DNA of 64,000 bases from Candidatus Xiphinematobacter sp. Idaho Grape (GTDB taxonomy: Bacteria > Verrucomicrobiota > Verrucomicrobiia > Chthoniobacterales > Xiphinematobacteraceae), in NCBI RefSeq assembly GCF_001318295.1, contig NZ_CP012665.1, forward strand, positions 434,001 through 498,000, given 5' to 3'. Positions 1-64,000 of this stretch are shown here, in pieces (the stretch's first letter is position 1; each line of letters begins with the position of its first letter). The notes beneath the pieces are model-generated. The model worked only from the letters and a program-made list of their open reading frames with translations, was not told the DNA's origin and searched no databases. Made by a program: the position numbers and the translations under genes.

Positions 1-818
1 GCTCCCATTCGGGATAAAATATCCAGGACAGCTCTACGAGATGGATTTAACCCCACATTCTCAATGAGGAGATTCGCTCCAGGTTGAGCTGCTACGGCCA
101 CTGTCCAAAACGATGCGCTCGAAATATCCCCAGGGATGCAAAAGTTGCGAGCCTGTGGAACAGACGGCCCTTTTAATGAAATCTCTCTCCCATGTCTTTG
201 GATAGCAACTGCGAAGTCCTGCAACATGCGCTCTGTATGGTCACGGCTTCGTGCGTATTCAATTACAGTGCTTTTTCCTTGGGCAAATAGTCCAGCTAGA
301 AGGATGGCACTCTTAACCTGTGCGCTAGCCACTGGCATTTGGTAAGTGATAGGCTGCAGTGGCTTCCCTTCAACCAAGAGGGGTGGAAAATTGTTCCCTT
401 CTGCTGACAATTTTGCCCCCATAAGCGACAGGGGTTCTATGATACGCTTCATTGGGCGTCTTGAAAGGGAAGGATCCCCAACGAGTCGAGAACAGAATGG
501 TTGAGCGGCCAGGATGCCAGCAAGTAACCGCATAGTGGTGCCAGAGTTGCCACAATGAATATCTCCTTTTGGAGCACGAAGTTTCCCACTACATCCATGG
601 ACCACAGCGGAACAGTGCTCAGGGAACAGTTCAATGGAAACCCCTAGCCCGCGTAGAGCCTCCACCGTGTGGAGGCAGTCCTCCCCACAAAGCAGATTCG
701 TAATCTCACAAGCCCCGTCAGAGAGAGCAGTAAGCATTAACACTCGATGAGAGATACTTTTGTCCCCGGGTACCGTGATTGTATTATGGGTGGGCGCACC
801 ACGTTTAATTTTCAGCAT
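1..818 (-). CDS. aroA: EPSP synthase (3-phosphoshikimate 1-carboxyvinyltransferase), 3' end beyond window
   Basis: Transfers the enolpyruvyl group of PEP to shikimate-3-phosphate, the sixth step of the shikimate pathway, in the cytoplasm. About 272 residues are visible of a family length near 430, and the reading frame runs open off the left edge. The ATG at 818 is 4 bases below the tyrA stop. The PEP/S3P-binding motif PGDKSISHR lies at residues 17-25 with the catalytic lysine at 20, GNSGTTMRLL at 90-99, and an RRPM..I..PL segment shortly after. The frame is intact over the visible part. It sits directly downstream of tyrA on the same strand, so the two are probably co-transcribed for aromatic amino-acid synthesis. 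Confidence 0.95.
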   Translation of the reverse strand, partial: MLKIKRGAPTHNTITVPGDKSISHRVLMLTALSDGACEITNLLCGEDCLHTVEALRGLGVSIELFPEHCSAVVHGCSGKLRAPKGDIHCGNSGTTMRLLAGILAAQPFCSRLVGDPSLSRRPMKRIIEPLSLMGAKLSAEGNNFPPLLVEGKPLQPITYQMPVASAQVKSAILLAGLFAQGKSTVIEYARSRDHTERMLQDFAVAIQRHGREISLKGPSVPQARNFCIPGDISSASFWTVAVAAQPGANLLIENVGLNPSRRAVLDILSRMG

Positions 819-822
819 GGCT

Positions 823-1704
823 TCAATTCTTGAGTAGAGACCTAGCTACGCTCGCTTTCTCAAGAAAATTGTACAGGCCGTCTGTATCTGACATTTTCAG
901 GAGATGAGAAAGGGTTTGGAGCTGGTTATCGTAGTGGCAAAGGGCCGCCAAGATGGCCTCCCGATTTTCTAGTAGCACATCTAACCATAGATCCGCAGAC
1001 CCTTGTGCAACGCGCGTTGCATCTCGATATCCTCCGCCGGCGATTTCTTGCAGGGATAGAGGCTGAGAACAAACAGTGCTTACAAGAGCGACGGCGGCGA
1101 CATGCGGCAGATGACTAACAAACGCCACAGCTGTATCGTGCTGCTCCGGTGTCATTTCAAAAATTCGGGCTCCTGCGGAGGTCCATAAGTTACGTACCTT
1201 TTCTAGGTGTGAGACGACTGTAGGGTGATGGACAGGGCTCAACGGTGTTAAAATACACGGAGCTTGCAGGAAGAGATCCCATCGGGCTGCCTCTAAGCCA
1301 CTTTGCTCAGAACCAGCCATTGGATGCCCTCCCAAAAAACGATCTCCTAAAATGGGAACTAATTCACGCATGACAAAAACCTTGATACTCCCGACATCAG
1401 TGACCACTGCATCTACGTCAAGAAAGGGCTGGATTTTCCTAGCCAATCTCCCCATAGCAGAAACGGGGGAGCAGAGAACTATCACCTTGGCACCAGGAAT
1501 GACCTCCTCAAACTGTAAAGACGCCTTCAGCGGCTGAAGCAACATCTTTGCTTTTCGAAGAGATGTCTCTTCTCGAGCCCAAACGTGGATCTTCCACTCT
1601 CCCCCTCGGGCTAATGCCAAGGCCAGTGATCCTCCAATGAGTCCAGGAGCTAGAATAGCCACTGTCTTTAGGGGACGCGGAAAAGTTTGCCTGTATAAGG
1701 GCAT
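823..1704 (-). CDS. tyrA: Prephenate/arogenate dehydrogenase
   Basis: Oxidative decarboxylation of prephenate (or arogenate) with NAD(P) on the way to tyrosine. At 293 residues it has the length of a monofunctional TyrA with no chorismate mutase or ACT domain. The dinucleotide-binding loop APGLIGGSLA is at residues 19-28, the GGHPMAGSEQSG motif near 123, and the family segment FVSHLPHVAA near 193. The ATG at 1704 is preceded by a strong AGGAGG five bases away, which fixes this start. The 5' end overlaps the upstream lipoprotein gene by 37 bases in another frame, which suggests translational coupling. It is followed by aroA after 4 bases. Substrate preference (prephenate or arogenate) cannot be told by eye. 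Confidence 0.93.
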   Translation of the reverse strand: MPLYRQTFPRPLKTVAILAPGLIGGSLALALARGGEWKIHVWAREETSLRKAKMLLQPLKASLQFEEVIPGAKVIVLCSPVSAMGRLARKIQPFLDVDAVVTDVGSIKVFVMRELVPILGDRFLGGHPMAGSEQSGLEAARWDLFLQAPCILTPLSPVHHPTVVSHLEKVRNLWTSAGARIFEMTPEQHDTAVAFVSHLPHVAAVALVSTVCSQPLSLQEIAGGGYRDATRVAQGSADLWLDVLLENREAILAALCHYDNQLQTLSHLLKMSDTDGLYNFLEKASVARSLLKN

Positions 1705-2129
1705 TTTACCTCCTGTCCAGGTGGATAACCACGAACATCTACATATCCTGCGTAAGGTGCATGTGGGCTGGTTACCAGACCCTTTTTGCCGGGTACTGGA
1801 GCTGCATAAGGAATCTCCTGCGACGCCCTTGTAGCACTAAGGAGGTTGGAGGGGAAGTGTGTAGCAGCCTGCTGACTGTTGCTGTCAGCAGTCTCGGAGG
1901 GTGGTCGGATCCTAGGAGGAGATTCTACCGAGCCTCCATTGCTTTGAGCATTGGGAGAAGATCTGCTCTCTATGAGCTGCCTATCCCGCTCGATAGCACT
2001 CGAAAAACCCACGGTACCATCCCCACCAGACCGGTTCCGACCCACGGAATTCATTTGGCTTGTCATCCTTCCGCAGGCAAAAAGCAACGCCGTTATCACG
2101 GCAAGCATGATCCACCGAAAATCTCTCAT
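1668..2129 (-). CDS. Small lipoprotein with conserved C-terminal CPYTGK tail
   Basis: Predicted secreted lipoprotein of 153 residues, function unknown. I chose the ATG at 2129 because it gives a short basic start, a hydrophobic stretch and a lipobox (LLFAC, Cys19); an upstream in-frame start at 2180 would bury this signal. The middle is Ser/Asn/Gly/Pro rich and looks disordered. The last 30 residues look ordered and end in VDVRGYPPGQEVKCPYTGKLF, a tail that resembles short hypothetical lipoproteins of Verrucomicrobiota (recalled, not searched). The gene overlaps the tyrA start by 37 bases. The conserved Cys-Pro in the tail could mark a binding or partner site, but this is a guess. Confidence 0.7.
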   Translation of the reverse strand: MRDFRWIMLAVITALLFACGRMTSQMNSVGRNRSGGDGTVGFSSAIERDRQLIESRSSPNAQSNGGSVESPPRIRPPSETADSNSQQAATHFPSNLLSATRASQEIPYAAPVPGKKGLVTSPHAPYAGYVDVRGYPPGQEVKCPYTGKLFRVP

Positions 2130-2464
2130 GGTTAACCTACAGATCGCATCAATTAAATTCACTTTTCGTTCAGACATCAACTAAACACATCGACTATGTA
2201 CTCTTGGCATTCTGCAGCCACTAAAGGTGGAAGAAACGAAGTAAATTACGTAAGCAACATTCCGTCCTTATTCAAGCCACATCAGCTGGCAAGCACATAA
2301 AGGGGTATAACCTAGCTGTATTTCCCCTACCCGCTATTGTTCCGCAGGTATTGTTACCACTGACTCTAGAAAAGGACGCAATAACCTCGTTGAAAAAAGT
2401 CAGGTATGCACCTTGCACAACATGCAATCCAGGAAACTTCACAGATTGCGTCTACACGAACAGA
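2130..2464. other. Gene-free gap upstream of lipoprotein
   Basis: About 335 bases between the lipoprotein gene and the end of the next minus-strand gene. I see no tRNA, no convincing reading frame and no terminator hairpin with a T-run. It presumably holds the promoter of the lipoprotein-tyrA-aroA group. Confidence 0.5.
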
Positions 2465-3055
2465 CTACGGCTTTTTATGGGCACGAGCAGAACATAATCG
2501 GTAATGCATTACGTAACCAACGATAGCAATTATTGGGAGGAGAAAGAGAGGCCAATAACTAAGCAGAGGGGAAGCAGGTGGTGCTACATATAGTATTCCA
2601 TTTACTAAGCCTCGTGCACCGTTAGACAATACCTCCACTTGCACTTCCCACTTACCAGCTGCCGGAAAAACTGTCGTGACGGCGTATAACAGTTTGTTCG
2701 TTGCCGCCGTATGAGTAGCCTGGTACCTAGCTAGATTAGGTTTTGTCCGACAACAGGGAGGCGTCCAGATCTCTGCGATAGTTGCCGGATGTTTGTCTAG
2801 ACGCTGAAATGAAAGACAGACTTTAGCATTTAACAAAGGCTGATGAGTAAAGTGGTTCTGCACCAATACGCTAACATCCTCTAATCCTGCGCGTACAATG
2901 GCGGAAGTAGTAAAAACGGTGATCCGAAATGGGCCGGCTTTTTTGGAAATCTGCACGGTACCTCCGTCGGCAAAAATATCTCCCCTCAGCACGAGAAGTA
3001 GGAAGGCAATTAGGGCAGGCTTCAATCGTATAACATTGGTGAAAAGGCAAAACAA
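2465..3055 (-). CDS. Secreted, C-terminally membrane-anchored hypothetical protein
   Basis: Not recognised as a named gene. The 196-residue product has an N-terminal hydrophobic segment (about residues 12-24, LKPALIAFLLLVL) followed by small residues, as in a signal peptide. A beta-rich middle resembles YtkA-like or other Ig-fold periplasmic domains, with a paired CC near 100. One membrane helix lies near 165-185 (LLSYWPLFLLPIIAIV), followed by a basic tail. The start is TTG either at 3055 or at 3025; the second gives a cleaner signal peptide. It lies 45 bases below gyrA on the same strand, so it may be read through from gyrBA. An envelope role is inference from the signal and anchor only. 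Confidence 0.65.
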   Translation of the reverse strand: MFCLFTNVIRLKPALIAFLLLVLRGDIFADGGTVQISKKAGPFRITVFTTSAIVRAGLEDVSVLVQNHFTHQPLLNAKVCLSFQRLDKHPATIAEIWTPPCCRTKPNLARYQATHTAATNKLLYAVTTVFPAAGKWEVQVEVLSNGARGLVNGILYVAPPASPLLSYWPLFLLPIIAIVGYVMHYRLCSARAHKKP

Positions 3056-3100
3056 TGCGTAGTGTGGACAGGAGGATTTTCCCTAGACAGAGCGGAAACG

Positions 3101-5686
3101 TTATACCTCCCCCGGAGCTGGACCCTCGTCAGTCGTTTGACTCACGACGGGAGCTATCGCCTGTAGCTTCTCTTTCGCCTGCAGATTAATCAACTTTACT
3201 CCAATGGTGTTACGCCCAGCCTCACGAATTCCCAGGATATGGGTGCGGACTAACTGGCCCCCCGTGGTGATCAACATTAACTCGTCTCGATCATTGACGG
3301 CAAGTGCACCCACTACATAGCCTGTTTTATCTCCGGTCTTCATCGTAATGACTCCTTTACCGCCACGGGATTGCAGCCGATAATCACGGAAAGGGGTGCG
3401 CTTTCCGATTCCATTTTCCCCAGCAACAAGTAGCGTGGCGCTAGGTCGGACGATAGCGACGCCAACCACAGCATCTCCCTCTTCTAACCGAATACCCAGA
3501 ACTCCGACTGTATCACGTCCTTGATCCCTTAATTCCTCCTCATGGAAACGGATGCTCATTCCCCTACGAGTAACAAGGATCACCTCGCTATCACCGGTGG
3601 TAAGCACAGCATCGATTAACTGGTTTCCTGGTTCAATCCTGATTGCAATAATTCCCCCCTTACGGACGTTGGAAAAATTGACAAGGTTAGACTTCTTGAC
3701 GATACCACTTTCTGTGGCAAAGAGGATGTATAGGGAAGCGTTCCAAGTGAGATCTACTGCTACGGCACCAGAATTTATGGTCTTAGACTGAATTCGCAGT
3801 GTAGCAGCGATACTCTCTCCAGGCTGGAGGTTAAGAAGATTGGCAACGGAGCGTCCCTTGGAGGCACGTCCCATCTCTGGTATCTCATACACCTTCTCGA
3901 CATAGCATCGCCCTGTCTTGGTGAAGAACATCAGATAATCATGAGTGCTGGCTGTAAATAAATGTTCGACGAAATCTCCTTCCTGACCGCTACCCACAGT
4001 ATCCCGCGTAGCCATGCCGATAACTCCTTTTCCACCACGACGCTGGGCGCGATAGGCGCTCACAGGCGTACGCTTAATAAAGCCACCATAGGTTACCGTG
4101 ATGATGCATCCCTCATTGACAATGAGATCCTCGATGTGGATTTCACTTTCTTCAGATACAATTCCAGTAAGACGGGCAGTAGCGTATTGCTTCTGGACAG
4201 CACGCAATTCAGACCGAATGATACTCAACACACGGGATTCGCTAGCCTGAATGTTCTTCAGATCCTCAATATTTTCTAGAAGTTCCTGATACTCTCCCTT
4301 GATCTTTTCTTGCTCAAGACTAGTAAGTTGATAGAGACGTAATTCTAGGACTGAGTCCGCCTGCGTTGCGCTAAAGGGATAGCTCCCATTGATTAGGCGG
4401 GCTACACTTCGAATGCAAATGCCAATGGATTGTACTCGGTCCTGTGCCAGTTTATATGCCATAAGGCGGGTCTTGGCTTCCTCCCTGTAAGTAGCTTCTC
4501 GAGCAATGCGAACAAAATCATCCAGGTGAGCAAGCGCTATGAGGTAGCCTTCAAGTTTTTCTGCACGTTCTTCTGCTTGACGAAGTAGAAAACGCGTGCG
4601 CCTTAAAACCACCTCGCGCCGATGCTCGGTGTAACACTGTATTACTTCCTTCAGGGAGAGTAACTTTGGTTGGCCATGATCAATAGCCAACATGTACACA
4701 GGAAAAGATGTCTCCAGCTGAGTGTATTTAAAGAGGTGATTAATAACAACCTTTGGCACTGTGTCCCGTTTTAGCTCGACAACCACGCGAGTATTTTCGT
4801 CTGACTCATCTCGCACTGCACTGATCTCTGTGATCACCTTCTGGCTAACAAGCTGAGCGATGCGCTCGACAAAAGCGGCACGGTTAACATTGTAGGGAAT
4901 TTCTGTGATTACGATCTGCTCACGACCGCCCTTAATTTCCTCAACCCCAGCCTTTCCTCGCACCTTAACCGAGCCACGCCCGGTTTTAAAATATTGCCGG
5001 ATTCCGGAAGTGCCATAAATCTGACAGCCAGTAGGAAAATCAGGCCCTCTGATATGGGTTGACAATTCGTCGATCGTAATATCAGGATTGGTAATCATGG
5101 CGCAGGTAGCCTCAATTGCTTCCCCGAGATTATGGGGCGGGATGCTCGTTGCCATACCAACGGCGATCCCCATGCTGCCATTGACCAGCAGGTTTGGGAA
5201 TGCAGCTGGGAAGACTGTTGGTTCGGTCAGGCGCCCGTCATAGTTGGGAACAAAGTCTACCGTTTCTTGGAATATGTCATCCATGAGGGCTGCCCCAAGA
5301 GGCGTTAGGCGCGCTTCCGTATAGCGCATCGCAGCTGGGGGATCGCCTTCCACCGACCCAAAATTACCTTGCCCTTCCACTAACCTCTCCCGCATGGCCC
5401 AACGCTGGGCCATATGAACAAGTGTTGGGTAAATTACCATTTCGCCATGCGGATGGTAGTTCCCACTTGTGTCACCACAGATCTTCGCACACTTAACATG
5501 CTGGTGACTCGGGAAGAGCCGCAGGTCATACATGGCGTTAAGGATACGCCGTTGAGCAGGCTTCAAACCGTCACGAGCGTCCGGAAGAGCTCTAGAAATA
5601 ATAACAGACATAGAGTAGTCGAGAAAAGATCGCGACATCTCCTCAACTACATCTACTAATTCGGCCTTCCCGTTCTGTGTATACAT
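3101..5686 (-). CDS. gyrA: DNA gyrase subunit A
   Basis: Breakage-reunion subunit of the A2B2 gyrase that adds negative supercoils. It has 861 residues from the ATG at 5686; a TTG one codon earlier is possible. Numbering matches E. coli exactly through the active site: the HPHG motif at 78-81 and catalytic Tyr122 in MRYTEARL. The quinolone-pocket positions are unusual: Glu82, Met83 and Pro87 replace the E. coli Asp, Ser and Asp. The C-terminal beta-pinwheel carries a GyrA-box (QRRGGKG), which supports gyrase rather than topo IV. It follows gyrB by five bases, so one gyrBA transcript is likely. Confidence 0.97.
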
Positions 5687-5691
5687 CAAAT

Positions 5692-8235
<2,544 letters not shown>

Positions 8236-8434
8236 TTACGTCGTGGGACACCAAGCCCCATCCTCCACTATAAACGAAGGTAAGGAAAGTAGGATAAGAG
8301 GTACAGCTTTTTGTTCGTCGCTTTCTGTCTAGCGTATGGGTGTATGGGGAAAGAGTTTTTTAGAAAAAGTCCTTGCTCTGAGACTTTGACTACTACTACA
8401 AGGTAGCATTTCGGAGTATGTGCGTTTCCCTTAT

Positions 8435-8506
8435 GCACCGGTAGCTCAACGGCAGAGCAGTTGACTCTTAATCAATTGGTTGAAGGTTCAAGTCCTTCTC
8501 GGTGCA
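8435..8506 (+). tRNA. tRNA-Lys(CTT)
   Basis: All four stems can be drawn: acceptor GCACCGG/TCGGTGC (one G-U pair), D stem GCTC/GAGC, anticodon stem GTTGA/TCAAT around the loop CTCTTAA (anticodon CTT), and T stem GAAGG/CCTTC with loop TTCAAGT. The discriminator is A and CCA is not encoded. It stands alone, transcribed divergently from gyrB. Confidence 0.93.
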
Positions 8507-8872
8507 GTAGGATCGCTTCTTCTCTTCTTGAGGCTTACCACGAAACTCTACCAGGCTCATGGTAAGTGTGGAGGATGTTTGTCTAGGGGGATAGTTCTTT
8601 TTGCTTCCCTCTTGTCTTTCGCGATAGGAGCTCTTGGAGAGCCCTTGGTCTGACCATAGGATACAGCACATCTGGCGTGTTCTTCTTACTGATGGGTGTT
8701 TTCTGCTGCCTAGCCTGTAGTCTCGCTCAGAATGGAATTGATGGTATCATAAAGTTGGATCTGCTTCTATGTGGAGAAAGGGGGACCACTAAGAACGTAA
8801 AAAGTGGCAGGAAATAGTGTAGTATGACCAAATTCCGCTACGATCCATGTGGATTCTTCTTCTCGGTCCGCC
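8507..8872. other. Gene-free gap after tRNA-Lys
   Basis: About 366 bases between tRNA-Lys and the folA stop. I found no second tRNA, no conserved RNA signature and only short frames without protein-like composition. It may be decayed sequence. Confidence 0.5.
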
Positions 8873-9367
8873 TCACCTCTGGCATGCCCCCCTTAGGTAG
8901 CGTATAATTCGCATTTGCCTGTTTTCTCGAATAAATGCCTTCGTACTAAACTCCTTCTCAAAGGGTGGAAAAAAGGTGTCTCCCTCCAAAGAATCATAAC
9001 CCTTCACGTGGGTAATAAGGATCTCGCTGCAGAACGGCAGCAGAGCTTGATAGATACACGCTCCCCCAACCACAAACACTTCTCTCCCACCTTTTTTTTC
9101 TGCTTGCTTGCATAATCGAACAGCCGCCTTCAGATCAGAGAAGCAGAGCACCCCATCTCCCGCCGCTTTAAATCTTTTGCGTGTGAGAACAACATTTAGC
9201 CTTCCTGGCAGAGGATGCCCAATGGAATCATACGTTTTGCGGCCCATGATCACAGTAGTACCCCATGTAATTTCCCGAAAAAATCTTAGGTCCTCTGGAA
9301 GTTTCCAAGGAATTCCCCCCCTGTACCCGATGATGCGATTTTCTGCTATTGCAACAATAGCTTTCAT
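8873..9367 (-). CDS. folA: Dihydrofolate reductase
   Basis: NADPH-dependent reduction of dihydrofolate to tetrahydrofolate, which regenerates the dihydrofolate made by ThyA. At 164 residues it is a typical chromosomal DHFR. Visible family features are the start [15 protein letters not shown], the substrate loop [14 protein letters not shown] near 17-30 with the acidic active-site residue in PED, the [10 protein letters not shown] segment near 40-49, and VVGGACIY near 100. The ATG overlaps the thyA stop as ATGA, so the two genes form a tight thyA-folA operon with likely translational coupling. Confidence 0.95.
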
Positions 9368-10158
9368 ACTGAGACAGGAGCTTTAATAGTAGGATGCGGA
9401 TGGTACCCAACGAGGTAAAAATCTCTAAAGCGAAATGCGTCAATCTCATGTACGTTAGGATTAAGACGCATTTGAGGCAAAATCCTGCAGTCCCGTCGGA
9501 GCTGGAGATATGCCTGTTCCAAATGACTTTGATAAAGGTGCAGATCTCCGAAGGTATGGACTAGCTCTAGAGGGCGAAGATTGCATACCTGCGCTACCAT
9601 AAGTGTCAGCAATGAGTAGGAGGCAATATTAAATGGAACTCCGAGAAAGAGGTCTGCGCTCCTCTGATAGAGATGGCAAGATATCTCACCATCTTGAACA
9701 TAAAATTGAAAAAGGGTATGACAGGGAGCCAAGGCCATTTGATCAAGTTCACCAGCATTCCAGGCGGATACTACCAAGCGTCGACTACTTGGGTTGGCGC
9801 GAATTTGGTCAATCACCGACTGTATCTGGTCGATAGCTGTCCCTTCCGGGGTACGCCAACTACGCCACTGGGCTCCGTAAATACGCCCTAAACTCCCGTT
9901 AACATCAGCCCACTTGTCCCAGATGGTTACTCGATTCTTGTTTAGATATCGGACGTTGGTATCTCCTCTAAGGAACCAGAGAAGTTCATAGATAATTGAG
10001 CGCACATGCATCCTCTTTGTGGTAAGAAGGGGAAAGAACTCCCGCAGATCAAACCGTTCCTGCACGCCAAAGACGGAAAGGGTACCAGTGTTTGTGCGGT
10101 CCAATCTCCACTTTCCTTTTTTGAGAACTAAACGGAGGAGTCGATGGTATTGTTCCAT
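9364..10158 (-). CDS. thyA: Thymidylate synthase (ThyA type)
   Basis: Converts dUMP to dTMP with methylene-THF as carbon donor and reductant. Its 264 residues match the E. coli ThyA length. The active-site cysteine lies in [11 protein letters not shown] near residue 146, followed by [17 protein letters not shown]. The N-terminal phosphate-binding arginine region and the C-terminal HP.IK.P.(A/S)V ending are also present. The ATG at 10158 is clear. It is co-transcribed with folA through a four-base overlap. Confidence 0.97.
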
Positions 10159-10473
10159 TCAATTTCTACTCCAGATCTAGCCTGATAGAGGGAAAACAGG
10201 CAAGGACCGATGCGGTCACAAGGGGCTATTCTACATTCCTGCAGCAAGCTGCAGGCCATCCCGCAGATAAAATCAACTAACTCCCTCCTCTATGCTCTCC
10301 CATCAGGCACCATAACCAGGCAGGGTTTCTCTATCTAAGATTAAACAAGGGAGGATAACTGAAACGAAATAGAAGGCGCTTACTTAGGCACGCTAGGGGC
10401 CTACTACCTCATAGGGAAATACGTTGCGATACACGAGGGCCCGACTGTTCACATGAACTTCATCAGTAAAAAT
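10159..10473. other. Gene-free gap upstream of thyA
   Basis: About 315 bases with no gene I can support. It contains a perfect 8+2+8 palindrome at 10238-10255 (CCTGCAGC / GCTGCAGG), not followed by a T-run, so it is not an obvious terminator. Confidence 0.5.
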
Positions 10474-11367
10474 CTACTGCAACTTTGATGCTAAGGAAAA
10501 AGCCAGAAACAAGATACCTGCCCCAATACTGACAAAGAAACAGAAAGGCAGGAAGAGAACCGTCAAGGCGGCACGCCATCCCTCAATCTGGTTAACTTTC
10601 TTGAGACCTATGATCAGCAATAAAATGTCAAGCACAAAGGTAACTAGAATTCCCAAGAATGGAAGCAGGCGAAAAATGGCGGCTGTAGCATCTGAATAGC
10701 AGATAATTCGAAACGTAGACTCAAACCCCTTGTTCGCGCCGCCTACAAGGTACAAAACAAGGTGCAAGAAGCCCGCGCGGAGTAAACTACCCAGCGTGGC
10801 CAGGACTGGCATAAGCGTGATCGCCATCGCAATGCTTGCCAAGCTAAGAGAGTCTACCTCAAAGAAGCTCATATTCAGTGTATTAACACCAGGAAAACTA
10901 CGTACCAATCTCCTAAACACCGCCGCATAAAGTGTACTGTAGGGTAGGGTACAGACCCCCACTCCCACCGTTAAGGTGATAACGTAAAGGAGAGGGGAAA
11001 GATAGTCACCCCTAGTAGGCATTTTTGAGAAAACCTCGGCAGGATTTACCAGGATCCCTCTAATAGTTTGGAACAATGCTTGTAGAATGCCGACCTCATG
11101 CCTTTTTTCCCACAGGGGTTCAAGTAATAAAAACGCAGGGGGAGACGTTCCTAATTCCTGTAACGGAGGCGGGGGGGGTAAATCCTGAAATTCAGAAAGC
11201 GGTTCCCAAGCCTCCATTCCTGCGGTCCAGCCTAAGTCAGTCGGAAGAAAACGTCCGGATGCTAAACCAGCAGACACTTCTTCCGGAGAGAACTGGCCAA
11301 GAGAATGTCGGTTTCTGTTGATATGAACTGGATGGATAAGGTACGTCACAACCGCTTGCCTAGCCAA
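10474..11367 (-). CDS. GYF_2 / Yip1-family membrane protein
   Basis: Inner-membrane protein of 297 residues, function unknown. The N-terminal 60 residues match the GYF_2 pattern: a short beta segment, then SPEEVSAGLASGRFLPTDLGW..GMEAWEPLSEF, which in this family usually precedes membrane domains. A proline-rich linker (PPPPPLQELG) follows. Then comes a Yip1-like region with about five hydrophobic helices from residue 130 to the end, opened by a conserved-looking TIRGILVNPAEVFSKMP. The start is TTG at 11367 with AAGGAG just upstream; a GTG at 11349 is the alternative. Neighbours are functionally unrelated. Confidence 0.75.
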   Translation of the reverse strand: MARQAVVTYLIHPVHINRNRHSLGQFSPEEVSAGLASGRFLPTDLGWTAGMEAWEPLSEFQDLPPPPPLQELGTSPPAFLLLEPLWEKRHEVGILQALFQTIRGILVNPAEVFSKMPTRGDYLSPLLYVITLTVGVGVCTLPYSTLYAAVFRRLVRSFPGVNTLNMSFFEVDSLSLASIAMAITLMPVLATLGSLLRAGFLHLVLYLVGGANKGFESTFRIICYSDATAAIFRLLPFLGILVTFVLDILLLIIGLKKVNQIEGWRAALTVLFLPFCFFVSIGAGILFLAFSLASKLQ

Positions 11368-11448
11368 ACACTCCTTTCAGGTCAACACTCAACAAAACCT
11401 CTTAATGAAAGAGTTGAGTCCTTCTCCTTTTTTTGGCACCCTCCTCTC

Positions 11449-12006
11449 ATGCCTACCATTGCTAATGACTCCATACCTATCGGTCACTTTCTGCCTTCCT
11501 TTGCACTTCCAGACGTTGTGAGAGGCACACTTGTTTCTCATCAAGAAGTTTGTGGTAAAAGGGCCGTTTTGATCATGTTTGTCTGTCGGCATTGCCCCTA
11601 CGTTGCCCATGTGTTAAAGGAGCTTATACGGCTTGCTTCAGATTACCAGTCTCGTGGAGCTGCCTTCATAGCAATTAGCTCCAATGATGGCGAGAAATAC
11701 CCTGAGGATGCACCAGCTATGCTTCGACAAATGGCCATTGAGCATGCCTTTCCCTTCCCATTGCTTTTTGATCAATCCCAAGAAGTTGCTAAGGCATTTG
11801 CCGCTGTGTGCACACCGGATTTTTTCCTATTTAATTCCAAAGGACAGCTGGTTTATCACGGCTGTCTGGATGAAAGCACTCCAAGCAATGGCCTACCAGT
11901 TACTGGGGAGAACTTACGTGTAGCCCTGGAAGCTACCCTGGCAGACAAGCCCATACCTGAAAGGCAAATACCCAGCATTGGATGTAGCATCAAGTGGCTG
12001 CAGTAA
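11449..12006 (+). CDS. Thioredoxin-family / AhpC-TSA-like protein
   Basis: Probable thiol-disulfide or peroxide-related thioredoxin-fold protein of 185 residues from the ATG at 11449. A longer frame from 11305 overlaps the divergent gene and lacks domain similarity. It opens with the AhpC/TlpA-type IGHFLPSFALPD, then the CxxC site in FVCRHCPYV (Cys46, Cys49), as in the cytosolic 'thioredoxin family protein' group whose motif is N/R-H-C-P-Y-V. cis-Pro and C-terminal strands are in CTPDFFLFNSKGQLVYHG. I see no signal peptide, so it is likely cytoplasmic. The gene is divergent from the GYF-Yip1 gene; the exact redox partner cannot be told. Confidence 0.8.
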   Translation: MPTIANDSIPIGHFLPSFALPDVVRGTLVSHQEVCGKRAVLIMFVCRHCPYVAHVLKELIRLASDYQSRGAAFIAISSNDGEKYPEDAPAMLRQMAIEHAFPFPLLFDQSQEVAKAFAAVCTPDFFLFNSKGQLVYHGCLDESTPSNGLPVTGENLRVALEATLADKPIPERQIPSIGCSIKWLQ

Positions 12007-12019
12007 GGTTGGTACGAAG

Positions 12020-13825
12020 CTAACCGTAGATGAGAATCGGAATGCTGTCGGGAAGGTTAGCGGCGACTTGTGAGGCCACGTTACCCTTGAGGACTTTGTC
12101 CATAGTAGAGCGATTGGAAGAGCCTAAGATGAGGAAATCTGCCCCCAGAGTTGCTGCCAAATCCACAATGATTCCGGCTGGGGCAGCAGCACTGGCAAAG
12201 ACAGGTACCACCGAGATGCCACGCTCTTTACCCATGCCAAGGGCAGTGTTAAGGATAACGCTTGCCTGAGGATCCTCCTCCCAACGTGAAGGGGCTGTGT
12301 GCATTCCTGGATATAGCACTACCACCTCCCGTACATAGAGTACATAGAGTTCAGCACGACGTAGCAATGCTTCATCGAAGGCAAACTCTAATGCCGATGT
12401 TACTCCACGTAAACAAACTAAAATCCTTTGAGAAGCGGCCCGGAATCGTAGCACTTTTTCAATTTCCTCTGACTCGGCAATGTCCGCTATCTCCCTAGAT
12501 ATTGTTACCGTGCGCAACCCAGAAAGCTTCTGTACATAGGCCCGTAGGGAAAGTCCTACAACTAAGACACAAAGGACAAAAAAGAGCGCATCAGGTTTGG
12601 TTCGAGCTAATGTGAGCTCGACGGCAACCAATACCAAAAAGGTAATAAACATGATCCATCGCTCGGAAAGATTCATTGTTAGGTTCCAGTTTAAGGAGCA
12701 CGATCCCAAGTTCACACAGATAGCACCCACCACTCCAATTGCGTAGAGCCCAGCTAAGGCCTCAAAGCTATTAGTGGAAATTAGGACTAGACAAGGGAGA
12801 GCAACCGCAATTGCCAAGGGGGCAATGGGCACTCCATGAGAATTTAAACGCAGAAAAGCCCGTGGCATTTCCCCATCTCTCGCGGTTATAAAGAGTAAAC
12901 CGATAAGAGCAGTTACTGCCGTATTCACGGCACTAAACAAAAGGAGAGAAAAAATGATACCTACCGCAAACCCATAGATCTTGGAAAATGTAGCCCCCAA
13001 CGCTAACCCTCCGTAAAACTCAGCTATAAAGCGAATCATATCTTCCCCCCGTCTGAACATTTCCTGAGAAAGTTCCTCCGGTATGGAAAGCATCGCCCAA
13101 CCTAACAAAGCGGTTCCTACACTTACCTCAATAGCAACTGGCAGAATTGCCTTGAAGGCTGTTCTACCAATTTGCGGTCTAGCTATAGACGAGCCCTTGT
13201 CTAGCTTTAGGATCCCTGTTAGATTCGCGATAGCCTCTACACCGCTCAGAGCGAGAATAACACTCACAAAGGAACTCCAGGTGCGCTCTATCCCCATTTT
13301 GTGGATAGGTAGTTGCATAGAGAGGTAAGGTACGCTTAGCAAAAAAGTCACCACCACCACTAGAATGGTAGGAGCAGCAAGGATCACGGCCAAACTCCCA
13401 CTAGGGCGAGGGCCAAAATAGTTAAGGATTCCAACGGTCAAAATCACGGTAATGGTCCCAGCAAGAACGTACTGACTTGGCACTTCTAGATAACTCAACG
13501 CTGCCCATCCGCTTAGGGCCGCCGTTACCGTTAAGTCAGCAACCAAGAGGAGTGCTCCAATTATTGCAAGCAGACGGGACTGACTCCGGGCCGAGGAATA
13601 TACTCCACCTCCTTCTGGAAAACACCGACAGATTACCACATAATTGGCACCCACAAGCGCTGTTAAACTACACACAGCCAGAATAATTGGCAAAGAGGAG
13701 AATCCAGATGTTACAAATGCCAAGCCTAGTACATAGGCCTTACTTGTTCCCCAATCCCCATAGAGAAGTGCTGCTGCACGTGGCCAATCGAGATTCCTTG
13801 GCCTATGAAATTCAATGGTCTCCAC
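12020..13825 (-). CDS. APC-family permease fused to a universal stress (USP) domain
   Basis: Predicted inner-membrane amino-acid/polyamine-type permease of 601 residues. Residues about 15-430 hold about twelve hydrophobic segments, with a GDWGTSKAYVLG region at the expected glycine-rich TM1 break. The C-terminal 150 residues form a cytosolic USP domain: RILVCLRG opens it and LILGSSNRSTMDKVLKGNVA fits the family's ATP-binding G-2X-G-9X-G(S/T) motif only loosely. Fusions of APC permeases to USP domains are known and are thought to couple transport to nucleotide state. The start is GTG at 13825 without a clear RBS. The substrate is unknown; in a symbiont, amino-acid exchange with the host is a reasonable inference. 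Confidence 0.85.
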   Translation of the reverse strand: METIEFHRPRNLDWPRAAALLYGDWGTSKAYVLGLAFVTSGFSSLPIILAVCSLTALVGANYVVICRCFPEGGGVYSSARSQSRLLAIIGALLLVADLTVTAALSGWAALSYLEVPSQYVLAGTITVILTVGILNYFGPRPSGSLAVILAAPTILVVVVTFLLSVPYLSMQLPIHKMGIERTWSSFVSVILALSGVEAIANLTGILKLDKGSSIARPQIGRTAFKAILPVAIEVSVGTALLGWAMLSIPEELSQEMFRRGEDMIRFIAEFYGGLALGATFSKIYGFAVGIIFSLLLFSAVNTAVTALIGLLFITARDGEMPRAFLRLNSHGVPIAPLAIAVALPCLVLISTNSFEALAGLYAIGVVGAICVNLGSCSLNWNLTMNLSERWIMFITFLVLVAVELTLARTKPDALFFVLCVLVVGLSLRAYVQKLSGLRTVTISREIADIAESEEIEKVLRFRAASQRILVCLRGVTSALEFAFDEALLRRAELYVLYVREVVVLYPGMHTAPSRWEEDPQASVILNTALGMGKERGISVVPVFASAAAPAGIIVDLAATLGADFLILGSSNRSTMDKVLKGNVASQVAANLPDSIPILIYG

Positions 13826-13976
13826 GACGAATATTTATCAATGGCGAGACAACAAGTGTCCTTTGAGAACACTTTGAGGCAAGTGATAGAAGAAATTCAC
13901 TACCAATTTGAGCGGCGTCAATATATTTAAAGTATTTTGATTGTCACTAGCCTCCTTTTTCCCTATCTTCCCTGCA

Positions 13977-14440
13977 GGAAGGGCGGGCAGGGGATGGCCG
14001 CTTTATCTCTGAGTTGATGAAGAGGAAAGTCCGGACACCAAAAGGCAGCATGCCATGCAAAGAGAAGCGCATGGGAGTGTAGTACGCAAGTTCTACGCGA
14101 CGGAGAGTATCACAGAGAATAGACAACCAGCCTGTTGGGGGCTTCTTAGGGCCGTACTCAACTCGTCTGGAAATGGTGAAAAGGCGGGGTAAGAGCCCAC
14201 CACCCCGAGCGTAAGCAAGGGGGTACGAAAAACCCCATGCGGTGCAAGACGAAATAGGAGGATGGGTCGCCTGCCCGATGAGGGTCATTCCCTTAGAAAC
14301 TCCGGGTATTAGGTCGCACCTGACAGAGGTCGGGGTTTTGTCCTGCTGGACAAAACAGAGAAATGGTCATCGCATCAGCACCTTGGCTAGGGCTGGGGAG
14401 CTGTTGTACAGAATCCGGCTTACAACTGCCCCTCCTTCCG
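13977..14440 (+). ncRNA. rnpB: RNase P RNA, bacterial class A
   Basis: Catalytic RNA that matures tRNA 5' ends. Conserved blocks are in order: GAGGAAAGTCCGGAC near 14021, AATGGTGAAAAGGCGGGGTAAGAGC near the middle, a GCGGTGCAAGACG block near 14240, and the closing ACAGAATCCGGCTTA near 14409. The ends are set by pairing of GGAAGG at 13977 with CCTTCC near 14434 and are approximate. At about 460 nt it is longer than most class A RNAs, which suggests an enlarged peripheral helix in the 14300-14400 part. The protein partner rnpA is at 24 kb in this window. Confidence 0.93.
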
Positions 14441-14620
14441 CTGGATTGTTGCATTCTTACTGCCTGCTAGCTTCTGCGACCCATTAAGGAATCACACAAC
14501 TAACAGTCAGCATCGTCAGTTTTTTATTTGGCTACTTACCTCTTATGGGATCCTCTCTAAAGAGGTAGAATTTGTAGTTATCATTTCTATCTTTGTAGCA
14601 ACGGAGGCTAAACAGATGCT

Positions 14621-15397
14621 ATGGTGATAGCTACATTATTCATGCATGATCCTTCCTTATGCTATTTGTTGATAGACATTAGTAACACATTTACAAAAAT
14701 TGCTTTGAGTTCCATGAGGCGACTAAAGACAATCCGTCGCATTGCCACGGCTAAACTGACAGCGTATCGCCTTAAAGCTATTATTGCTAATTGGTCCTTT
14801 ACCCATACGGTCATAGCATCAGTTGTACCTTCTCGAAATCTAGTGGTTGCTAGCGCTCTGTCTGTCCCCATTCTCTGGGTGGACCCAGAAGTTAACTTAG
14901 GTATCGGTATCGACTATCCTCATCCAAGACACATTGGAGCCGATCGGCTTGCAAATGCCGTTGCCTGCGTCGCACTTTACAGAATTCCAGCTATTGTGGT
15001 AGACTTCGGGACGGCTGTGACTTTTGATGTGCTCTCTACGGCCGGAAATTATGTGGGTGGAGTCATTGCACCAGGACTTACTGTATTTAGCGAGTACCTC
15101 CACCAAAGAACCGCCCTATTGCCTCGGGTACGATTGTGTGAGCCACGTTCTGTCTTGGGAAAGTCTAGTGAGGAAGCCATACGTTCTGGCGCTGTGATTG
15201 GCTATCGAGGTCTGATTCAGGAAATTCTCTTTCAAATCTGTCACGAAGTCTTCAGCGAAGGACTTACCCCATCTATCATTGCAACTGGTGGCGATGCTAA
15301 ACTAATCGGTAGTCGTTTATCGCTCTTCGACACCGTCAATCCGAAGTTAACCTTGGAGGGGCTTCGGCTGATTGCTACTAGAAGCTTTAAAAGCTGA
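14621..15397 (+). CDS. coaX: Type III pantothenate kinase
   Basis: Phosphorylates pantothenate, the first step of CoA synthesis; the CoaX type has no sequence relation to CoaA. It has 258 residues, the usual length. ASKHA-fold motifs are the phosphate-1 loop LLIDISNTFTK near 16-26, RLANAVA near 108, DFGTAVTFDV near 128, and GGVIAPGL near 145. The ATG at 14621 has GGAGG 13 bases upstream; an in-frame ATG at 14642 is an alternative start. It is convergent with the aminotransferase gene. Confidence 0.92.
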   Translation: MVIATLFMHDPSLCYLLIDISNTFTKIALSSMRRLKTIRRIATAKLTAYRLKAIIANWSFTHTVIASVVPSRNLVVASALSVPILWVDPEVNLGIGIDYPHPRHIGADRLANAVACVALYRIPAIVVDFGTAVTFDVLSTAGNYVGGVIAPGLTVFSEYLHQRTALLPRVRLCEPRSVLGKSSEEAIRSGAVIGYRGLIQEILFQICHEVFSEGLTPSIIATGGDAKLIGSRLSLFDTVNPKLTLEGLRLIATRSFKS

Positions 15398-15482
15398 GAA
15401 CAGTTTCACCCTTCACCCTTTTAAATCGACGATTGATCATGCCTGTTATTTAGCTTCCTTTATGGCCAATCCCGAAAAGTAC

Positions 15483-16649
15483 TTAGACCATCTGACAGAA
15501 CTCCTCAAAACGATCCAATCCTGTTTTAATTATATCCATACTGGCAGCATAGCTAATCCGGATAGTTCGATCATTTCCAAAGGCAATTCCTGGAATTGCA
15601 ACGACATTTGTCTTACTTAGCAGGCGATCTACAAAATTTTGAGAACCTAATCCTAGTTGACCAATGTTGATAAGCACATAAAAAGCACCTCGAGGTATAA
15701 CGGTTGTCACCCGAGGGATTTTAGAAATACGGCTTAGTACATATTTTCTACGGAGATTAAGCTCTTCCCGCATATCAGCTACACATTGCTGACTGCCCTT
15801 CAATGCAGCGATAGCTCCTCTCTGAGAAAAGGAGCAAGGATTAGAAGTGCTGTGACTTTGTATGGAATCAACTGCGCAGGCTATTGGTTCAGGGGCTCCC
15901 AAATAGCCGAGACGCCAACCGGTCATAGCATAGGCTTTACTGAAGCCGTTGACAGTGATAGTTAGTCCGTATGCTTCTGAAGTCAGCGAAGCGATGCTTA
16001 CATGCTCGGCGCCGTCATAAATAAGTTTCTCGTAGATCTCATCCGAGAGAATATAAATTCCCTCTTCCACAGCTACTTTAGAAATTGCATGCAATTCTTC
16101 AACGGTATAGACAGAGCCCGATGGATTACCCGGCGAGTTTACAATGATCATTTTTGTTTTAGGCGTCATAGCGTTCTCAAACTCCGAAGCAGTAAGTTTC
16201 CATGCGCTTTCTTCTCTGGTAGGAACCACAACGGGTATACCGCCTGCTAGCCGAACCATTTCCAGATAGCTCAACCAATAGGGGGCCGGGATGATCACTT
16301 CATCGCCTTCTTCAATGCAAGCCATGATGGCATTATAACAGGATTGCTTGGCACCGTTGCTAACTACGATCTGACTGTCAGGGTTGTATTCTAGATGGTT
16401 GTCTAGCCGAAATTTTTCGGAAATGGCCTTGCGTAGCTCAAAAAGCCCAGAACTAGTGGTGTACTTAGTGCATCCCTCCTCCAAAGCAGAAACAGCAGCA
16501 GCCTTAATATGCTCTGGAGTGTCAAAGTCAGGCTCGCCGGTACCAAAACCATAAATGTCGATGCCTGAGGCTTTCATAGCTTTAGACTTACTATCAATAG
16601 CAAGAGTGAGAGACGGAGCTAGTTCTTTAAGGCGGGACGAGATATCCAT
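15483..16649 (-). CDS. aspB: Pyridoxal-phosphate aspartate aminotransferase (class I)
   Basis: Transaminates oxaloacetate/aspartate, and in the I-gamma branch possibly prephenate or aromatic keto acids. It has 388 residues. The fold-type I signature is present: NSPGNPSG near 170, a SDEIYEKL segment near 202, and the Schiff-base lysine in GFSKAYAMTGWRLGY near 234. The C-terminal arginine that binds the substrate carboxylate sits in TIRISYA. The ATG at 16649 has AAAGGA upstream. With tyrA and aroA in the same window, a role in aromatic amino-acid synthesis as well as aspartate is plausible but not proven by sequence. Confidence 0.9.
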   Translation of the reverse strand: MDISSRLKELAPSLTLAIDSKSKAMKASGIDIYGFGTGEPDFDTPEHIKAAAVSALEEGCTKYTTSSGLFELRKAISEKFRLDNHLEYNPDSQIVVSNGAKQSCYNAIMACIEEGDEVIIPAPYWLSYLEMVRLAGGIPVVVPTREESAWKLTASEFENAMTPKTKMIIVNSPGNPSGSVYTVEELHAISKVAVEEGIYILSDEIYEKLIYDGAEHVSIASLTSEAYGLTITVNGFSKAYAMTGWRLGYLGAPEPIACAVDSIQSHSTSNPCSFSQRGAIAALKGSQQCVADMREELNLRRKYVLSRISKIPRVTTVIPRGAFYVLINIGQLGLGSQNFVDRLLSKTNVVAIPGIAFGNDRTIRISYAASMDIIKTGLDRFEEFCQMV

Positions 16650-17241
16650 AGAAAAAAATTAATCCTTTGAGTTAGAGCCAAATGGTGGACAGGAGGAAAA
16701 CACTAGCCGCATGTTTATATAGATAAACCACTTTATCCCATCGGGAGGCGTATTTTACGCCAGAAATAACAAGAAAAATCAATTAGGACCAAAATACCAG
16801 TAACGGACGCATTATCCAATGGGAAGGGGAGATAAGAAGTTACCAATCCGGCGGCGCCTTTCAGAAACCTCTTCTGGGAAAGAGCCAAAGTGATATCACT
16901 GCAGACCAGATCAACCACCTCAAGAAGAATCCCTCTCCAGACATGCCTTTCAGTTCTGAAAGGCAGACCTCCATGTCCTTTTCCCACCGCCCAGGGTGAG
17001 AGACCACAAGCGAATGCTCCTCTGTTCAAGGGAACGAGGAGAGACTCCCCTCATTAGGGTGCAGGTGCATAAGCACCGCGCTAGGCCGCGACGGATTTTC
17101 CGATATCTCCCTCCTAAAAGGGGTATGAGGAGACACCCGGCCCAGGGACACATCCACACCTTTTCTTCCGGGGAAGAAAAGGCCCCAAAAACCCCCTCGC
17201 CAAGTCTGAAGCTTTAGTAAGTTGGAAAGGTCCTCCATAAT
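16650..17241. other. Palindrome-rich gene-free gap
   Basis: About 590 bases without a gene I can assign. It contains three perfect inverted repeats: GGCGTA-TTT-TACGCC at 16747-16761, GCCTTTCAG-TT-CTGAAAGGC at 16944-16963, and a 10-bp stem at 17159-17182 (CCTTTTCTTC / GAAGAAAAGG). None has a T-run on either side. A minus-strand frame at 16733-17029 ends in a hydrophobic DFSCYFW-type segment and may be a relic of a membrane enzyme gene. Confidence 0.5.
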
Positions 17242-17517
17242 CTATCCACCAGCGATTGCAGGTAGAATACTGACTTCATCCCCATCTGTGACGGGTGTAG
17301 CCTTTTCCTGGAGGAACCGAATATCTTCACCATTGACAAAAACGTTAATAAAACGGCGAATGTTTCCCTCTTTATCGCAAATGCGTTCTCCAATGCCCGG
17401 ATAGGTCTGATCGAGTCGAATGAGGATCTCAGCGATGGTAGTTCCCTCCATGGTAACAACATCTGCTTCCGCAGTTAGTTTACGAAGCGGAGTGGGGATA
17501 CGGATATAAATTGGCAT
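17242..17517 (-). CDS. MoaD/ThiS-like sulfur carrier protein
   Basis: Ubiquitin-fold sulfur carrier of 91 residues from the ATG at 17517; a TTG at 17532 is possible. It starts MPIYIRIPTPLRKLT, has the VFVNGEDIR strand-turn near 65 and GDEVSILPAIAGG at the end. The exposed C-terminal Gly-Gly (residues 90-91) is the residue pair that is adenylated and thiocarboxylated in MoaD, ThiS and CysO. It lies 49 bases downstream of thrC on the same strand. In several bacteria such carriers donate sulfide for cysteine, homocysteine or thio-cofactor synthesis. No E1-type ThiF/MoeB enzyme is in the window, so its client is unknown. Confidence 0.85.
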   Translation of the reverse strand: MPIYIRIPTPLRKLTAEADVVTMEGTTIAEILIRLDQTYPGIGERICDKEGNIRRFINVFVNGEDIRFLQEKATPVTDGDEVSILPAIAGG

Positions 17518-17566
17518 AGGAGAAGACTGCAAAAATCAAGGCGTACAGAAAAGAACTATTTGTGAG

Positions 17567-18814
17567 TTAGCCTGACATAAAACAATTATCGAACGCGGAG
17601 ATAGAGGGGTCGATGACATGAAACGTCTTAGATTTTCCATCGAGAGCTTCCTGAGTTTTCAGTCCATTCCCAGTGATGCAAAGGACAATTGTGCTATTGC
17701 GAAAAATGCTGCCGTTTTCAATGAGTTTCTTGGTACAAGCGATGGTAACACCTCCTGCAGGTTCAGCAAAGATGCCCTCGTATTCTGCAAGAAACTGTAT
17801 ACCCTGGACGATTTCTTCATCAGTGACATCCTCGCAGCCCCCTCTGGTCTTCCACATGGCGTGGATGGCGTAGTAGCCGTCAGCCGGAGTGCCAATAGCC
17901 AGGGACTTTGCAATGGTTTGAGGATGAGCAACCGGTCTAACGGTATCGGTATTCTGTCTAAAGGCTGTACTGATGGGAGAACAACCCGTGGCCTGTGCGC
18001 CGTGGATAGAAAATGGCGCTTCCTTGACCAGTCCAACGAGAGCAGCCTCTTGGTATGCTTTATAGACCTTAGTAAGTAAAGAGCCGCTAGCCATACAAAC
18101 TACTGTGTGGTCAGGGATTCGCCACCCGAGCTGTTCTAGAATTTCAAAGCCTATCGTCTTGGAGCCTTCAGCATAATAAGGGCGGAGATTAACGTTAACA
18201 AACCCCCATCCATACTTTCCGACGATTTCTAGACAGAGCCGATTCACGAGATCATATGAACCTCGGATGCCGACGACTTGAGTTCCGTAGACGAGGGAAG
18301 CAAGCACTTTACCCCGCTCCAGGTTATGAGGAATAAAGACATAGCTTTGCATGCCGGCTGCGGCAGCATGAGCAGCTACTGAATTTGCGAGATTTCCTGT
18401 TGAAGCACAAGCAATCACCTGGAACCCAAGTTCTTTAGCACGGGAGAGTGCTACGGATACTACACGATCCTTAAAGGAAAGAGTTGGATAATTAACACTA
18501 TCGTTCTTAATCCAAAGTTCCTTGACACCAAGGAATTCAGCTAATCGAACAGCGCGGATCAATGGTGTAAACCCTACCTGTATACCAACTGTTGGCTCTC
18601 CTTCAATAGGAAGAAGCTCTTTGTAACGCCACATAGAATGTGGCCGACTCTCAATGAGAGAATGACTAAGAGTTCCTCCGATCGCCTGATAGTCATAGAC
18701 GACCTCCAGTGGTCCAAAATCAAACTCACAGACATGTATCGCTTCTTTTGGATAGAGGCGGCCACACTCACGGCACTTGAGGTTTTTAAAGTAAGGCTTC
18801 CCGTTTGGCTTCAT
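17567..18814 (-). CDS. thrC: Threonine synthase with N-terminal zinc ribbon
   Basis: PLP enzyme that turns O-phosphohomoserine into threonine. It has 415 residues from the ATG at 18814; the longer frame to 18946 only adds a non-conserved tail. A small ribbon with CRECG (Cys14, Cys17) and Cys29 opens the protein, as in class II/plant-like forms. The PLP lysine is in LSFKDRVV near 107, the phosphate loop region is ASTGNLANSVAAHAAAAG, and the TGNGLK segment is near the end. The fold is shared with cysteine synthases, so the adjacent sulfur carrier leaves open a sulfur-related side role. Confidence 0.9.
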   Translation of the reverse strand: MKPNGKPYFKNLKCRECGRLYPKEAIHVCEFDFGPLEVVYDYQAIGGTLSHSLIESRPHSMWRYKELLPIEGEPTVGIQVGFTPLIRAVRLAEFLGVKELWIKNDSVNYPTLSFKDRVVSVALSRAKELGFQVIACASTGNLANSVAAHAAAAGMQSYVFIPHNLERGKVLASLVYGTQVVGIRGSYDLVNRLCLEIVGKYGWGFVNVNLRPYYAEGSKTIGFEILEQLGWRIPDHTVVCMASGSLLTKVYKAYQEAALVGLVKEAPFSIHGAQATGCSPISTAFRQNTDTVRPVAHPQTIAKSLAIGTPADGYYAIHAMWKTRGGCEDVTDEEIVQGIQFLAEYEGIFAEPAGGVTIACTKKLIENGSIFRNSTIVLCITGNGLKTQEALDGKSKTFHVIDPSISAFDNCFMSG

Positions 18815-19015
18815 AGATGTTGCGTATCCACAATCTGCACTAAAACTAGCTATACCGTTCACACCGCTTAAGACTAGCAGTAAGTAGCAGGCGGACTTTC
18901 TTCTGGCACAAGAAAGAAAGCCCAGGGGGAATCTATTGCAAGGCAATCAAAGTAGCAAGCCACTTTCACTGACTCCTGCAAGGAATGAGAATCAGATTAC
19001 TCACACATTACTGGG

Positions 19016-20383
19016 CTATTGGAGCTTCTTGAAATGGATGCGCAAGACACGCCGTCCATCTGTAGCGATAACTGTGGCTAGGTAGTTACCAATACGGATA
19101 TTTTCTCCTTTGAAAGGAATATGGCCAAGTACGGATGTAATGTATCCTCCGATGGTACTTACCTCTGAGGTTCCAAAGTTAAGGTTGGCCATTTCTGCGA
19201 GCTCGTAAAGGGCAAGGATCCCGTCTACTGTGAATTCTTGTTCGCTGATTTTCTGAAATTCTTTTTTTCCAGTATCAAATTCGTCCTGGATGGAACCAAC
19301 AATCTCTTCTAGGACATTATCGAGAGTGACAATACCTACAGCACCACCATATTCATCCACAGCGACAGCCAGATGTGCATGTTTGTTAAGAAAAAGGCGG
19401 AGAAGTTTTTCTAGCCCCATTATTTCCGAGACATGGAGAAGATCCCTACGAATTGCCATCCAGTCCGTTTTATTCTCGTACACCGAAGCAAGCAGGTCCT
19501 TAATGTGAACAAGGCCAAAGGAGTTGTCTAGATGCCCGCGGCAAAGGGGAAGGCGAGTGTGTCGTGAAGTGATGGCTCGACGTATTTCCTGATTGAAAGG
19601 CTCTTCGACATCGAGGTAGACCACGTCCCCACGGGGTGTCATGATGTCCCTGACCACGCGCCTACGCAGGTCTAGTACGTTAATGAGGAATTCCCTCCCC
19701 ATAGAGGTGACCTCCTCGGATTTTTCACTCTCAGAGAGAATCATGCGCAGCTCTTCCTCACTGTGGACAAGTTCGGAGCCTTTAGCAGGTTGGATATGCA
19801 AAATATGTCGCAGAAGTGCGTTGGATAGCCAGTTTAGTAGTTGGATGAAAGGGCGAAAAAGCCAGTAAAACCATTGGAGAGGACGACTAACAAAAAGTGT
19901 AATAGGCAAGGCTTTACAAATAGCTAGAGACTTGGGAGTCATTTCTCCTAGGACGATATGTACTACAGTAACCGTAAGGAGCCCAAAAAAAGTTGAAGCA
20001 CTGTGAACCATTGCTGGCGTTTGAATGCCTGCTTTGTAAATGAGCGGGGCGATTATGCTGGCTAGAAATGGCTCACCGATCCAACCTAGTGCTAGGCTTG
20101 CAATGGTAATTCCCAATTGAGTGGCAGAGAGGTAAGCATCCAGGCTAGAGGTGATCTTTTTTGCCTCTCGAGCTGCACGATTGCCCCCTTCCAGTAGGGT
20201 TTCCAACTGTGTGGAACGTACCTTAACGATGGCAAATTCTGAGGCGACAAAGAAACTGTTTATAAGGACAAGGAGGAAAATTGCACAGAACTTGAAAAAG
20301 ATAAGATCCGGAAACTCCCATTCTGTGACAGTCCTTCCCGTGGAATCCGCTGAAAGTAGGTGGGCAATAGCTGGTGGATTCAT
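19016..20383 (-). CDS. CNNM/CorC-type membrane protein with CBS pair
   Basis: Inner-membrane protein of 455 residues of the UPF0053/hemolysin-related family, thought to act in magnesium or cobalt efflux. The N-terminal DUF21/CNNM domain has about four hydrophobic segments within 25-190, including an EFAIVKVRSTQLE helix and GEMTPKSLAI. A CBS pair spans about 225-345 (RDIMTPRGDVVYLD; FGLVHIKDLLAS; VDEYGGAVGIVTLDNVLEEIVG). A C-terminal CorC_HlyC domain follows (DGRRVLRIHF near the end). The ATG at 20383 is clear. Transport function is family knowledge, not shown here. Confidence 0.9.
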   Translation of the reverse strand: MNPPAIAHLLSADSTGRTVTEWEFPDLIFFKFCAIFLLVLINSFFVASEFAIVKVRSTQLETLLEGGNRAAREAKKITSSLDAYLSATQLGITIASLALGWIGEPFLASIIAPLIYKAGIQTPAMVHSASTFFGLLTVTVVHIVLGEMTPKSLAICKALPITLFVSRPLQWFYWLFRPFIQLLNWLSNALLRHILHIQPAKGSELVHSEEELRMILSESEKSEEVTSMGREFLINVLDLRRRVVRDIMTPRGDVVYLDVEEPFNQEIRRAITSRHTRLPLCRGHLDNSFGLVHIKDLLASVYENKTDWMAIRRDLLHVSEIMGLEKLLRLFLNKHAHLAVAVDEYGGAVGIVTLDNVLEEIVGSIQDEFDTGKKEFQKISEQEFTVDGILALYELAEMANLNFGTSEVSTIGGYITSVLGHIPFKGENIRIGNYLATVIATDGRRVLRIHFKKLQ

Positions 20384-20555
20384 GAGGGCATTGAGGTGGT
20401 GAAGGAGAGTCTAACAGAAAATAGGAGGCGGCTGTAGCCGGTCAGAAGGTTCTTCTTGAGAACTTCCTTGGGGGGCAGCGCTCTGGAGAACACCTAAACA
20501 TCCAAGTAGAGCACGCAATACTCCCAGAGGTGTTTCGTGATGAACAGGAGTCGCA

Positions 20556-20825
20556 CTACCAACTAGACCTCGTGACCCCCGGAATAAGGCCAGCAGAGGC
20601 AAGCTCACGAAAGGTGATGCGAGATAGCCGAAATCTACGAATAAAGGCACGGCGTCGGCCCGTGATCTGACATCGATTTACCAACCGAGTCGGACTAGCA
20701 TCGCGGGGAAGCTGAGCCAAAGATACATAGTCCTTTTTGGCCTTAAGCTCGGCTCGCAAGGCAGAATACTTCCGGACCGTTCTGAGTTTGCGCTTGTCTC
20801 GCTCAAGCCATGATTTCTTCGCCAT
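20556..20825 (-). CDS. rpsN: 30S ribosomal protein S14
   Basis: Small-subunit protein of 89 residues from the ATG at 20825 ([13 protein letters not shown]). The C-terminal signature [20 protein letters not shown] and the closing GVTRSSW are diagnostic. There is only one cysteine in the [10 protein letters not shown] region, so this is the longer zinc-free form rather than the four-cysteine form. It is encoded alone, away from the S10/spc ribosomal operon, in which many S14 genes lie. Confidence 0.95.
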
Positions 20826-21191
20826 AATTAATTCTGGCACCATATAAAGAAGCTTTCTCTTCCTTGCAAGGAAATTTTCATAGGGTAAGATTTCATGCAA
20901 AAGCATTCTAATAAGAGGTGCTCAGAGTAGATTTTGGGAAGGTGCGTTGGCGCTCCCACACAGGTATCTTCCCCTTGCCAATTTTGGTATGGATGATAGA
21001 CTCCCTGCAGGGTAGTTAGGCAGCTGAAGCCGTCGCTTAGGGATCGCTTCATTTTGGGTAAGCGATGGGCGACCGTTGCTGCCAGACAGGCTTTGCACGG
21101 AGCGGGAAAACTGGGACTGCAAGTCTGCTATGGAGCGAGTGGCAGGCCCAAATGCTTTTGTAAAGCTGGCTACGTAATCCTCCCACTTGTT
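20826..21191. other. Intergenic region between divergent rpsN and truA
   Basis: About 366 bases presumed to hold both promoters. A plus-strand frame runs into truA from 21054, but it has no domain similarity and I left it out of the gene. It contains the 10-bp palindrome CCCTGCAGGG at 21003-21012. No RNA gene is seen. Confidence 0.5.
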
Positions 21192-21956
21192 ATGCGGTTA
21201 AGGTTAATTATCAGTTACGATGGAGCGCCGTTTCTTGGATGGCAAAGCCAACTAAAAGGGGACACGGTCCAGGGTGTTGTCGAAAGGGCGTTTTTCAAGA
21301 TCGTTGGCAGGCGTGTTATCGTTCACGGAGCTAGTAGAACAGATGCTGGCGTACATGCCTTGGCACAATGCGCTCACGCAGATATACCGGATGGGCGGAT
21401 GGATCTTTCTGACTGGCGTCGGGCGCTAAATGCCAATCTTCCGGGGGCAGTTCGGATTTTGAAAGTGTTACAGACTGCTTCCAGCTTTCATGCGCGCTTT
21501 GCTTCCATTGGCAAGATCTATCGATACCGTATTTGGAACTCGGAAGTGCTCCCCCCCCTAGAGCGTGGCCGTGTTTGGCATGTACCCAACTTTCTTGATT
21601 TCGGGGCATTACGTTCTAATGTAACCCTCTTCGAGGGTCGACACAATTTTGTATCCTTCGCGGTTAATGGAAGCAACAACACAGACAATACTGTACGTAC
21701 ACTGCGCACCGTGCAAATTAGCCGTTGTTCTGGGGGGGAAGTTCGGCTGACCTTTGAGGGAGAGGGATTTCTCTACAAAATGATTCGTGTACTCACTGGG
21801 ACTCTCGTACGGCTTGGACAGAAAAAAGAGGATATTGGTTGGGTTTCTAGGCTACTGCTAGGTTCTTCGGTGAAAAGAAGGAAAAGTCTATGCATAGCTC
21901 CAGCACAAGGGCTATACCTTGTCCGAGTCCTTTATGGAAGGAAACCGAAATGCTGA
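21192..21956 (+). CDS. truA: tRNA pseudouridine(38-40) synthase
   Basis: Makes pseudouridine at positions 38-40 of tRNA anticodon arms. It has 254 residues from the ATG at 21192, matching the family; the upstream extension is not conserved. The catalytic aspartate is in GASRTDAGVHALAQ near residues 48-61, preceded by ISYDGAPFLGWQ near the N-terminus. GRHNFVSFAVNG and FLYKMIRVLTGTLV mark the second half. Confidence 0.93.
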   Translation: MRLRLIISYDGAPFLGWQSQLKGDTVQGVVERAFFKIVGRRVIVHGASRTDAGVHALAQCAHADIPDGRMDLSDWRRALNANLPGAVRILKVLQTASSFHARFASIGKIYRYRIWNSEVLPPLERGRVWHVPNFLDFGALRSNVTLFEGRHNFVSFAVNGSNNTDNTVRTLRTVQISRCSGGEVRLTFEGEGFLYKMIRVLTGTLVRLGQKKEDIGWVSRLLLGSSVKRRKSLCIAPAQGLYLVRVLYGRKPKC

Positions 21957-22261
21957 AAGATTGTATCTGACCTAGCTTCTCCTGCGCTCTGTCGGTCCGC
22001 CTTCTCTCTGAAAATGCGGGGAGATCCGGCTGCGAGTTTCTAGAGTTTCTAGATATAAGGTTGCCTAGTTGTGAGTCTTTTCGAGACAGTTTAGTATGTC
22101 CCCCCATACAAGGGAGGTAGTAGATTGGAAATACCACCGATGGCCAGAGCGTTTATATGATTGATTGCAAACCCAGTTGGTTCTGGTCTCTGCATAGGTG
22201 TCCTTACGAGAGGCAGCCCACTTCCCGTAGAGGTCGCTCTTCCCGACAGGAAATTAAGGAT
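21957..22261. other. Gap between truA and the amidase gene
   Basis: About 305 bases with no assigned gene. It holds a 9-bp tandem duplication (GAGTTTCTA twice, near 22034-22051). The stretch from 22157 is open into the amidase frame, but I consider it untranslated. Confidence 0.45.
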
Positions 22262-23263
22262 ATGAAAGACTGCTCGCCCCAGTTAAGAAGACAGCCCTCT
22301 CGCTTTCGGAGGCTCGTGGGGTCTTTTGTGCCTGTCCTGGGTGCGGTAGTTCTTCTGACTGGGAACGCTTCATCCAGTTTTAGACAGGGCGTCCCTTCGG
22401 CGTCCTCTCCGGTGGTCCTAAGCGAACAAAAAAGGAAGGAGCTCTTTCTCACAATCAGGAAAGGCGGCCCAGCTTACGTTCCTTTACCACTAACTGCTCT
22501 GCCTGCAGTGGCGACACAGCCTTGCCCAAATTTCCGTAAGGGGAGTGTTTTAGCTGCTGGATGGCCAGCAGATTCTTCCGAGAAGGCGCTAAGAGCTCAA
22601 CCAGCTTCTCCTAGAGTGTCTCCTCGACCTAGAATTCGATCAGCTTTGAAGAAAGATGGCCTTTGTACCACGGTCGCGACTACTCATACTGTCGAATCTA
22701 TCTTTCAGCAGAAGCCTGTAGTTGCCGGAAGTGCCAGGAGCTCCGGAAAGGAGCGTCGATATTTAACGCCAACTGTGCGCCGAGCTATTGATCGGGCACC
22801 TGTAAGGAGAGGCCGGTGGAAGTATATCATCATTCACAATAGCGGAACTCGGAGAGGTAACGCTCGTGCTTTTGATGCTTATCATCGGCGAGTGCGCCGG
22901 ATGAAGAATGGACTTGCCTACCACTTTGTTATAGGCAACGGTAGGCTCTCTAGAAATGGAGAAATTGAGGTGGGCAATCGCTGGAGGAAGCAGATCAATG
23001 GTGGGCATGTAGCAAGCGACTACTTGAATAATATTGCTATAGGGGTTTGCCTGGTAGGAGACTTTAATAGACATGCCCCAACTCCGCAGCAATTGGCTGC
23101 TTGCAAGGAGCTTACTTCTTGCTTGCAGGCTCGTGTTGTTGGACACCCCAGGAGACGCCGGGTCATGGTGCTTGGGCATCTGGAGGTTAATTCCAGGCCC
23201 ACGGACTGTCCTGGTCGGAGATTTTCTCTGCACTGGCTGCATAGGAAATTTCCAAGTAGGTGA
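22262..23263 (+). CDS. N-acetylmuramoyl-L-alanine amidase (Amidase_2/PGRP fold), exported
   Basis: Predicted zinc amidase that cuts between muramic acid and the stem peptide. It has 333 residues from the ATG at 22262, chosen because it gives a basic n-region and a hydrophobic segment (FVPVLGAVVLLTG) as signal or anchor, with AAGGA upstream. A Ser/Pro/Arg-rich linker of about 140 residues follows. The C-terminal amidase domain carries the first zinc histidine in YIIIHNSGT and YHFVIGNG, and the second half of the site in VLGHLEVNSRPTDCPGR. The catalytic Cys-Pro-Gly context is as in Amidase_2. A role in wall remodelling is inferred. Confidence 0.87.
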   Translation: MKDCSPQLRRQPSRFRRLVGSFVPVLGAVVLLTGNASSSFRQGVPSASSPVVLSEQKRKELFLTIRKGGPAYVPLPLTALPAVATQPCPNFRKGSVLAAGWPADSSEKALRAQPASPRVSPRPRIRSALKKDGLCTTVATTHTVESIFQQKPVVAGSARSSGKERRYLTPTVRRAIDRAPVRRGRWKYIIIHNSGTRRGNARAFDAYHRRVRRMKNGLAYHFVIGNGRLSRNGEIEVGNRWRKQINGGHVASDYLNNIAIGVCLVGDFNRHAPTPQQLAACKELTSCLQARVVGHPRRRRVMVLGHLEVNSRPTDCPGRRFSLHWLHRKFPSR

Positions 23264-23830
23264 AGGCTTTTGCAATGTGGAGGCAAAGTGGGCTTGCTGG
23301 ACATGCCACTAGTTTATCGCTCAAGGTGTTGGAGTAGGACCAGGGAAGGTAGGCACATCAGGGGGATTTTCTAGAATGGAGTGGTTGCAGATTGCCTGGC
23401 CCTAAAGGCATACCGGTGCAGCGCGGACTCTACTGGGGGAAAGAAGAAGGTGGGAAGGAATAATTTATACGGTGCGTGTCCAATTCTCTTTTCGCGCCAT
23501 AGAGTGACCAGCATTGTAGCTTCTCAGCATTAGTGAGAAATGGAGGAGAGAGGAGGTATTAATTGAGTTGGCTAAACAATGTAGGAGGGTTTGGGCTATT
23601 TTATCCGGCCAGGCTCTGTGCCCCACTTGGTCCCTACCGTTCTCTCCTTCTTCCAGACAGAGTTAACATGCTCTTCCCGTATGGTCTCTGCAAGTAGATG
23701 TTGCCCCATCTGAATTCATGTCCGAAATAGTACAAGTTTCCTTAAAAAATCTCTCTTTTACCCAAGGGATTTCCAAGTTGACACTAGGTGAGAATGTCTT
23801 CACGCTGCTACCCATCGATTTCCTTTTTTC
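23264..23830. other. Gene-free region upstream of rpmH
   Basis: About 567 bases. In many bacteria dnaA and oriC lie next to rpmH, so I looked for DnaA boxes (TTATNCACA or its complement) and found none convincing. A TTGACA occurs near 23777, but with no good -10 at the proper spacing. No tRNA or SRP RNA signature is seen. It presumably carries the rpmH promoter. Confidence 0.45.
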
Positions 23831-24004
23831 ATGAAACGTACTTATCAACCATCCAAACGCGCGCGCAAGCGGCAGTTTGGTTTTCGGGCACACATGAAAA
23901 CAAAGGCAGGCCGGTCCATTTTAAGCAGTCGGCGTCAACGTGGACGCAAACGCCTGCTGCCAAAAGGAGCTGAAGTTCCCTACCAACGGCATACTAAAGC
24001 CTAA
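23831..24004 (+). CDS. rpmH: 50S ribosomal protein L34
   Basis: Large-subunit protein. The start [20 protein letters not shown] and the RRQRGRKRL segment are diagnostic. At 57 residues it is longer than the usual 44-47, because the frame continues about 13 residues past the normal end ([16 protein letters not shown]). The ATG at 23831 follows TTTCCTTTTTTC, so there is no visible Shine-Dalgarno. It heads the rpmH-rnpA-yidD-yidC cluster; the stop is one base before the likely rnpA start. Confidence 0.95.
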
Positions 24005-24005
24005 G

Positions 24006-24416
24006 GTGGAGAGTCGGATTTTAGAACCAGTTGCTGACGGCCATAGTCGGCCAAAGGTTGTACGGTTAACTTCCTCTAAGGACTTCCGTAGAGTGACGAA
24101 ATTTGGTAGAACGATTCGTTCTTCCTTCTTGTGCATCTCGTACCTAGTGACGGAGAGCAGTGGGTGGGGGGATACGTGTCACGGTGGTTTGCGGGTCGGA
24201 TTAGTAGTATCTAGGAAGGTTGGGGGTGCGGTGGTGCGAAACCGCCTCCGGCGTAGGCTGAGGGAGATTTTTCGTAAGTTCCTCTTGCAAGGTTCCTCTT
24301 GCCATTGGATGGTAGTGACAGCACAGTCCGGAGCCGGTGCAATTGCATTTCCTGAACTGGAAAGGGAATGTTTATTTCTTGCACGTAAGCTTTTGATTTT
24401 ACCTTCTTCCCCGTGA
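24006..24416 (+). CDS. rnpA: RNase P protein component
   Basis: Basic protein subunit of RNase P, partner of the RNA at 14 kb. The RNR signature RKVGGAVVRNRLRRRLREIF lies in the middle, and the N-terminal LTSSKDFRRVTKFGR matches the family. There is no ATG: I take the GTG at 24006, one base after the rpmH stop, giving 136 residues. An earlier GTG at 23940 would overlap rpmH by 65 bases and add a non-conserved tail. The stop overlaps the yidD start as GTGA. The insert SSGWGDTCHGG before the RNR motif is slightly longer than usual. Confidence 0.9.
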   Translation: MESRILEPVADGHSRPKVVRLTSSKDFRRVTKFGRTIRSSFLCISYLVTESSGWGDTCHGGLRVGLVVSRKVGGAVVRNRLRRRLREIFRKFLLQGSSCHWMVVTAQSGAGAIAFPELERECLFLARKLLILPSSP

Positions 24417-24682
24417 GAAAACTTCTTTTGCTCCCATTGAAGGGGTACCGCTTTCTTGTTTCTCCCTGCCTCCATATTCTTGTGGGGCCTGGCTGTGGGT
24501 GCCGGTTTGAGCCTACTTGCTCCCGGTATGCAACAGAAGCTATCCAAGTGCACGGGCTTTTACGTGGGTCGGTATTAACACTCTCTCGTATTTGCAAATG
24601 CCATCCTTGGGGCGGATGGGGTTACGATCCCGTTCCACGATTCCGTTCCAGGGCTTCCGTCTCCAAATTGCATGGACCGTAA
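24413..24682 (+). CDS. yidD: Membrane protein insertion efficiency factor YidD
   Basis: Small membrane-associated protein of 89 residues that assists YidC-dependent insertion. The hallmark CRFEPTCSRYATEAI with three cysteines is near residues 30-45, then CHPWGGWGYDPVP near 63-75. It starts with GTG at 24413, overlapping the rnpA stop by four bases, and ends 11 bases inside yidC. This is strong evidence of a coupled operon. Confidence 0.95.
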   Translation: MRKLLLLPLKGYRFLVSPCLHILVGPGCGCRFEPTCSRYATEAIQVHGLLRGSVLTLSRICKCHPWGGWGYDPVPRFRSRASVSKLHGP

Positions 24683-26363
24683 ATCTTGGATCGGGCTTAT
24701 TTTGTCCATTACCGGTCTAATTGCCTGGGAGTGGTTCTATCTTAAGAACTTTGCTCCCGGACAAGACTACTCGAAAAGTCCTTCCCAGGCAACTTCTGCC
24801 CCCTCCTTTTCAGTCCCATCTTCTCCACGCCTCCCCCCTTCTCCCTTACCGATTATCTCCGAGACTGCTATGCTACGTAATTCTACAGCAGATTATTGGT
24901 TTACCGGCTTTTTTGGAGGGATTTCCAAAATTGTCGTCCAAAAGCACTTAGGAGATGATCGTACGCCAATTTTGCTCAGTAGTGATTCTAGACTCCCTAT
25001 CGGGGCCCTCTGGGTAACCCCTACCACCCTCATGGAGGGGTTTGCAATGACAACTGATAGGGCCACGCACTCTGTAACTTTTACTAAAGCCTCTGAAAAC
25101 GGTATACAAATCACTAAGCGTTTTTTTCTTCTTCCCGATAAAGACCGATCCAATCAATACAGAATCCGGCTTGAGGTTTCCTTTTGCAATCCCACTTCTT
25201 CCGATATCTACTGGCCATCCTATTGGATTAGCGTTGGGAATGCGGCTCCCATTCATTCCAGCGATCTCCCGAGTTATACCCAACTCAGTTGGTCAAATGG
25301 CGGTAGATTAACTTCCATTAATGTAGACTGGTTCGATGGCTCCAAAATTCCGCTTCTCGGGATCGAAAGGCGTACGCCTGCTAAGCTCTACCAGCGTAGA
25401 GTTCCCTCCGTTAAGTGGGCTTCCGTGAGCAACCAGTACTTTTGTACTTTTCTTATGGTGTCTGATTCATCAGGAGACGGTGTGTGGGCGAGTCGGATAC
25501 CCTTGCGTGGTGATTCGCAGTCATATGGAATTGAGGGAAGGATAGAGCTACCCGGATTTCGGTTGGCATCTGGAAAGACCAGGGTGCAATCCTTCACTAT
25601 CTACTCTGGCCCTAAGGAATTGAACCGCCTGCAGGTCATGGGTGATGGACAAGAAGGTATCTTGCAATACGGTCTATTCGGATTTGTCAGCGAGCGGTTG
25701 CTCTGGATAATGAACTGGTTCTACGGTGTGTTCGGAAACTATGCGTGGGCTATTATTGCGCTAACATTGTTAATAAAACTAGGCCTTTGGCCTTTGCAGA
25801 ACAGGGCTACACGAGCTATGCGGCAGATGTCTCTGCTTGCACCCAAGGTCACCGAATTACGAGAAAAATATAAGGACGATTCCCAAAAGACGAATGAGGA
25901 AATGATGAAACTGTACCGTGAATACGGCGTAAATCCTTTTGGCGGTTGTCTTCCTATGTTGGTACAAATTCCAATTTTCTTCGGGTTTTACACTATGCTG
26001 GGTACTTCTATTGAATTGCGAAATAGCTCATTCCTTTGGATTCGTGATCTTTCTCAACCAGACACTGTGTTGCATTTGCTAGGATTTCCGATCAATCTGT
26101 TGCCTATTCTGATGGCAGGTACAATGATATGGCAAATGGCTATCTCTCCAAAGAGTGGCGATGTGCTGCAACAGAAGATCTTCTACTTTATGCCACTTAT
26201 TTTCCTTGCATTTTGTTACAACTACGCCAGTGGGCTAGCGCTTTATTGGACTACTCAGAACGTTTTCTCCATAGTCCAGCTCTATCTGACTAGGAATAGT
26301 CCGTTGCCTCAGCTTGAAAGGAAGGTGGCGATAACACGGAAGAAGGAACATTTTGGTAAGTAG
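24672..26363 (+). CDS. yidC: Membrane protein insertase YidC
   Basis: Inserts and folds inner-membrane proteins with or without Sec. It has 563 residues, the long Gram-negative form. A first transmembrane segment is at 5-22, followed by a Ser/Pro-rich stretch and the large periplasmic beta domain to about 335. The conserved 60KD_IMP core has WFYGVFGNYAWAII, then the amphipathic region KVTELREKYKDD, NPFGGCLPMLVQIPIFFGFY, and the final hydrophobic helices. The presence of the periplasmic domain supports a diderm envelope. Confidence 0.96.
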   Translation: MDRKSWIGLILSITGLIAWEWFYLKNFAPGQDYSKSPSQATSAPSFSVPSSPRLPPSPLPIISETAMLRNSTADYWFTGFFGGISKIVVQKHLGDDRTPILLSSDSRLPIGALWVTPTTLMEGFAMTTDRATHSVTFTKASENGIQITKRFFLLPDKDRSNQYRIRLEVSFCNPTSSDIYWPSYWISVGNAAPIHSSDLPSYTQLSWSNGGRLTSINVDWFDGSKIPLLGIERRTPAKLYQRRVPSVKWASVSNQYFCTFLMVSDSSGDGVWASRIPLRGDSQSYGIEGRIELPGFRLASGKTRVQSFTIYSGPKELNRLQVMGDGQEGILQYGLFGFVSERLLWIMNWFYGVFGNYAWAIIALTLLIKLGLWPLQNRATRAMRQMSLLAPKVTELREKYKDDSQKTNEEMMKLYREYGVNPFGGCLPMLVQIPIFFGFYTMLGTSIELRNSSFLWIRDLSQPDTVLHLLGFPINLLPILMAGTMIWQMAISPKSGDVLQQKIFYFMPLIFLAFCYNYASGLALYWTTQNVFSIVQLYLTRNSPLPQLERKVAITRKKEHFGK

Positions 26364-26375
26364 TATAATCCTGTC

Positions 26376-27242
26376 CTAAAAAACAGTGGGCTGGCCTTCC
26401 AGCAAGACGTGAATTTGGGTAGCCAAGCCGATCCTGGTTGCCTGCTTCAGCAAGCGCATAAGAGGTTCATCTAAAGGCTCATAGCTAAGTCGGAAAGTAC
26501 CATAGTGCATGGGGATGAAGATCTGAGCCCCTAACTCTTGGAAAGCCTGTAACGCCTCTTCTGGATTCATGTGCACATCTCTCTGTAGTGGAGGGTCGTA
26601 TGCGCCGATAGGCAAAAGCGCCACATCAATGGGGCGTCGCTGTGCAATTTTCTTAAAACCATCAAAGTAAGCGCTGTCGCCACAGTGGAAAATGGTACGT
26701 CCTCTATACTCGATCAAAAATCCTCCAAAGCCTCGATGGGTATCATGCAGCACACGCGCCCCCCAGTGGGCAGCAGGCGTCAAGGTGATCTGTAACAAAC
26801 CATGCTTGTAGGACTGCCACGTTCTTAACTCCTGGATTTTTTGAAATCCCAATCCATGGACCAAGTTGCCAACATTAATGGGAACAATAATTGATTGGTC
26901 AGCGGCGATGGCTCGTAAAGTCTTGCGATCCAAATGGTCAAAGTGAGCGTGCGTTACCAGTACTAAATCGATAAAGGGCAGGTCATGGAGCTCAAAACCA
27001 GGATACCGTACGCGTTTAATGATCTTTAGCCACTTTGCCCAATTAGGGTCAATTAGGATACTATGCTCGAGCGTTTGAATCAAAAAAGAAGCGTGACCGG
27101 CCCAGGTTATACAGATCTGGTTCCCAATTAAAGCTGGAAAATGGATAACTCTTCTCCGCAGCCCCCGGCGGCGTTCAAGCAAAGAAGGGATAAGAATATC
27201 CCCTAGAAAACTCCTCTTGCGCCGTCCCTCTGCTAACTGCAT
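26376..27242 (-). CDS. Metallo-beta-lactamase-fold hydrolase (NAPE-PLD/UlaG-like)
   Basis: MBL-fold hydrolase of 288 residues. Metal ligands are VTHAHFDHLD (His98, His100, Asp102, His103), AAHWGAR near 158, FHCGDSAYFDGF near 190 and PMHYGTF near 247. The pattern, with an N-terminal basic stretch and ITWAGHASFLIQ, fits the lactamase_B_2 group that includes NAPE-hydrolysing phospholipase D and UlaG-like lactonases. No signal peptide is seen. The ATG at 27242 is clear. It is convergent with yidC, 12 bases apart. The substrate is not predictable. Confidence 0.85.
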   Translation of the reverse strand: MQLAEGRRKRSFLGDILIPSLLERRRGLRRRVIHFPALIGNQICITWAGHASFLIQTLEHSILIDPNWAKWLKIIKRVRYPGFELHDLPFIDLVLVTHAHFDHLDRKTLRAIAADQSIIVPINVGNLVHGLGFQKIQELRTWQSYKHGLLQITLTPAAHWGARVLHDTHRGFGGFLIEYRGRTIFHCGDSAYFDGFKKIAQRRPIDVALLPIGAYDPPLQRDVHMNPEEALQAFQELGAQIFIPMHYGTFRLSYEPLDEPLMRLLKQATRIGLATQIHVLLEGQPTVF

Positions 27243-27407
27243 GCTAGTGCGATTTTAAATAGAAATAGGGCAGGGTAACACTTCCTTGCTGATCGCTTCC
27301 TATCTCCATAAATCTTTCAGTTAAGACTTCTTGAAATACTACTAATGCTTTGCCCCACTTGCCAGCCTCCTCATCTCAGAGGGAAGTTATCCAGCTAATT
27401 GAGAAGA

Positions 27408-28037
27408 ATGCCAGAAGAACTTGCGTGTAGGGCATGCTCTCTTGAAAAAGACATAGCCCTTCTCCATAGGCAAAAAGCGGAACTGAGAGCTTTTGCGAGG
27501 GTGATTCTGACTCAAACGAGTCATTCTGCTTTCCTACTGCGATCGGAAAATATGCGCAACATTCTTTGTGCTTCTCCAGTGTGGAACACCTCCCGCTCCA
27601 TACTAGCATTTGCTCCTACTATCTCCGAACCAAATCTTTTACCAGCAGACTTTCGGGAAAGGGACATTTTTTGCCTTAAAAGGCTAAATTCACACTATAA
27701 ACCAGTAGCAATCTACTCCCGTAGGGACCTAAAATTAGGCCCATTAGGAATCCTAGAGCCCAACTCGAAGAGAACCTTCCCTCTAGGAAAAATTGACCTT
27801 ATCCTAGTCCCTGGGTTAGCTTTTGATCTAAGGGGGGGAAGGCTTGGGCGAGGCGGGGGGCATTATGACAGAATCCTCTCACGTCCGGATTGTGTCGGAA
27901 AAGTCATAGGCGTATGCTACGCTGCGCAGGTGGTAGAGTATGTCCCTAGGGAAAGGCATGATCTTCCGGTTGGCGCGTTACTGACAGAAAAAGGGTTAGT
28001 CGAAATTACCTCCCCCCTAAATCCCCAGACATTTTGA
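27408..28037 (+). CDS. ygfA: 5-formyltetrahydrofolate cyclo-ligase
   Basis: ATP-dependent conversion of 5-formyl-THF to 5,10-methenyl-THF, a folate salvage step. It has 209 residues from the ATG at 27408; a TTG at 27399 is possible. The family signature RLGRGGGHYDRIL is near 147-159, preceded by DLILVPGLAFDL. KAELRAFARVIL in the N-terminal part resembles the usual K..LR. The product would serve the folA-thyA folate pool also encoded here. Confidence 0.9.
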   Translation: MPEELACRACSLEKDIALLHRQKAELRAFARVILTQTSHSAFLLRSENMRNILCASPVWNTSRSILAFAPTISEPNLLPADFRERDIFCLKRLNSHYKPVAIYSRRDLKLGPLGILEPNSKRTFPLGKIDLILVPGLAFDLRGGRLGRGGGHYDRILSRPDCVGKVIGVCYAAQVVEYVPRERHDLPVGALLTEKGLVEITSPLNPQTF

Positions 28038-28120
28038 GGAAGGCTCCAACGAATCATTTTTCAGGCTTACAGAAAATCTAACCGAAGCGACACGCTAGGC
28101 GATGGTTTCTTAGGATTTAA

Positions 28121-29197
28121 CTAGGTTGGATCTTTGGTAAGAAGTAAGCGTTCGGTAGTTTCCCAATCCATACAGGAATCAGTGATGGAAACTCCGTACT
28201 GAAGTTGAGAAAGGTCCTGCGGGAGAGCCTGGCTTCCAGAGCGTAGATTGCTCTCCAACATCATGCCTATAATATCTCTTCTTCCAGCTGCTCGCTGCTC
28301 TAGAACATTCTCCCAAACTAAAGGCTGACGATGTGGGTCTTTACCCGAATTGCTATGGCTGCAATCCACCATAATTGCAAGAGGAAGGCCGGCCTTACGC
28401 AGTAGTTCGACCGCAGCAGCAGTTTGGTGTGGCTCGTAATTAGATCCCTCTCGACCACCACGAAGGACGATATGACTATCTGGGTTGCCAGTCGTTTTGA
28501 TGATACTAGTACGACCATTCTGATCCATCCCTAAAAAGCTGTGTGGGATGCGGGCAGAACGCATGGCATCAATGGCTGTTTGAATGCTACCGTCAGTGCT
28601 ATTCTTAAAACCAACGGGCATAGAAAGACCGCTAGCTAATTCGCGATGGGTCTGTGACTCTGTTGTCCGTGCTCCGATGGCAGACCAAGAAATCAAGTCA
28701 CCAATATACTGGGGAATAATAGGGTCTAGAAATTCAGTTCCTGTTGGTAACCCGAGCTCTAGGATATCGATAAGAAGCTTGCGAGCTAAAGCGATACCAC
28801 GCGCTAAGTCGCACGAATCGTTGAGATAAGGATCATTAATAAACCCTTTCCAGCCGACGGTCGTGCGTGGCTTTTCGAAGTAGACGCGCATGATGATATG
28901 AAAACGCTCCGCCACTCTGTGTTTTAACTTAGCCAACCTGGCAGCATACTCCAAAGCCGCTTGTGTGTCGTGAATAGAGCAAGGCCCAACAATGACCATT
29001 ATACGCTGATCTTTGCCTCGCAAAATACGACGCTCTACTTCTCTGCTCTCTAAGACAAGATGCTGGATGGTTAAGGTGCTAGGAAGCTCTTTTTTAATTT
29101 GGACAGGAGCGACAAGACGCGTTAGATCCTTAACGCGCGAGTTCTCTACCGGGGAAGATCCCAGCGGGGAGTGCAAAGATGATGCGTCAGATTTCAA
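28121..29197 (-). CDS. aroG: 3-deoxy-D-arabino-heptulosonate-7-phosphate (DAHP) synthase, AroFGH type
   Basis: Condenses PEP and erythrose-4-phosphate, the entry to the shikimate pathway. It has 358 residues, the type I-alpha length. Motifs are VGPCSIHD near 70, MRVYFEKPRTTVGWKG near 103-118, GARTTESQTHRELASGLSMPVGFKN near 175-200, and a conserved DCSHSNSGKD near 277. The only suitable start is TTG at 29197 without a clear RBS; later starts would remove conserved sequence. Feedback by an aromatic amino acid is usual in the family, but the specificity is not evident. Confidence 0.94.
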   Translation of the reverse strand: MKSDASSLHSPLGSSPVENSRVKDLTRLVAPVQIKKELPSTLTIQHLVLESREVERRILRGKDQRIMVIVGPCSIHDTQAALEYAARLAKLKHRVAERFHIIMRVYFEKPRTTVGWKGFINDPYLNDSCDLARGIALARKLLIDILELGLPTGTEFLDPIIPQYIGDLISWSAIGARTTESQTHRELASGLSMPVGFKNSTDGSIQTAIDAMRSARIPHSFLGMDQNGRTSIIKTTGNPDSHIVLRGGREGSNYEPHQTAAAVELLRKAGLPLAIMVDCSHSNSGKDPHRQPLVWENVLEQRAAGRRDIIGMMLESNLRSGSQALPQDLSQLQYGVSITDSCMDWETTERLLLTKDPT

Positions 29198-29644
29198 TCA
29201 AGGGATATGGTACTCTATTTCTTCTAGTTTGTTAATGAATTTAACAGTGGTGGACTATGTATGATATATAGAAACAGGGAACGCAATTAGGAAAACATGG
29301 AAACCCGTATAGAAAAAGAATGAGAAAAAATGTAGATGTCGTCTACTTGATGGTGCCGGTTGTGGGAAGACGCAAAAGCTGAAAATTGCAACACCCTATC
29401 CACCTCTACATCTCCCTAGAGAAGCTAGCGCCTTTCCAACAAGGAGGGAAGGGAAGTTGCTTGGATAGAAACAATTGTTAATAGAACAAACTGTGGATTG
29501 AATCGCTGACTGCAAGAGCAATGGTTGTTGAACGGCTTCATCCAATGTACTTACTTTCCCGTCGAGTGTGCTTCGAGCCTTTTTATCCTAGGAGCATGCT
29601 CAAGTTTGATATTCATCAAAATTTATCATAGTGGTGTTCGGTCT
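29198..29644. other. Intergenic region between DAHP synthase and HTH-MBL gene
   Basis: About 447 bases between divergent genes. The stretch 29525-29644 is open in the HTH-MBL frame but looks non-coding (cysteine/phenylalanine-rich, not conserved). A-rich sequence lies at 29270-29330. No RNA gene is recognised. Confidence 0.45.
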
Positions 29645-30472
29645 ATGCCTACAGAGCCTCTTGAGGACTCTTCTAGTGATATTTTGTGTAAGGCTATGCG
29701 TGGCCTAGAACTTTCCCCGGCAGAAGTAGCAAAGAAAGCCCAACTGCCTTTGGAACACGTCAACGCTTTGTTAAGTGGCGAAGGAGACGAGTTAAGTTTG
29801 CAGCTCGTTGCTACGGTCTTGCATCTTCATCCGAAACGGTTGTTATCCATTCGTCGCAATGAGTATCACCCCCGCATCTCCTGCCCACCAAAAGAGTGGC
29901 GTCGATTTCAGACGGACTTTGTAGGCACATTGGTTAATTCGTACCTAATATGGGATACCACAGCCCACTCTGCGGCTGCATTCGATACCGGATCAGATGC
30001 TTCGGGACTGCTCAACTGTCTAACTAAATACCAGCTGCAGTTAAAATTTCTCTTCTTGACCCATTCCCATGGCGACCATGTTTTCGATTTGGATCGCATT
30101 GTAGAAAAAACCGGTGCTGCTGCGTGGATTGCCGAGGAATTACCAGGGACGCAACTTTTGCAGCCTGGACAAACATTCTTGATGGGTGGTTTTGTAATAG
30201 AGGCACGACGAACCTGTGGGCATTCGCCATCAGGGATTACCTATGTCGTCCATAACCAAAAATATTCAGCCGCTTTTGTGGGGGATGCGCTTCTCGCTGG
30301 CTCCATAGGGATGCCTAGTTTTTCCTATCAGAAAGCTTTACAAACCTGCGTATTAAGCATCTTTTCCCTTCCCGAGCATACACTTCTGTGTCCTGGACAC
30401 GGCCCTCTAACCTCTGTTGGAGAGGAAAAGGCTTCCAATCCGTTTTTTCCTTTGGAAGTTCCTGAATACTAG
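29645..30472 (+). CDS. Helix-turn-helix / metallo-beta-lactamase fusion protein
   Basis: A 275-residue protein combining two parts. Residues about 10-65 look like an XRE-type HTH (LCKAMRGLELSPAEVAKKAQLPLEHVNALL), and 75-270 form an MBL hydrolase domain. Metal-site motifs are LTHSHGDHVFDLD (His140, His142, Asp144, His145), TCGHSPSG near 191, FVGDALLAG near 210 and CPGHGPLT near 249. The MBL part resembles glyoxalase II-type and persulfide dioxygenase-type hydrolases. The start ATG at 29645 was chosen because the domain begins here. A sensor-like or DNA-linked role is speculation; the HTH may serve protein contacts instead. Confidence 0.8.
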   Translation: MPTEPLEDSSSDILCKAMRGLELSPAEVAKKAQLPLEHVNALLSGEGDELSLQLVATVLHLHPKRLLSIRRNEYHPRISCPPKEWRRFQTDFVGTLVNSYLIWDTTAHSAAAFDTGSDASGLLNCLTKYQLQLKFLFLTHSHGDHVFDLDRIVEKTGAAAWIAEELPGTQLLQPGQTFLMGGFVIEARRTCGHSPSGITYVVHNQKYSAAFVGDALLAGSIGMPSFSYQKALQTCVLSIFSLPEHTLLCPGHGPLTSVGEEKASNPFFPLEVPEY

Positions 30473-30698
30473 GCAGCCAGTCGTCAGTTAAATCGTAATC
30501 GTTTGGCAGATAACAAGTTGCACATATTTCAACACATAGACGTGACTTATGGCATGCTACCGAACAGCCAATGATACTTAAAGGGAGAGAAAGCGCAACG
30601 CACCACATGGCCCCTCTTTCCTTAGGGCAATAAAAGAAGCCACCCTCGGACAACGAAGGGTATAGCAGGGGTGAGTGTTCTCCCTGTTTCTCCATTCT

Positions 30699-31943
30699 AT
30701 GAGGCACCCAGCATTCCCTTTCTCGCCATCCCTTTGGATCACCATCTGCGCGTTTTTTTTGCAGTCTTGCCAGAAAAAAGTGACGAGAGAATACGGCAAA
30801 GAATTCCAAGAATCTATTTGCATTGGAGTCTTCCAGTCCCTTAGTGGGACAGAAGCCTGCTTTGGTCAAGACGCCATGATTGGAATTCAGATGGCAAATG
30901 ATAGGATAAATGCTCAAGGCGGAATTTTAATAGGCGGAAAAAGTGGGGGGATCCCATTGCGATACCCAATAAAACTTATCGTGCGAGACAATCAATCCAG
31001 GGCCGGAGAAACTTCAGCCATCGTTCGAGAACTCATTAGCAGAGACCGTGTAGTGGCTCTCATTGGGGAGGTAGCCTCAGGGCGTACATTGGAGGCCGCT
31101 CCTATTGCCCAGCGCTATGGGGTCCCTTTAATTGCCAACGCTGCCTCTAATGACAGGATCACGCAAGGCAAAGATTTTGTCTTCCGTGCAAGTTACAGTG
31201 ATAGCCAACAAGGACAAGTAATAGCAGAATACATGCGTTCTATAGGGAAAATTCATGCGGCAATCCTGGTGGATGTCAGCAGAGATAGTAGCACGACCAT
31301 AGCAGACAGCTTTCAAAAACAGTTCGTTGTTCTAGGTGGTTGCATCGTAGCAGACCTGGCCTATAATGGCGGCGATAAGGACTTTCAGGCACAGCTTACC
31401 ACTGTCAAGGAGTCGGGAGCTGACTGTCTTTTTCTTCCAGGATACTATACCGATTGTGCTACCAGTATGAAACAGGCACAACTTTTGGAGCTAAAACTCG
31501 ATGTGTTTGGGGCAGATGGTTGGGATTCCACCGACCTTATAAGGGTGGCTAAGGAGTCCGCTGAGGGAGCAGTTTTCGTAAGCGCCTTCTCCGCCGAGGA
31601 CCCTGACCCGAGGGTACAGGCCTTCGTTCAAAACTACCAGAGAAAACATGGCAAGGGAGAAAGACCTATGGCATTTACTGCAACAGCCTTCGATACATTG
31701 ATGCTCCTAGCCGATGCCATAGAGCGTGCAAAGATCGATCCACAAAATCTTAACCTTCATGACGTTTCAGAACTGCAAAAGTTCCGCCGAGCTGTTCGTA
31801 ATGCACTTTCAGAAACCCGTGGTTACAAAGGAATCAGTGGTCAGATTACTTTTGAAGAAAGTCGAGACTCCAGGAAGCCCCTGGTGCTTTTGCGTATCCG
31901 GAACGGAAAGTTTCGATTCCTTCAGAAAGTTACACCTGAATAG
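30699..31943 (+). CDS. Periplasmic solute-binding lipoprotein (LivJ/urea-type)
   Basis: Type I periplasmic-binding-fold protein of the branched-chain amino acid/amide ABC family (414 residues). It opens with a signal peptide and lipobox ending LQSC (Cys24). The mature part starts with ICIGVFQSLSGTEACFGQDA, typical of LivJ-like receptors, and has VALIGEVASGRTLEAAPIA and VFRASYSDSQQGQVIA. The ATG at 30699 is one option; a GTG at 30675 with a nearby GGGG is the other. No permease or ATPase gene lies beside it, so the transporter partner must be elsewhere or absent. Confidence 0.88.
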   Translation: MRHPAFPFSPSLWITICAFFLQSCQKKVTREYGKEFQESICIGVFQSLSGTEACFGQDAMIGIQMANDRINAQGGILIGGKSGGIPLRYPIKLIVRDNQSRAGETSAIVRELISRDRVVALIGEVASGRTLEAAPIAQRYGVPLIANAASNDRITQGKDFVFRASYSDSQQGQVIAEYMRSIGKIHAAILVDVSRDSSTTIADSFQKQFVVLGGCIVADLAYNGGDKDFQAQLTTVKESGADCLFLPGYYTDCATSMKQAQLLELKLDVFGADGWDSTDLIRVAKESAEGAVFVSAFSAEDPDPRVQAFVQNYQRKHGKGERPMAFTATAFDTLMLLADAIERAKIDPQNLNLHDVSELQKFRRAVRNALSETRGYKGISGQITFEESRDSRKPLVLLRIRNGKFRFLQKVTPE

Positions 31944-32150
31944 GAAAACCTGTTAGTCGTTTCTGGAAAAAAACCGCTTTAGCTTTCTCTGCAAGGAGAA
32001 TTGATGTGGAAGCGAGATGCTCTGGCTACAATCCTAAGAGGCAAATTCTCTGCACAGAGAAACGACGGATAGGCTAGAAGAGCCGACCACATGTATCAGT
32101 GTTTTCTTTTTCTTTAGAGGATTTAAGATATTCTTTTCTTGTTTTCCGAA

Positions 32151-34235
32151 TCAGAGATCCTGTGCCTCGAAAAAGCCCTCCAGCTGACGCTTTCTAGTGG
32201 GATGGCGCATCTTACGCAGGGATTTCGCTTCAATTTGGCGGATCCGTTCGCGCGTCACGTTGAACTGGCGTCCCACCTCTTCCAGGGTGCGGCTATACCC
32301 ATCCGTCAGCCCGAACCTTTGCTCAAGGACTTGCCGCTCACGCTCGGTCAGTGTTGATAACACATCCTTAATTTTATCCTTGAGTAGAACAATCGCAGCC
32401 ATGTCGGCAGGGTTTTCGGCTCTCTTATCTTCAATAAAATCGCCGAAACTAGTATCTTCACTATCCCCCACCGGGGATTGTAAAGAAATAGGCTGCTGGG
32501 ACATTTTAAGGACGGCCCGTACACGTTCAACTGGGAGCTGAATTTCTTCAGCAACTTCTTCAGGAGTGGGCTCACGCCCATACTCCTGAACAAGCTGTTT
32601 TTGCACACGAATGAGTTTGTTAATCGTCTCAATCATATGTACCGGAATACGGATCGTACGAGCTTGATCAGCAATTGAACGCGTAATAGCCTGCCGGATC
32701 CACCAGGTGGCGTAGGTAGAAAATTTGTAGCCGCGTCGGTACTCGAATTTTTCTACTGCTTTCATTAACCCCATGTTTCCTTCCTGAATGAGATCAAGAA
32801 AGGAGAGGCCGCGGTTCGTGTATTTCTTAGCAATGGAAATTACTAGACGGAGGTTAGCTTCCACCATTTCCGTTTTTGCCACTAACGCTCTCCGATGCCA
32901 TTGTTTCAGCTCATCGTACTGCACGGCAAATTCTTCTGGGTTCAGCCAGAAGCAGTTCTCCATTTCCTCAAGCTGTCGGATACGTCTCCGATGCTCAGAG
33001 GTGTTGTTGCCATTACCATGATGCTTCGCGCCTGTGACTTCACCATGATGAAGACAGGAAAGCGCGTGATGAGTTTCGTCGGCAAGGCTAACAAAATCTT
33101 CTACAACTTTCTGCTTAAAATAAAATTTCGGGTATAATCTCCTAAGAAGGACCAAGTTTCTCTCGAAGTCCCTCCAATCTTGCGGAGCTGGGTGGCTGTG
33201 CCCAGAAATCTTAGACTGATAGATGTCGGAAACCAATTCAGCTTGTTTGTAGACCTGTTGGCACAGTCTTGGCAGTACCTTCATATAACGCTCTCGGCTC
33301 TCAATCTTCTTGTCTAGAATGACGCGATCAAAGCGTTCTCTGGACTCCATCAATTTTTGAGCAAGATCCAGATGGGCTTTTGCAGTAAAGCCGAAGCGAT
33401 ACAGAATACTTTGCACCCTCATCTCGGCCTCCTCAATGCGTTTGGAGATTTCTACCTCTTGTTCACGTGTGAGCAAGGGCACTTGTCCCATTTGTTTGAG
33501 ATACATGCGCACTGGATCGTCAAGAATATCAAGCTTATTGTCCTGTTTTTCATCCTTTTCCTCTTCTTCATCTGGATCTTTTTTGTCCTTAATGCGATCC
33601 ACTTCAGAAGATTCGATGATATCAATCTCCACAGCACGCAACTGTCCAATAACGGATTCAAGATTCTCTGGGTCATGAACTGCCGCCTTGGGAAGAGCTT
33701 CATCGAGGTCCTCGTAAGTGACATATCCTTGTTCCTTAGCAAGCTTAATCAGCTCACGCACTTTTTCCTGAAGGAGCTTTTGCTGTTCTTGGATACCACT
33801 CACCTCAGTAGGGTAAAGTGAAATAGAAAGTGGACTACCATTGCCGGGCGGGCTGTTTTTGTTTTCGGAGCGTAGACGCTTTTTAGCAGAGCTTCTGACG
33901 GGCTGGGTAACTTGTACGGCTTGTTTAGCAGGGTGTTTTCCCTGAGAAGACTTTTTTGCCGCGGGAGAGGAAGGCTCGGTAAAGGTCTTACTTCCCTTAG
34001 TAGCTGTTGCTCCTTTGACAAAGCGAGGAAACTTACGGAAACTAGGCCGGGCTGGGGGTGTTAGTGAGGTCTTAGGTGCTCCGCTTATCGTGGCAAGCTG
34101 CTCACTCCTGTCTTTCCCAGCTGCTTTGGTGTACGTCCCAACTCTAGTCTGGCGGTGGGTCTTTGTGCCTCTAGAAGCGGGCGGCCTATGCTCTGCAGAG
34201 GCACTTAGTGAAGGTTGGTCTGCTGTGGTATGCAA
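32151..34235 (-). CDS. rpoD: RNA polymerase primary sigma factor (sigma-70)
   Basis: Housekeeping sigma factor, 694 residues as drawn. The first 150 residues are Lys/Ser/Pro-rich and look disordered. Region 1.1 follows ([20 protein letters not shown]), then 1.2 ([21 protein letters not shown]), 2.3-2.4 ([22 protein letters not shown]), region 3, and 4.2 with the helix-turn-helix [24 protein letters not shown]. No ATG exists in the N-terminal part; the TTG at 34235 is the longest option, so the true start is uncertain. It lies 71 bases below dnaG, the usual macromolecular-synthesis order. Confidence 0.96.
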
Positions 34236-34306
34236 CTCAGGTGTTTTGTTCTCTACTGTCGCTCTAAAGTTTAGAGGTAGTCTTCAATCCCAGTAGCCTT
34301 TTTCTA

Positions 34307-36127
34307 TTACAGGTTGCGCACTGGAAAAGGTGGCGAAATATCTTGTAGTTGCTGCTGGAGGTCAAGGAATTCTTTCTGTGCGACGCGGTGTTCCTCGCTG
34401 TTAGGAAGGACACTTTTTAACTTGATCCGTGCAGATTCCTGTCTTGCCTTTAGATGGTGACGTCTCATCCCCCACCAGCAGTCTATGGCAGTTGCAAGGA
34501 GGGCGCTTGGCATTTCCTTACGTAAGTCCCACGCTAAAACCGTATTTGCCTCGATAGGATTGAGAGACTCCAAGAAGGCTCCGAACGACAATGGATCATC
34601 TAATACAACTTTACTGGCTAGAATTTTCTCCAAAAGAGGGGTGTTGGGGAAGAGCTGTTGGACGGAGGGGCAGGTTTGTTTCGAGAGCCACCTTTGCACC
34701 TCCAGTGAAAAAAGCGCAAGGCGGCAGAGTAGTTTCGGCCCTTCTTCTAAGGAAAGCAAAGCGGGAAAAGAGCTAACTTCTTCATTTGGAAGATACCGAC
34801 AGTGAATATTTTTGGCAAGGAGCTGTGCAAAAGCTTGCGGGGAAACCCCAAGGCGAGATGCAATCTTCGTGGAGAACGCTTCGCGTAAAGCCAGAGTTTC
34901 AACCCAGGCGAGCAGGGAAGCAAATTTACGAACCAGAGTAATTTGACTTGTGGGATTGGACAAAGACCCATTCCTAGTAGCTTGATCAATAGCGAAATCA
35001 AAGTAATCAGGAGCTTGAGCAAGTAAATCTCGAAAAGCTGTTGGGCCTATTTGCCGGATAGTAGAATCAAGATCTTCTCCCGATGGGATGCGGACAATTT
35101 TGACAGATAACTCATGGGAGAAAAGGACTGGGAGGGAACGCTCAATAGCTTGTTCCCCAGCGCAATCAGCGTCGAAGCAGAGCAATACCCGCTCTACATA
35201 ACGCTTAAGGAGACGTGCTTGATCTTGGGTGAACGCAACACCTTGCGGGGAAACAACGTTACGGACACCTGCTTCAAAGCAAGAAATGAGGTCGATTTGT
35301 CCTTCGCATACGACAGCCTCGCCGGATTCGATCAGAGCATGCTTGGCTTTGTCAATCCCAAAGAGAATTCGTCCCTTAGAGAAGAGGGGCGTTTCTGGAG
35401 AATTCAAATACTTATTCTCAGAAAAAGCTTTTCCCACGATGCGTCCGCTAAAAGCGATTACTTCTCCTAAACCATTGTGGATGGGAAACATTACTCTTCC
35501 CCTAAAACGATCGTAAAGGCCAGAGGATCTCTTTCCTTGAGCAACAAGCCCAGAATGGAGCAGCTCCTGGTATGAAAATCCCTGAGAAATGGCCCATTCT
35601 GAAAAAGTATTCCAAGAGGCGGGAGCATAACCAACTTTCCATCTGAGTACTACCTCTTTAGAGAAACCGCGAAACTTTAGGTACTGGCACGCCTGAGCGG
35701 ATTCTGGGTGCTTGTCAAGCAATTTAGCATGAAACCAACGGGCAGCTTCAGCATGCAGCAGTAGGAGACGTGTGCGTTCGCTTTGGAAGTACTTACTCCT
35801 CTTGAGTTCTAAAATAGGGATTCCCGCCCTTTTTGCAAGCTGCTGCACAGCAGTAGGAAAGTCAATTTGTTCGTAGTTCATGATAAACCGAACAACGGTA
35901 CCGCTTATTCCGCAGCCGAAGCAGCGAAATGTCCTGTAAGTAGGATTAACGTAGAAGGAAGGGTTCTTCTCCTTATGAAATGGACATAGGGCCCGCCAGG
36001 AGCTCCCAGAACGCTTTAGTGGAAAGTAGGAGCCTATTACCTCCACAATGTCACTGGCAGCTGCTACTTGGCGAACGGTTTCTTCGGAAATTAATCCCAT
36101 AAAGCGAGCATATGGAAAGGAAGACAT
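34307..36127 (-). CDS. dnaG: DNA primase
   Basis: Makes RNA primers at the fork. It has 606 residues. The CHC2 zinc domain shows CPFHKEKNPSFYVNP and CFGCG. The TOPRIM domain has VVCEGQIDLISCFEAG and CFDADCAGEQA, and a DnaB-interacting C-terminal part follows. The ATG at 36127 has a GGAGGGG upstream, but that site lies inside a hairpin (36130-36156). A second ATG at 36100 (MGLISEETV) matches the usual family start and may be the real one. rpoD follows. Confidence 0.95.
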   Translation of the reverse strand: MSSFPYARFMGLISEETVRQVAAASDIVEVIGSYFPLKRSGSSWRALCPFHKEKNPSFYVNPTYRTFRCFGCGISGTVVRFIMNYEQIDFPTAVQQLAKRAGIPILELKRSKYFQSERTRLLLLHAEAARWFHAKLLDKHPESAQACQYLKFRGFSKEVVLRWKVGYAPASWNTFSEWAISQGFSYQELLHSGLVAQGKRSSGLYDRFRGRVMFPIHNGLGEVIAFSGRIVGKAFSENKYLNSPETPLFSKGRILFGIDKAKHALIESGEAVVCEGQIDLISCFEAGVRNVVSPQGVAFTQDQARLLKRYVERVLLCFDADCAGEQAIERSLPVLFSHELSVKIVRIPSGEDLDSTIRQIGPTAFRDLLAQAPDYFDFAIDQATRNGSLSNPTSQITLVRKFASLLAWVETLALREAFSTKIASRLGVSPQAFAQLLAKNIHCRYLPNEEVSSFPALLSLEEGPKLLCRLALFSLEVQRWLSKQTCPSVQQLFPNTPLLEKILASKVVLDDPLSFGAFLESLNPIEANTVLAWDLRKEMPSALLATAIDCWWGMRRHHLKARQESARIKLKSVLPNSEEHRVAQKEFLDLQQQLQDISPPFPVRNL

Positions 36128-36128
36128 T

Positions 36129-36156
36129 CGAGTTATCCCCTCCGGGGGAATAACTC
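36129..36156 (-). promoter_or_regulatory. Hairpin that contains the dnaG ribosome-binding site
   Basis: On the dnaG message the sequence just before the ATG at 36127 forms GAGTTAT-(T)-CCCC, loop CGGA, GGGG-ATAACTC, an 11-bp stem with a single bulge. The Shine-Dalgarno-like GGAGGGG is built from the loop and 3' arm. No T-run follows, so it is not a terminator. A translational control or thermometer-like role is inference. Confidence 0.55.
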
Positions 36157-36306
36157 TACGGGATTGTAGAGCATCCTGCTAGAATTAACGACAACTAGTA
36201 AAAACCTTGCTAAAAACCTTGCTACTTTGCTTTACTTTAGAGAGGATTCCCGCTAAGGTGAGTTAAGTTTTTAGAGCGGTTCGGTTATGTGCGAGCAAAA
36301 CAAACG

Positions 36307-37593
36307 ATGAAGATTATAGTGGCCTACTCAGGTGGTCTAGACACGTCTATTATTCTCAAGTGGCTAAAGCAGGTTTACTGTGCTGAGGTGATTGCTTTTT
36401 GTGCGGACATAGGACAAGAGGAGGAGTTAAAAGGACTGGTGGAGAAGGCCACACAGACTGGAGCAAGCAAGTGCTACGTGGAGGATTTACGGCTAGAGTT
36501 TGCAAGGGACTACATCTTCCCGGTTGTGCAGGCAGGTGCCCTGTATGAATGGCAATACTTTTTAGGAACCAGCATTGCACGGCCGCTTATTGCTAAGCGT
36601 ATGGTGGAAATCGCGCTTAGGGAGAAAGCGCAAGCCGTCGCCCATGGGGCCACAGGAAAAGGGAATGACCAGGTTCGTTTTGAACTCGCAGTTGCAGCGT
36701 TGGCACCTAATCTGAAGGTCATCGCTCCGTGGCGGGATGAACGTTTTCGCAATCAATTCCCTGGGAGAGCAGAGCTAATCGCCTATGCAAAGCGAGAGGA
36801 AATTCCGGTGACGGTCTCTTTAGAAAGACCGTATTCTACTGATCGCAACTTGTTGCATATCAGCTATGAAGGAGGTATCTTGGAAGACCCCTGGATTGAT
36901 GCTTCGGCAGACAGTAATAGGAACATGTTTCGCTTGAGCACCTCTCCGCAGGATGCTCCTGATTACACAGAAACCTTAGAGCTCCTTTTCGAAAAGGGCA
37001 ATTGTATTGGCTTGGCCTATTCAGGATTGCAAGACATCCTATCTTTTATGGGGCATGAAGAGAAAAATGATACAACTCTCAATCCGCTCTTAGTTATGCG
37101 TGTACTTAACAGGCTCGGAGGCAAGCATGGGATTGGCCGAGTGGACATGGTGGAAAACCGTTTTGTTGGCATGAAGAGCCGCGGCGTATATGAAACTCCA
37201 GGCGGCGCTATTTTACACTTCGCGCATCGCCAAATAGAGTCCCTAACCATGGATAGAGAGGTCATGCATCTGCGCGACTCCCTCATTCCTCAGTACAGCA
37301 CTCTTATATACAACGGCTTTTGGTTTTCTCCTGAACGGAAGGCTATCCAAGCCTTGATAACTGAATCACAAACACACGTGTCTGGTACAGTACGACTTAA
37401 GCTCTACAAGGGCAATGTCATCACAGCAGGTCGAAAGAGCGCTCTTTGTCTCTATAATTCCCGTATTGCCACTATGGAGAGTGGTGGTTCCGACGATGCC
37501 TATAATCAATCCGATGCGGATGGGTTCATCCGCCTACACGCGTTGCGGCTGCGGATTGCTTCTAAGGTCTACGGCAAGGACTCCCATCTCTGA
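36307..37593 (+). CDS. argG: Argininosuccinate synthase
   Basis: Joins citrulline and aspartate using ATP, the penultimate step of arginine synthesis. It has 428 residues from the ATG at 36307 ([14 protein letters not shown]), so the PP-loop AYSGGLDTS is at 5-13; in-frame GTG at 36289 is not needed. [13 protein letters not shown] near 117 and [18 protein letters not shown] near 178 are the other hallmark blocks. It is divergent from dnaG and separated by 17 kb from argC-argJ-argB. argH, argF and argD are not in the window. Confidence 0.97.
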
Positions 37594-37641
37594 GAAAAAA
37601 GGGGCCTTGTCTCCTACAAGTCTTCCTTTGTACGCGGGGGG

Positions 37642-37668
37642 GCCCTCTCCTCGTTTTATAGAGGGGGC
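37642..37668 (+). terminator. Possible terminator between argG and the transpeptidase gene
   Basis: An imperfect hairpin GCCCTCT...AGAGGGGGC lies 50 bases after the argG stop, in the gap between convergent genes. The following T-run is short (TTG), so the call is weak. Confidence 0.35.
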
Positions 37669-37691
37669 TTGCTCCATGCTCATAGAGTAGT

Positions 37692-38300
37692 TTATTTACG
37701 CAAAAAAATACTAACAGGCGTCCCTAGAGGGGTATTCTGGAAGAAGATTTCAGCCATTTTGTTAGGAATCCGGATGCAGCCATGCGAATCTGGCACCCCA
37801 GGAAGAAATCCACTGTGGATCCCTATACCACCATACAGGCGCATGAAAAAGGGCATAGAAGCTCCACGAAAAGTGCTTCCATGGGGGGAGATATGCCGGC
37901 TACTGATATTGGCTATTACTACTTTTCCATCGACACCTACGAAGTCTCCATACAAAGTAGACATGTGATGTGTTTCCTTTTGCGTCACATGAAAAGTGCC
38001 TGTGGGCGTACTGTAACCCTCTTTTCCCGTACAAGTCGGCGCAATTCCAACCAGTTGGTCTCCCTTGTAATAAAAAATCATTTGTTGAGTGAGATCCAAA
38101 ACCATGGCTGACCTTCCACTTATGCTATCTCCATCCCAATAGGCTTGAGCTTCCAAAAAGGAAGCAGTTTCACCTCCGGTGGAATCTTTCCTGTCTCTGT
38201 AGCAGACAGAAAGGGGACGTCCATCATGGAGCATGCAGCTAGGCATAACCAAGCCTAGCAGTCCAGAGGCGGTAACAAAACGTAGTAGGGACCTTTTCAT
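37692..38300 (-). CDS. L,D-transpeptidase (YkuD domain) lipoprotein
   Basis: Envelope enzyme that makes 3-3 peptidoglycan cross-links or attaches proteins to the wall. It has 202 residues from the ATG at 38300. A lipoprotein signal ends in MPSC (Cys22). The YkuD domain spans about 65-200, with the paired active-site motif FHVTQKE, GIGIHSGF and SHGCIRIPN, in which the catalytic cysteine and histidines sit. The frame runs upstream to 38417 but is not conserved there. Together with the amidase at 22 kb it implies a retained sacculus. Confidence 0.88.
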   Translation of the reverse strand: MKRSLLRFVTASGLLGLVMPSCMLHDGRPLSVCYRDRKDSTGGETASFLEAQAYWDGDSISGRSAMVLDLTQQMIFYYKGDQLVGIAPTCTGKEGYSTPTGTFHVTQKETHHMSTLYGDFVGVDGKVVIANISSRHISPHGSTFRGASMPFFMRLYGGIGIHSGFLPGVPDSHGCIRIPNKMAEIFFQNTPLGTPVSIFLRK

Positions 38301-39247
38301 AGAGTTCTCTTTGGAGTTCTCTTGAGCCTCAAGACGAAAAAGGGGGTAAGGGTGAAGGGAAATTGCAAAGAGGATACAATCCCCATATGCGCCACACATC
38401 ACCGGAGCAGCCCACAACCATTACAGGTTATAGTTATGCCAGCTTAGGAAAAGTTCAAAAAAATAGACTGAACTTGGAAAGGTTTCTCTTTCCATGCAGA
38501 GAGCTTCTTGCCATACACATCGAGTAAGAAAGACGGAGGGGATGTAGAGAGAGACACCCGACTCCATGGTGACAGCGGAAAAGTATTGGTAGACAGATCC
38601 CCTGCTACCAAAACTTTACACGAGCCCAGGAACCAAAAGCCAAAGCCTAGCTACCAAAAAAAGGAAGCAAAGCACAAAGCATCCTACTTCTGGAGAGACT
38701 AACCTGGAGAGAAAATTCCCAAAATTGGGGAGATAGAGGCGAAACTAAGTAGTCTAGTGTGGGGGAGAAATTTTCTAGGTGGGGATAGTCGACGGAGATA
38801 AATCGTCCCCGTAGTCGCTCGATTTCGCATAGGGGAGGAGTACTCTGGTATGGAGGGGAGGAGCTTCCTTCCTCTTAAAAGCTTATTTACTTGTGAGAAA
38901 GGGGTGGGAGAGGCTAGGCTCTCGCTGTAGGTATGGCTAACGGTTTCACGTAACTAACTCTCTGACCGAGCGGTTGGGGCGTAGCTGTGGAGATGAGACC
39001 CTGTTATGACCGGGGGATTGTGTTTCTGCTGAGAATTTCGGAATGCGCTGGCCGACACAGCGCAGATTTAAAAGATCCGGTCAACTGCGTTTCCGAGGAC
39101 ATTAGGGAATGGCTCTTCCCCTGAAAAGAACACCAAATTTCTAAACAATAGAGCAGATCCAGTGCACATATGTCCTGCATCCCACCTACTTTTGGTTTCC
39201 CGCACAGGCTTTTTCCTCTCTTTTGCAGGAAGAGTGTCCTTCTCCTT
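38301..39247. other. Large gene-free region upstream of the M16 peptidase
   Basis: About 950 bases with no recognisable gene. A plus-strand frame at 38508-38702 encodes a Lys/Ser-rich 64-residue peptide without similarity that I know, and other frames are short. No tRNA or conserved RNA is seen. It may be a decayed gene, and part must be the promoter region for the transpeptidase gene and the M16 gene. Confidence 0.45.
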
Positions 39248-41815
39248 ATGACTACCACAAGTTCCATCGCTACGCCAACCCCTCCGACTCTCCCCTCTCC
39301 ACAAGCCTGCGTCTATACTTTCCCTAATGGGATGACTCTTATTACGGACGAGGACCATAATGTCCCTGTAGCGAGTATACAGGTGTTTTGTGCCACCGGC
39401 AGCGTTACTGAAGGGAAGTGGATGGGAGCAGGTCTCTCACATATCCTGGAACACATGCTGTTCAAAGGCACCACTACGAGGAGAGTAGGAGATATTGCTC
39501 GGCAGGTGCAGGACCTAGGAGGATACATTAATGCCTATACTTGGTATGATCGCACGGTTTTTTGGATTGATGTTCCTTCTGCAGGTACTTATGAAGCGGT
39601 TTCCATCCTTGCCGACGCAATGATGAATTCGACTATTCCGGAGGAGGAATATGCTAAGGAGCAGGAGGTCATCCGGCGAGAGTTTGCAATGGGATCTGAC
39701 GACCCAGACCGCGCAAATTGGCAGCTGATTGCACACACCGTTTTTTCTCAAAGTCCTTATTGCCATCCAATTATCGGATATTTGGATATCTATAACCAGT
39801 TAGAGCGGAAGGATGTCTTGGAATATTACAAGCAACGCTATGTACCCAATAACCTAACTTTTGTTGTAGTGGGCGACATTGATGCTGCAAAGATTCGAGA
39901 GCAACTCACCTCATTCTTTCAATCTTTCCCCCGCAGACCACTGGAACCCGTTACATATCCGGTAGAACCACCGCAAGTCGGGAAACGATTTGTAGCCGAA
40001 GAGTTTCCTACCGAACTGAGTCGAGTCGGATTTTCATGGAGAACTGCTGGGTTAACGGATTCAGATACACCTACCCTTGATGTACTAGCAACTGTCCTAG
40101 GTACAGGGAGCAGCTCGATTCTAAACTGCGAACTACGGGAGAGACAGCATCTTGTACACACCATAACCTCGCACGTTTATACCTGGCGTGACAATGGAAT
40201 GTTTGGCATCACGGCAGTTTGTAACCCAGATAAGCGTAAGCAGGTTGAGTCTTCTATTCTGGCTGTTGTGGAAAGGATACGTTCGAGGGAGGTAAAGGAG
40301 CGGGAGCTGCATAAGGCAAAAATGGTATTTCTCTCCTTAGAGCTCCAAAATCTGATGGATACACATGGTCGAGCTGCTCAACTGGGTTCTAGCTGGTTGA
40401 CTACACATAATCTTAACTTCAGTTATGACTATCTTAATGCTATACAAAAGGTAACTGCATCTAATGTACGTGCAGTAGCACGCAAATACCTACGACCAGA
40501 TACTCTTAGTATCACTGAGCTAAATCCTAAAGGGACGGCTCAAGCGGAAGCAAATGTGAAGGTGGTCTCAAAGTCCCTGCAACATTCGGTGAGAAAGTTT
40601 ACCTTGGCAAATGGTCTCCGCGTGTTAATCGGCGAGGATAGGCGTTTACCTCTTGCTATAGCCGTTGCAGCCTTCCGTGGCGGAGTGCTCCTGGAAGATG
40701 CTCAATGCAACGGGATTTCTCCTTTACTTGCTTCTACTCTACTGAAAGGGACAAAGACGCGGAGCGCTCTGGAAATTGCTGATGAGGTAGAATCCCTGGG
40801 AGGGGCTATCGATAGCAACTCTGGAGACAATTTTATCACTATCAGTGTTGAAATGATGTCCCCCCACTTAGAGCGCGGGTTAAGCGTTCTCTCTGACGTC
40901 ATAGGGCACGCAAATTTTCCAAAGCAGGAAGTAGAGCTGGAGAAATCTACCCAAATTGCAGCTATTCAATCTAGCAGTGATCGTATCACCTCCATAGCGC
41001 GTAATCTCACGCGTCATACGCTTTTTGGAAACCACCCTTATGGAATGCCCATGTTAGGCACCGAAAAAACAGTTTCTGGTCTCACTTCCGCCGATCTGCA
41101 AAGGTTTAAGGAGGAAGTCCTTGTAGCTCACAATGGAGTGCTAGCAATATTTGGAGATATAAAAGCTAAGTTAGTGCTTCCGATAGTGGAGAAAATTTTT
41201 GGAAGATTACCATCTGGACGATTGGCAGCAGTGTATCCTCCCTCAATTAAACCGCTTTCTTCAAAAGTTCCTGTTGAAAAATTCTCTCCAAAACAACAAG
41301 CAGTAATCATGTTTGGATACCATGGAGTAGATGTCGCCAACATAGATCGCCCTGCAATGGAACTCTTGCAGGAGGCAAGTAATGATCTCAGCTCTCGCTT
41401 TTTTGAGCGTATTCGTGAAAAAAGTGCACTGGCCTACTACGTGGGCGCCAACCAAATGATTGGGATTGCACCAGGACTCTTTGTGTATTACCTAGGGACA
41501 GATCCAAACAAGGTTGAACAGGCTCGGAACGAATTGGCTGAGGAAATCCGTAAAGTGGCCACTGGGGGCTTGACAACAGCTGAGCTAGATCGCGCCAAGA
41601 AAAAACTTCTTGGGTTTGAGTCTATTCGATCGCAGAATGTCTTTTCTTTTGCCTCTCTATGTGCGACAAACGAGCTCTTGGGCCTAGGTTTCGATCATTA
41701 TCGTAGACGTGCCGCCGAGATTCAAGCAGTGACAGTAGAGGAAGTCCAAAGAGTTGCGAGAAAGTATCTGGGAGCGCCTGGCTACGTGGAAGCTGTCGTT
41801 CGCCAACGCCCCTGA
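39248..41815 (+). CDS. M16 family zinc peptidase, two-domain form
   Basis: Insulinase/pitrilysin-type peptidase of 855 residues from the ATG at 39248. The N-terminal half carries the inverted zinc motif HILEH at residues 65-69, with the downstream acidic ligand in EEYAKEQEVIRREF. The C-terminal half repeats the M16 fold (KFTLANGLRVLIGED near 435) but has SPLLAS in place of HxxEH, so it is a non-catalytic domain, as in PqqL-like proteins. A longer start at 39170 is possible. No clear signal peptide is seen at 39248. Substrates are unknown. Confidence 0.9.
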   Translation: MTTTSSIATPTPPTLPSPQACVYTFPNGMTLITDEDHNVPVASIQVFCATGSVTEGKWMGAGLSHILEHMLFKGTTTRRVGDIARQVQDLGGYINAYTWYDRTVFWIDVPSAGTYEAVSILADAMMNSTIPEEEYAKEQEVIRREFAMGSDDPDRANWQLIAHTVFSQSPYCHPIIGYLDIYNQLERKDVLEYYKQRYVPNNLTFVVVGDIDAAKIREQLTSFFQSFPRRPLEPVTYPVEPPQVGKRFVAEEFPTELSRVGFSWRTAGLTDSDTPTLDVLATVLGTGSSSILNCELRERQHLVHTITSHVYTWRDNGMFGITAVCNPDKRKQVESSILAVVERIRSREVKERELHKAKMVFLSLELQNLMDTHGRAAQLGSSWLTTHNLNFSYDYLNAIQKVTASNVRAVARKYLRPDTLSITELNPKGTAQAEANVKVVSKSLQHSVRKFTLANGLRVLIGEDRRLPLAIAVAAFRGGVLLEDAQCNGISPLLASTLLKGTKTRSALEIADEVESLGGAIDSNSGDNFITISVEMMSPHLERGLSVLSDVIGHANFPKQEVELEKSTQIAAIQSSSDRITSIARNLTRHTLFGNHPYGMPMLGTEKTVSGLTSADLQRFKEEVLVAHNGVLAIFGDIKAKLVLPIVEKIFGRLPSGRLAAVYPPSIKPLSSKVPVEKFSPKQQAVIMFGYHGVDVANIDRPAMELLQEASNDLSSRFFERIREKSALAYYVGANQMIGIAPGLFVYYLGTDPNKVEQARNELAEEIRKVATGGLTTAELDRAKKKLLGFESIRSQNVFSFASLCATNELLGLGFDHYRRRAAEIQAVTVEEVQRVARKYLGAPGYVEAVVRQRP

Positions 41816-41901
41816 CGTGCTCTATGGATCTTCTCCCAGTTTCCGTGGGCTCTATATTTGACTCCAGAAGCCCTTGTGCTTCTGGCCTCTAATAAATTGA
41901 A

Positions 41902-42297
41902 ATGAAAGCAGCCACACCTAACCCTCCTACCTCTAGTCAGCGTTTCGTTGAGTTTGTAAAGATACAAGCCCAACAGGTTCTCCTCTTCCTGGGAAAGATT
42001 CCAAACCCCTCCACAGGGAAAGTGGTGCAGAATTTCGAAGCGGCACGTCTGTTTATTGATCAATTGGAAATGCTACAGGAAAAAACCAGTGGAAATCTCA
42101 ATCTGGAGGAGTCTGAAGTCCTCAATGTGACTCTTTCTGAAGTTCGTTTTGCCTATATTCGGGCGGTCTCCGCCAAACCTACCGTTGAGTCAAGCGCGAT
42201 GTCATCTCTCTCTTTCTCTCAAGCAAGTGATGAGAGGAGTGGCGCCCAGGAGATTGAGGAAAAGAAGAAAAAATTCTCGAAGAGTTATGGCAGTTAA
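41902..42297 (+). CDS. DUF1844 domain protein
   Basis: Small conserved hypothetical protein of 131 residues. The first 90 residues match the DUF1844 pattern: RFVEFVKIQAQQVLLFLGKIPNP near 14-36, FEAARLFIDQLEMLQEKTSGNL near 46-67, then a helix with ALAE-like spacing. The C-terminal 40 residues are Ser/Lys-rich and probably unstructured. Function is unknown in all known members. It lies after the M16 peptidase on the same strand with an 86-base gap. Confidence 0.85.
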   Translation: MKAATPNPPTSSQRFVEFVKIQAQQVLLFLGKIPNPSTGKVVQNFEAARLFIDQLEMLQEKTSGNLNLEESEVLNVTLSEVRFAYIRAVSAKPTVESSAMSSLSFSQASDERSGAQEIEEKKKKFSKSYGS

Positions 42298-42577
42298 CCC
42301 CTCCCCCCTTCTGTGCACCCCACTTTCCCCTGTATATTGTTGTGTTGAGGTAGGAAAATGCGGCTTTCGCCCCTTTTATTGGCAAAGGCGCCCCACTTCC
42401 ACGGGGCTTCTGGTTTCATTCTCCTAGTTTTTTCTTCAGGTTGGTTAGGCCGGTAGGACCAAAGAAACAATCACCACATAGGTGAGTTCATTCTCATCAT
42501 TCGTTGATCCAGCACGCGTAAGTTGCTGCTGAGCAACATCTATTTATGAAAAGAGACACGTTGCCTTACAAAGAAAC

Positions 42578-44428
42578 TCACTCCACAGTAACACTCTTGG
42601 CAAGATTTCTTGGCTTATCAACATCATGTCCCAATTCAACCGCAATGTAATATGCAAGCAGCTGTAGAGGAATCACTGCAAGGATGGGAGAGATATACTC
42701 CGGTGCCTCTGGAATAAACAGGACATCGTCCGCTATGCGAGCTAGAGATTTATTTCCTTCAGTGCCAATGGCTATAACAGGACCGTTGCGCGCTTTGACC
42801 TCTTGTATGTTATTAAGGTTTTTTTCTAAGACAGAGTCCTCCGGTGCAATAAAAACAGAGGGGATTTCCGGAGCGACAAGGGCGATGATGCCGTGTTTTA
42901 GCTCGGCACTTGGGTGCCCAGAGGCTGCTATGTAAGAAGTTTCAGTGAGTTTTAGTGCCCCTTCTAAAGCAATTGGATAGTTAAATTGACGGCCTAGGAA
43001 GAGGAATGACTTAGCATGAGCATATTTACAGGCAATGCGTCTCACCTGTTCATGGAGCTCCAGCGTCTGAGAGATCTTCTCGGGTAATTTTTCCAATTCG
43101 GCGATGATGCGCAACCCATCGGTATGCGAAAGACGGCGGATGCGACCAAAGAGGAGAGAAATTAGGGTAAGAATGGTAAGCTGCGAGGTGAAAGACTTTG
43201 TGGCCGCAACACCGATCTCCACTCCAGCATGCATGTATACTCCTCCGTCACTTTCCCTTGCAACAGTGCTCGCAACATAGTTGCAAATTCCCAGAGTTCG
43301 GTACCCTTTGCGGCGGCTTTCTCTTAGAGCTGCTAAAGTATCTGCGGTTTCCCCACTTTGACTAATGACAAAGACGAAAGTCGTACTAGGAGTCGCTAGC
43401 AAGCTACGGTATCGAAGTTCACTGGCAAATTCACACTCCGCAGGAATGTGAGCGAGGCTTTCAATGAGATATTTCCCTACCAGTCCGGCATGAAAAGCAG
43501 TGCCACATCCACTCAATATAAGATGCTCCACAGCTCTCAACTCTATGTTGCTTGCCTCTAGCCCACCCAGTTTTGCCGTGGCTTCCTCTAGGGAGAGGCG
43601 CCCGCGAATAGCATTACTCACACTAGCAGGCTGCTCAAAGATTTCCTTTAGCATGTAGTGAGGATACTCAGCTTTGCTGATATCCTCTATGGTAAAATCA
43701 ATCTTGGTAATTCGGTAATCAGATCCCAATCCGGTAAGAGTATTAACCTCAAAACCACCTTCTCCGAGGCATACGATATCACGGTCATTAAGATAAATAG
43801 CTTCATGTGTGTAAGGCACAATGGCGCTAGTATCACTGGCAAGCAAATATTCCCCGTTACCAACGCCGAGCACAAGGGAACTTCCATGTCGAGCACCCAT
43901 AAGCACACCAGGGACATCAGCATGGATGACCGCAATTCCATAGGTACCGACTACCTGCCCAAGGGCTTGGCGGATTGCTTCCATAAGTCCAATTTTTCCC
44001 TGCTTGCCATTCTTTCCGAAGAAATAGCCGATTAGATGGGCCATTACCTCAGTATCGGTACTAGAATAAAAGGTTTCTCCTTTTTCAATGAGGTCTCCAC
44101 GGAGTTCGTGATAATTTTCAATAACGCCATTGTGGACAAGGGCAAGACGCCCACTGTGATCAGAATGAGGGTGTGCGTTTTGTATGGTTACTGCTCCGTG
44201 GGTCGCCCAGCGTGTATGGCTAATGCCTATTGTTCCCGCGATTGGGTGTTGGACCAGCAGGCTTTGGAGACTGGAGATATACCCTATCGTCTTTCTAATA
44301 TTCAAGGTCCTACCGGTAAGGGTAGCAATCCCTGCAGAATCGTAGCCGCGGTACTCAAGTCTACGGAGTCCTTCTACCAATACCGGTGCAGCAGCTGCCC
44401 CACCTACATAGGCTACTATTCCACACAT
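42578..44428 (-). CDS. glmS: Glutamine-fructose-6-phosphate aminotransferase
   Basis: Makes glucosamine-6-phosphate for peptidoglycan and LPS. It has 616 residues from the ATG at 44428, chosen because Cys2 must follow the start (MCGIVAYVGG). The N-terminal glutaminase has RRLEYRGYDSAGIA and SHTRWATHG; the two SIS domains follow (SGCGTAFHAG; SQSGETADTLAALRES), and the protein closes with DKPRNLAKSVTVE. The promoter lies in the 90-base gap shared with divergent glgC. I saw no glmS ribozyme signature. Confidence 0.97.
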   Translation of the reverse strand: MCGIVAYVGGAAAAPVLVEGLRRLEYRGYDSAGIATLTGRTLNIRKTIGYISSLQSLLVQHPIAGTIGISHTRWATHGAVTIQNAHPHSDHSGRLALVHNGVIENYHELRGDLIEKGETFYSSTDTEVMAHLIGYFFGKNGKQGKIGLMEAIRQALGQVVGTYGIAVIHADVPGVLMGARHGSSLVLGVGNGEYLLASDTSAIVPYTHEAIYLNDRDIVCLGEGGFEVNTLTGLGSDYRITKIDFTIEDISKAEYPHYMLKEIFEQPASVSNAIRGRLSLEEATAKLGGLEASNIELRAVEHLILSGCGTAFHAGLVGKYLIESLAHIPAECEFASELRYRSLLATPSTTFVFVISQSGETADTLAALRESRRKGYRTLGICNYVASTVARESDGGVYMHAGVEIGVAATKSFTSQLTILTLISLLFGRIRRLSHTDGLRIIAELEKLPEKISQTLELHEQVRRIACKYAHAKSFLFLGRQFNYPIALEGALKLTETSYIAASGHPSAELKHGIIALVAPEIPSVFIAPEDSVLEKNLNNIQEVKARNGPVIAIGTEGNKSLARIADDVLFIPEAPEYISPILAVIPLQLLAYYIAVELGHDVDKPRNLAKSVTVE

Positions 44429-44518
44429 CTTTTTAGTTGTGACAAAATAGAGGCGGTGGCGCAAGATGGGATACCTTCCCTCTTCGTATTTTATCTTCGT
44501 CCCCTTACTTTTTTAGTA

Positions 44519-45814
44519 ATGAAAGTTGGTCTTAATCTCCTGCCGACCCATAAAACCTTGGCCATTGTTATGGGTGGAGGTGCCGGCACACGGCTCTTCC
44601 CTCTTACCGAGGAAAGAGCGAAACCAGCCGTCCCCCTCGGGGGAAAATATCGTTTGGTGGATATTCCCATCAGCAACTGCTTAAATTCTTCAATACGGAG
44701 TATCTACGTCCTAACTCAGTTTAACAGCACCTCGCTTCACCGCCACATTAACACAAGCTATAAATTTGACAGTTTTACTCCAAGTTTCGTGGAAATTCTA
44801 GCAGCCCAGCAAACTCCAAAAAACTCCAAATGGTATCAGGGAACTGCAGATGCTGTACGGCAAAACCTCCGTTACTTCCTGGAGCAGCCTTATGAATACT
44901 TCCTCATCTTAAGCGGGGATCAGCTCTATCGTATGGATTACCGTACTATCTTGCGGCAGCACGTGGAGACAGATGCAGAGATTACCATTGCAACTACTCC
45001 TGTTAACCGGGCATCCGCCTCTGGATTTGGTATCATGCAGACAGATGAACAGTGCCACATTGCTCATTTTGTCGAAAAACCTAAGGATCCTGCAATTCTA
45101 GATACACTAAAAATCCCACCTGACCTGCTAAGGACGATCGGCCATTCAGAAAATACCGAGCTCTATCAGGCGTCCATGGGAATTTACGTTTTTAATCGCT
45201 CCATTCTTAGTAAATGTCTGGACAACGACCTGGAAGACTTTGGAAGGAATGTCATTCCAAGTGCTATCCAGAACCATGTCGTCAACGCCTATATTTTTCA
45301 AGGATACTGGGAAGATATTGGTACCATCCATACCTTTTTTAAGGCTAACCTTCACCTTGCTGAAGAATTCCCCTCCTACAGTTTTTATGAGGCCGGCGCA
45401 CAGATCTATACACACCCGCAGTTTCTTCCGTCTAGCATCATTCGTACTACCTCTATTGATCAGGCTATCATTTCTGATGGTTGTGTTATCGAGCACTCCA
45501 TTATAGAGCATTGTGTAATCGGTGTTCGCAGCATAGTTAAACCAGGAACAAGAATCCAGAACAGCATCTTAATGGGGGCAGATTACTATGAGACTGATTT
45601 TCCCCCTTCTACTACAGGCCTTCCCGCTATTGGAATTGGAAGTGATTGCAGCATTGAGGGAGCAATCATCGACAAAAATGCGCGGATTGGAAATAGAGTG
45701 CTGATCAGCCCTCATGGTAAATCCCGGAATCTAGATGGAGAGGGGTTTTATATTCGAGATGGTATCGTAGTAGTTCCGAAAAACAGCGTGATTCCAGCGG
45801 GAACTCTGATATAG
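44519..45814 (+). CDS. glgC: Glucose-1-phosphate adenylyltransferase
   Basis: Makes ADP-glucose, the committed step of glycogen synthesis. It has 431 residues from the ATG at 44519; the longer frame upstream runs antisense through glmS and is not coding. GGGAGTRLFPLTEERAKPAVPLGG near 21-44, WYQGTADAVRQN near 103-114 and FVEKP near 183 are the family motifs. A left-handed beta-helix (II..GC.IE..) closes the protein. With the glycogen synthase-type gene at 61 kb it implies storage polymer synthesis. Confidence 0.94.
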   Translation: MKVGLNLLPTHKTLAIVMGGGAGTRLFPLTEERAKPAVPLGGKYRLVDIPISNCLNSSIRSIYVLTQFNSTSLHRHINTSYKFDSFTPSFVEILAAQQTPKNSKWYQGTADAVRQNLRYFLEQPYEYFLILSGDQLYRMDYRTILRQHVETDAEITIATTPVNRASASGFGIMQTDEQCHIAHFVEKPKDPAILDTLKIPPDLLRTIGHSENTELYQASMGIYVFNRSILSKCLDNDLEDFGRNVIPSAIQNHVVNAYIFQGYWEDIGTIHTFFKANLHLAEEFPSYSFYEAGAQIYTHPQFLPSSIIRTTSIDQAIISDGCVIEHSIIEHCVIGVRSIVKPGTRIQNSILMGADYYETDFPPSTTGLPAIGIGSDCSIEGAIIDKNARIGNRVLISPHGKSRNLDGEGFYIRDGIVVVPKNSVIPAGTLI

Positions 45815-45933
45815 TTTCCAGTGTGTCTTTCCAACAGGAGAAGTAAGTACAAGTGGACCAGGGTGGTTAGCAGCCAGGATATATCCAGCTCTGTGCGCAA
45901 GGGAAGCCTGTTCTCTCAGCTTTTTTTGGGATT

Positions 45934-47103
45934 ATGTCAATACTCCGGACGGATGGGTCTAGCGCTCCGCCACACCTAGCTAGGCAGCTTAGACGTGTAA
46001 TTTCTTCCATCGTATCCCCTGAGCTCCGCCCAATTCTCAAGAAGGTAGAAAATGGGAGGCGTATCTCTCAGCTGGAAGGGAAGGTCCTGTATAGGACGCA
46101 AGATCTAAATGGACTAGGAGCCATTGCTGATCTTGTACGGGAACGTAAGAATGGCAATTTTGCGACTTATCTTCACAACCGCTATATTAACTACTCAAAT
46201 GTTTGTATCCTCTCCTGCCAGTTCTGTGCTTTTGGTGCCAAAAAACAGGATGCTCATGCCTTTGAGACAAGTATCCAGGCAATTGTACAAAATGTTCAGC
46301 AGGCATTATCCAAAGGCATCACTGAGGTTCACATGGTAGGCGGGTTACATCCCACACTGAGAGGAGAATGGTACCTAGAATTGCTTTCTAGTCTTAGGGG
46401 ACTGAGTAAAATTCTACATATCAAGGCATTTACAGCGGTTGAAATCCGGCATCTTGCTAGGCGTGTCTTTCACCTTTCCATTCAAGGTACCTTGCAACTT
46501 TTGCGTGAACATGGTCTGGATTCTATTACCGGCGGTGGGGCAGAGATTTTCGACAGCAGGATACGCAGGAAGATTTGCCATGCTAAGGAAAGCGCAGAAG
46601 AGTGGTTAGAGGTCCATCGTACTTGGCATCAAATGGGTGGAAAAAGCACCAGTACCATGCTCTATGGTCACATCGAGACACATGCTCAGCGTATAGCTCA
46701 CCTAGAGCAACTTCGGGCGCTTCAGGATGAGACGGGTGGATTTACAGGATTCATTCCTTTTGCATTTGTGCCGAATTCCACTGCTATGGCACACGTCCAG
46801 CGCATTTCTGCTACCGAAGAGCTAAAGAACCTTGCTATTTCCAGGATCTACCTGGATAACTTCGAGCATATTACAGCCTATTGGGTCAGTTTGGGTCTTC
46901 CGGTGGCACAGCTCTCCCTTAGTTATGGAGTGGATGATCTGCATGGCACTATCATGGAGGAGAAAATTTTTCATATGGCTGGTGCTGTCACCCCTCAGGA
47001 ACAAACAGTGACTTCTCTAAGGAATGCGATTCGCGAAGCTGGCCGCGTTCCCATCGAGCGGGACAGTTTATACCGTCACATAGATCAGCATCAAACTGTT
47101 TAA
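45934..47103 (+). CDS. mqnE: Aminofutalosine synthase (radical SAM)
   Basis: Second enzyme of the futalosine menaquinone pathway. It has 389 residues. The radical-SAM cluster motif CILSCQFC has Cys91, Cys95 and Cys98. The MqnE-type GGGAEIFD near 204 and TMLYGHIE near 246 match the family, and AFVPNSTAM follows. The ATG at 45934 is clear. It is followed by mqnA 20 bases later, so the two form an operon. mqnB, mqnC and mqnD are not in the window. Confidence 0.93.
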   Translation: MSILRTDGSSAPPHLARQLRRVISSIVSPELRPILKKVENGRRISQLEGKVLYRTQDLNGLGAIADLVRERKNGNFATYLHNRYINYSNVCILSCQFCAFGAKKQDAHAFETSIQAIVQNVQQALSKGITEVHMVGGLHPTLRGEWYLELLSSLRGLSKILHIKAFTAVEIRHLARRVFHLSIQGTLQLLREHGLDSITGGGAEIFDSRIRRKICHAKESAEEWLEVHRTWHQMGGKSTSTMLYGHIETHAQRIAHLEQLRALQDETGGFTGFIPFAFVPNSTAMAHVQRISATEELKNLAISRIYLDNFEHITAYWVSLGLPVAQLSLSYGVDDLHGTIMEEKIFHMAGAVTPQEQTVTSLRNAIREAGRVPIERDSLYRHIDQHQTV

Positions 47104-47123
47104 GTAGATTTTTCCAGTTTCAA

Positions 47124-47864
47124 ATGCGGCTTGGGGCAGTTCCATATCTTAATGCACTTCCGTTAAGAGCTTTCATTTCAAAATCTCTAGAATTGGAGGT
47201 TCCCTCACGGCTTGTAAGACTCTATGAGTCAGGTTTACTTGATGCGGCTCTTTTGCCTACCTGCAAAATCCTGCAGCAGTCTCACCCTTTAATTGTCGAC
47301 GGCGTCTGTGTAAGTTCGTATGGCAAAGTTTTTAGTGTGTTTCTTGCACATCGTAGGCCATTAAAGGAGCTTCGAAACGTCTCTTTAGATCCTTCCTCTT
47401 GTACTTCTAATGCGCTCTTTCGCTGCCTTTGTGCTGAATTTCTCGGTTTGACCCCAGAGTTTTCCATGCAGTCGCTTGATTATAGTAACGAAGGTCGTAT
47501 TCTAATCGGGGATCCAGCTATTGATTTTCGGATGTCGGAGCCCGCAGGTTGGCACTTTCTCGATCTTGGAGAAACTTGGACATTCCATACAGGGTTGCCA
47601 TTTGTGTATGCAGCATGGTCCCTAAGAAGAAAATCGGTTCCGCGGATCGCAGAATTTCTCCGCTCAGTGAAACGAGCAGGGGTGAAAGCCCTAGCAGAGC
47701 TTGCTGCTAGAGGTGGTAAACCTGCTTTTAGCCTAGCTTACCTGAACACTTATATCCGCTACGATTTGGGCGAACTGGAAAAGCAGAGCCTTGCTAGGTT
47801 TGCTGGACTTCTCTACAAGCACGGCCTTAGTCCAGTCTGTTCCTACAAACCTTCCTTTGTTTAG
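47124..47864 (+). CDS. mqnA: Chorismate dehydratase
   Basis: Converts chorismate to 3-enolpyruvylbenzoate, the first futalosine-pathway step. It has 246 residues. The start MRLGAVPYLNALPL is typical, and the fold is that of a periplasmic-binding protein without a signal peptide. The central SLDPSSCTSNALFR and LIGDPAIDF segments and the LPFVYAAWSLR block match the family. It lies directly after mqnE. Confidence 0.93.
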   Translation: MRLGAVPYLNALPLRAFISKSLELEVPSRLVRLYESGLLDAALLPTCKILQQSHPLIVDGVCVSSYGKVFSVFLAHRRPLKELRNVSLDPSSCTSNALFRCLCAEFLGLTPEFSMQSLDYSNEGRILIGDPAIDFRMSEPAGWHFLDLGETWTFHTGLPFVYAAWSLRRKSVPRIAEFLRSVKRAGVKALAELAARGGKPAFSLAYLNTYIRYDLGELEKQSLARFAGLLYKHGLSPVCSYKPSFV

Positions 47865-47891
47865 GAAGGTGGCCTTTCTTACAGGAAGGCC
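47850..47891. terminator. Paired hairpins between convergent mqnA and hemW
   Basis: Two inverted repeats: CCTTCC/GGAAGG (47850-47869), spanning the mqnA stop, and GGCCTT/AAGGCC (47871-47891), spanning the hemW stop. T-runs are poor on both strands, but the position at the meeting point of two convergent genes supports a bidirectional terminator. Confidence 0.4.
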
Positions 47892-48964
47892 TCTGCTACT
47901 GAGTCTGCCACTAAACATCCCTGTCGGGTAAGTCTGATGGTCTCTCCAGAGGCTTCTATCAGTCCTAGTTCAAAGAAAATCTGCAACCTTTCCTCATGTT
48001 CTCTTAGCAAATGAGCAGGGACCCCTTCCCTAGTACGCAGGCTAAGTAATACACGTTCTGTTCTCAGCGTAGCTGGGCTAAGCCTTTCTCTGAAATGAAC
48101 AGCCTCGCCATCTGTGTTCATTCTCTTAATGTACTCCACAGTATCTGCTACATTGTTCCATCGTAAAGTTCCAACAGTAGAAAAGGCACTTGGTCCGAGG
48201 CCGATGTAGTCTTCTCCCCTCCAATAGCCCAGGTTATGAAGACATTCCTTCCCGGGAGACGTATAGTTAGAAATCTCATACTGGCAATAGCCCACTTCTT
48301 CCAGATAGTTCATTGTTACTTCAAAAAACTCTGCTTCTTTATCGACGTCTTGAGAATATACGCCTCGCATTAGACGGAAAAAGTATTCCGTGTCCTCTTT
48401 ATAGGTTAGACAGTAGGCGGAGATATGATCTGGGCGGAGCAGGACAGTTTTACTAAGAGAGTCCCTCCACTGCTCTATTCCCTGGCCAGGAATTCCAAAA
48501 ATGAGATCGAGGTTTATGTTGGAAAAGCCAACCTCTCGGAGAATATCATAGGAACGTTTGCTCTGATCGGTTGTATGTTCCCGCCCCAGGACAGCCAAGA
48601 GTCCAGGATCCCAGGACTGCACCCCCATACTAATCCGATTGACTCCCCAATCTAGAAGTAAGCGCCCCTTTTCTGCAGAGACCGTAGCAGGGTTCATCTC
48701 AACGGTCCACTCCTTTACTCGACGCAAATCTAAGCAAGTACTTAGTCCTCGAAGGAGGTAATCTAGTTGCTGACAGGAAAGGACGGTAGGTGTGCCACCC
48801 CCAAAAAACACAGCCTCAGGCTGGAAGCAAACCTTCTTTGCCTCCATAAGAAGTGCATCCAAAAATGCATATATCCTGTTACGGTTGATTTGCTCTTTAT
48901 AGAAACTGCAATAAGGGCAAATCTTTGAGCAAAACGGGATATGAATGTACAAATTTCTGACCAT
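47879..48964 (-). CDS. hemW: HemW-like radical SAM protein
   Basis: Coproporphyrinogen-oxidase-like protein, more likely the heme chaperone HemW than HemN. It has 361 residues from the ATG at 48964. The start NLYIHIPFCSKICPYCSFY carries Cys12, Cys16 and Cys19 and lacks the extra fourth cysteine of true HemN. FGGGTPTVLS near 52, MEVNPA-type EMNPATVSAEK near 88 and GIPGQGIEQW near 158 fit the family. A start at 48991 is possible but adds no conserved sequence. Confidence 0.88.
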   Translation of the reverse strand: MVRNLYIHIPFCSKICPYCSFYKEQINRNRIYAFLDALLMEAKKVCFQPEAVFFGGGTPTVLSCQQLDYLLRGLSTCLDLRRVKEWTVEMNPATVSAEKGRLLLDWGVNRISMGVQSWDPGLLAVLGREHTTDQSKRSYDILREVGFSNINLDLIFGIPGQGIEQWRDSLSKTVLLRPDHISAYCLTYKEDTEYFFRLMRGVYSQDVDKEAEFFEVTMNYLEEVGYCQYEISNYTSPGKECLHNLGYWRGEDYIGLGPSAFSTVGTLRWNNVADTVEYIKRMNTDGEAVHFRERLSPATLRTERVLLSLRTREGVPAHLLREHEERLQIFFELGLIEASGETIRLTRQGCLVADSVAEAFL

Positions 48965-49506
48965 AGTAGCCCTTTGGCAAAGGGCACTCACCGTTTGCCA
49001 AATAGCAGAAAGAGTAAGCTTTTGCCCTAGTAATGGCCTTTGTAAGTATCAAATCTATGTTGTCAAGCTTCGATCATTTAAGACTCCTACTACCCGGTAG
49101 GAAGGTGCCTCTGGTTTCCCAATAGCGGAAGGGAAATTGGCCATAGCCGACTCTTCTTCAGATAGTTATCCATTTGTGGAGGACTGCGGTTTATGTATTA
49201 GCCAGTTTTGTTCTCTATGAGATCAGCGTATAACCCTCACCCATCCAAAAGCCATAAACAACCTGACATTAGGGCTTTCCGAAGGCTTGTTATGCTGACT
49301 ATATCTATTGCTAGCGCGGCTCTAGCCCGCCAGTTTTGTTTGCTAGGATATAACTTTTCTCATGCCCCCTTGGAAATGATGTCACGCGCCCATGTACATT
49401 CTGGCAAAACTGGAGAGAAGAGGGGCTAGCAATCGGCCCATGGGGGCTGCCTAACTTTGGACCCCATAATTAGCAACGAACCCGGGCATTCACGAACTGA
49501 TTGTAG
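48965..49506. other. Gene-free gap before the squalene synthase-like gene
   Basis: About 540 bases. A plus-strand frame at 49208-49429 encodes a 73-residue peptide with a short hydrophobic part (LVMLTISIASAAL); I cannot assign it and it may be chance or a relic. The sequence TTATCCATT near 49160 resembles a DnaA box but has mismatches. Confidence 0.4.
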
Positions 49507-50421
49507 ATGAAAGATAGGAAACGTGAAGCTGATTATACATTTAGGCGAATAAACTGGTCTCTAGTGCGAAGTGTTTCCCGCTCGTTGTATCTAAGTTTGC
49601 GTTTGCTACCCCGTAGCGTGCGGCCGCAAATTACTCTCGCCTACCTTTTAGCACGGGCATCAGACACAATCGCGGATGCCTCCTTTGGCGAAGAGGCAGA
49701 TCGCTTAGAAGCGTTGCGACATCTCCGGAAGTCAGCAAGTGATCCAATGGAAAAGTGTGATCCTAGGATGTACCTAGATCTGGCTCGATCACAGGAATAT
49801 CCTGCCGAAAGGCAACTTTTGGAACAACTGCCTGCATTGGTAGAATGCCTACGAAACCAAGTGGATGCTGATATAATCCGGGAGGTTCTCGATTCTATTA
49901 TGGAGGGGCAAATTTTTGATCTTGAGGGTCCACATTTTGAACCGTTTACCCGTGAGCAGCTAGATCGTTACACATCTTCAGTTGCAGGTTGTGTTGGTAA
50001 GTTTTGGACGCGTATTTGCTGTAGACGAATCCCGCAGTTTACCTCTCTTTCAGTTGAACATATGGAGGAACTCGGTGTCCTCTATGGTAAGGGGTTACAG
50101 CTCGTTAATATTCTCAGAGATCGGGATGAGGATGCTACTCTCGGGAGGGTTTATATTTGTGCAAACGACGTGAAGGAACGCTTCTGGGAAGCATGGATGG
50201 CAATGCAATCTGGTATCAAGTATGGGAGGGCTATTAGTCATCCCCTTCTGCGCTATGCCACACTACTTCCCGCCTTAATTGGCATGCGCACCCTTGAATT
50301 GGTCCGCTCCTGCTCTGGAAAAGTTAAAATTTCCCGCAGGGAGGTTCGCCACATTTTGATCACAACGCTACCTGCTCTTTGGAGGGCGGAGCCGAGATGC
50401 CTGCCTTTTACGGAGATTTAG
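49507..50421 (+). CDS. Squalene/phytoene synthase-family protein
   Basis: Head-to-head prenyl synthase fold of 304 residues. The two aspartate-rich motifs are present: ARASDTIAD (Asp53, Asp57) and NILRDRDED near 201-209. RSLYLSLRLLP near 25-35 is typical of the N-terminal helix. It is closest in look to bacterial squalene synthases of the HpnC/HpnD group, but I cannot separate squalene from phytoene activity. No hopanoid or carotenoid gene is next to it. The ATG at 49507 is the natural start. Confidence 0.85.
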   Translation: MKDRKREADYTFRRINWSLVRSVSRSLYLSLRLLPRSVRPQITLAYLLARASDTIADASFGEEADRLEALRHLRKSASDPMEKCDPRMYLDLARSQEYPAERQLLEQLPALVECLRNQVDADIIREVLDSIMEGQIFDLEGPHFEPFTREQLDRYTSSVAGCVGKFWTRICCRRIPQFTSLSVEHMEELGVLYGKGLQLVNILRDRDEDATLGRVYICANDVKERFWEAWMAMQSGIKYGRAISHPLLRYATLLPALIGMRTLELVRSCSGKVKISRREVRHILITTLPALWRAEPRCLPFTEI

Positions 50422-50561
50422 CGCAAACTATCGACAACAAAGTGAGCGGAGAAAAGTATCTTTCCTAAGAGGTCAGGAGAGTAGTTAAGGGTATTGTGGA
50501 TATTTTGACCTCTTGCAACTCGCTGGTCTTTGTCTTTATCCTGCGACGATGGGAGGAGAGG

Positions 50562-53500
50562 ATGTCAGAAAATTCTTTTGTTCACCTTCATGTACATACT
50601 GAGTATTCCCTCTTGGACGGAGCGGTACGTGTTTCGGACCTAGTTGGAACAGCTGCGAAGTACGAAATGCCGGCAGTGGCGATTACCGATCACGGCAACC
50701 TCCATGGTGCTATCGAGTTTTATCAGCAGGCTACTAAAGCGGGAGTGAAACCTATTATTGGGTGTGAGCTCTATGTGGCTCTCGATCAACATAGGGAACA
50801 AAGCATCTCACTAAGAAAGAGGGCTACCTATCATCTTACCGTCCTTGCGCAGAATGAAGAAGGGTATCGGAACTTAGTAAGGTTAGTTTCTAATGCCCAC
50901 TTGGAGGGCTTTTATTATAAACCACTAGTAGACAAGGCACTACTTGCTAAGTACTCCAGAGGACTAGTTGCTCTCAGTGGTTGCCTAAGGGGAGAAATAA
51001 ATTCTCTTCTTGCAGAAGGCCAGGTGGCCTTAGCTAGAGCTGCTGCTGCGACTTATCGAGATATTTTTGGGTCAGAAAATTTTTTCTTGGAGTTACAGGA
51101 CCATGGCATTGAAGCGCAAACACGCTGCAACCTGCATCTCATAGAATTTTCCAGGGATATTGGTGTGGGACTCGTACTTACCAATGATGTTCACTTTCTT
51201 CAACGCTCCCATCATGAAGCCCACGACGTTATGATCTGTATTGGAACTGGCACAATGGTGTACGATGAGAGACGTATACGCTACACCCCAGAGCTTTACC
51301 TCAAGCCTCCACAAGAAATGCGGGGCCTCTTTCCGCATCTGTCTCAAGCGGCAGACAACACTTTGAGGGTTGCGGAGCGCTGCAACCTCAATCTGGAGTT
51401 TGGACAACCAAAGTATCCAGCCTACAAAGCACCTGCTGGAATTACTCGGGAGGCCTACCTCAGGCAATTATGCAAGGAGGGGCTAGAAAGAAGATTTGGT
51501 AAAGATCGAGCTCAACGAGATATTAACCTAAACCGTCGTCTAGAATATGAACTTTCTGTTCTAGAAACGGCAGGATTTGTAAGTTATTTCTTAATCGTCT
51601 GGGACTTCATCTACTTTTCAAAACAGCGTGACATTCCAGTTGGGCCTGGGCGTGGATCCGCCGCAGGATCACTTGTTGCCTATGTCTTGGGCATTACTGA
51701 TCTAGATCCTCTCCACTACGGACTGGTTTTTGAGCGTTTTCTAAATCCAGAGCGCGTAAGTCCCCCAGATATCGACATCGATTTCTGTCAAAACCGGCGC
51801 GGAGAGGTAATTGAGTACGTACGGAAGAGGTATGGGGAACGTTCTGTTGCACAGATTATCACCTTCGGCACTATGGGAGCAAAGAGCGTGGTGCGCGACG
51901 TAGGACGAGTACTAGGCTGGAAATATGCAGATGTCGACCGTATCGCTAAGATGATTCCTAACGAATTAAACATTACTCTCCAACTCGCATCGGAAAAGAA
52001 TCCCGTATTGCGTAATACGATAGAGCAGGAACCGCATATTCAACAACTTTGGGATTATGCCTTGGTGCTTGAGGGTATTAGCCGCAACACAGGCATCCAT
52101 GCTGCTGGAGTAGTAATTGGAGACCGTGACCTCTCCGATGGCTATATCCCCCTCTGCAAAGGAAAGGATAAAGAAATCGTTACACAGTTTCCTATGGGGC
52201 CTCTTACAGACCTTGGGATGTTAAAAATGGACTTCCTTGGCCTCAAAACCCTAACCGTTATCCACGATACCATTTCCTTTATTCGTCACCGTCAACCAGG
52301 CTTTGATATTACTCAGATTCCACCTAATGACACTCTTACCCTTGACCTGCTGAACCAGGGTAAAACTACCGGCGTTTTTCAGTTGGAATCTAATGGAATG
52401 ACAAATACCTGCAAGCGTTTTCAAATTCGGAGCATCGATGATATTATTGCCCTCATCGCTCTGTATCGCCCTGGTCCTATGGATCTGATCAACGATTATA
52501 TTGAGAGAAAAAAAGGACTTAAAAAGATCGAGTATGACCATCCGCTCTTGAAACAAGTTTGTTCGGATACGTTTGGGGTCATGATTTACCAGGAACAAGT
52601 ACAACAGGCAGCAAGCATTCTTGCTGGATATTCTCTAGGGCAGGCGGATCTTTTACGTCGCGCCATGGGAAAAAAGGACAAGGGAAAAATGGCAGAAGAG
52701 CGGCTGCACTTTATAGAGGGATGCAAGCGCACCAATAACATTCCAGAGAAAAAAGCGGATAGTATTTTTGATCTTTTGGAAAAGTTTGCTGGTTATGGAT
52801 TTAACAAAAGCCACAGCGCTGCATACGGACTCATCTGCTACCAGACTGCTTACCTGAAGGCAAACTATCCCATAGAATTTATGTCTGGGCTGCTAAGTAA
52901 CGAAATCAATAACACAGACAAGATCTCTATCTTCGTAGCAGAATGCCAGAGGATGCACTTGAAAATATTGCCGCCGGACATTAACCGGAGCGCTTTAAAA
53001 TTTACTCCTGAGAGTGAACAACAAGCAATTCGTTTTGGGCTCGCTGCTATCAAAAATGTAGGGGAACAGGCCATGTCTTCTGCTATCCAGGAACGTAGTC
53101 GCGGAGGAGCTTTCCGGTGTTTGGAAGATTTTTGCGGCCGAATAGGTCCTCGAACTGTCAGCCGTAAAGTTCTGGAGAGTTTAGTCAAGTGTGGAGCTTT
53201 CGATTGCTTTGGACACTCTAGAGCTTCTCTGTTTGCACATATTGAAACGGCTATGAAGGGAGCGGTATCTATCCATCGAGACAGATCCAGTGGGCAAACC
53301 TCCCTATTTTCTCTAGCTGAAGAAGGGGGTCATTGTACTCCCCAGTGGCCAGTTCCGGAAGTAAAACCGTGGTCATCCCGTGAAACTTTAGCCTACGAGA
53401 AGGAGTTACTTGGGTTTTATGTTACTGGACACCCGCTAGATACGTATCGGATGGCTCTCGCAGGTGATCAGCATGTCACAATCGCTGAGATAAGGCAGCT

Positions 53501-54005
53501 ACCCGAAGGCTCCGCCACACTTAGAATAGCCGGTATGCTCATCTCAGTGGAGGAGAAGTTTACTAAGACCGATGGCAGACCATATGCCATTCTAGTTGTA
53601 GAAGACTTCACCGGTGCTGTAGAAGTGTCCGCGTGGAATGAGGTTTCCTCAAGATTCTCAGGCCTACTGAAGGTAGGTACAGCCGTTTCCCTCCTGACCC
53701 GTGTTATTAAGAGAGAAGAATCCCTGCGTATAACCGTAAGTGATGTTCACCCACTCCAGCCCAGGCCTATCTCTCAACCGATTCGGCTAGGACTTGATTG
53801 GCAGTTGATTAATGAAGGGGTGCTTTGTGAGATACTAGACTCTGTGGTCAGACACCCTGGAAACAAAGAGCTTCTTATCGATTTTATCGATACCAATGGT
53901 AATTCTTGTACTATCCGCGCCGGTGACGAATTCCTTGTCGGAAACGAGATAGCCATCATAAATGAAATCAACCAATATCTTGTCTCACGTGAAGTAGGCG
54001 GATAG
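50562..54005 (+). CDS. dnaE: DNA polymerase III alpha subunit
   Basis: Replicative polymerase of 1147 residues from the ATG at 50562, which has GGAGGAGAGG just upstream; a start at 50496 is not needed. Domains in order are PHP (FVHLHVHTEYSLLDGA), the polymerase palm with GPGRGSAAGSLVAY and the catalytic PDIDIDFC, fingers (GFNKSHSAAYGLICYQTAYLK), then an OB-fold tail with LRIAGMLISVEEK. It is the full-length DnaE1 type. The stop at 54005 is followed by a gap and tRNA-Pro. Confidence 0.97.
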   Translation: MSENSFVHLHVHTEYSLLDGAVRVSDLVGTAAKYEMPAVAITDHGNLHGAIEFYQQATKAGVKPIIGCELYVALDQHREQSISLRKRATYHLTVLAQNEEGYRNLVRLVSNAHLEGFYYKPLVDKALLAKYSRGLVALSGCLRGEINSLLAEGQVALARAAAATYRDIFGSENFFLELQDHGIEAQTRCNLHLIEFSRDIGVGLVLTNDVHFLQRSHHEAHDVMICIGTGTMVYDERRIRYTPELYLKPPQEMRGLFPHLSQAADNTLRVAERCNLNLEFGQPKYPAYKAPAGITREAYLRQLCKEGLERRFGKDRAQRDINLNRRLEYELSVLETAGFVSYFLIVWDFIYFSKQRDIPVGPGRGSAAGSLVAYVLGITDLDPLHYGLVFERFLNPERVSPPDIDIDFCQNRRGEVIEYVRKRYGERSVAQIITFGTMGAKSVVRDVGRVLGWKYADVDRIAKMIPNELNITLQLASEKNPVLRNTIEQEPHIQQLWDYALVLEGISRNTGIHAAGVVIGDRDLSDGYIPLCKGKDKEIVTQFPMGPLTDLGMLKMDFLGLKTLTVIHDTISFIRHRQPGFDITQIPPNDTLTLDLLNQGKTTGVFQLESNGMTNTCKRFQIRSIDDIIALIALYRPGPMDLINDYIERKKGLKKIEYDHPLLKQVCSDTFGVMIYQEQVQQAASILAGYSLGQADLLRRAMGKKDKGKMAEERLHFIEGCKRTNNIPEKKADSIFDLLEKFAGYGFNKSHSAAYGLICYQTAYLKANYPIEFMSGLLSNEINNTDKISIFVAECQRMHLKILPPDINRSALKFTPESEQQAIRFGLAAIKNVGEQAMSSAIQERSRGGAFRCLEDFCGRIGPRTVSRKVLESLVKCGAFDCFGHSRASLFAHIETAMKGAVSIHRDRSSGQTSLFSLAEEGGHCTPQWPVPEVKPWSSRETLAYEKELLGFYVTGHPLDTYRMALAGDQHVTIAEIRQLPEGSATLRIAGMLISVEEKFTKTDGRPYAILVVEDFTGAVEVSAWNEVSSRFSGLLKVGTAVSLLTRVIKREESLRITVSDVHPLQPRPISQPIRLGLDWQLINEGVLCEILDSVVRHPGNKELLIDFIDTNGNSCTIRAGDEFLVGNEIAIINEINQYLVSREVGG

Positions 54006-54071
54006 AACAACAGGGAATGACTTTGCTCTATCTCCTCATTGGGTTACTTGAGAGGAAATTGTGACTTGACC

Positions 54072-54092
54072 AAAAAGGGACACGAGCGTCCC
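54072..54092 (-). terminator. Rho-independent-type terminator downstream of tRNA-Pro
   Basis: On the minus strand a 5-bp stem GGGAC-GCTCGT-GTCCC is followed directly by TTTTT. It lies about 100 bases after the tRNA-Pro 3' end and faces the right way. Confidence 0.5.
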
Positions 54093-54188
54093 ACAAACTT
54101 CACGCGGGACCTTTTGCGGAGCCGCGCGGTGGTGTCCTTGCCTTTATGGGGGCAGGGCCTTGGGGGAAAAAAGGAAACAACACATCGT

Positions 54189-54262
54189 TCGGGCCGGCGG
54201 GACTTGAACCCGCGACCTCTTGAACCCCATTCAAGCGCACTACCAAACTGTGCTACGGCCCG
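54189..54262 (-). tRNA. tRNA-Pro(GGG)
   Basis: Acceptor CGGGCCG/CGGCCCG, D stem GCAC/GTGC, anticodon stem CTTGA/TCAAG around loop ATGGGGT (anticodon GGG), and T stem GCGGG/CCCGC with TTCAAGT. The discriminator is A and CCA is not encoded. It stands alone between dnaE and argC on the other strand. Confidence 0.93.
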
Positions 54263-54369
54263 CAGCGCCCCTTCACCGTTATCAGATGAACGTGAGAGTT
54301 GCAAAGGGGGATTTAAAAAATGAACAAACATGGTGATTTCTGTTTTCAGCTGATTTAGCCTTCCGTCCC

Positions 54370-55407
54370 ATGGTACGAAGACGCGTAGGAATAGTAGGGG
54401 CAAGCGGATATTCAGGCCAAGAATTATGTGCGTTATTGGCACGCCATTGCGGGGCGGAGGTTGCGGCCATGACCTCCCGTCAGTACGAGGGAATGGTGGT
54501 GGGTGCTGTCTTACCAAGGTTGGCAAGATATGAAAGGATTGCCTGCAGCCGTTTTTCCTCTCCATCAGTTTCTGCTCTGCTGGATGCAGGAGTGGAGGTT
54601 GTTTTTTTAGCTTTGCCTCATGGGATGGCTGTACAGTTTGCAATACCCCTCCTAGAGGCGGGCATCCAGGTAATTGATATTAGTGCAGACTTCCGTTTAC
54701 GGGACAGTAGATTGTATCAGAAGTTTTATGGTATGCAGCACCCTGCTCCCCATCTTCTCTTGGAAGCAGTATATGGGTTGCCAGAGTGGCGTGCAGACGC
54801 AATTCGTTCAGCCAGATTAGTAGCCTGTCCAGGTTGTTATCCAACAAGTATCTTGCTACCACTCCTTCCCTTGTTAGCACGTAAGTTTTTACAGCTGGAA
54901 TTCCTCTGTATTGCCAGTGCTAGTGGTGTAAGCGGTGCTGGAAGAAGACCTGAGATTCCCCTTCTTTTCGGAGAGTGCAGCGAAAGTTTTCGAGCCTATG
55001 GTGTTCCTCAACATCGGCATCTAGCCGAAATTGAACAGGAGCTAAGTCTTGTTTCTAGAGAAGAAATGCGTGTCTGTTTCGTCCCTCATCTTCTCCCCAT
55101 ACATAGGGGTCTTCATACAACTATTTTTTCTGTTCCAAGCAAGGACGTGGACGCTACACAAATACAGTTAGCGTGGGAGGAGGATTATACTCAGTGCCCT
55201 TTTGTTCATATCAGCGCTGTTCTCCCCGATACTAAACATGTGAATAGAACAAACCTTTGCAGCTTGGCTATCCGCACTGATCCGCACACTGGAAAATTGC
55301 TTCTTTTTAGCGCAATCGATAATTTGATGAAGGGATCTGCAGGACAGGCCATTCAGTGTTTTAATCTCATGAGTGGGTTTTTGGAAAAAGAAGGGCTTTT
55401 ACCATGA
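54370..55407 (+). CDS. argC: N-acetyl-gamma-glutamyl-phosphate reductase
   Basis: Third step of arginine synthesis, reducing the acyl phosphate with NADPH. It has 345 residues. The nucleotide loop GIVGASGYSGQELCALL starts at residue 7, and the catalytic cysteine lies in VACPGCYPTS near 156. ASGVSGAGR and a late GSAGQAIQ block also match. The ATG at 54370 is clear. The stop overlaps argJ as ATGA, giving an argC-argJ-argB operon. Confidence 0.96.
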   Translation: MVRRRVGIVGASGYSGQELCALLARHCGAEVAAMTSRQYEGMVVGAVLPRLARYERIACSRFSSPSVSALLDAGVEVVFLALPHGMAVQFAIPLLEAGIQVIDISADFRLRDSRLYQKFYGMQHPAPHLLLEAVYGLPEWRADAIRSARLVACPGCYPTSILLPLLPLLARKFLQLEFLCIASASGVSGAGRRPEIPLLFGECSESFRAYGVPQHRHLAEIEQELSLVSREEMRVCFVPHLLPIHRGLHTTIFSVPSKDVDATQIQLAWEEDYTQCPFVHISAVLPDTKHVNRTNLCSLAIRTDPHTGKLLLFSAIDNLMKGSAGQAIQCFNLMSGFLEKEGLLP

Positions 55408-56615
55408 GTACCTTAAAAAGGGTGAAAGGAGGAGTTTGCGCTGCACGTGGTTTCTCAGCAAGTGCAACTTACTGTGGGATTAAGCCTCTCGATCAGGGTC
55501 ATGCAGATCTGGCTATGGTATACTCACAGCGCAATTCTGTAGCAGCTGGAGTATTTACTACAAACCAAGTGAAGGCAGCGCCGGTAAAACTTTCCATGAA
55601 ACACATCCGCTCACGCAGCGCTCGCGCGGTTATACTTAATAGCGGAAATGCCAATGCTTGTACGGGGAGTCAGGGGTATCATGATGCATTACTACTGGTA
55701 GGGGAAACCGCTAGTTTGCTTGGCCTACGTAGGCAACAGATTCTAGTATGCTCCACTGGATGTATTGGAGTTCCACTTCCAATGGAAAAGATTAGACCTC
55801 GCCTGAAATTGCTAGCTCGGGCCCTTAGTCAGACAGGTAATCAAGCTGCTGCTCGGGCCATCATGACCAGCGATACGTATCCTAAGGAGGCAGCAAGAGA
55901 GTTACAAATGGGTGGGATACCTGTGCGTCTGGGTGGTATGGCTAAGGGTGCTGGTATGATTAACCCAAATATGGCGACCATGCTTTGTGTTGTTACCACA
56001 GACGCTGCAATTTCTCCACCAAGCCTACTTAGAGCTCTGCGCAAAGCGGTAGAAGATTCCTTTAACCGTATTACTATAGATGGCGATATGAGTACTAATG
56101 ATACAGTTATTATACTTGCTAATGGAGCAGCTAGAGCTCCCATAGTTAGATCTAACAGTGCAGAATTTAACCTGTTTCTGGAAGCTCTGTATTCTGTATG
56201 CCACGAGCTCGCCAGGATGATCGTATTAGATGGTGAGGGAACCGGTAAATTCGTAGAAGTTGAGGTACAGGGAGCTCGAAATAACGTTGAAGCCCGTCAT
56301 GCCGCTGAGTCTGTTGCCAATTCTCTTCTCCTAAAATGTGCTTGGGCTGGGAATAACCCCAATTGGGGCCGAGTTATGGACGCATTAGGCTACTCCAGTG
56401 CTAGAATCCAAGAGGAACGAGTAGATATTTTCCTTAATCAGCTGCCAATGGTAATGGGAGGTGTTGCTGGTCCGGCATCGTCCTCCAGCTTAAGCAGAGT
56501 CGCAGCTCGCAGAGCATTTCGCGTGAGCATCCATCTGAACTTAGGTAAGGGGCATTATACGGTGCTAACAACGGACTTAACTGAGAAATACGTGCGCCTT
56601 AATAGTAGGGACTAG
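55404..56615 (+). CDS. argJ: Glutamate N-acetyltransferase / ornithine acetyltransferase
   Basis: Transfers acetyl from acetylornithine to glutamate, which makes the arginine route cyclic; it may also act as NAGS. It has 403 residues. The autocleavage threonine lies in MAKGAGMINPNMATMLC near 181-197, where the precursor splits into two chains. The early ATYCGIKP, the middle GDMSTNDTV and the late NNPNWGRVMDALG match the family. It is coupled to argC by a four-base overlap and followed by argB. Confidence 0.95.
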   Translation: MSTLKRVKGGVCAARGFSASATYCGIKPLDQGHADLAMVYSQRNSVAAGVFTTNQVKAAPVKLSMKHIRSRSARAVILNSGNANACTGSQGYHDALLLVGETASLLGLRRQQILVCSTGCIGVPLPMEKIRPRLKLLARALSQTGNQAAARAIMTSDTYPKEAARELQMGGIPVRLGGMAKGAGMINPNMATMLCVVTTDAAISPPSLLRALRKAVEDSFNRITIDGDMSTNDTVIILANGAARAPIVRSNSAEFNLFLEALYSVCHELARMIVLDGEGTGKFVEVEVQGARNNVEARHAAESVANSLLLKCAWAGNNPNWGRVMDALGYSSARIQEERVDIFLNQLPMVMGGVAGPASSSSLSRVAARRAFRVSIHLNLGKGHYTVLTTDLTEKYVRLNSRD

Positions 56616-56625
56616 AAGATCTACT

Positions 56626-57504
56626 ATGGCTCATAACTTGACACTAAACCTTCGCGCCGAGAGCCTAATCGAGGCACTACCCTACATACAGCGCTTCCGT
56701 GGGGACACTTTTGTCGTTAAATATGGCGGAAGCTCCATGGAGGATGAAAGTCAAGTAGAATGCCTACTCAGAGATGTAGTTTTTCTCGAAGCAGTGGGGA
56801 TCAATCCAGTGTTAGTCCATGGAGGCGGGAAGGCCATTACTGCTGCAATGCGTAGAACCGGCCTAACATCCCATTTCATAATGGGGTTACGTGTGACAGA
56901 TAAAAACTCTATCTCTATTGTTGAAAAAATACTGGATACAAAAATTAATCCACGAATTGTTTCGATCATCAAACATTTTGGCGGTAAGGCGATAGGGTTC
57001 TCTGGGAAGGCAATATTCCAAGCAAAGCACCTTCCTCTACTAGCTGTTCCTTCAGGACCCCGAGATACTGGCTTTGTGGGAGAAGTCCACAAGGTACAGA
57101 CTGAAGAAGTTCAACTTGCTATTAAGAGGGAAGTGGTACCTGTGATATCCCCACTGGGATCTTCCGTGGAAGGGTACGCTCTTAACATCAACGCAGACAC
57201 TGCTGCGTCAGCTCTAGCTACTGCGCTCAAAGCTTCCAAGCTCATTTTTGTAAGTGACGTGCCCGGCATCATGCTGAACCCCTCCCTCCCCAAGACTCTA
57301 GTTCCCTCTATCACTTGTAGAATGGTCGAAAAACTGATCAAAGACGGAACTATCTCGCAGGGGATGGTACCAAAGGTTCAGAGTGCAACTCGAGCTCTTC
57401 AAGAAGGAGTTGCAAAGGTCCACCTGGTTTCCGGGGGTCGGAGCCATTGTTTATTACTAGAGATCTTTAGCGACGCCGGTATTGGTACAGAGATCCTCCC
57501 CTAG
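56626..57504 (+). CDS. argB: Acetylglutamate kinase
   Basis: Second step of arginine synthesis. It has 292 residues. Motifs are FVVKYGGSSM near 28-37, VHGGGKAI near 65-72, NINADTAAS near 187 and VSDVPGI near 206. The N-terminal ~20-residue extension before the kinase core resembles the helix of the hexameric, arginine-inhibited form, so feedback control is possible. The gene starts ten bases after argJ. Confidence 0.95.
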   Translation: MAHNLTLNLRAESLIEALPYIQRFRGDTFVVKYGGSSMEDESQVECLLRDVVFLEAVGINPVLVHGGGKAITAAMRRTGLTSHFIMGLRVTDKNSISIVEKILDTKINPRIVSIIKHFGGKAIGFSGKAIFQAKHLPLLAVPSGPRDTGFVGEVHKVQTEEVQLAIKREVVPVISPLGSSVEGYALNINADTAASALATALKASKLIFVSDVPGIMLNPSLPKTLVPSITCRMVEKLIKDGTISQGMVPKVQSATRALQEGVAKVHLVSGGRSHCLLLEIFSDAGIGTEILP

Positions 57505-58217
57505 GAGGAGGCTATAAACGAGAGGCCCTGTGTGTTGGGACTTTGTCTCATTCTACGGCAAACTACCTAGCCAGTCCCTCCTCTGTCCCCTATTGCAGTG
57601 CATACTAGCTGTCAAACATCAATTACTGACTTCTCTTTGGACGAGTGTCAGTATCTTCGGTCTATATCGGTTTGCACTTTCGATTTCGTTTTTTCTCTGG
57701 GAGTTTAGAGAGCAATCATCCCTTGCATACTGATCCGACTGTTTCTGCAATGATGCGGCTGTTCTTCTCGCTAAGAAGGAATTACGTCAAGTACATGCTC
57801 ATACTCGGAATTCAGAATCACGAATATGACTAATCCTCTCTCTGATATTGCTATTTCTCCTTTTCCGGAAATTTCACCCTGGCTCTAGGAAGCTACACTT
57901 CATGCCGATTCACTTCATGCAATTTTCTCTCGAAGAGTTCTGTTAGTGTTGCTATCCTAGCCCCCCACAATAGGACTGCTGCCTCGCAGAGTTTTAATCT
58001 GGTGACTTGAGTACGCATTGGCTGTTGCAGACAGGTTCGTCTGCATGAACCAACATCCGAGGGGCGGGGCTGCTCACCAAGCGTTGTTGGTGGTTGCCGC
58101 GCTACAAGAGAAACATTGAGTCTTCGAGGCTTTACTACGGGATCGGGCTACGTCAATCGCTACCAGCGGTAGAGGAAAGTTGCACACCTTGCATGAGCTG
58201 GCTAGCGCAACTTTTTA
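57505..58217. other. Gene-free region downstream of argB
   Basis: About 713 bases where many genomes have argD or argF. Frames such as 57530-57733 are Ser/Phe/Leu-rich and show no similarity I recognise. No RNA gene is seen. It may be a decayed gene. Confidence 0.45.
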
Positions 58218-58556
58218 TTAGCCGGGTGGCCAAGAAAAGAGGCGACCTCCTAGGAGATGTACATGAAGGTGGGAAATCGTTTGTCCGCTTTCCAAGCCGT
58301 TGTTGATGACCAACCGAAACCCTGTTCTAGCCACGTCTTCGCTCTCGGCTAGGTGAGCAGCTACTAAAAGTAACTTCCCTAGAAGTGCTGCGTGATGTTC
58401 CTTGGCAGAGGCAATACTCGAGATAGTTTCCTTCGGCACAATCAAGATATGGACGGGAGCCTGAGGTCGTGCATCACGAAAGGCAAGTACCTCACTATCT
58501 TCCCATATAATTTCAGCAGGAACTTTACGGGAAATGATTTCTTCAAAAAGATTCAT
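58218..58556 (-). CDS. HIT family (histidine triad) nucleotide hydrolase
   Basis: Small nucleotide-binding protein of 112 residues from the ATG at 58556. It has MNLFEEIISRKVPAEIIWED at the start, HILIVPKETI near 40, and the histidine triad in SHLHVHLLGGR near the end, as in HinT. It is likely a purine-nucleoside phosphoramidase. Its stop lies in the long gap after argB. Confidence 0.9.
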   Translation of the reverse strand: MNLFEEIISRKVPAEIIWEDSEVLAFRDARPQAPVHILIVPKETISSIASAKEHHAALLGKLLLVAAHLAESEDVARTGFRLVINNGLESGQTISHLHVHLLGGRLFSWPPG

Positions 58557-58729
58557 AAACTGCCAATAAGGCTGGGCAAAAGTAAGCACGTGTCACACAA
58601 TCCATCCATTCTCAACCCACGGTGCTCCTAGAGCCCGCCATCCTAAAGCAAAACTTTTTACTCGAGAAGAAGTAGGAGTCGCAAAGGCACTCGCCACTTC
58701 CTTACCGCAGGAGAGGAGAAGGGGCTTCA

Positions 58730-59221
58730 TCATGTTCCGAAGAGTTCTGGCCGCGCAGAAGCCCTTGCACCCTTCCCTTCTAAGGACTTGATCTCTTTAA
58801 TAAAGTCTCCAATTCCCTGAAATTGGCGATAGGTAGACGCATAACGAACGTATGCTATGGGATCTAGTATACGCAGTTTCTCCATCACCTTTGCACCAAC
58901 AGCTTTTGTGGAAATTTCCTGCCCTTGCCCAGCCTCTAGATCCTGAGTAATTTCTTCTATGCACTGCGTAATCTGCTTGATGCTGACCGGTCGTTTCTCA
59001 CAGGCTCTCAAGAGACTGCCCTGGAGCTTGTAGCGATCGAACAGTTCATGGCGTCCATCTCCCTTGACTACCAATAGTTCTGATTGCTCGATCTCTTCGT
59101 AGGTAGTAAAACGTCTCTCACAACACAGACACTCACGCCGCCGCCGGATACTCTCTCCCTCCTTTGAGGGACGGCTGTCGATCACTTTGTCCTCTACAGA
59201 TCCGCATCTCGGGCAACGCAT
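58730..59221 (-). CDS. nrdR: Transcriptional repressor NrdR
   Basis: Represses ribonucleotide reductase genes in response to ATP/dATP. It has 163 residues from the ATG at 59221 (MRCPRCGS). A zinc ribbon with CPRCGS and CLCCERRFTTYE occupies the first 45 residues, followed by an ATP-cone of about 90 residues (LVVKGDGRHELFDRYKLQGSL). No NrdR boxes are seen nearby and no nrd genes lie in the window. Confidence 0.95.
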   Translation of the reverse strand: MRCPRCGSVEDKVIDSRPSKEGESIRRRRECLCCERRFTTYEEIEQSELLVVKGDGRHELFDRYKLQGSLLRACEKRPVSIKQITQCIEEITQDLEAGQGQEISTKAVGAKVMEKLRILDPIAYVRYASTYRQFQGIGDFIKEIKSLEGKGARASARPELFGT

Positions 59222-59691
59222 TATGATTCCTGGGTTTCTAGCAACAGTGTAACGCCCCAACTATACCGGCCCATTATAGGTAACGCTTGCTTTTCGACAA
59301 CCGTTTTTCATTCTTGTATTGACTTCCTGAGTAACTCTTTCCAGAAGGAAATTTTAAGGAGGTGGCGCTTGCCATACCACAGAGTGGATTGTGTGTTTTG
59401 GTGAGACTGATCTCTGGAGGCAACTCCGCATAGTGGCACCCCCTCCAATAGTTTTATGCATTCAGGTTGACAATATTGAGGTAGCGTATAGCAGAGCTAG
59501 AGGTTCCAAGCTACTTGTAAACCCCTTCAGAGTAATTTGTCTCACTCCCCTGGGTTAGGATGCACATGGCTTTTGAGCAATATCGCAGACCACGGCAGTT
59601 TCCGATCCTCAACTTCTGTCCAATGCAATTGGTTACAATCAGATTCTCTTCCTATGTTTCTCGGAGGATATGGAGGAAACTTTTCCAGCTT
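59222..59691. other. Intergenic region between divergent nrdR and fabG
   Basis: About 470 bases. TTGACA at 59467 with TATAGC 14 bases later is a possible but badly spaced promoter toward fabG. A reading frame runs from 59560 into fabG but is not conserved. No other feature is seen. Confidence 0.45.
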
Positions 59692-60435
59692 ATGAGATTA
59701 TTTGAAGGTCAAGTTGCAATTGTTACAGGTGCCAGCAGAGGAATTGGGAAAGCTATTGCCAGGCAGCTTGCCACCCTAGGGGCACGAGTTGCGATAATAA
59801 GCCACTCTGAGATGTCCTTTAGGAAGGCAGCAGAGGAGATTCGCCAGTTTGGGGGGGATGCTTATACTTATGCCGTCGATGTTTCCGACTATCATGCAGT
59901 TCAAGATCTAGGCAAGCGCATCCTAGCAGAATTCCAAAGAGTAGACATTCTTGTAAATAACGCTGGTATTGCGAGGGATGAGCTCATCATGCGTATGAGC
60001 CTAGAACAATGGGACGAGGTACTCGATGTTAATTTGAAGGGAGCTTTTAACTTCATTAAGGCCGTTAGCCGTTCCATGATTAAACGTCGTTCTGGTCGCA
60101 TTATTAACATTACCTCCGTCAGTGGCGTGATCGGAAATGCAGGGCAGGCTAACTACGCTACCTCCAAAGGTGGTCTAATCGGCCTTACTAAAAGCGTTGC
60201 TAGAGAATTTGCTAGGCGTGGTATAACTGTGAACGCAATTGCCCCTGGATTCATCGATACAGACATGACTGCTGCCTTACAGGAAGGCCTTCGCGGTAAG
60301 ATTACCGCGCAAATCCCTATGGGACGCATGGGAAAAGTGGAAGAGGTTGCTTCGGTAGTAGCTTTTCTAGCCAGCTCACAAGCTTCCTATATTACAGGCC
60401 AAGTAGTAGCAGTAGATGGGGGTTTAGCTATGTAA
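59692..60435 (+). CDS. fabG: 3-oxoacyl-ACP reductase
   Basis: NADPH-dependent reduction in fatty-acid elongation. It has 247 residues from the ATG at 59692, with GGAGG about 14 bases upstream. Short-chain dehydrogenase motifs are TGASRGIG near 11-18, NNAGI near 89, the catalytic serine in ITSVSGVIGN near 140 and YATSKGG near 155, with the FIDTDMT segment near 188. FabG is hard to separate from other SDRs, but this pattern is standard. Confidence 0.93.
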   Translation: MRLFEGQVAIVTGASRGIGKAIARQLATLGARVAIISHSEMSFRKAAEEIRQFGGDAYTYAVDVSDYHAVQDLGKRILAEFQRVDILVNNAGIARDELIMRMSLEQWDEVLDVNLKGAFNFIKAVSRSMIKRRSGRIINITSVSGVIGNAGQANYATSKGGLIGLTKSVAREFARRGITVNAIAPGFIDTDMTAALQEGLRGKITAQIPMGRMGKVEEVASVVAFLASSQASYITGQVVAVDGGLAM

Positions 60436-60627
60436 AAAGGGAATGGCAGTGATTGATACCGATGTTTAGCGTCTTAGATAAAAAGTTACCCCTAACATAG
60501 TTAGAGGCTTGTACCGGAAAGCCCTTCTGTCTTAATGCTAGCTCTGGCTTGGCTGGGGCCACACACCTGTTGTTGTCACAAGGTCTCTTCCTTTGCTGTC
60601 CATATAGTGCGGTTTTCCGCTACTGCT

Positions 60628-61314
60628 ATGACTACTAAAATCCTACAGAGTTGGCAATTCATTCAAGATGCTGCTTCTTTAATCGAAAGGGAAGCACACC
60701 AGGCCATCAGAGTGCGCAATGAATTTCGCATTGCCCTAAGTGGGGGTAGCACGCCAAAACCCATTTTTGCAGCTTTGGCAAAGCGTGTATTGCATTGGCC
60801 TGGTACTGTGGTTACTTTTAGTGACGAACGATGCGTTGAACCAAGCGATACGCGGAGTAACTACTATATGGCATCTAGGGTACTACTCGATCATGTGCCA
60901 ATTCCTACACAAAATATCCTTAGAATGAAGGGGGAACAGGATCCCGCACGGGCCGCTTCGGAGTATGAAGTTCTTCTGAGAGAACGTACTAGCGACGGAA
61001 CAGTCTATCGGCATGATCTCCTCCTCCTAGGTATAGGGGAGGATGGTCATACGGCCTCTTTGTTTCGTGGAACTCGAGCTCTGGAAATAACTGATCGTCT
61101 AGTGGTTGAAAACTACGTGCCCAAGCTTGGGGCTTGGCGCCTAACCTTTACTTACCCTTTGATCAATGCAGCTCGACATGTGCTGTTTCTAGTAAAAAGT
61201 TCGATGAAGAAGGATGAAATACTCCGACAGGTCTTTGGCGGGAAGTCTGATTTTCCCTGTAGCCGCGTCTCGCCTCATCATGGCGAGTTAACTTGGCTAT
61301 TGGGCAGAGCATAA
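60628..61314 (+). CDS. pgl: 6-phosphogluconolactonase
   Basis: Hydrolyses 6-phosphogluconolactone in the oxidative pentose phosphate pathway. It has 228 residues from the ATG at 60628 (MTTKILQSW). IALSGGSTPKPIFAAL near 34-49, FSDERCVEP near 67 and GIGEDGHTASLFRG near 137-150 are family blocks. Neither zwf nor gnd lies in the window, so the rest of the pathway is not shown here. Confidence 0.92.
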   Translation: MTTKILQSWQFIQDAASLIEREAHQAIRVRNEFRIALSGGSTPKPIFAALAKRVLHWPGTVVTFSDERCVEPSDTRSNYYMASRVLLDHVPIPTQNILRMKGEQDPARAASEYEVLLRERTSDGTVYRHDLLLLGIGEDGHTASLFRGTRALEITDRLVVENYVPKLGAWRLTFTYPLINAARHVLFLVKSSMKKDEILRQVFGGKSDFPCSRVSPHHGELTWLLGRA

Positions 61315-61326
61315 CTGTTCCTTCTT

Positions 61327-62532
61327 ATGAGGGTTCTCTTCCTTACAAACGAGTATCCTCCCAATGTTTATGGTGGTGCAGGTACTCATGTGGACTATCT
61401 CAGCCGTTATCTTTCCAAGTTGGTTCAAGTTGAAGTGCGTTGTTTTGGAGACCAAATGCGGCATGCCGAGAGGCTCCGTGTACGAGGTTTTAGCTTTAAT
61501 GCCTCCGAGCTCTGCTGTCCAAGGTCGCTACGTTCTGTTTTTGGCGCTTTGCAGCGGTGCTTAGATTTTAACACTATCGGGGTGGATGCTGATATTGTGC
61601 ACTGTCACACTTGGTATGCATATTTTGGGGGGATAGTTGCTAAGCTTAATTACGGGATTCCGTTAGTAATCACCGTCCACTCTCTTGAGCTGTTGCGCCC
61701 ATGGAAAGGCGAACAACTTGGCCGTGGTTACGATTTTACCTGCTGGCTAGAAGCAACTACCCTGAGAATGGCGGATGCTGTGATTGCCGTTTCCCTGGAA
61801 ACCAAGAGGGATATTTTGCGTCTTTTTGGTCTTCCTGAACACCATGTTCATGTCGTGTACAATGGGGTTGATTTGGATGAGTATACTCCTATGCAAGGGG
61901 TAGGTACGCTGCGGAGTTATGGTATTGATCCATCACAGCCATACGTTCTGTTCATAGGAAGGATCACTCGGCAGAAGGGGATGATTCACTTGGTACGTGC
62001 GATCCGCCACTTTGTGGCAGGACTTCAAGTTGTAATCTGTGCAGGTGCCCCTGATACTCCAGAGGTAGAGATGGAAATCCGTTCTGCTATTGCGAGGGTG
62101 CAGCAGCTTCGTCAATGGCGGATTCTCTGGATCCAAAAAATGTTGGATGTACGGTCTAAGGTGGAGCTTTATAGTCATGCTTCCATATTTATTTGTCCCT
62201 CCATTTACGAGCCTTTTGGGATTATTAATCTAGAGGCAATGGCCTGTGGCACGGCAGTAGTAGCAAGTGCTATTGGAGGTATTAAGGAGGTAGTAGTAGA
62301 CGGAATAACTGGCTTTCTGGTTCCTTTCAGGCAATCTCCAGATATCCCTGGTCCCATCGATGCAGATCAGTTTGAACTGGATCTTGCTGTACGAGTTAAT
62401 ACGCTAATGGCGGACGCAGTCCTCCGCCAAAAGATGGGAACTGCTGGACGTCTCCGTGCGGAAGGAACTTTTGGTTGGAATGTTATTGCTAGGCAGACAC
62501 AGGAACTCTACAAAAGGCTCGCTGAGCTCTAG
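61327..62532 (+). CDS. glgA: Glycogen synthase-type glycosyltransferase (GT4)
   Basis: Builds alpha-1,4-glucan or maltose-1-phosphate from ADP-glucose. It has 401 residues, the short GT4 length, so it resembles the actinobacterial-style GlgA/GlgM rather than the long GT5 GlgA. FLTNEYPPNVYGGAGTHVDYL near 5-25 and the C-terminal EPFGIINLEAMACGTAVVAS are donor-binding motifs. It starts 12 bases after pgl and lies next to obg. Product specificity cannot be fixed by eye; glgC at 45 kb supports ADP-glucose use. Confidence 0.88.
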   Translation: MRVLFLTNEYPPNVYGGAGTHVDYLSRYLSKLVQVEVRCFGDQMRHAERLRVRGFSFNASELCCPRSLRSVFGALQRCLDFNTIGVDADIVHCHTWYAYFGGIVAKLNYGIPLVITVHSLELLRPWKGEQLGRGYDFTCWLEATTLRMADAVIAVSLETKRDILRLFGLPEHHVHVVYNGVDLDEYTPMQGVGTLRSYGIDPSQPYVLFIGRITRQKGMIHLVRAIRHFVAGLQVVICAGAPDTPEVEMEIRSAIARVQQLRQWRILWIQKMLDVRSKVELYSHASIFICPSIYEPFGIINLEAMACGTAVVASAIGGIKEVVVDGITGFLVPFRQSPDIPGPIDADQFELDLAVRVNTLMADAVLRQKMGTAGRLRAEGTFGWNVIARQTQELYKRLAEL

Positions 62533-62538
62533 CTACCC

Positions 62539-63588
62539 GTGTTTATTGACCAGATTCGTATCTATGCAAAGGCAGGAGACGGTGGGACAGGCTGTTGCAG
62601 CTTTCGCCGAGAAAAATATGTACCCCACGGAGGCCCAGATGGAGGGGATGGCGGGAAGGGTGGGGATGTCATCCTTTATGCCGACGAGCATACTAACAGC
62701 TTGGTTTCTCTCTTTTATGAGCCGTTTCTTCGGTCTATGGATGGTGGAAATGGTCAAGGAAAAAGCAAATGCGGGTGTAATGCTCCTCCCAGAACAATGC
62801 AGGTTCCGCTTGGTACCGTTGTACACCGTCTGGCTCCTATCCCTAGTGGTGAAGAAGAGGGCCCCTTCCTTGGTGGAAAGGGGGCTCATCTTACCAAGTT
62901 AGACACTGTGGCCGACCTTTCTGAGAAAGGGCAAAAGTTTGTTCTCTGTAGGGGAGGAAGAGGTGGTAGGGGCAATGCGTACTTTAAGTCTTCAACCAAC
63001 CGGGTTCCACGTCAGCACACACAAGGTCATTCTGGTGAAGAGGGATGGTTTGTTTTGGAGCTGCGTACTATTGCATTTGCGGGTTTGGTAGGATATCCCA
63101 ACGCCGGTAAATCTACTTTGCTTTCTCGTATCTCCTCTGCACACCCAAAGATAGCTTCCTATCCGTTTACGACGCTACACCCAGTGGTAGGTGTCGTCAA
63201 ACTCCCAGACTATCATCAAATTACTGTGGCAGACATCCCTGGATTAATAGAAGGCGCCCACGCCAATAAGGGGCTAGGGCACGCATTTTTACGTCACATC
63301 CTACGCTGCAAAGTGCTCCTTTTTGTCGTTGATATGGCCGGCAGCGACGGCAGAAACCCCTTGAAAGACTTTCGTGTTCTCCGCAAAGAAGTAGGCCTCT
63401 ATGATCCACTGCTTGGCACCAAGCCCTCGGCAATCATTGCAAATAAAATGGACTTACCAGGCGCTGACACCAACTTAAAAGTTTTCTGCAGAGAATTTCA
63501 CAAGATCCCCATCGTACCAACATCTATGGCGAGCAGGAAAAACTCCGGTCTTGTCAGGGAACTCCTAACTACCTTTTTGGAGACCTAA
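62539..63588 (+). CDS. obg: GTPase Obg/CgtA
   Basis: Ribosome-assembly GTPase. It has 349 residues from the GTG at 62539, six bases after the upstream stop. The glycine-rich Obg fold opens the protein (FIDQIRIYAKAGDGGTG, GGPDGGDGGKGG). The G domain has GYPNAGKST near 185-193, DIPGLIEGAHANKGLGH, and NKMDL near 296. The C-terminal OCT domain of some Obg proteins is absent, as in several short forms. Confidence 0.96.
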   Translation: MFIDQIRIYAKAGDGGTGCCSFRREKYVPHGGPDGGDGGKGGDVILYADEHTNSLVSLFYEPFLRSMDGGNGQGKSKCGCNAPPRTMQVPLGTVVHRLAPIPSGEEEGPFLGGKGAHLTKLDTVADLSEKGQKFVLCRGGRGGRGNAYFKSSTNRVPRQHTQGHSGEEGWFVLELRTIAFAGLVGYPNAGKSTLLSRISSAHPKIASYPFTTLHPVVGVVKLPDYHQITVADIPGLIEGAHANKGLGHAFLRHILRCKVLLFVVDMAGSDGRNPLKDFRVLRKEVGLYDPLLGTKPSAIIANKMDLPGADTNLKVFCREFHKIPIVPTSMASRKNSGLVRELLTTFLET

Positions 63589-63934
63589 CAAGTGCAGCAT
63601 ACGATTTTCTGTGGGTAGGCCAGTAATGAACCCCCGCTCCTTCCCTGTTCTAGAGTTTAAAGACCGTAACACAAGTCTAGACGATTTTTCCACAAACTTT
63701 GAGGAGTGCAGGAAGTCGTCAAATAAGGTGAACAAGGCGTTTCCGTTGTTCACGAGGTCCCTCCTCAGCGGCCCTATAGAAAGAAGGAGCCCCTTTGACT
63801 CTGAAAGCCAGGAACAAGACACAGGACTGGAACCCCCCCTAATCAAGCTTGGTTGAGCATAGCTTATGAGTATTATAGACACCTCATAAGGGCCCTGCTG
63901 CAAATTTTGTTAACTAGCCCCCCTATTTTTTTCC
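63589..63934. other. Gene-free gap after obg
   Basis: About 346 bases. Opposing frames at 63611-63856 (plus) and 63565-63903 (minus) are not recognised. An inverted repeat CTTATGAG/CTCATAAG lies at 63863-63890 with no T-run, and might end obg transcription. Confidence 0.45.
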
Positions 63935-64000
63935 ATGAGTCTTCCGATCCCTCCTGCACTCCAGCTTGCTTTATTCCTTGCACTAAGATACCTCAAACCC
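63935..64000 (+). CDS. LolC/LolE-type ABC permease, N-terminal fragment
   Basis: Only the first 22 codons are in the window: ATG at 63935, then SLPIPPALQLALFLALRYLKP, which matches the LALRYLKP start of the FtsX-like lipoprotein-releasing permeases. The call rests on this short stretch, so confidence is moderate. It would export lipoproteins to the outer membrane, agreeing with the lipoprotein genes seen here. Confidence 0.55.
   Translation, partial: MSLPIPPALQLALFLALRYLKP

Follow-up and report, generated by a model that had tools for sequence, protein, structure and literature searches.

An inverted repeat ahead of the primase gene dnaG in Candidatus Xiphinematobacter and the question of a hidden ribosome-binding site

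In Escherichia coli, dnaG belongs to the macromolecular synthesis operon (rpsU-dnaG-rpoD), in which an internal terminator precedes dnaG. Leader hairpins that occlude the ribosome-binding site (RBS) are familiar as RNA thermometers and translational riboswitches, and stem-loops at the 5' terminus of an mRNA are known to protect it from decay. Cleavage of the E. coli dnaG mRNA by RNase E has also been described (PMC2824700). Bacteria in which Shine-Dalgarno (SD) sequences are scarce and the CCUCC anti-SD is intact include some Verrucomicrobia, e.g., Akkermansia muciniphila (PMC10783764). In the present study, we examined a stretch of DNA from Ca. Xiphinematobacter (CP012665), which lives in dagger nematodes as an endosymbiont (PMC4607532); in this stretch, a hairpin ahead of dnaG had been proposed to bury the RBS of this gene. 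The stretch analysed, hereafter the window, comprises 64,000 nt (positions 434001-498000 of C1 in G000) of a genome of 915,884 bp. A term search through the main texts of two Xiphinematobacter genome papers gave 0 mentions of either dnaG or rpoD.

The assignment of the open reading frame as dnaG, with rpoD downstream of it, was borne out by the domain matches of both proteins (DnaG, RpoD; Table 1), and the repeat sits in the 206-nt spacer from which argG and dnaG diverge. On the minus strand, positions 36156..36130 read GAGTTATTCCCC-CGGA-GGGGATAACTC, forming 11 Watson-Crick pairs with one bulged T; the hairpin of 11 pairs and a CGGA loop reported by the first-pass annotation is thus present, except that the bulged T had been omitted there. 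The run GGAGGGG (36143-36137) does overlap loop and stem as claimed, and lies 9 nt from ATG 36127 and 36 nt from ATG 36100. The repeat folded in isolation has a predicted energy of -14.7 kcal/mol for the dnaG strand; for the argG strand, the value is -15.8.

Table 1. Features of the argG-dnaG region and its neighbours, in window positions.
Feature	Position	Strand	Basis
dnaG, DNA primase (Zn ribbon, DNAG_N, Toprim, DnaB_bind)	34307..36100	-	ORF and domain matches
rpoD, primary sigma factor, downstream of dnaG	32151..34235 (putative start)	-	ORF and domain matches
argG, argininosuccinate synthase, divergent neighbour	36307..37593 (ATG 36307)	+	ORF and domain matches
First ATG in frame with dnaG, very probably unused	36125..36127	-	no start codon there in 21 other parsed loci
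Second in-frame ATG, probable dnaG start (MGLISEETVRQV...)	36098..36100	-	place common to 21/21 parsed relatives
Inverted repeat, potential stem-loop GAGTTAT(T)CCCC-CGGA-GGGGATAACTC	36130..36156	-	11 pairs, one bulge; 27 nt
Small inverted repeat CTCTAC-AATCCC-GTAGAG (6 bp; arms 36171-36166 / 36159-36154)	36154..36171	-	overlaps the 11-bp stem; the two are mutually incompatible
5' arm of predicted competing long-range helix (AAUCCCGUAGAGU)	36153..36165	-	predicted folds
3' arm of predicted competing helix, holding the 36100 start codon (GCUUUAUGGGAUU)	36093..36105	-	predicted folds; shuffle test
Best-kept block of the argG-dnaG spacer, possible promoter region	36213..36246	.	34 nt, 88% identical in G003

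Concerning the start of dnaG, 30 loci were compared, the window's own included (the best among 94 genomes with a match, of 97 searched), 8 of which remained unparsed by the DIV motif. All of the 22 parsed loci, again counting the window's own, carry a start codon at a distance of 15 or 16 codons upstream of this motif, a position that corresponds to 36100. In the sister genome G003, whose DnaG is 81% identical, an in-frame TGA stands between the place equivalent to 36127 and the conserved ATG, with four sense codons intervening, and a longer DnaG is therefore impossible in that genome. From the conserved start place together with the TGA of G003, it follows that DnaG very probably starts at 36100, at a distance of 36 nt from GGAGGGG. 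The earlier remark that ATG 36100 is the better-fitting start is well supported by this comparison (21/21 parsed relatives and the G003 stop), whereas ATG 36127 is without counterpart in the relatives and can hardly be retained as the start.

SD-like sites, defined as GGAG, GAGG or AGGA at -17 to -5, were then counted in this window only, among 46 ORFs of at least 120 aa, 37 of which have an ATG conserved in G003. Such sites precede 3 of the 37 conserved ATGs, as against 5.1 expected from in-gene positions (the ATGs were chosen by an automatic procedure, which may have erred for some); the anti-SD energy at these starts averages -2.2, weaker than the control value of -2.85. At the first starts of all 46 ORFs, 6 sites were found and 5.3 expected, and only one of the 29 parsed dnaG leaders has an SD-like site, while the 3' end of the 16S rRNA retains the anti-SD CCTCC (GGATCACCTCCTTT). 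Translation from 36100 thus probably takes place without an SD sequence. Since the genes of the window show no SD enrichment, SD-like runs here should not be taken as ribosome-binding sites. The buried RBS proposed for the 36127 start accordingly falls away, for that start has no counterpart, G003 has a stop ahead of the conserved ATG, and SD sites are not enriched in the genes examined.

Furthermore, the repeat is hardly kept among the relatives. Allowing up to 3 mismatches, it was found in one of the four genus genomes and is absent from G003. The G003 spacer does align around the site, with AATCCC upstream and TCGAAT-TCTTCCTTT downstream common to both (one MAFFT alignment, extended to the argG end, was of poor quality and was set aside), and within it 2 of the 8 scorable pairs of the stem are kept and 6 are broken, while a gap takes up another 3. 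Of the kept pairs, one is altered on both sides (C-G to U-A), a result that 253 of 500 shuffles give as well. The alignable leaders number two, those of the window and G003, so that covariation analysis is impossible. Conservation of the stem among relatives, on which the first-pass annotation had staked the hairpin, did not hold at the level of sequence in the one leader that could be aligned (2/8 scorable pairs). As for the remaining genomes, the argG and dnaG matches of G001 lie on separate contigs, G002 gave no dnaG match, and a DnaG search of other contigs for relatives returned 4 loci, one of them in this lineage (JAHFTB010000039.1, with the identity and span of G001 C14), hence no extra leader. 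Of 14 other hairpins in coding DNA of the window, 12 could be aligned to G003, keeping from 3 of 6 pairs up to all, and among 6 noncoding hairpins only that of the RNase P RNA was alignable by BLAST, with 8 of its 9 pairs kept. Within the spacer itself, positions 36213-36246 are a candidate promoter or control region. A 31-base pattern taken from this block occurs once each in G000 and G003 and is absent from the other two genus genomes, and a tandem pair of the 12-mer TAAAAACCTTGC (36199-36222) overlaps it.

The size of the repeat is likewise unexceptional in the window as a whole. The 64 kb contain two hairpins with 11 or more pairs, compared with a mean of 1.42 (sd 1.13) in the 60 first-order simulations taken as chance level, 23 of which gave at least 2; that the repeat is rarer than chance across the whole window was not confirmed. 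Among the 77 noncoding pieces (up to 120 nt) of the window, it is the only hairpin of at least 11 pairs. At a threshold of at least 10 pairs, the window holds 11 hairpins, 7 of them inside ORFs, versus 4.8 expected under the first-order null, i.e., about twice as many, and its palindromes are therefore commoner than this simple null says. Additionally, the palindrome occurs at one place in its own genome; a REP-like or mobile palindrome family was rejected on account of this single place and its presence in one of four genus genomes. A search of the window at Rfam gathering scores gave 3 matches, none in the spacer: RNase P RNA class A (13982-14438) and two tRNAs (8435-8506, 54189-54262).

Taken together, we lean, with slightly better than even confidence, towards regarding the palindrome as an unconserved feature of the argG-dnaG spacer, with dnaG starting at 36100, no hidden RBS and most likely no regulatory role. 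The start at 36100 would then be the one in use; because translation from it would probably be SD-free, the palindrome would hide no ribosome-binding site, and if it lay inside the dnaG transcript at all, it would stand 29 nt ahead of the start codon as a passive stem-loop. The absence of a function is what we infer from these points. As it stands, the result matters little: the dnaG start moves to 36100 and the supposed buried RBS is removed. The first-pass annotation had also offered a second option, a start at 36100 with the hairpin as a leader element, of which the start has stood (21/21 relatives) and the leader part has so far not, the stem sequence being unconserved.

This leader element, taken as a functional stem-loop in the dnaG-rpoD mRNA that would retain its structure through changes of sequence, is an unlikely, though not negligible, alternative to the absence of a role, and, if true, a control element for dnaG and rpoD would be of importance in a genome so poor in regulators. 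A transcript from near 36158-36163 would begin with a hairpin that protects it from decay, and a weak -10-like TACAAT upstream, to which TTTAAT is aligned in G003, would put the start at about these positions; a scan for sigma-70-type promoters, however, found 0 (0.6 in shuffles). The predicted folds depend on where the RNA is taken to begin and end. RNA beginning at 36158 or 36160 is predicted to form the outer stem with a probability of 0.96-0.97 for all three 3' ends tested, whereas a 5' end at 36163 gives 0.97, 0.00 and 0.78 for the 3' ends 36118, 36090 and 36040, RNA from 36166 or further upstream gives 0.00 to 0.10 (3' ends 36090 and 36040), and with the start region included the outer stem stays at or below 0.10 for six of nine assumed 5' ends; the inner CCCC/GGGG register reaches at most 0.43 in any setting tried. 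In these models, the 11-pair repeat was not confirmed as the preferred fold. G003, on the other hand, has an inverted repeat of its own, AAGGAAGATA/TATCTTCCTT (L002:1371-1398), 103-130 nt upstream and built of different pairs, which is the strongest hairpin among 99 noncoding pieces in 70 kb and covers part of the stretch that aligns with the window hairpin. With 4 hairpins of at least 9 pairs in 11,921 nt of G003 noncoding DNA, about 0.02 would be expected over a given site of such size by our arithmetic, and the overlap counts against the reading without function. Against a common structure, the pairing positions are not shared by the window and G003, and G001 has no hairpin of at least 8 pairs in 213 nt of leader. 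More broadly, 5 of 30 dnaG leaders of 120 nt, the window's own included, hold a hairpin of at least 9 pairs (1.3 expected) and 3 of 30 one of at least 11 pairs (0.16 expected), the controls being 1,097 other, mostly coding, stretches of the same loci. This excess is partly general to noncoding DNA, because 6 of 77 noncoding pieces in the window and 4 of 99 in G003 also reach 9 pairs; compared with the noncoding pieces of the window, it is small. The hairpin sequences of these dnaG leaders (L001-L030, from this taxonomic order) are unrelated, and the four hairpin leaders besides that of the window have no T-run directly behind the hairpin in the dnaG direction.

Improbable in our estimation is a start-codon switch, in which AAUCCCGUAGAGU would pair with GCUUUAUGGGAUU and sequester the 36100 start, with the 11-bp palindrome as the other state, reached first as transcription proceeds; in keeping with the latter, the outer stem has a predicted probability of 0.64-0.97 when the RNA ends at 36118 and the start region is not yet made. 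The competing helix would consist of 13 pairs (36165-36153 with 36105-36093) with the start codon inside, and would enclose a purine/pyrimidine hairpin (36143-36136 with 36121-36114). It appears in minimum-energy folds for 5' ends 36172 and 36163 and for leaders of 200, 120, 70 and 63 nt, but the minimum-energy fold of the 101-nt leader (36190-36090), from which the repeat is missing, has another long-range helix instead, and it is by that different fold that this leader outdoes 199 of 200 shuffles (z -2.9). Segment 36165-36085, whose end points were picked post hoc from the fold, reaches z -3.98, with 1 of 200 shuffles as good and the competing helix also in the centroid. Both scores count against the reading without function, albeit by folds other than the repeat. 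Pairing between the start region and upstream sequence is favourable in the window (-18.2, the shuffles averaging -12.3; p about 0.009) and gives p 0.02 in G001, but p 0.27 in G003; moreover, 2 of 29 dnaG leaders (the window and G001) reach p 0.05 where 1.5 are expected, and of 44 window genes none does so at 0.01 and 2 at 0.05, so that start-codon sequestration as a class was rejected as not above chance. The whole leader of G001 has z -0.22. The corresponding G003 leader shows a like topology at z -1.40 (17 of 200 shuffles), and its versions of 150 and 160 nt are predicted to pair UUAAUCCCAU with AUGGGGUUAA around a hairpin in which the conserved UCUUCCUU takes part, whereas the 200-nt version, AAUCCC included, folds otherwise; the topology common to both genomes cannot be counted as separate support, because AATCCC may be an inherited segment and the 3' arm belongs to coding sequence, and we keep the predicted helix as a lead only. 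Quite improbable, too, is a bistable dnaG-rpoD leader, in which the conserved AAUCCC on the AUGGGRUU start region would shut down primase and sigma synthesis and a variable fast-folding hairpin, namely the 11-bp stem here and another at an overlapping place in G003, would time it; if true, this would be a start-codon switch without SD in a genome that lost most protein regulators. Considered as DNA, a near-perfect palindrome between divergent genes could be an operator or protein-binding site in the argG-dnaG promoter region, but its single genomic copy, its absence from G003 at up to 3 mismatches and the better-kept spacer block elsewhere (36213-36246) speak against this, and we hold it to be highly improbable. 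An operator of LexA or ArgR in particular was rejected, no cognate repressor having been matched in G000: models of both proteins found no match in G000 (E 0.001), G003 or G001, and LexA one match in G002. The G+C-rich inner stem would also suit an attenuator or intrinsic terminator upstream of dnaG or argG; this is extremely improbable, for there is no T-run on either strand, a terminator scan found 0 (0.6 in shuffles), and the neighbours diverge, so that no gene ends here. The missing T-run behind the stem in itself contradicts an intrinsic terminator.

Set beside the known systems, the locus shares with the E. coli macromolecular synthesis operon the order of dnaG followed by the primary sigma factor gene. 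In contrast to that operon, no rpsU stands directly upstream of dnaG, argG diverging there instead, and the hairpin of the window has no T-run. With the leader hairpins that occlude an RBS, it has in common a stem near a start codon that holds an SD-like purine run, but the start concerned is very probably unused, SD sites are not enriched, the stem is unconserved (2 of 8 pairs in G003), and the Rfam gathering-score search gave no match for it. The passages of PMC10783764 on the SD-scarce group do not name Xiphinematobacter itself, and the window resembles that group both in having no SD enrichment and in having an intact anti-SD.
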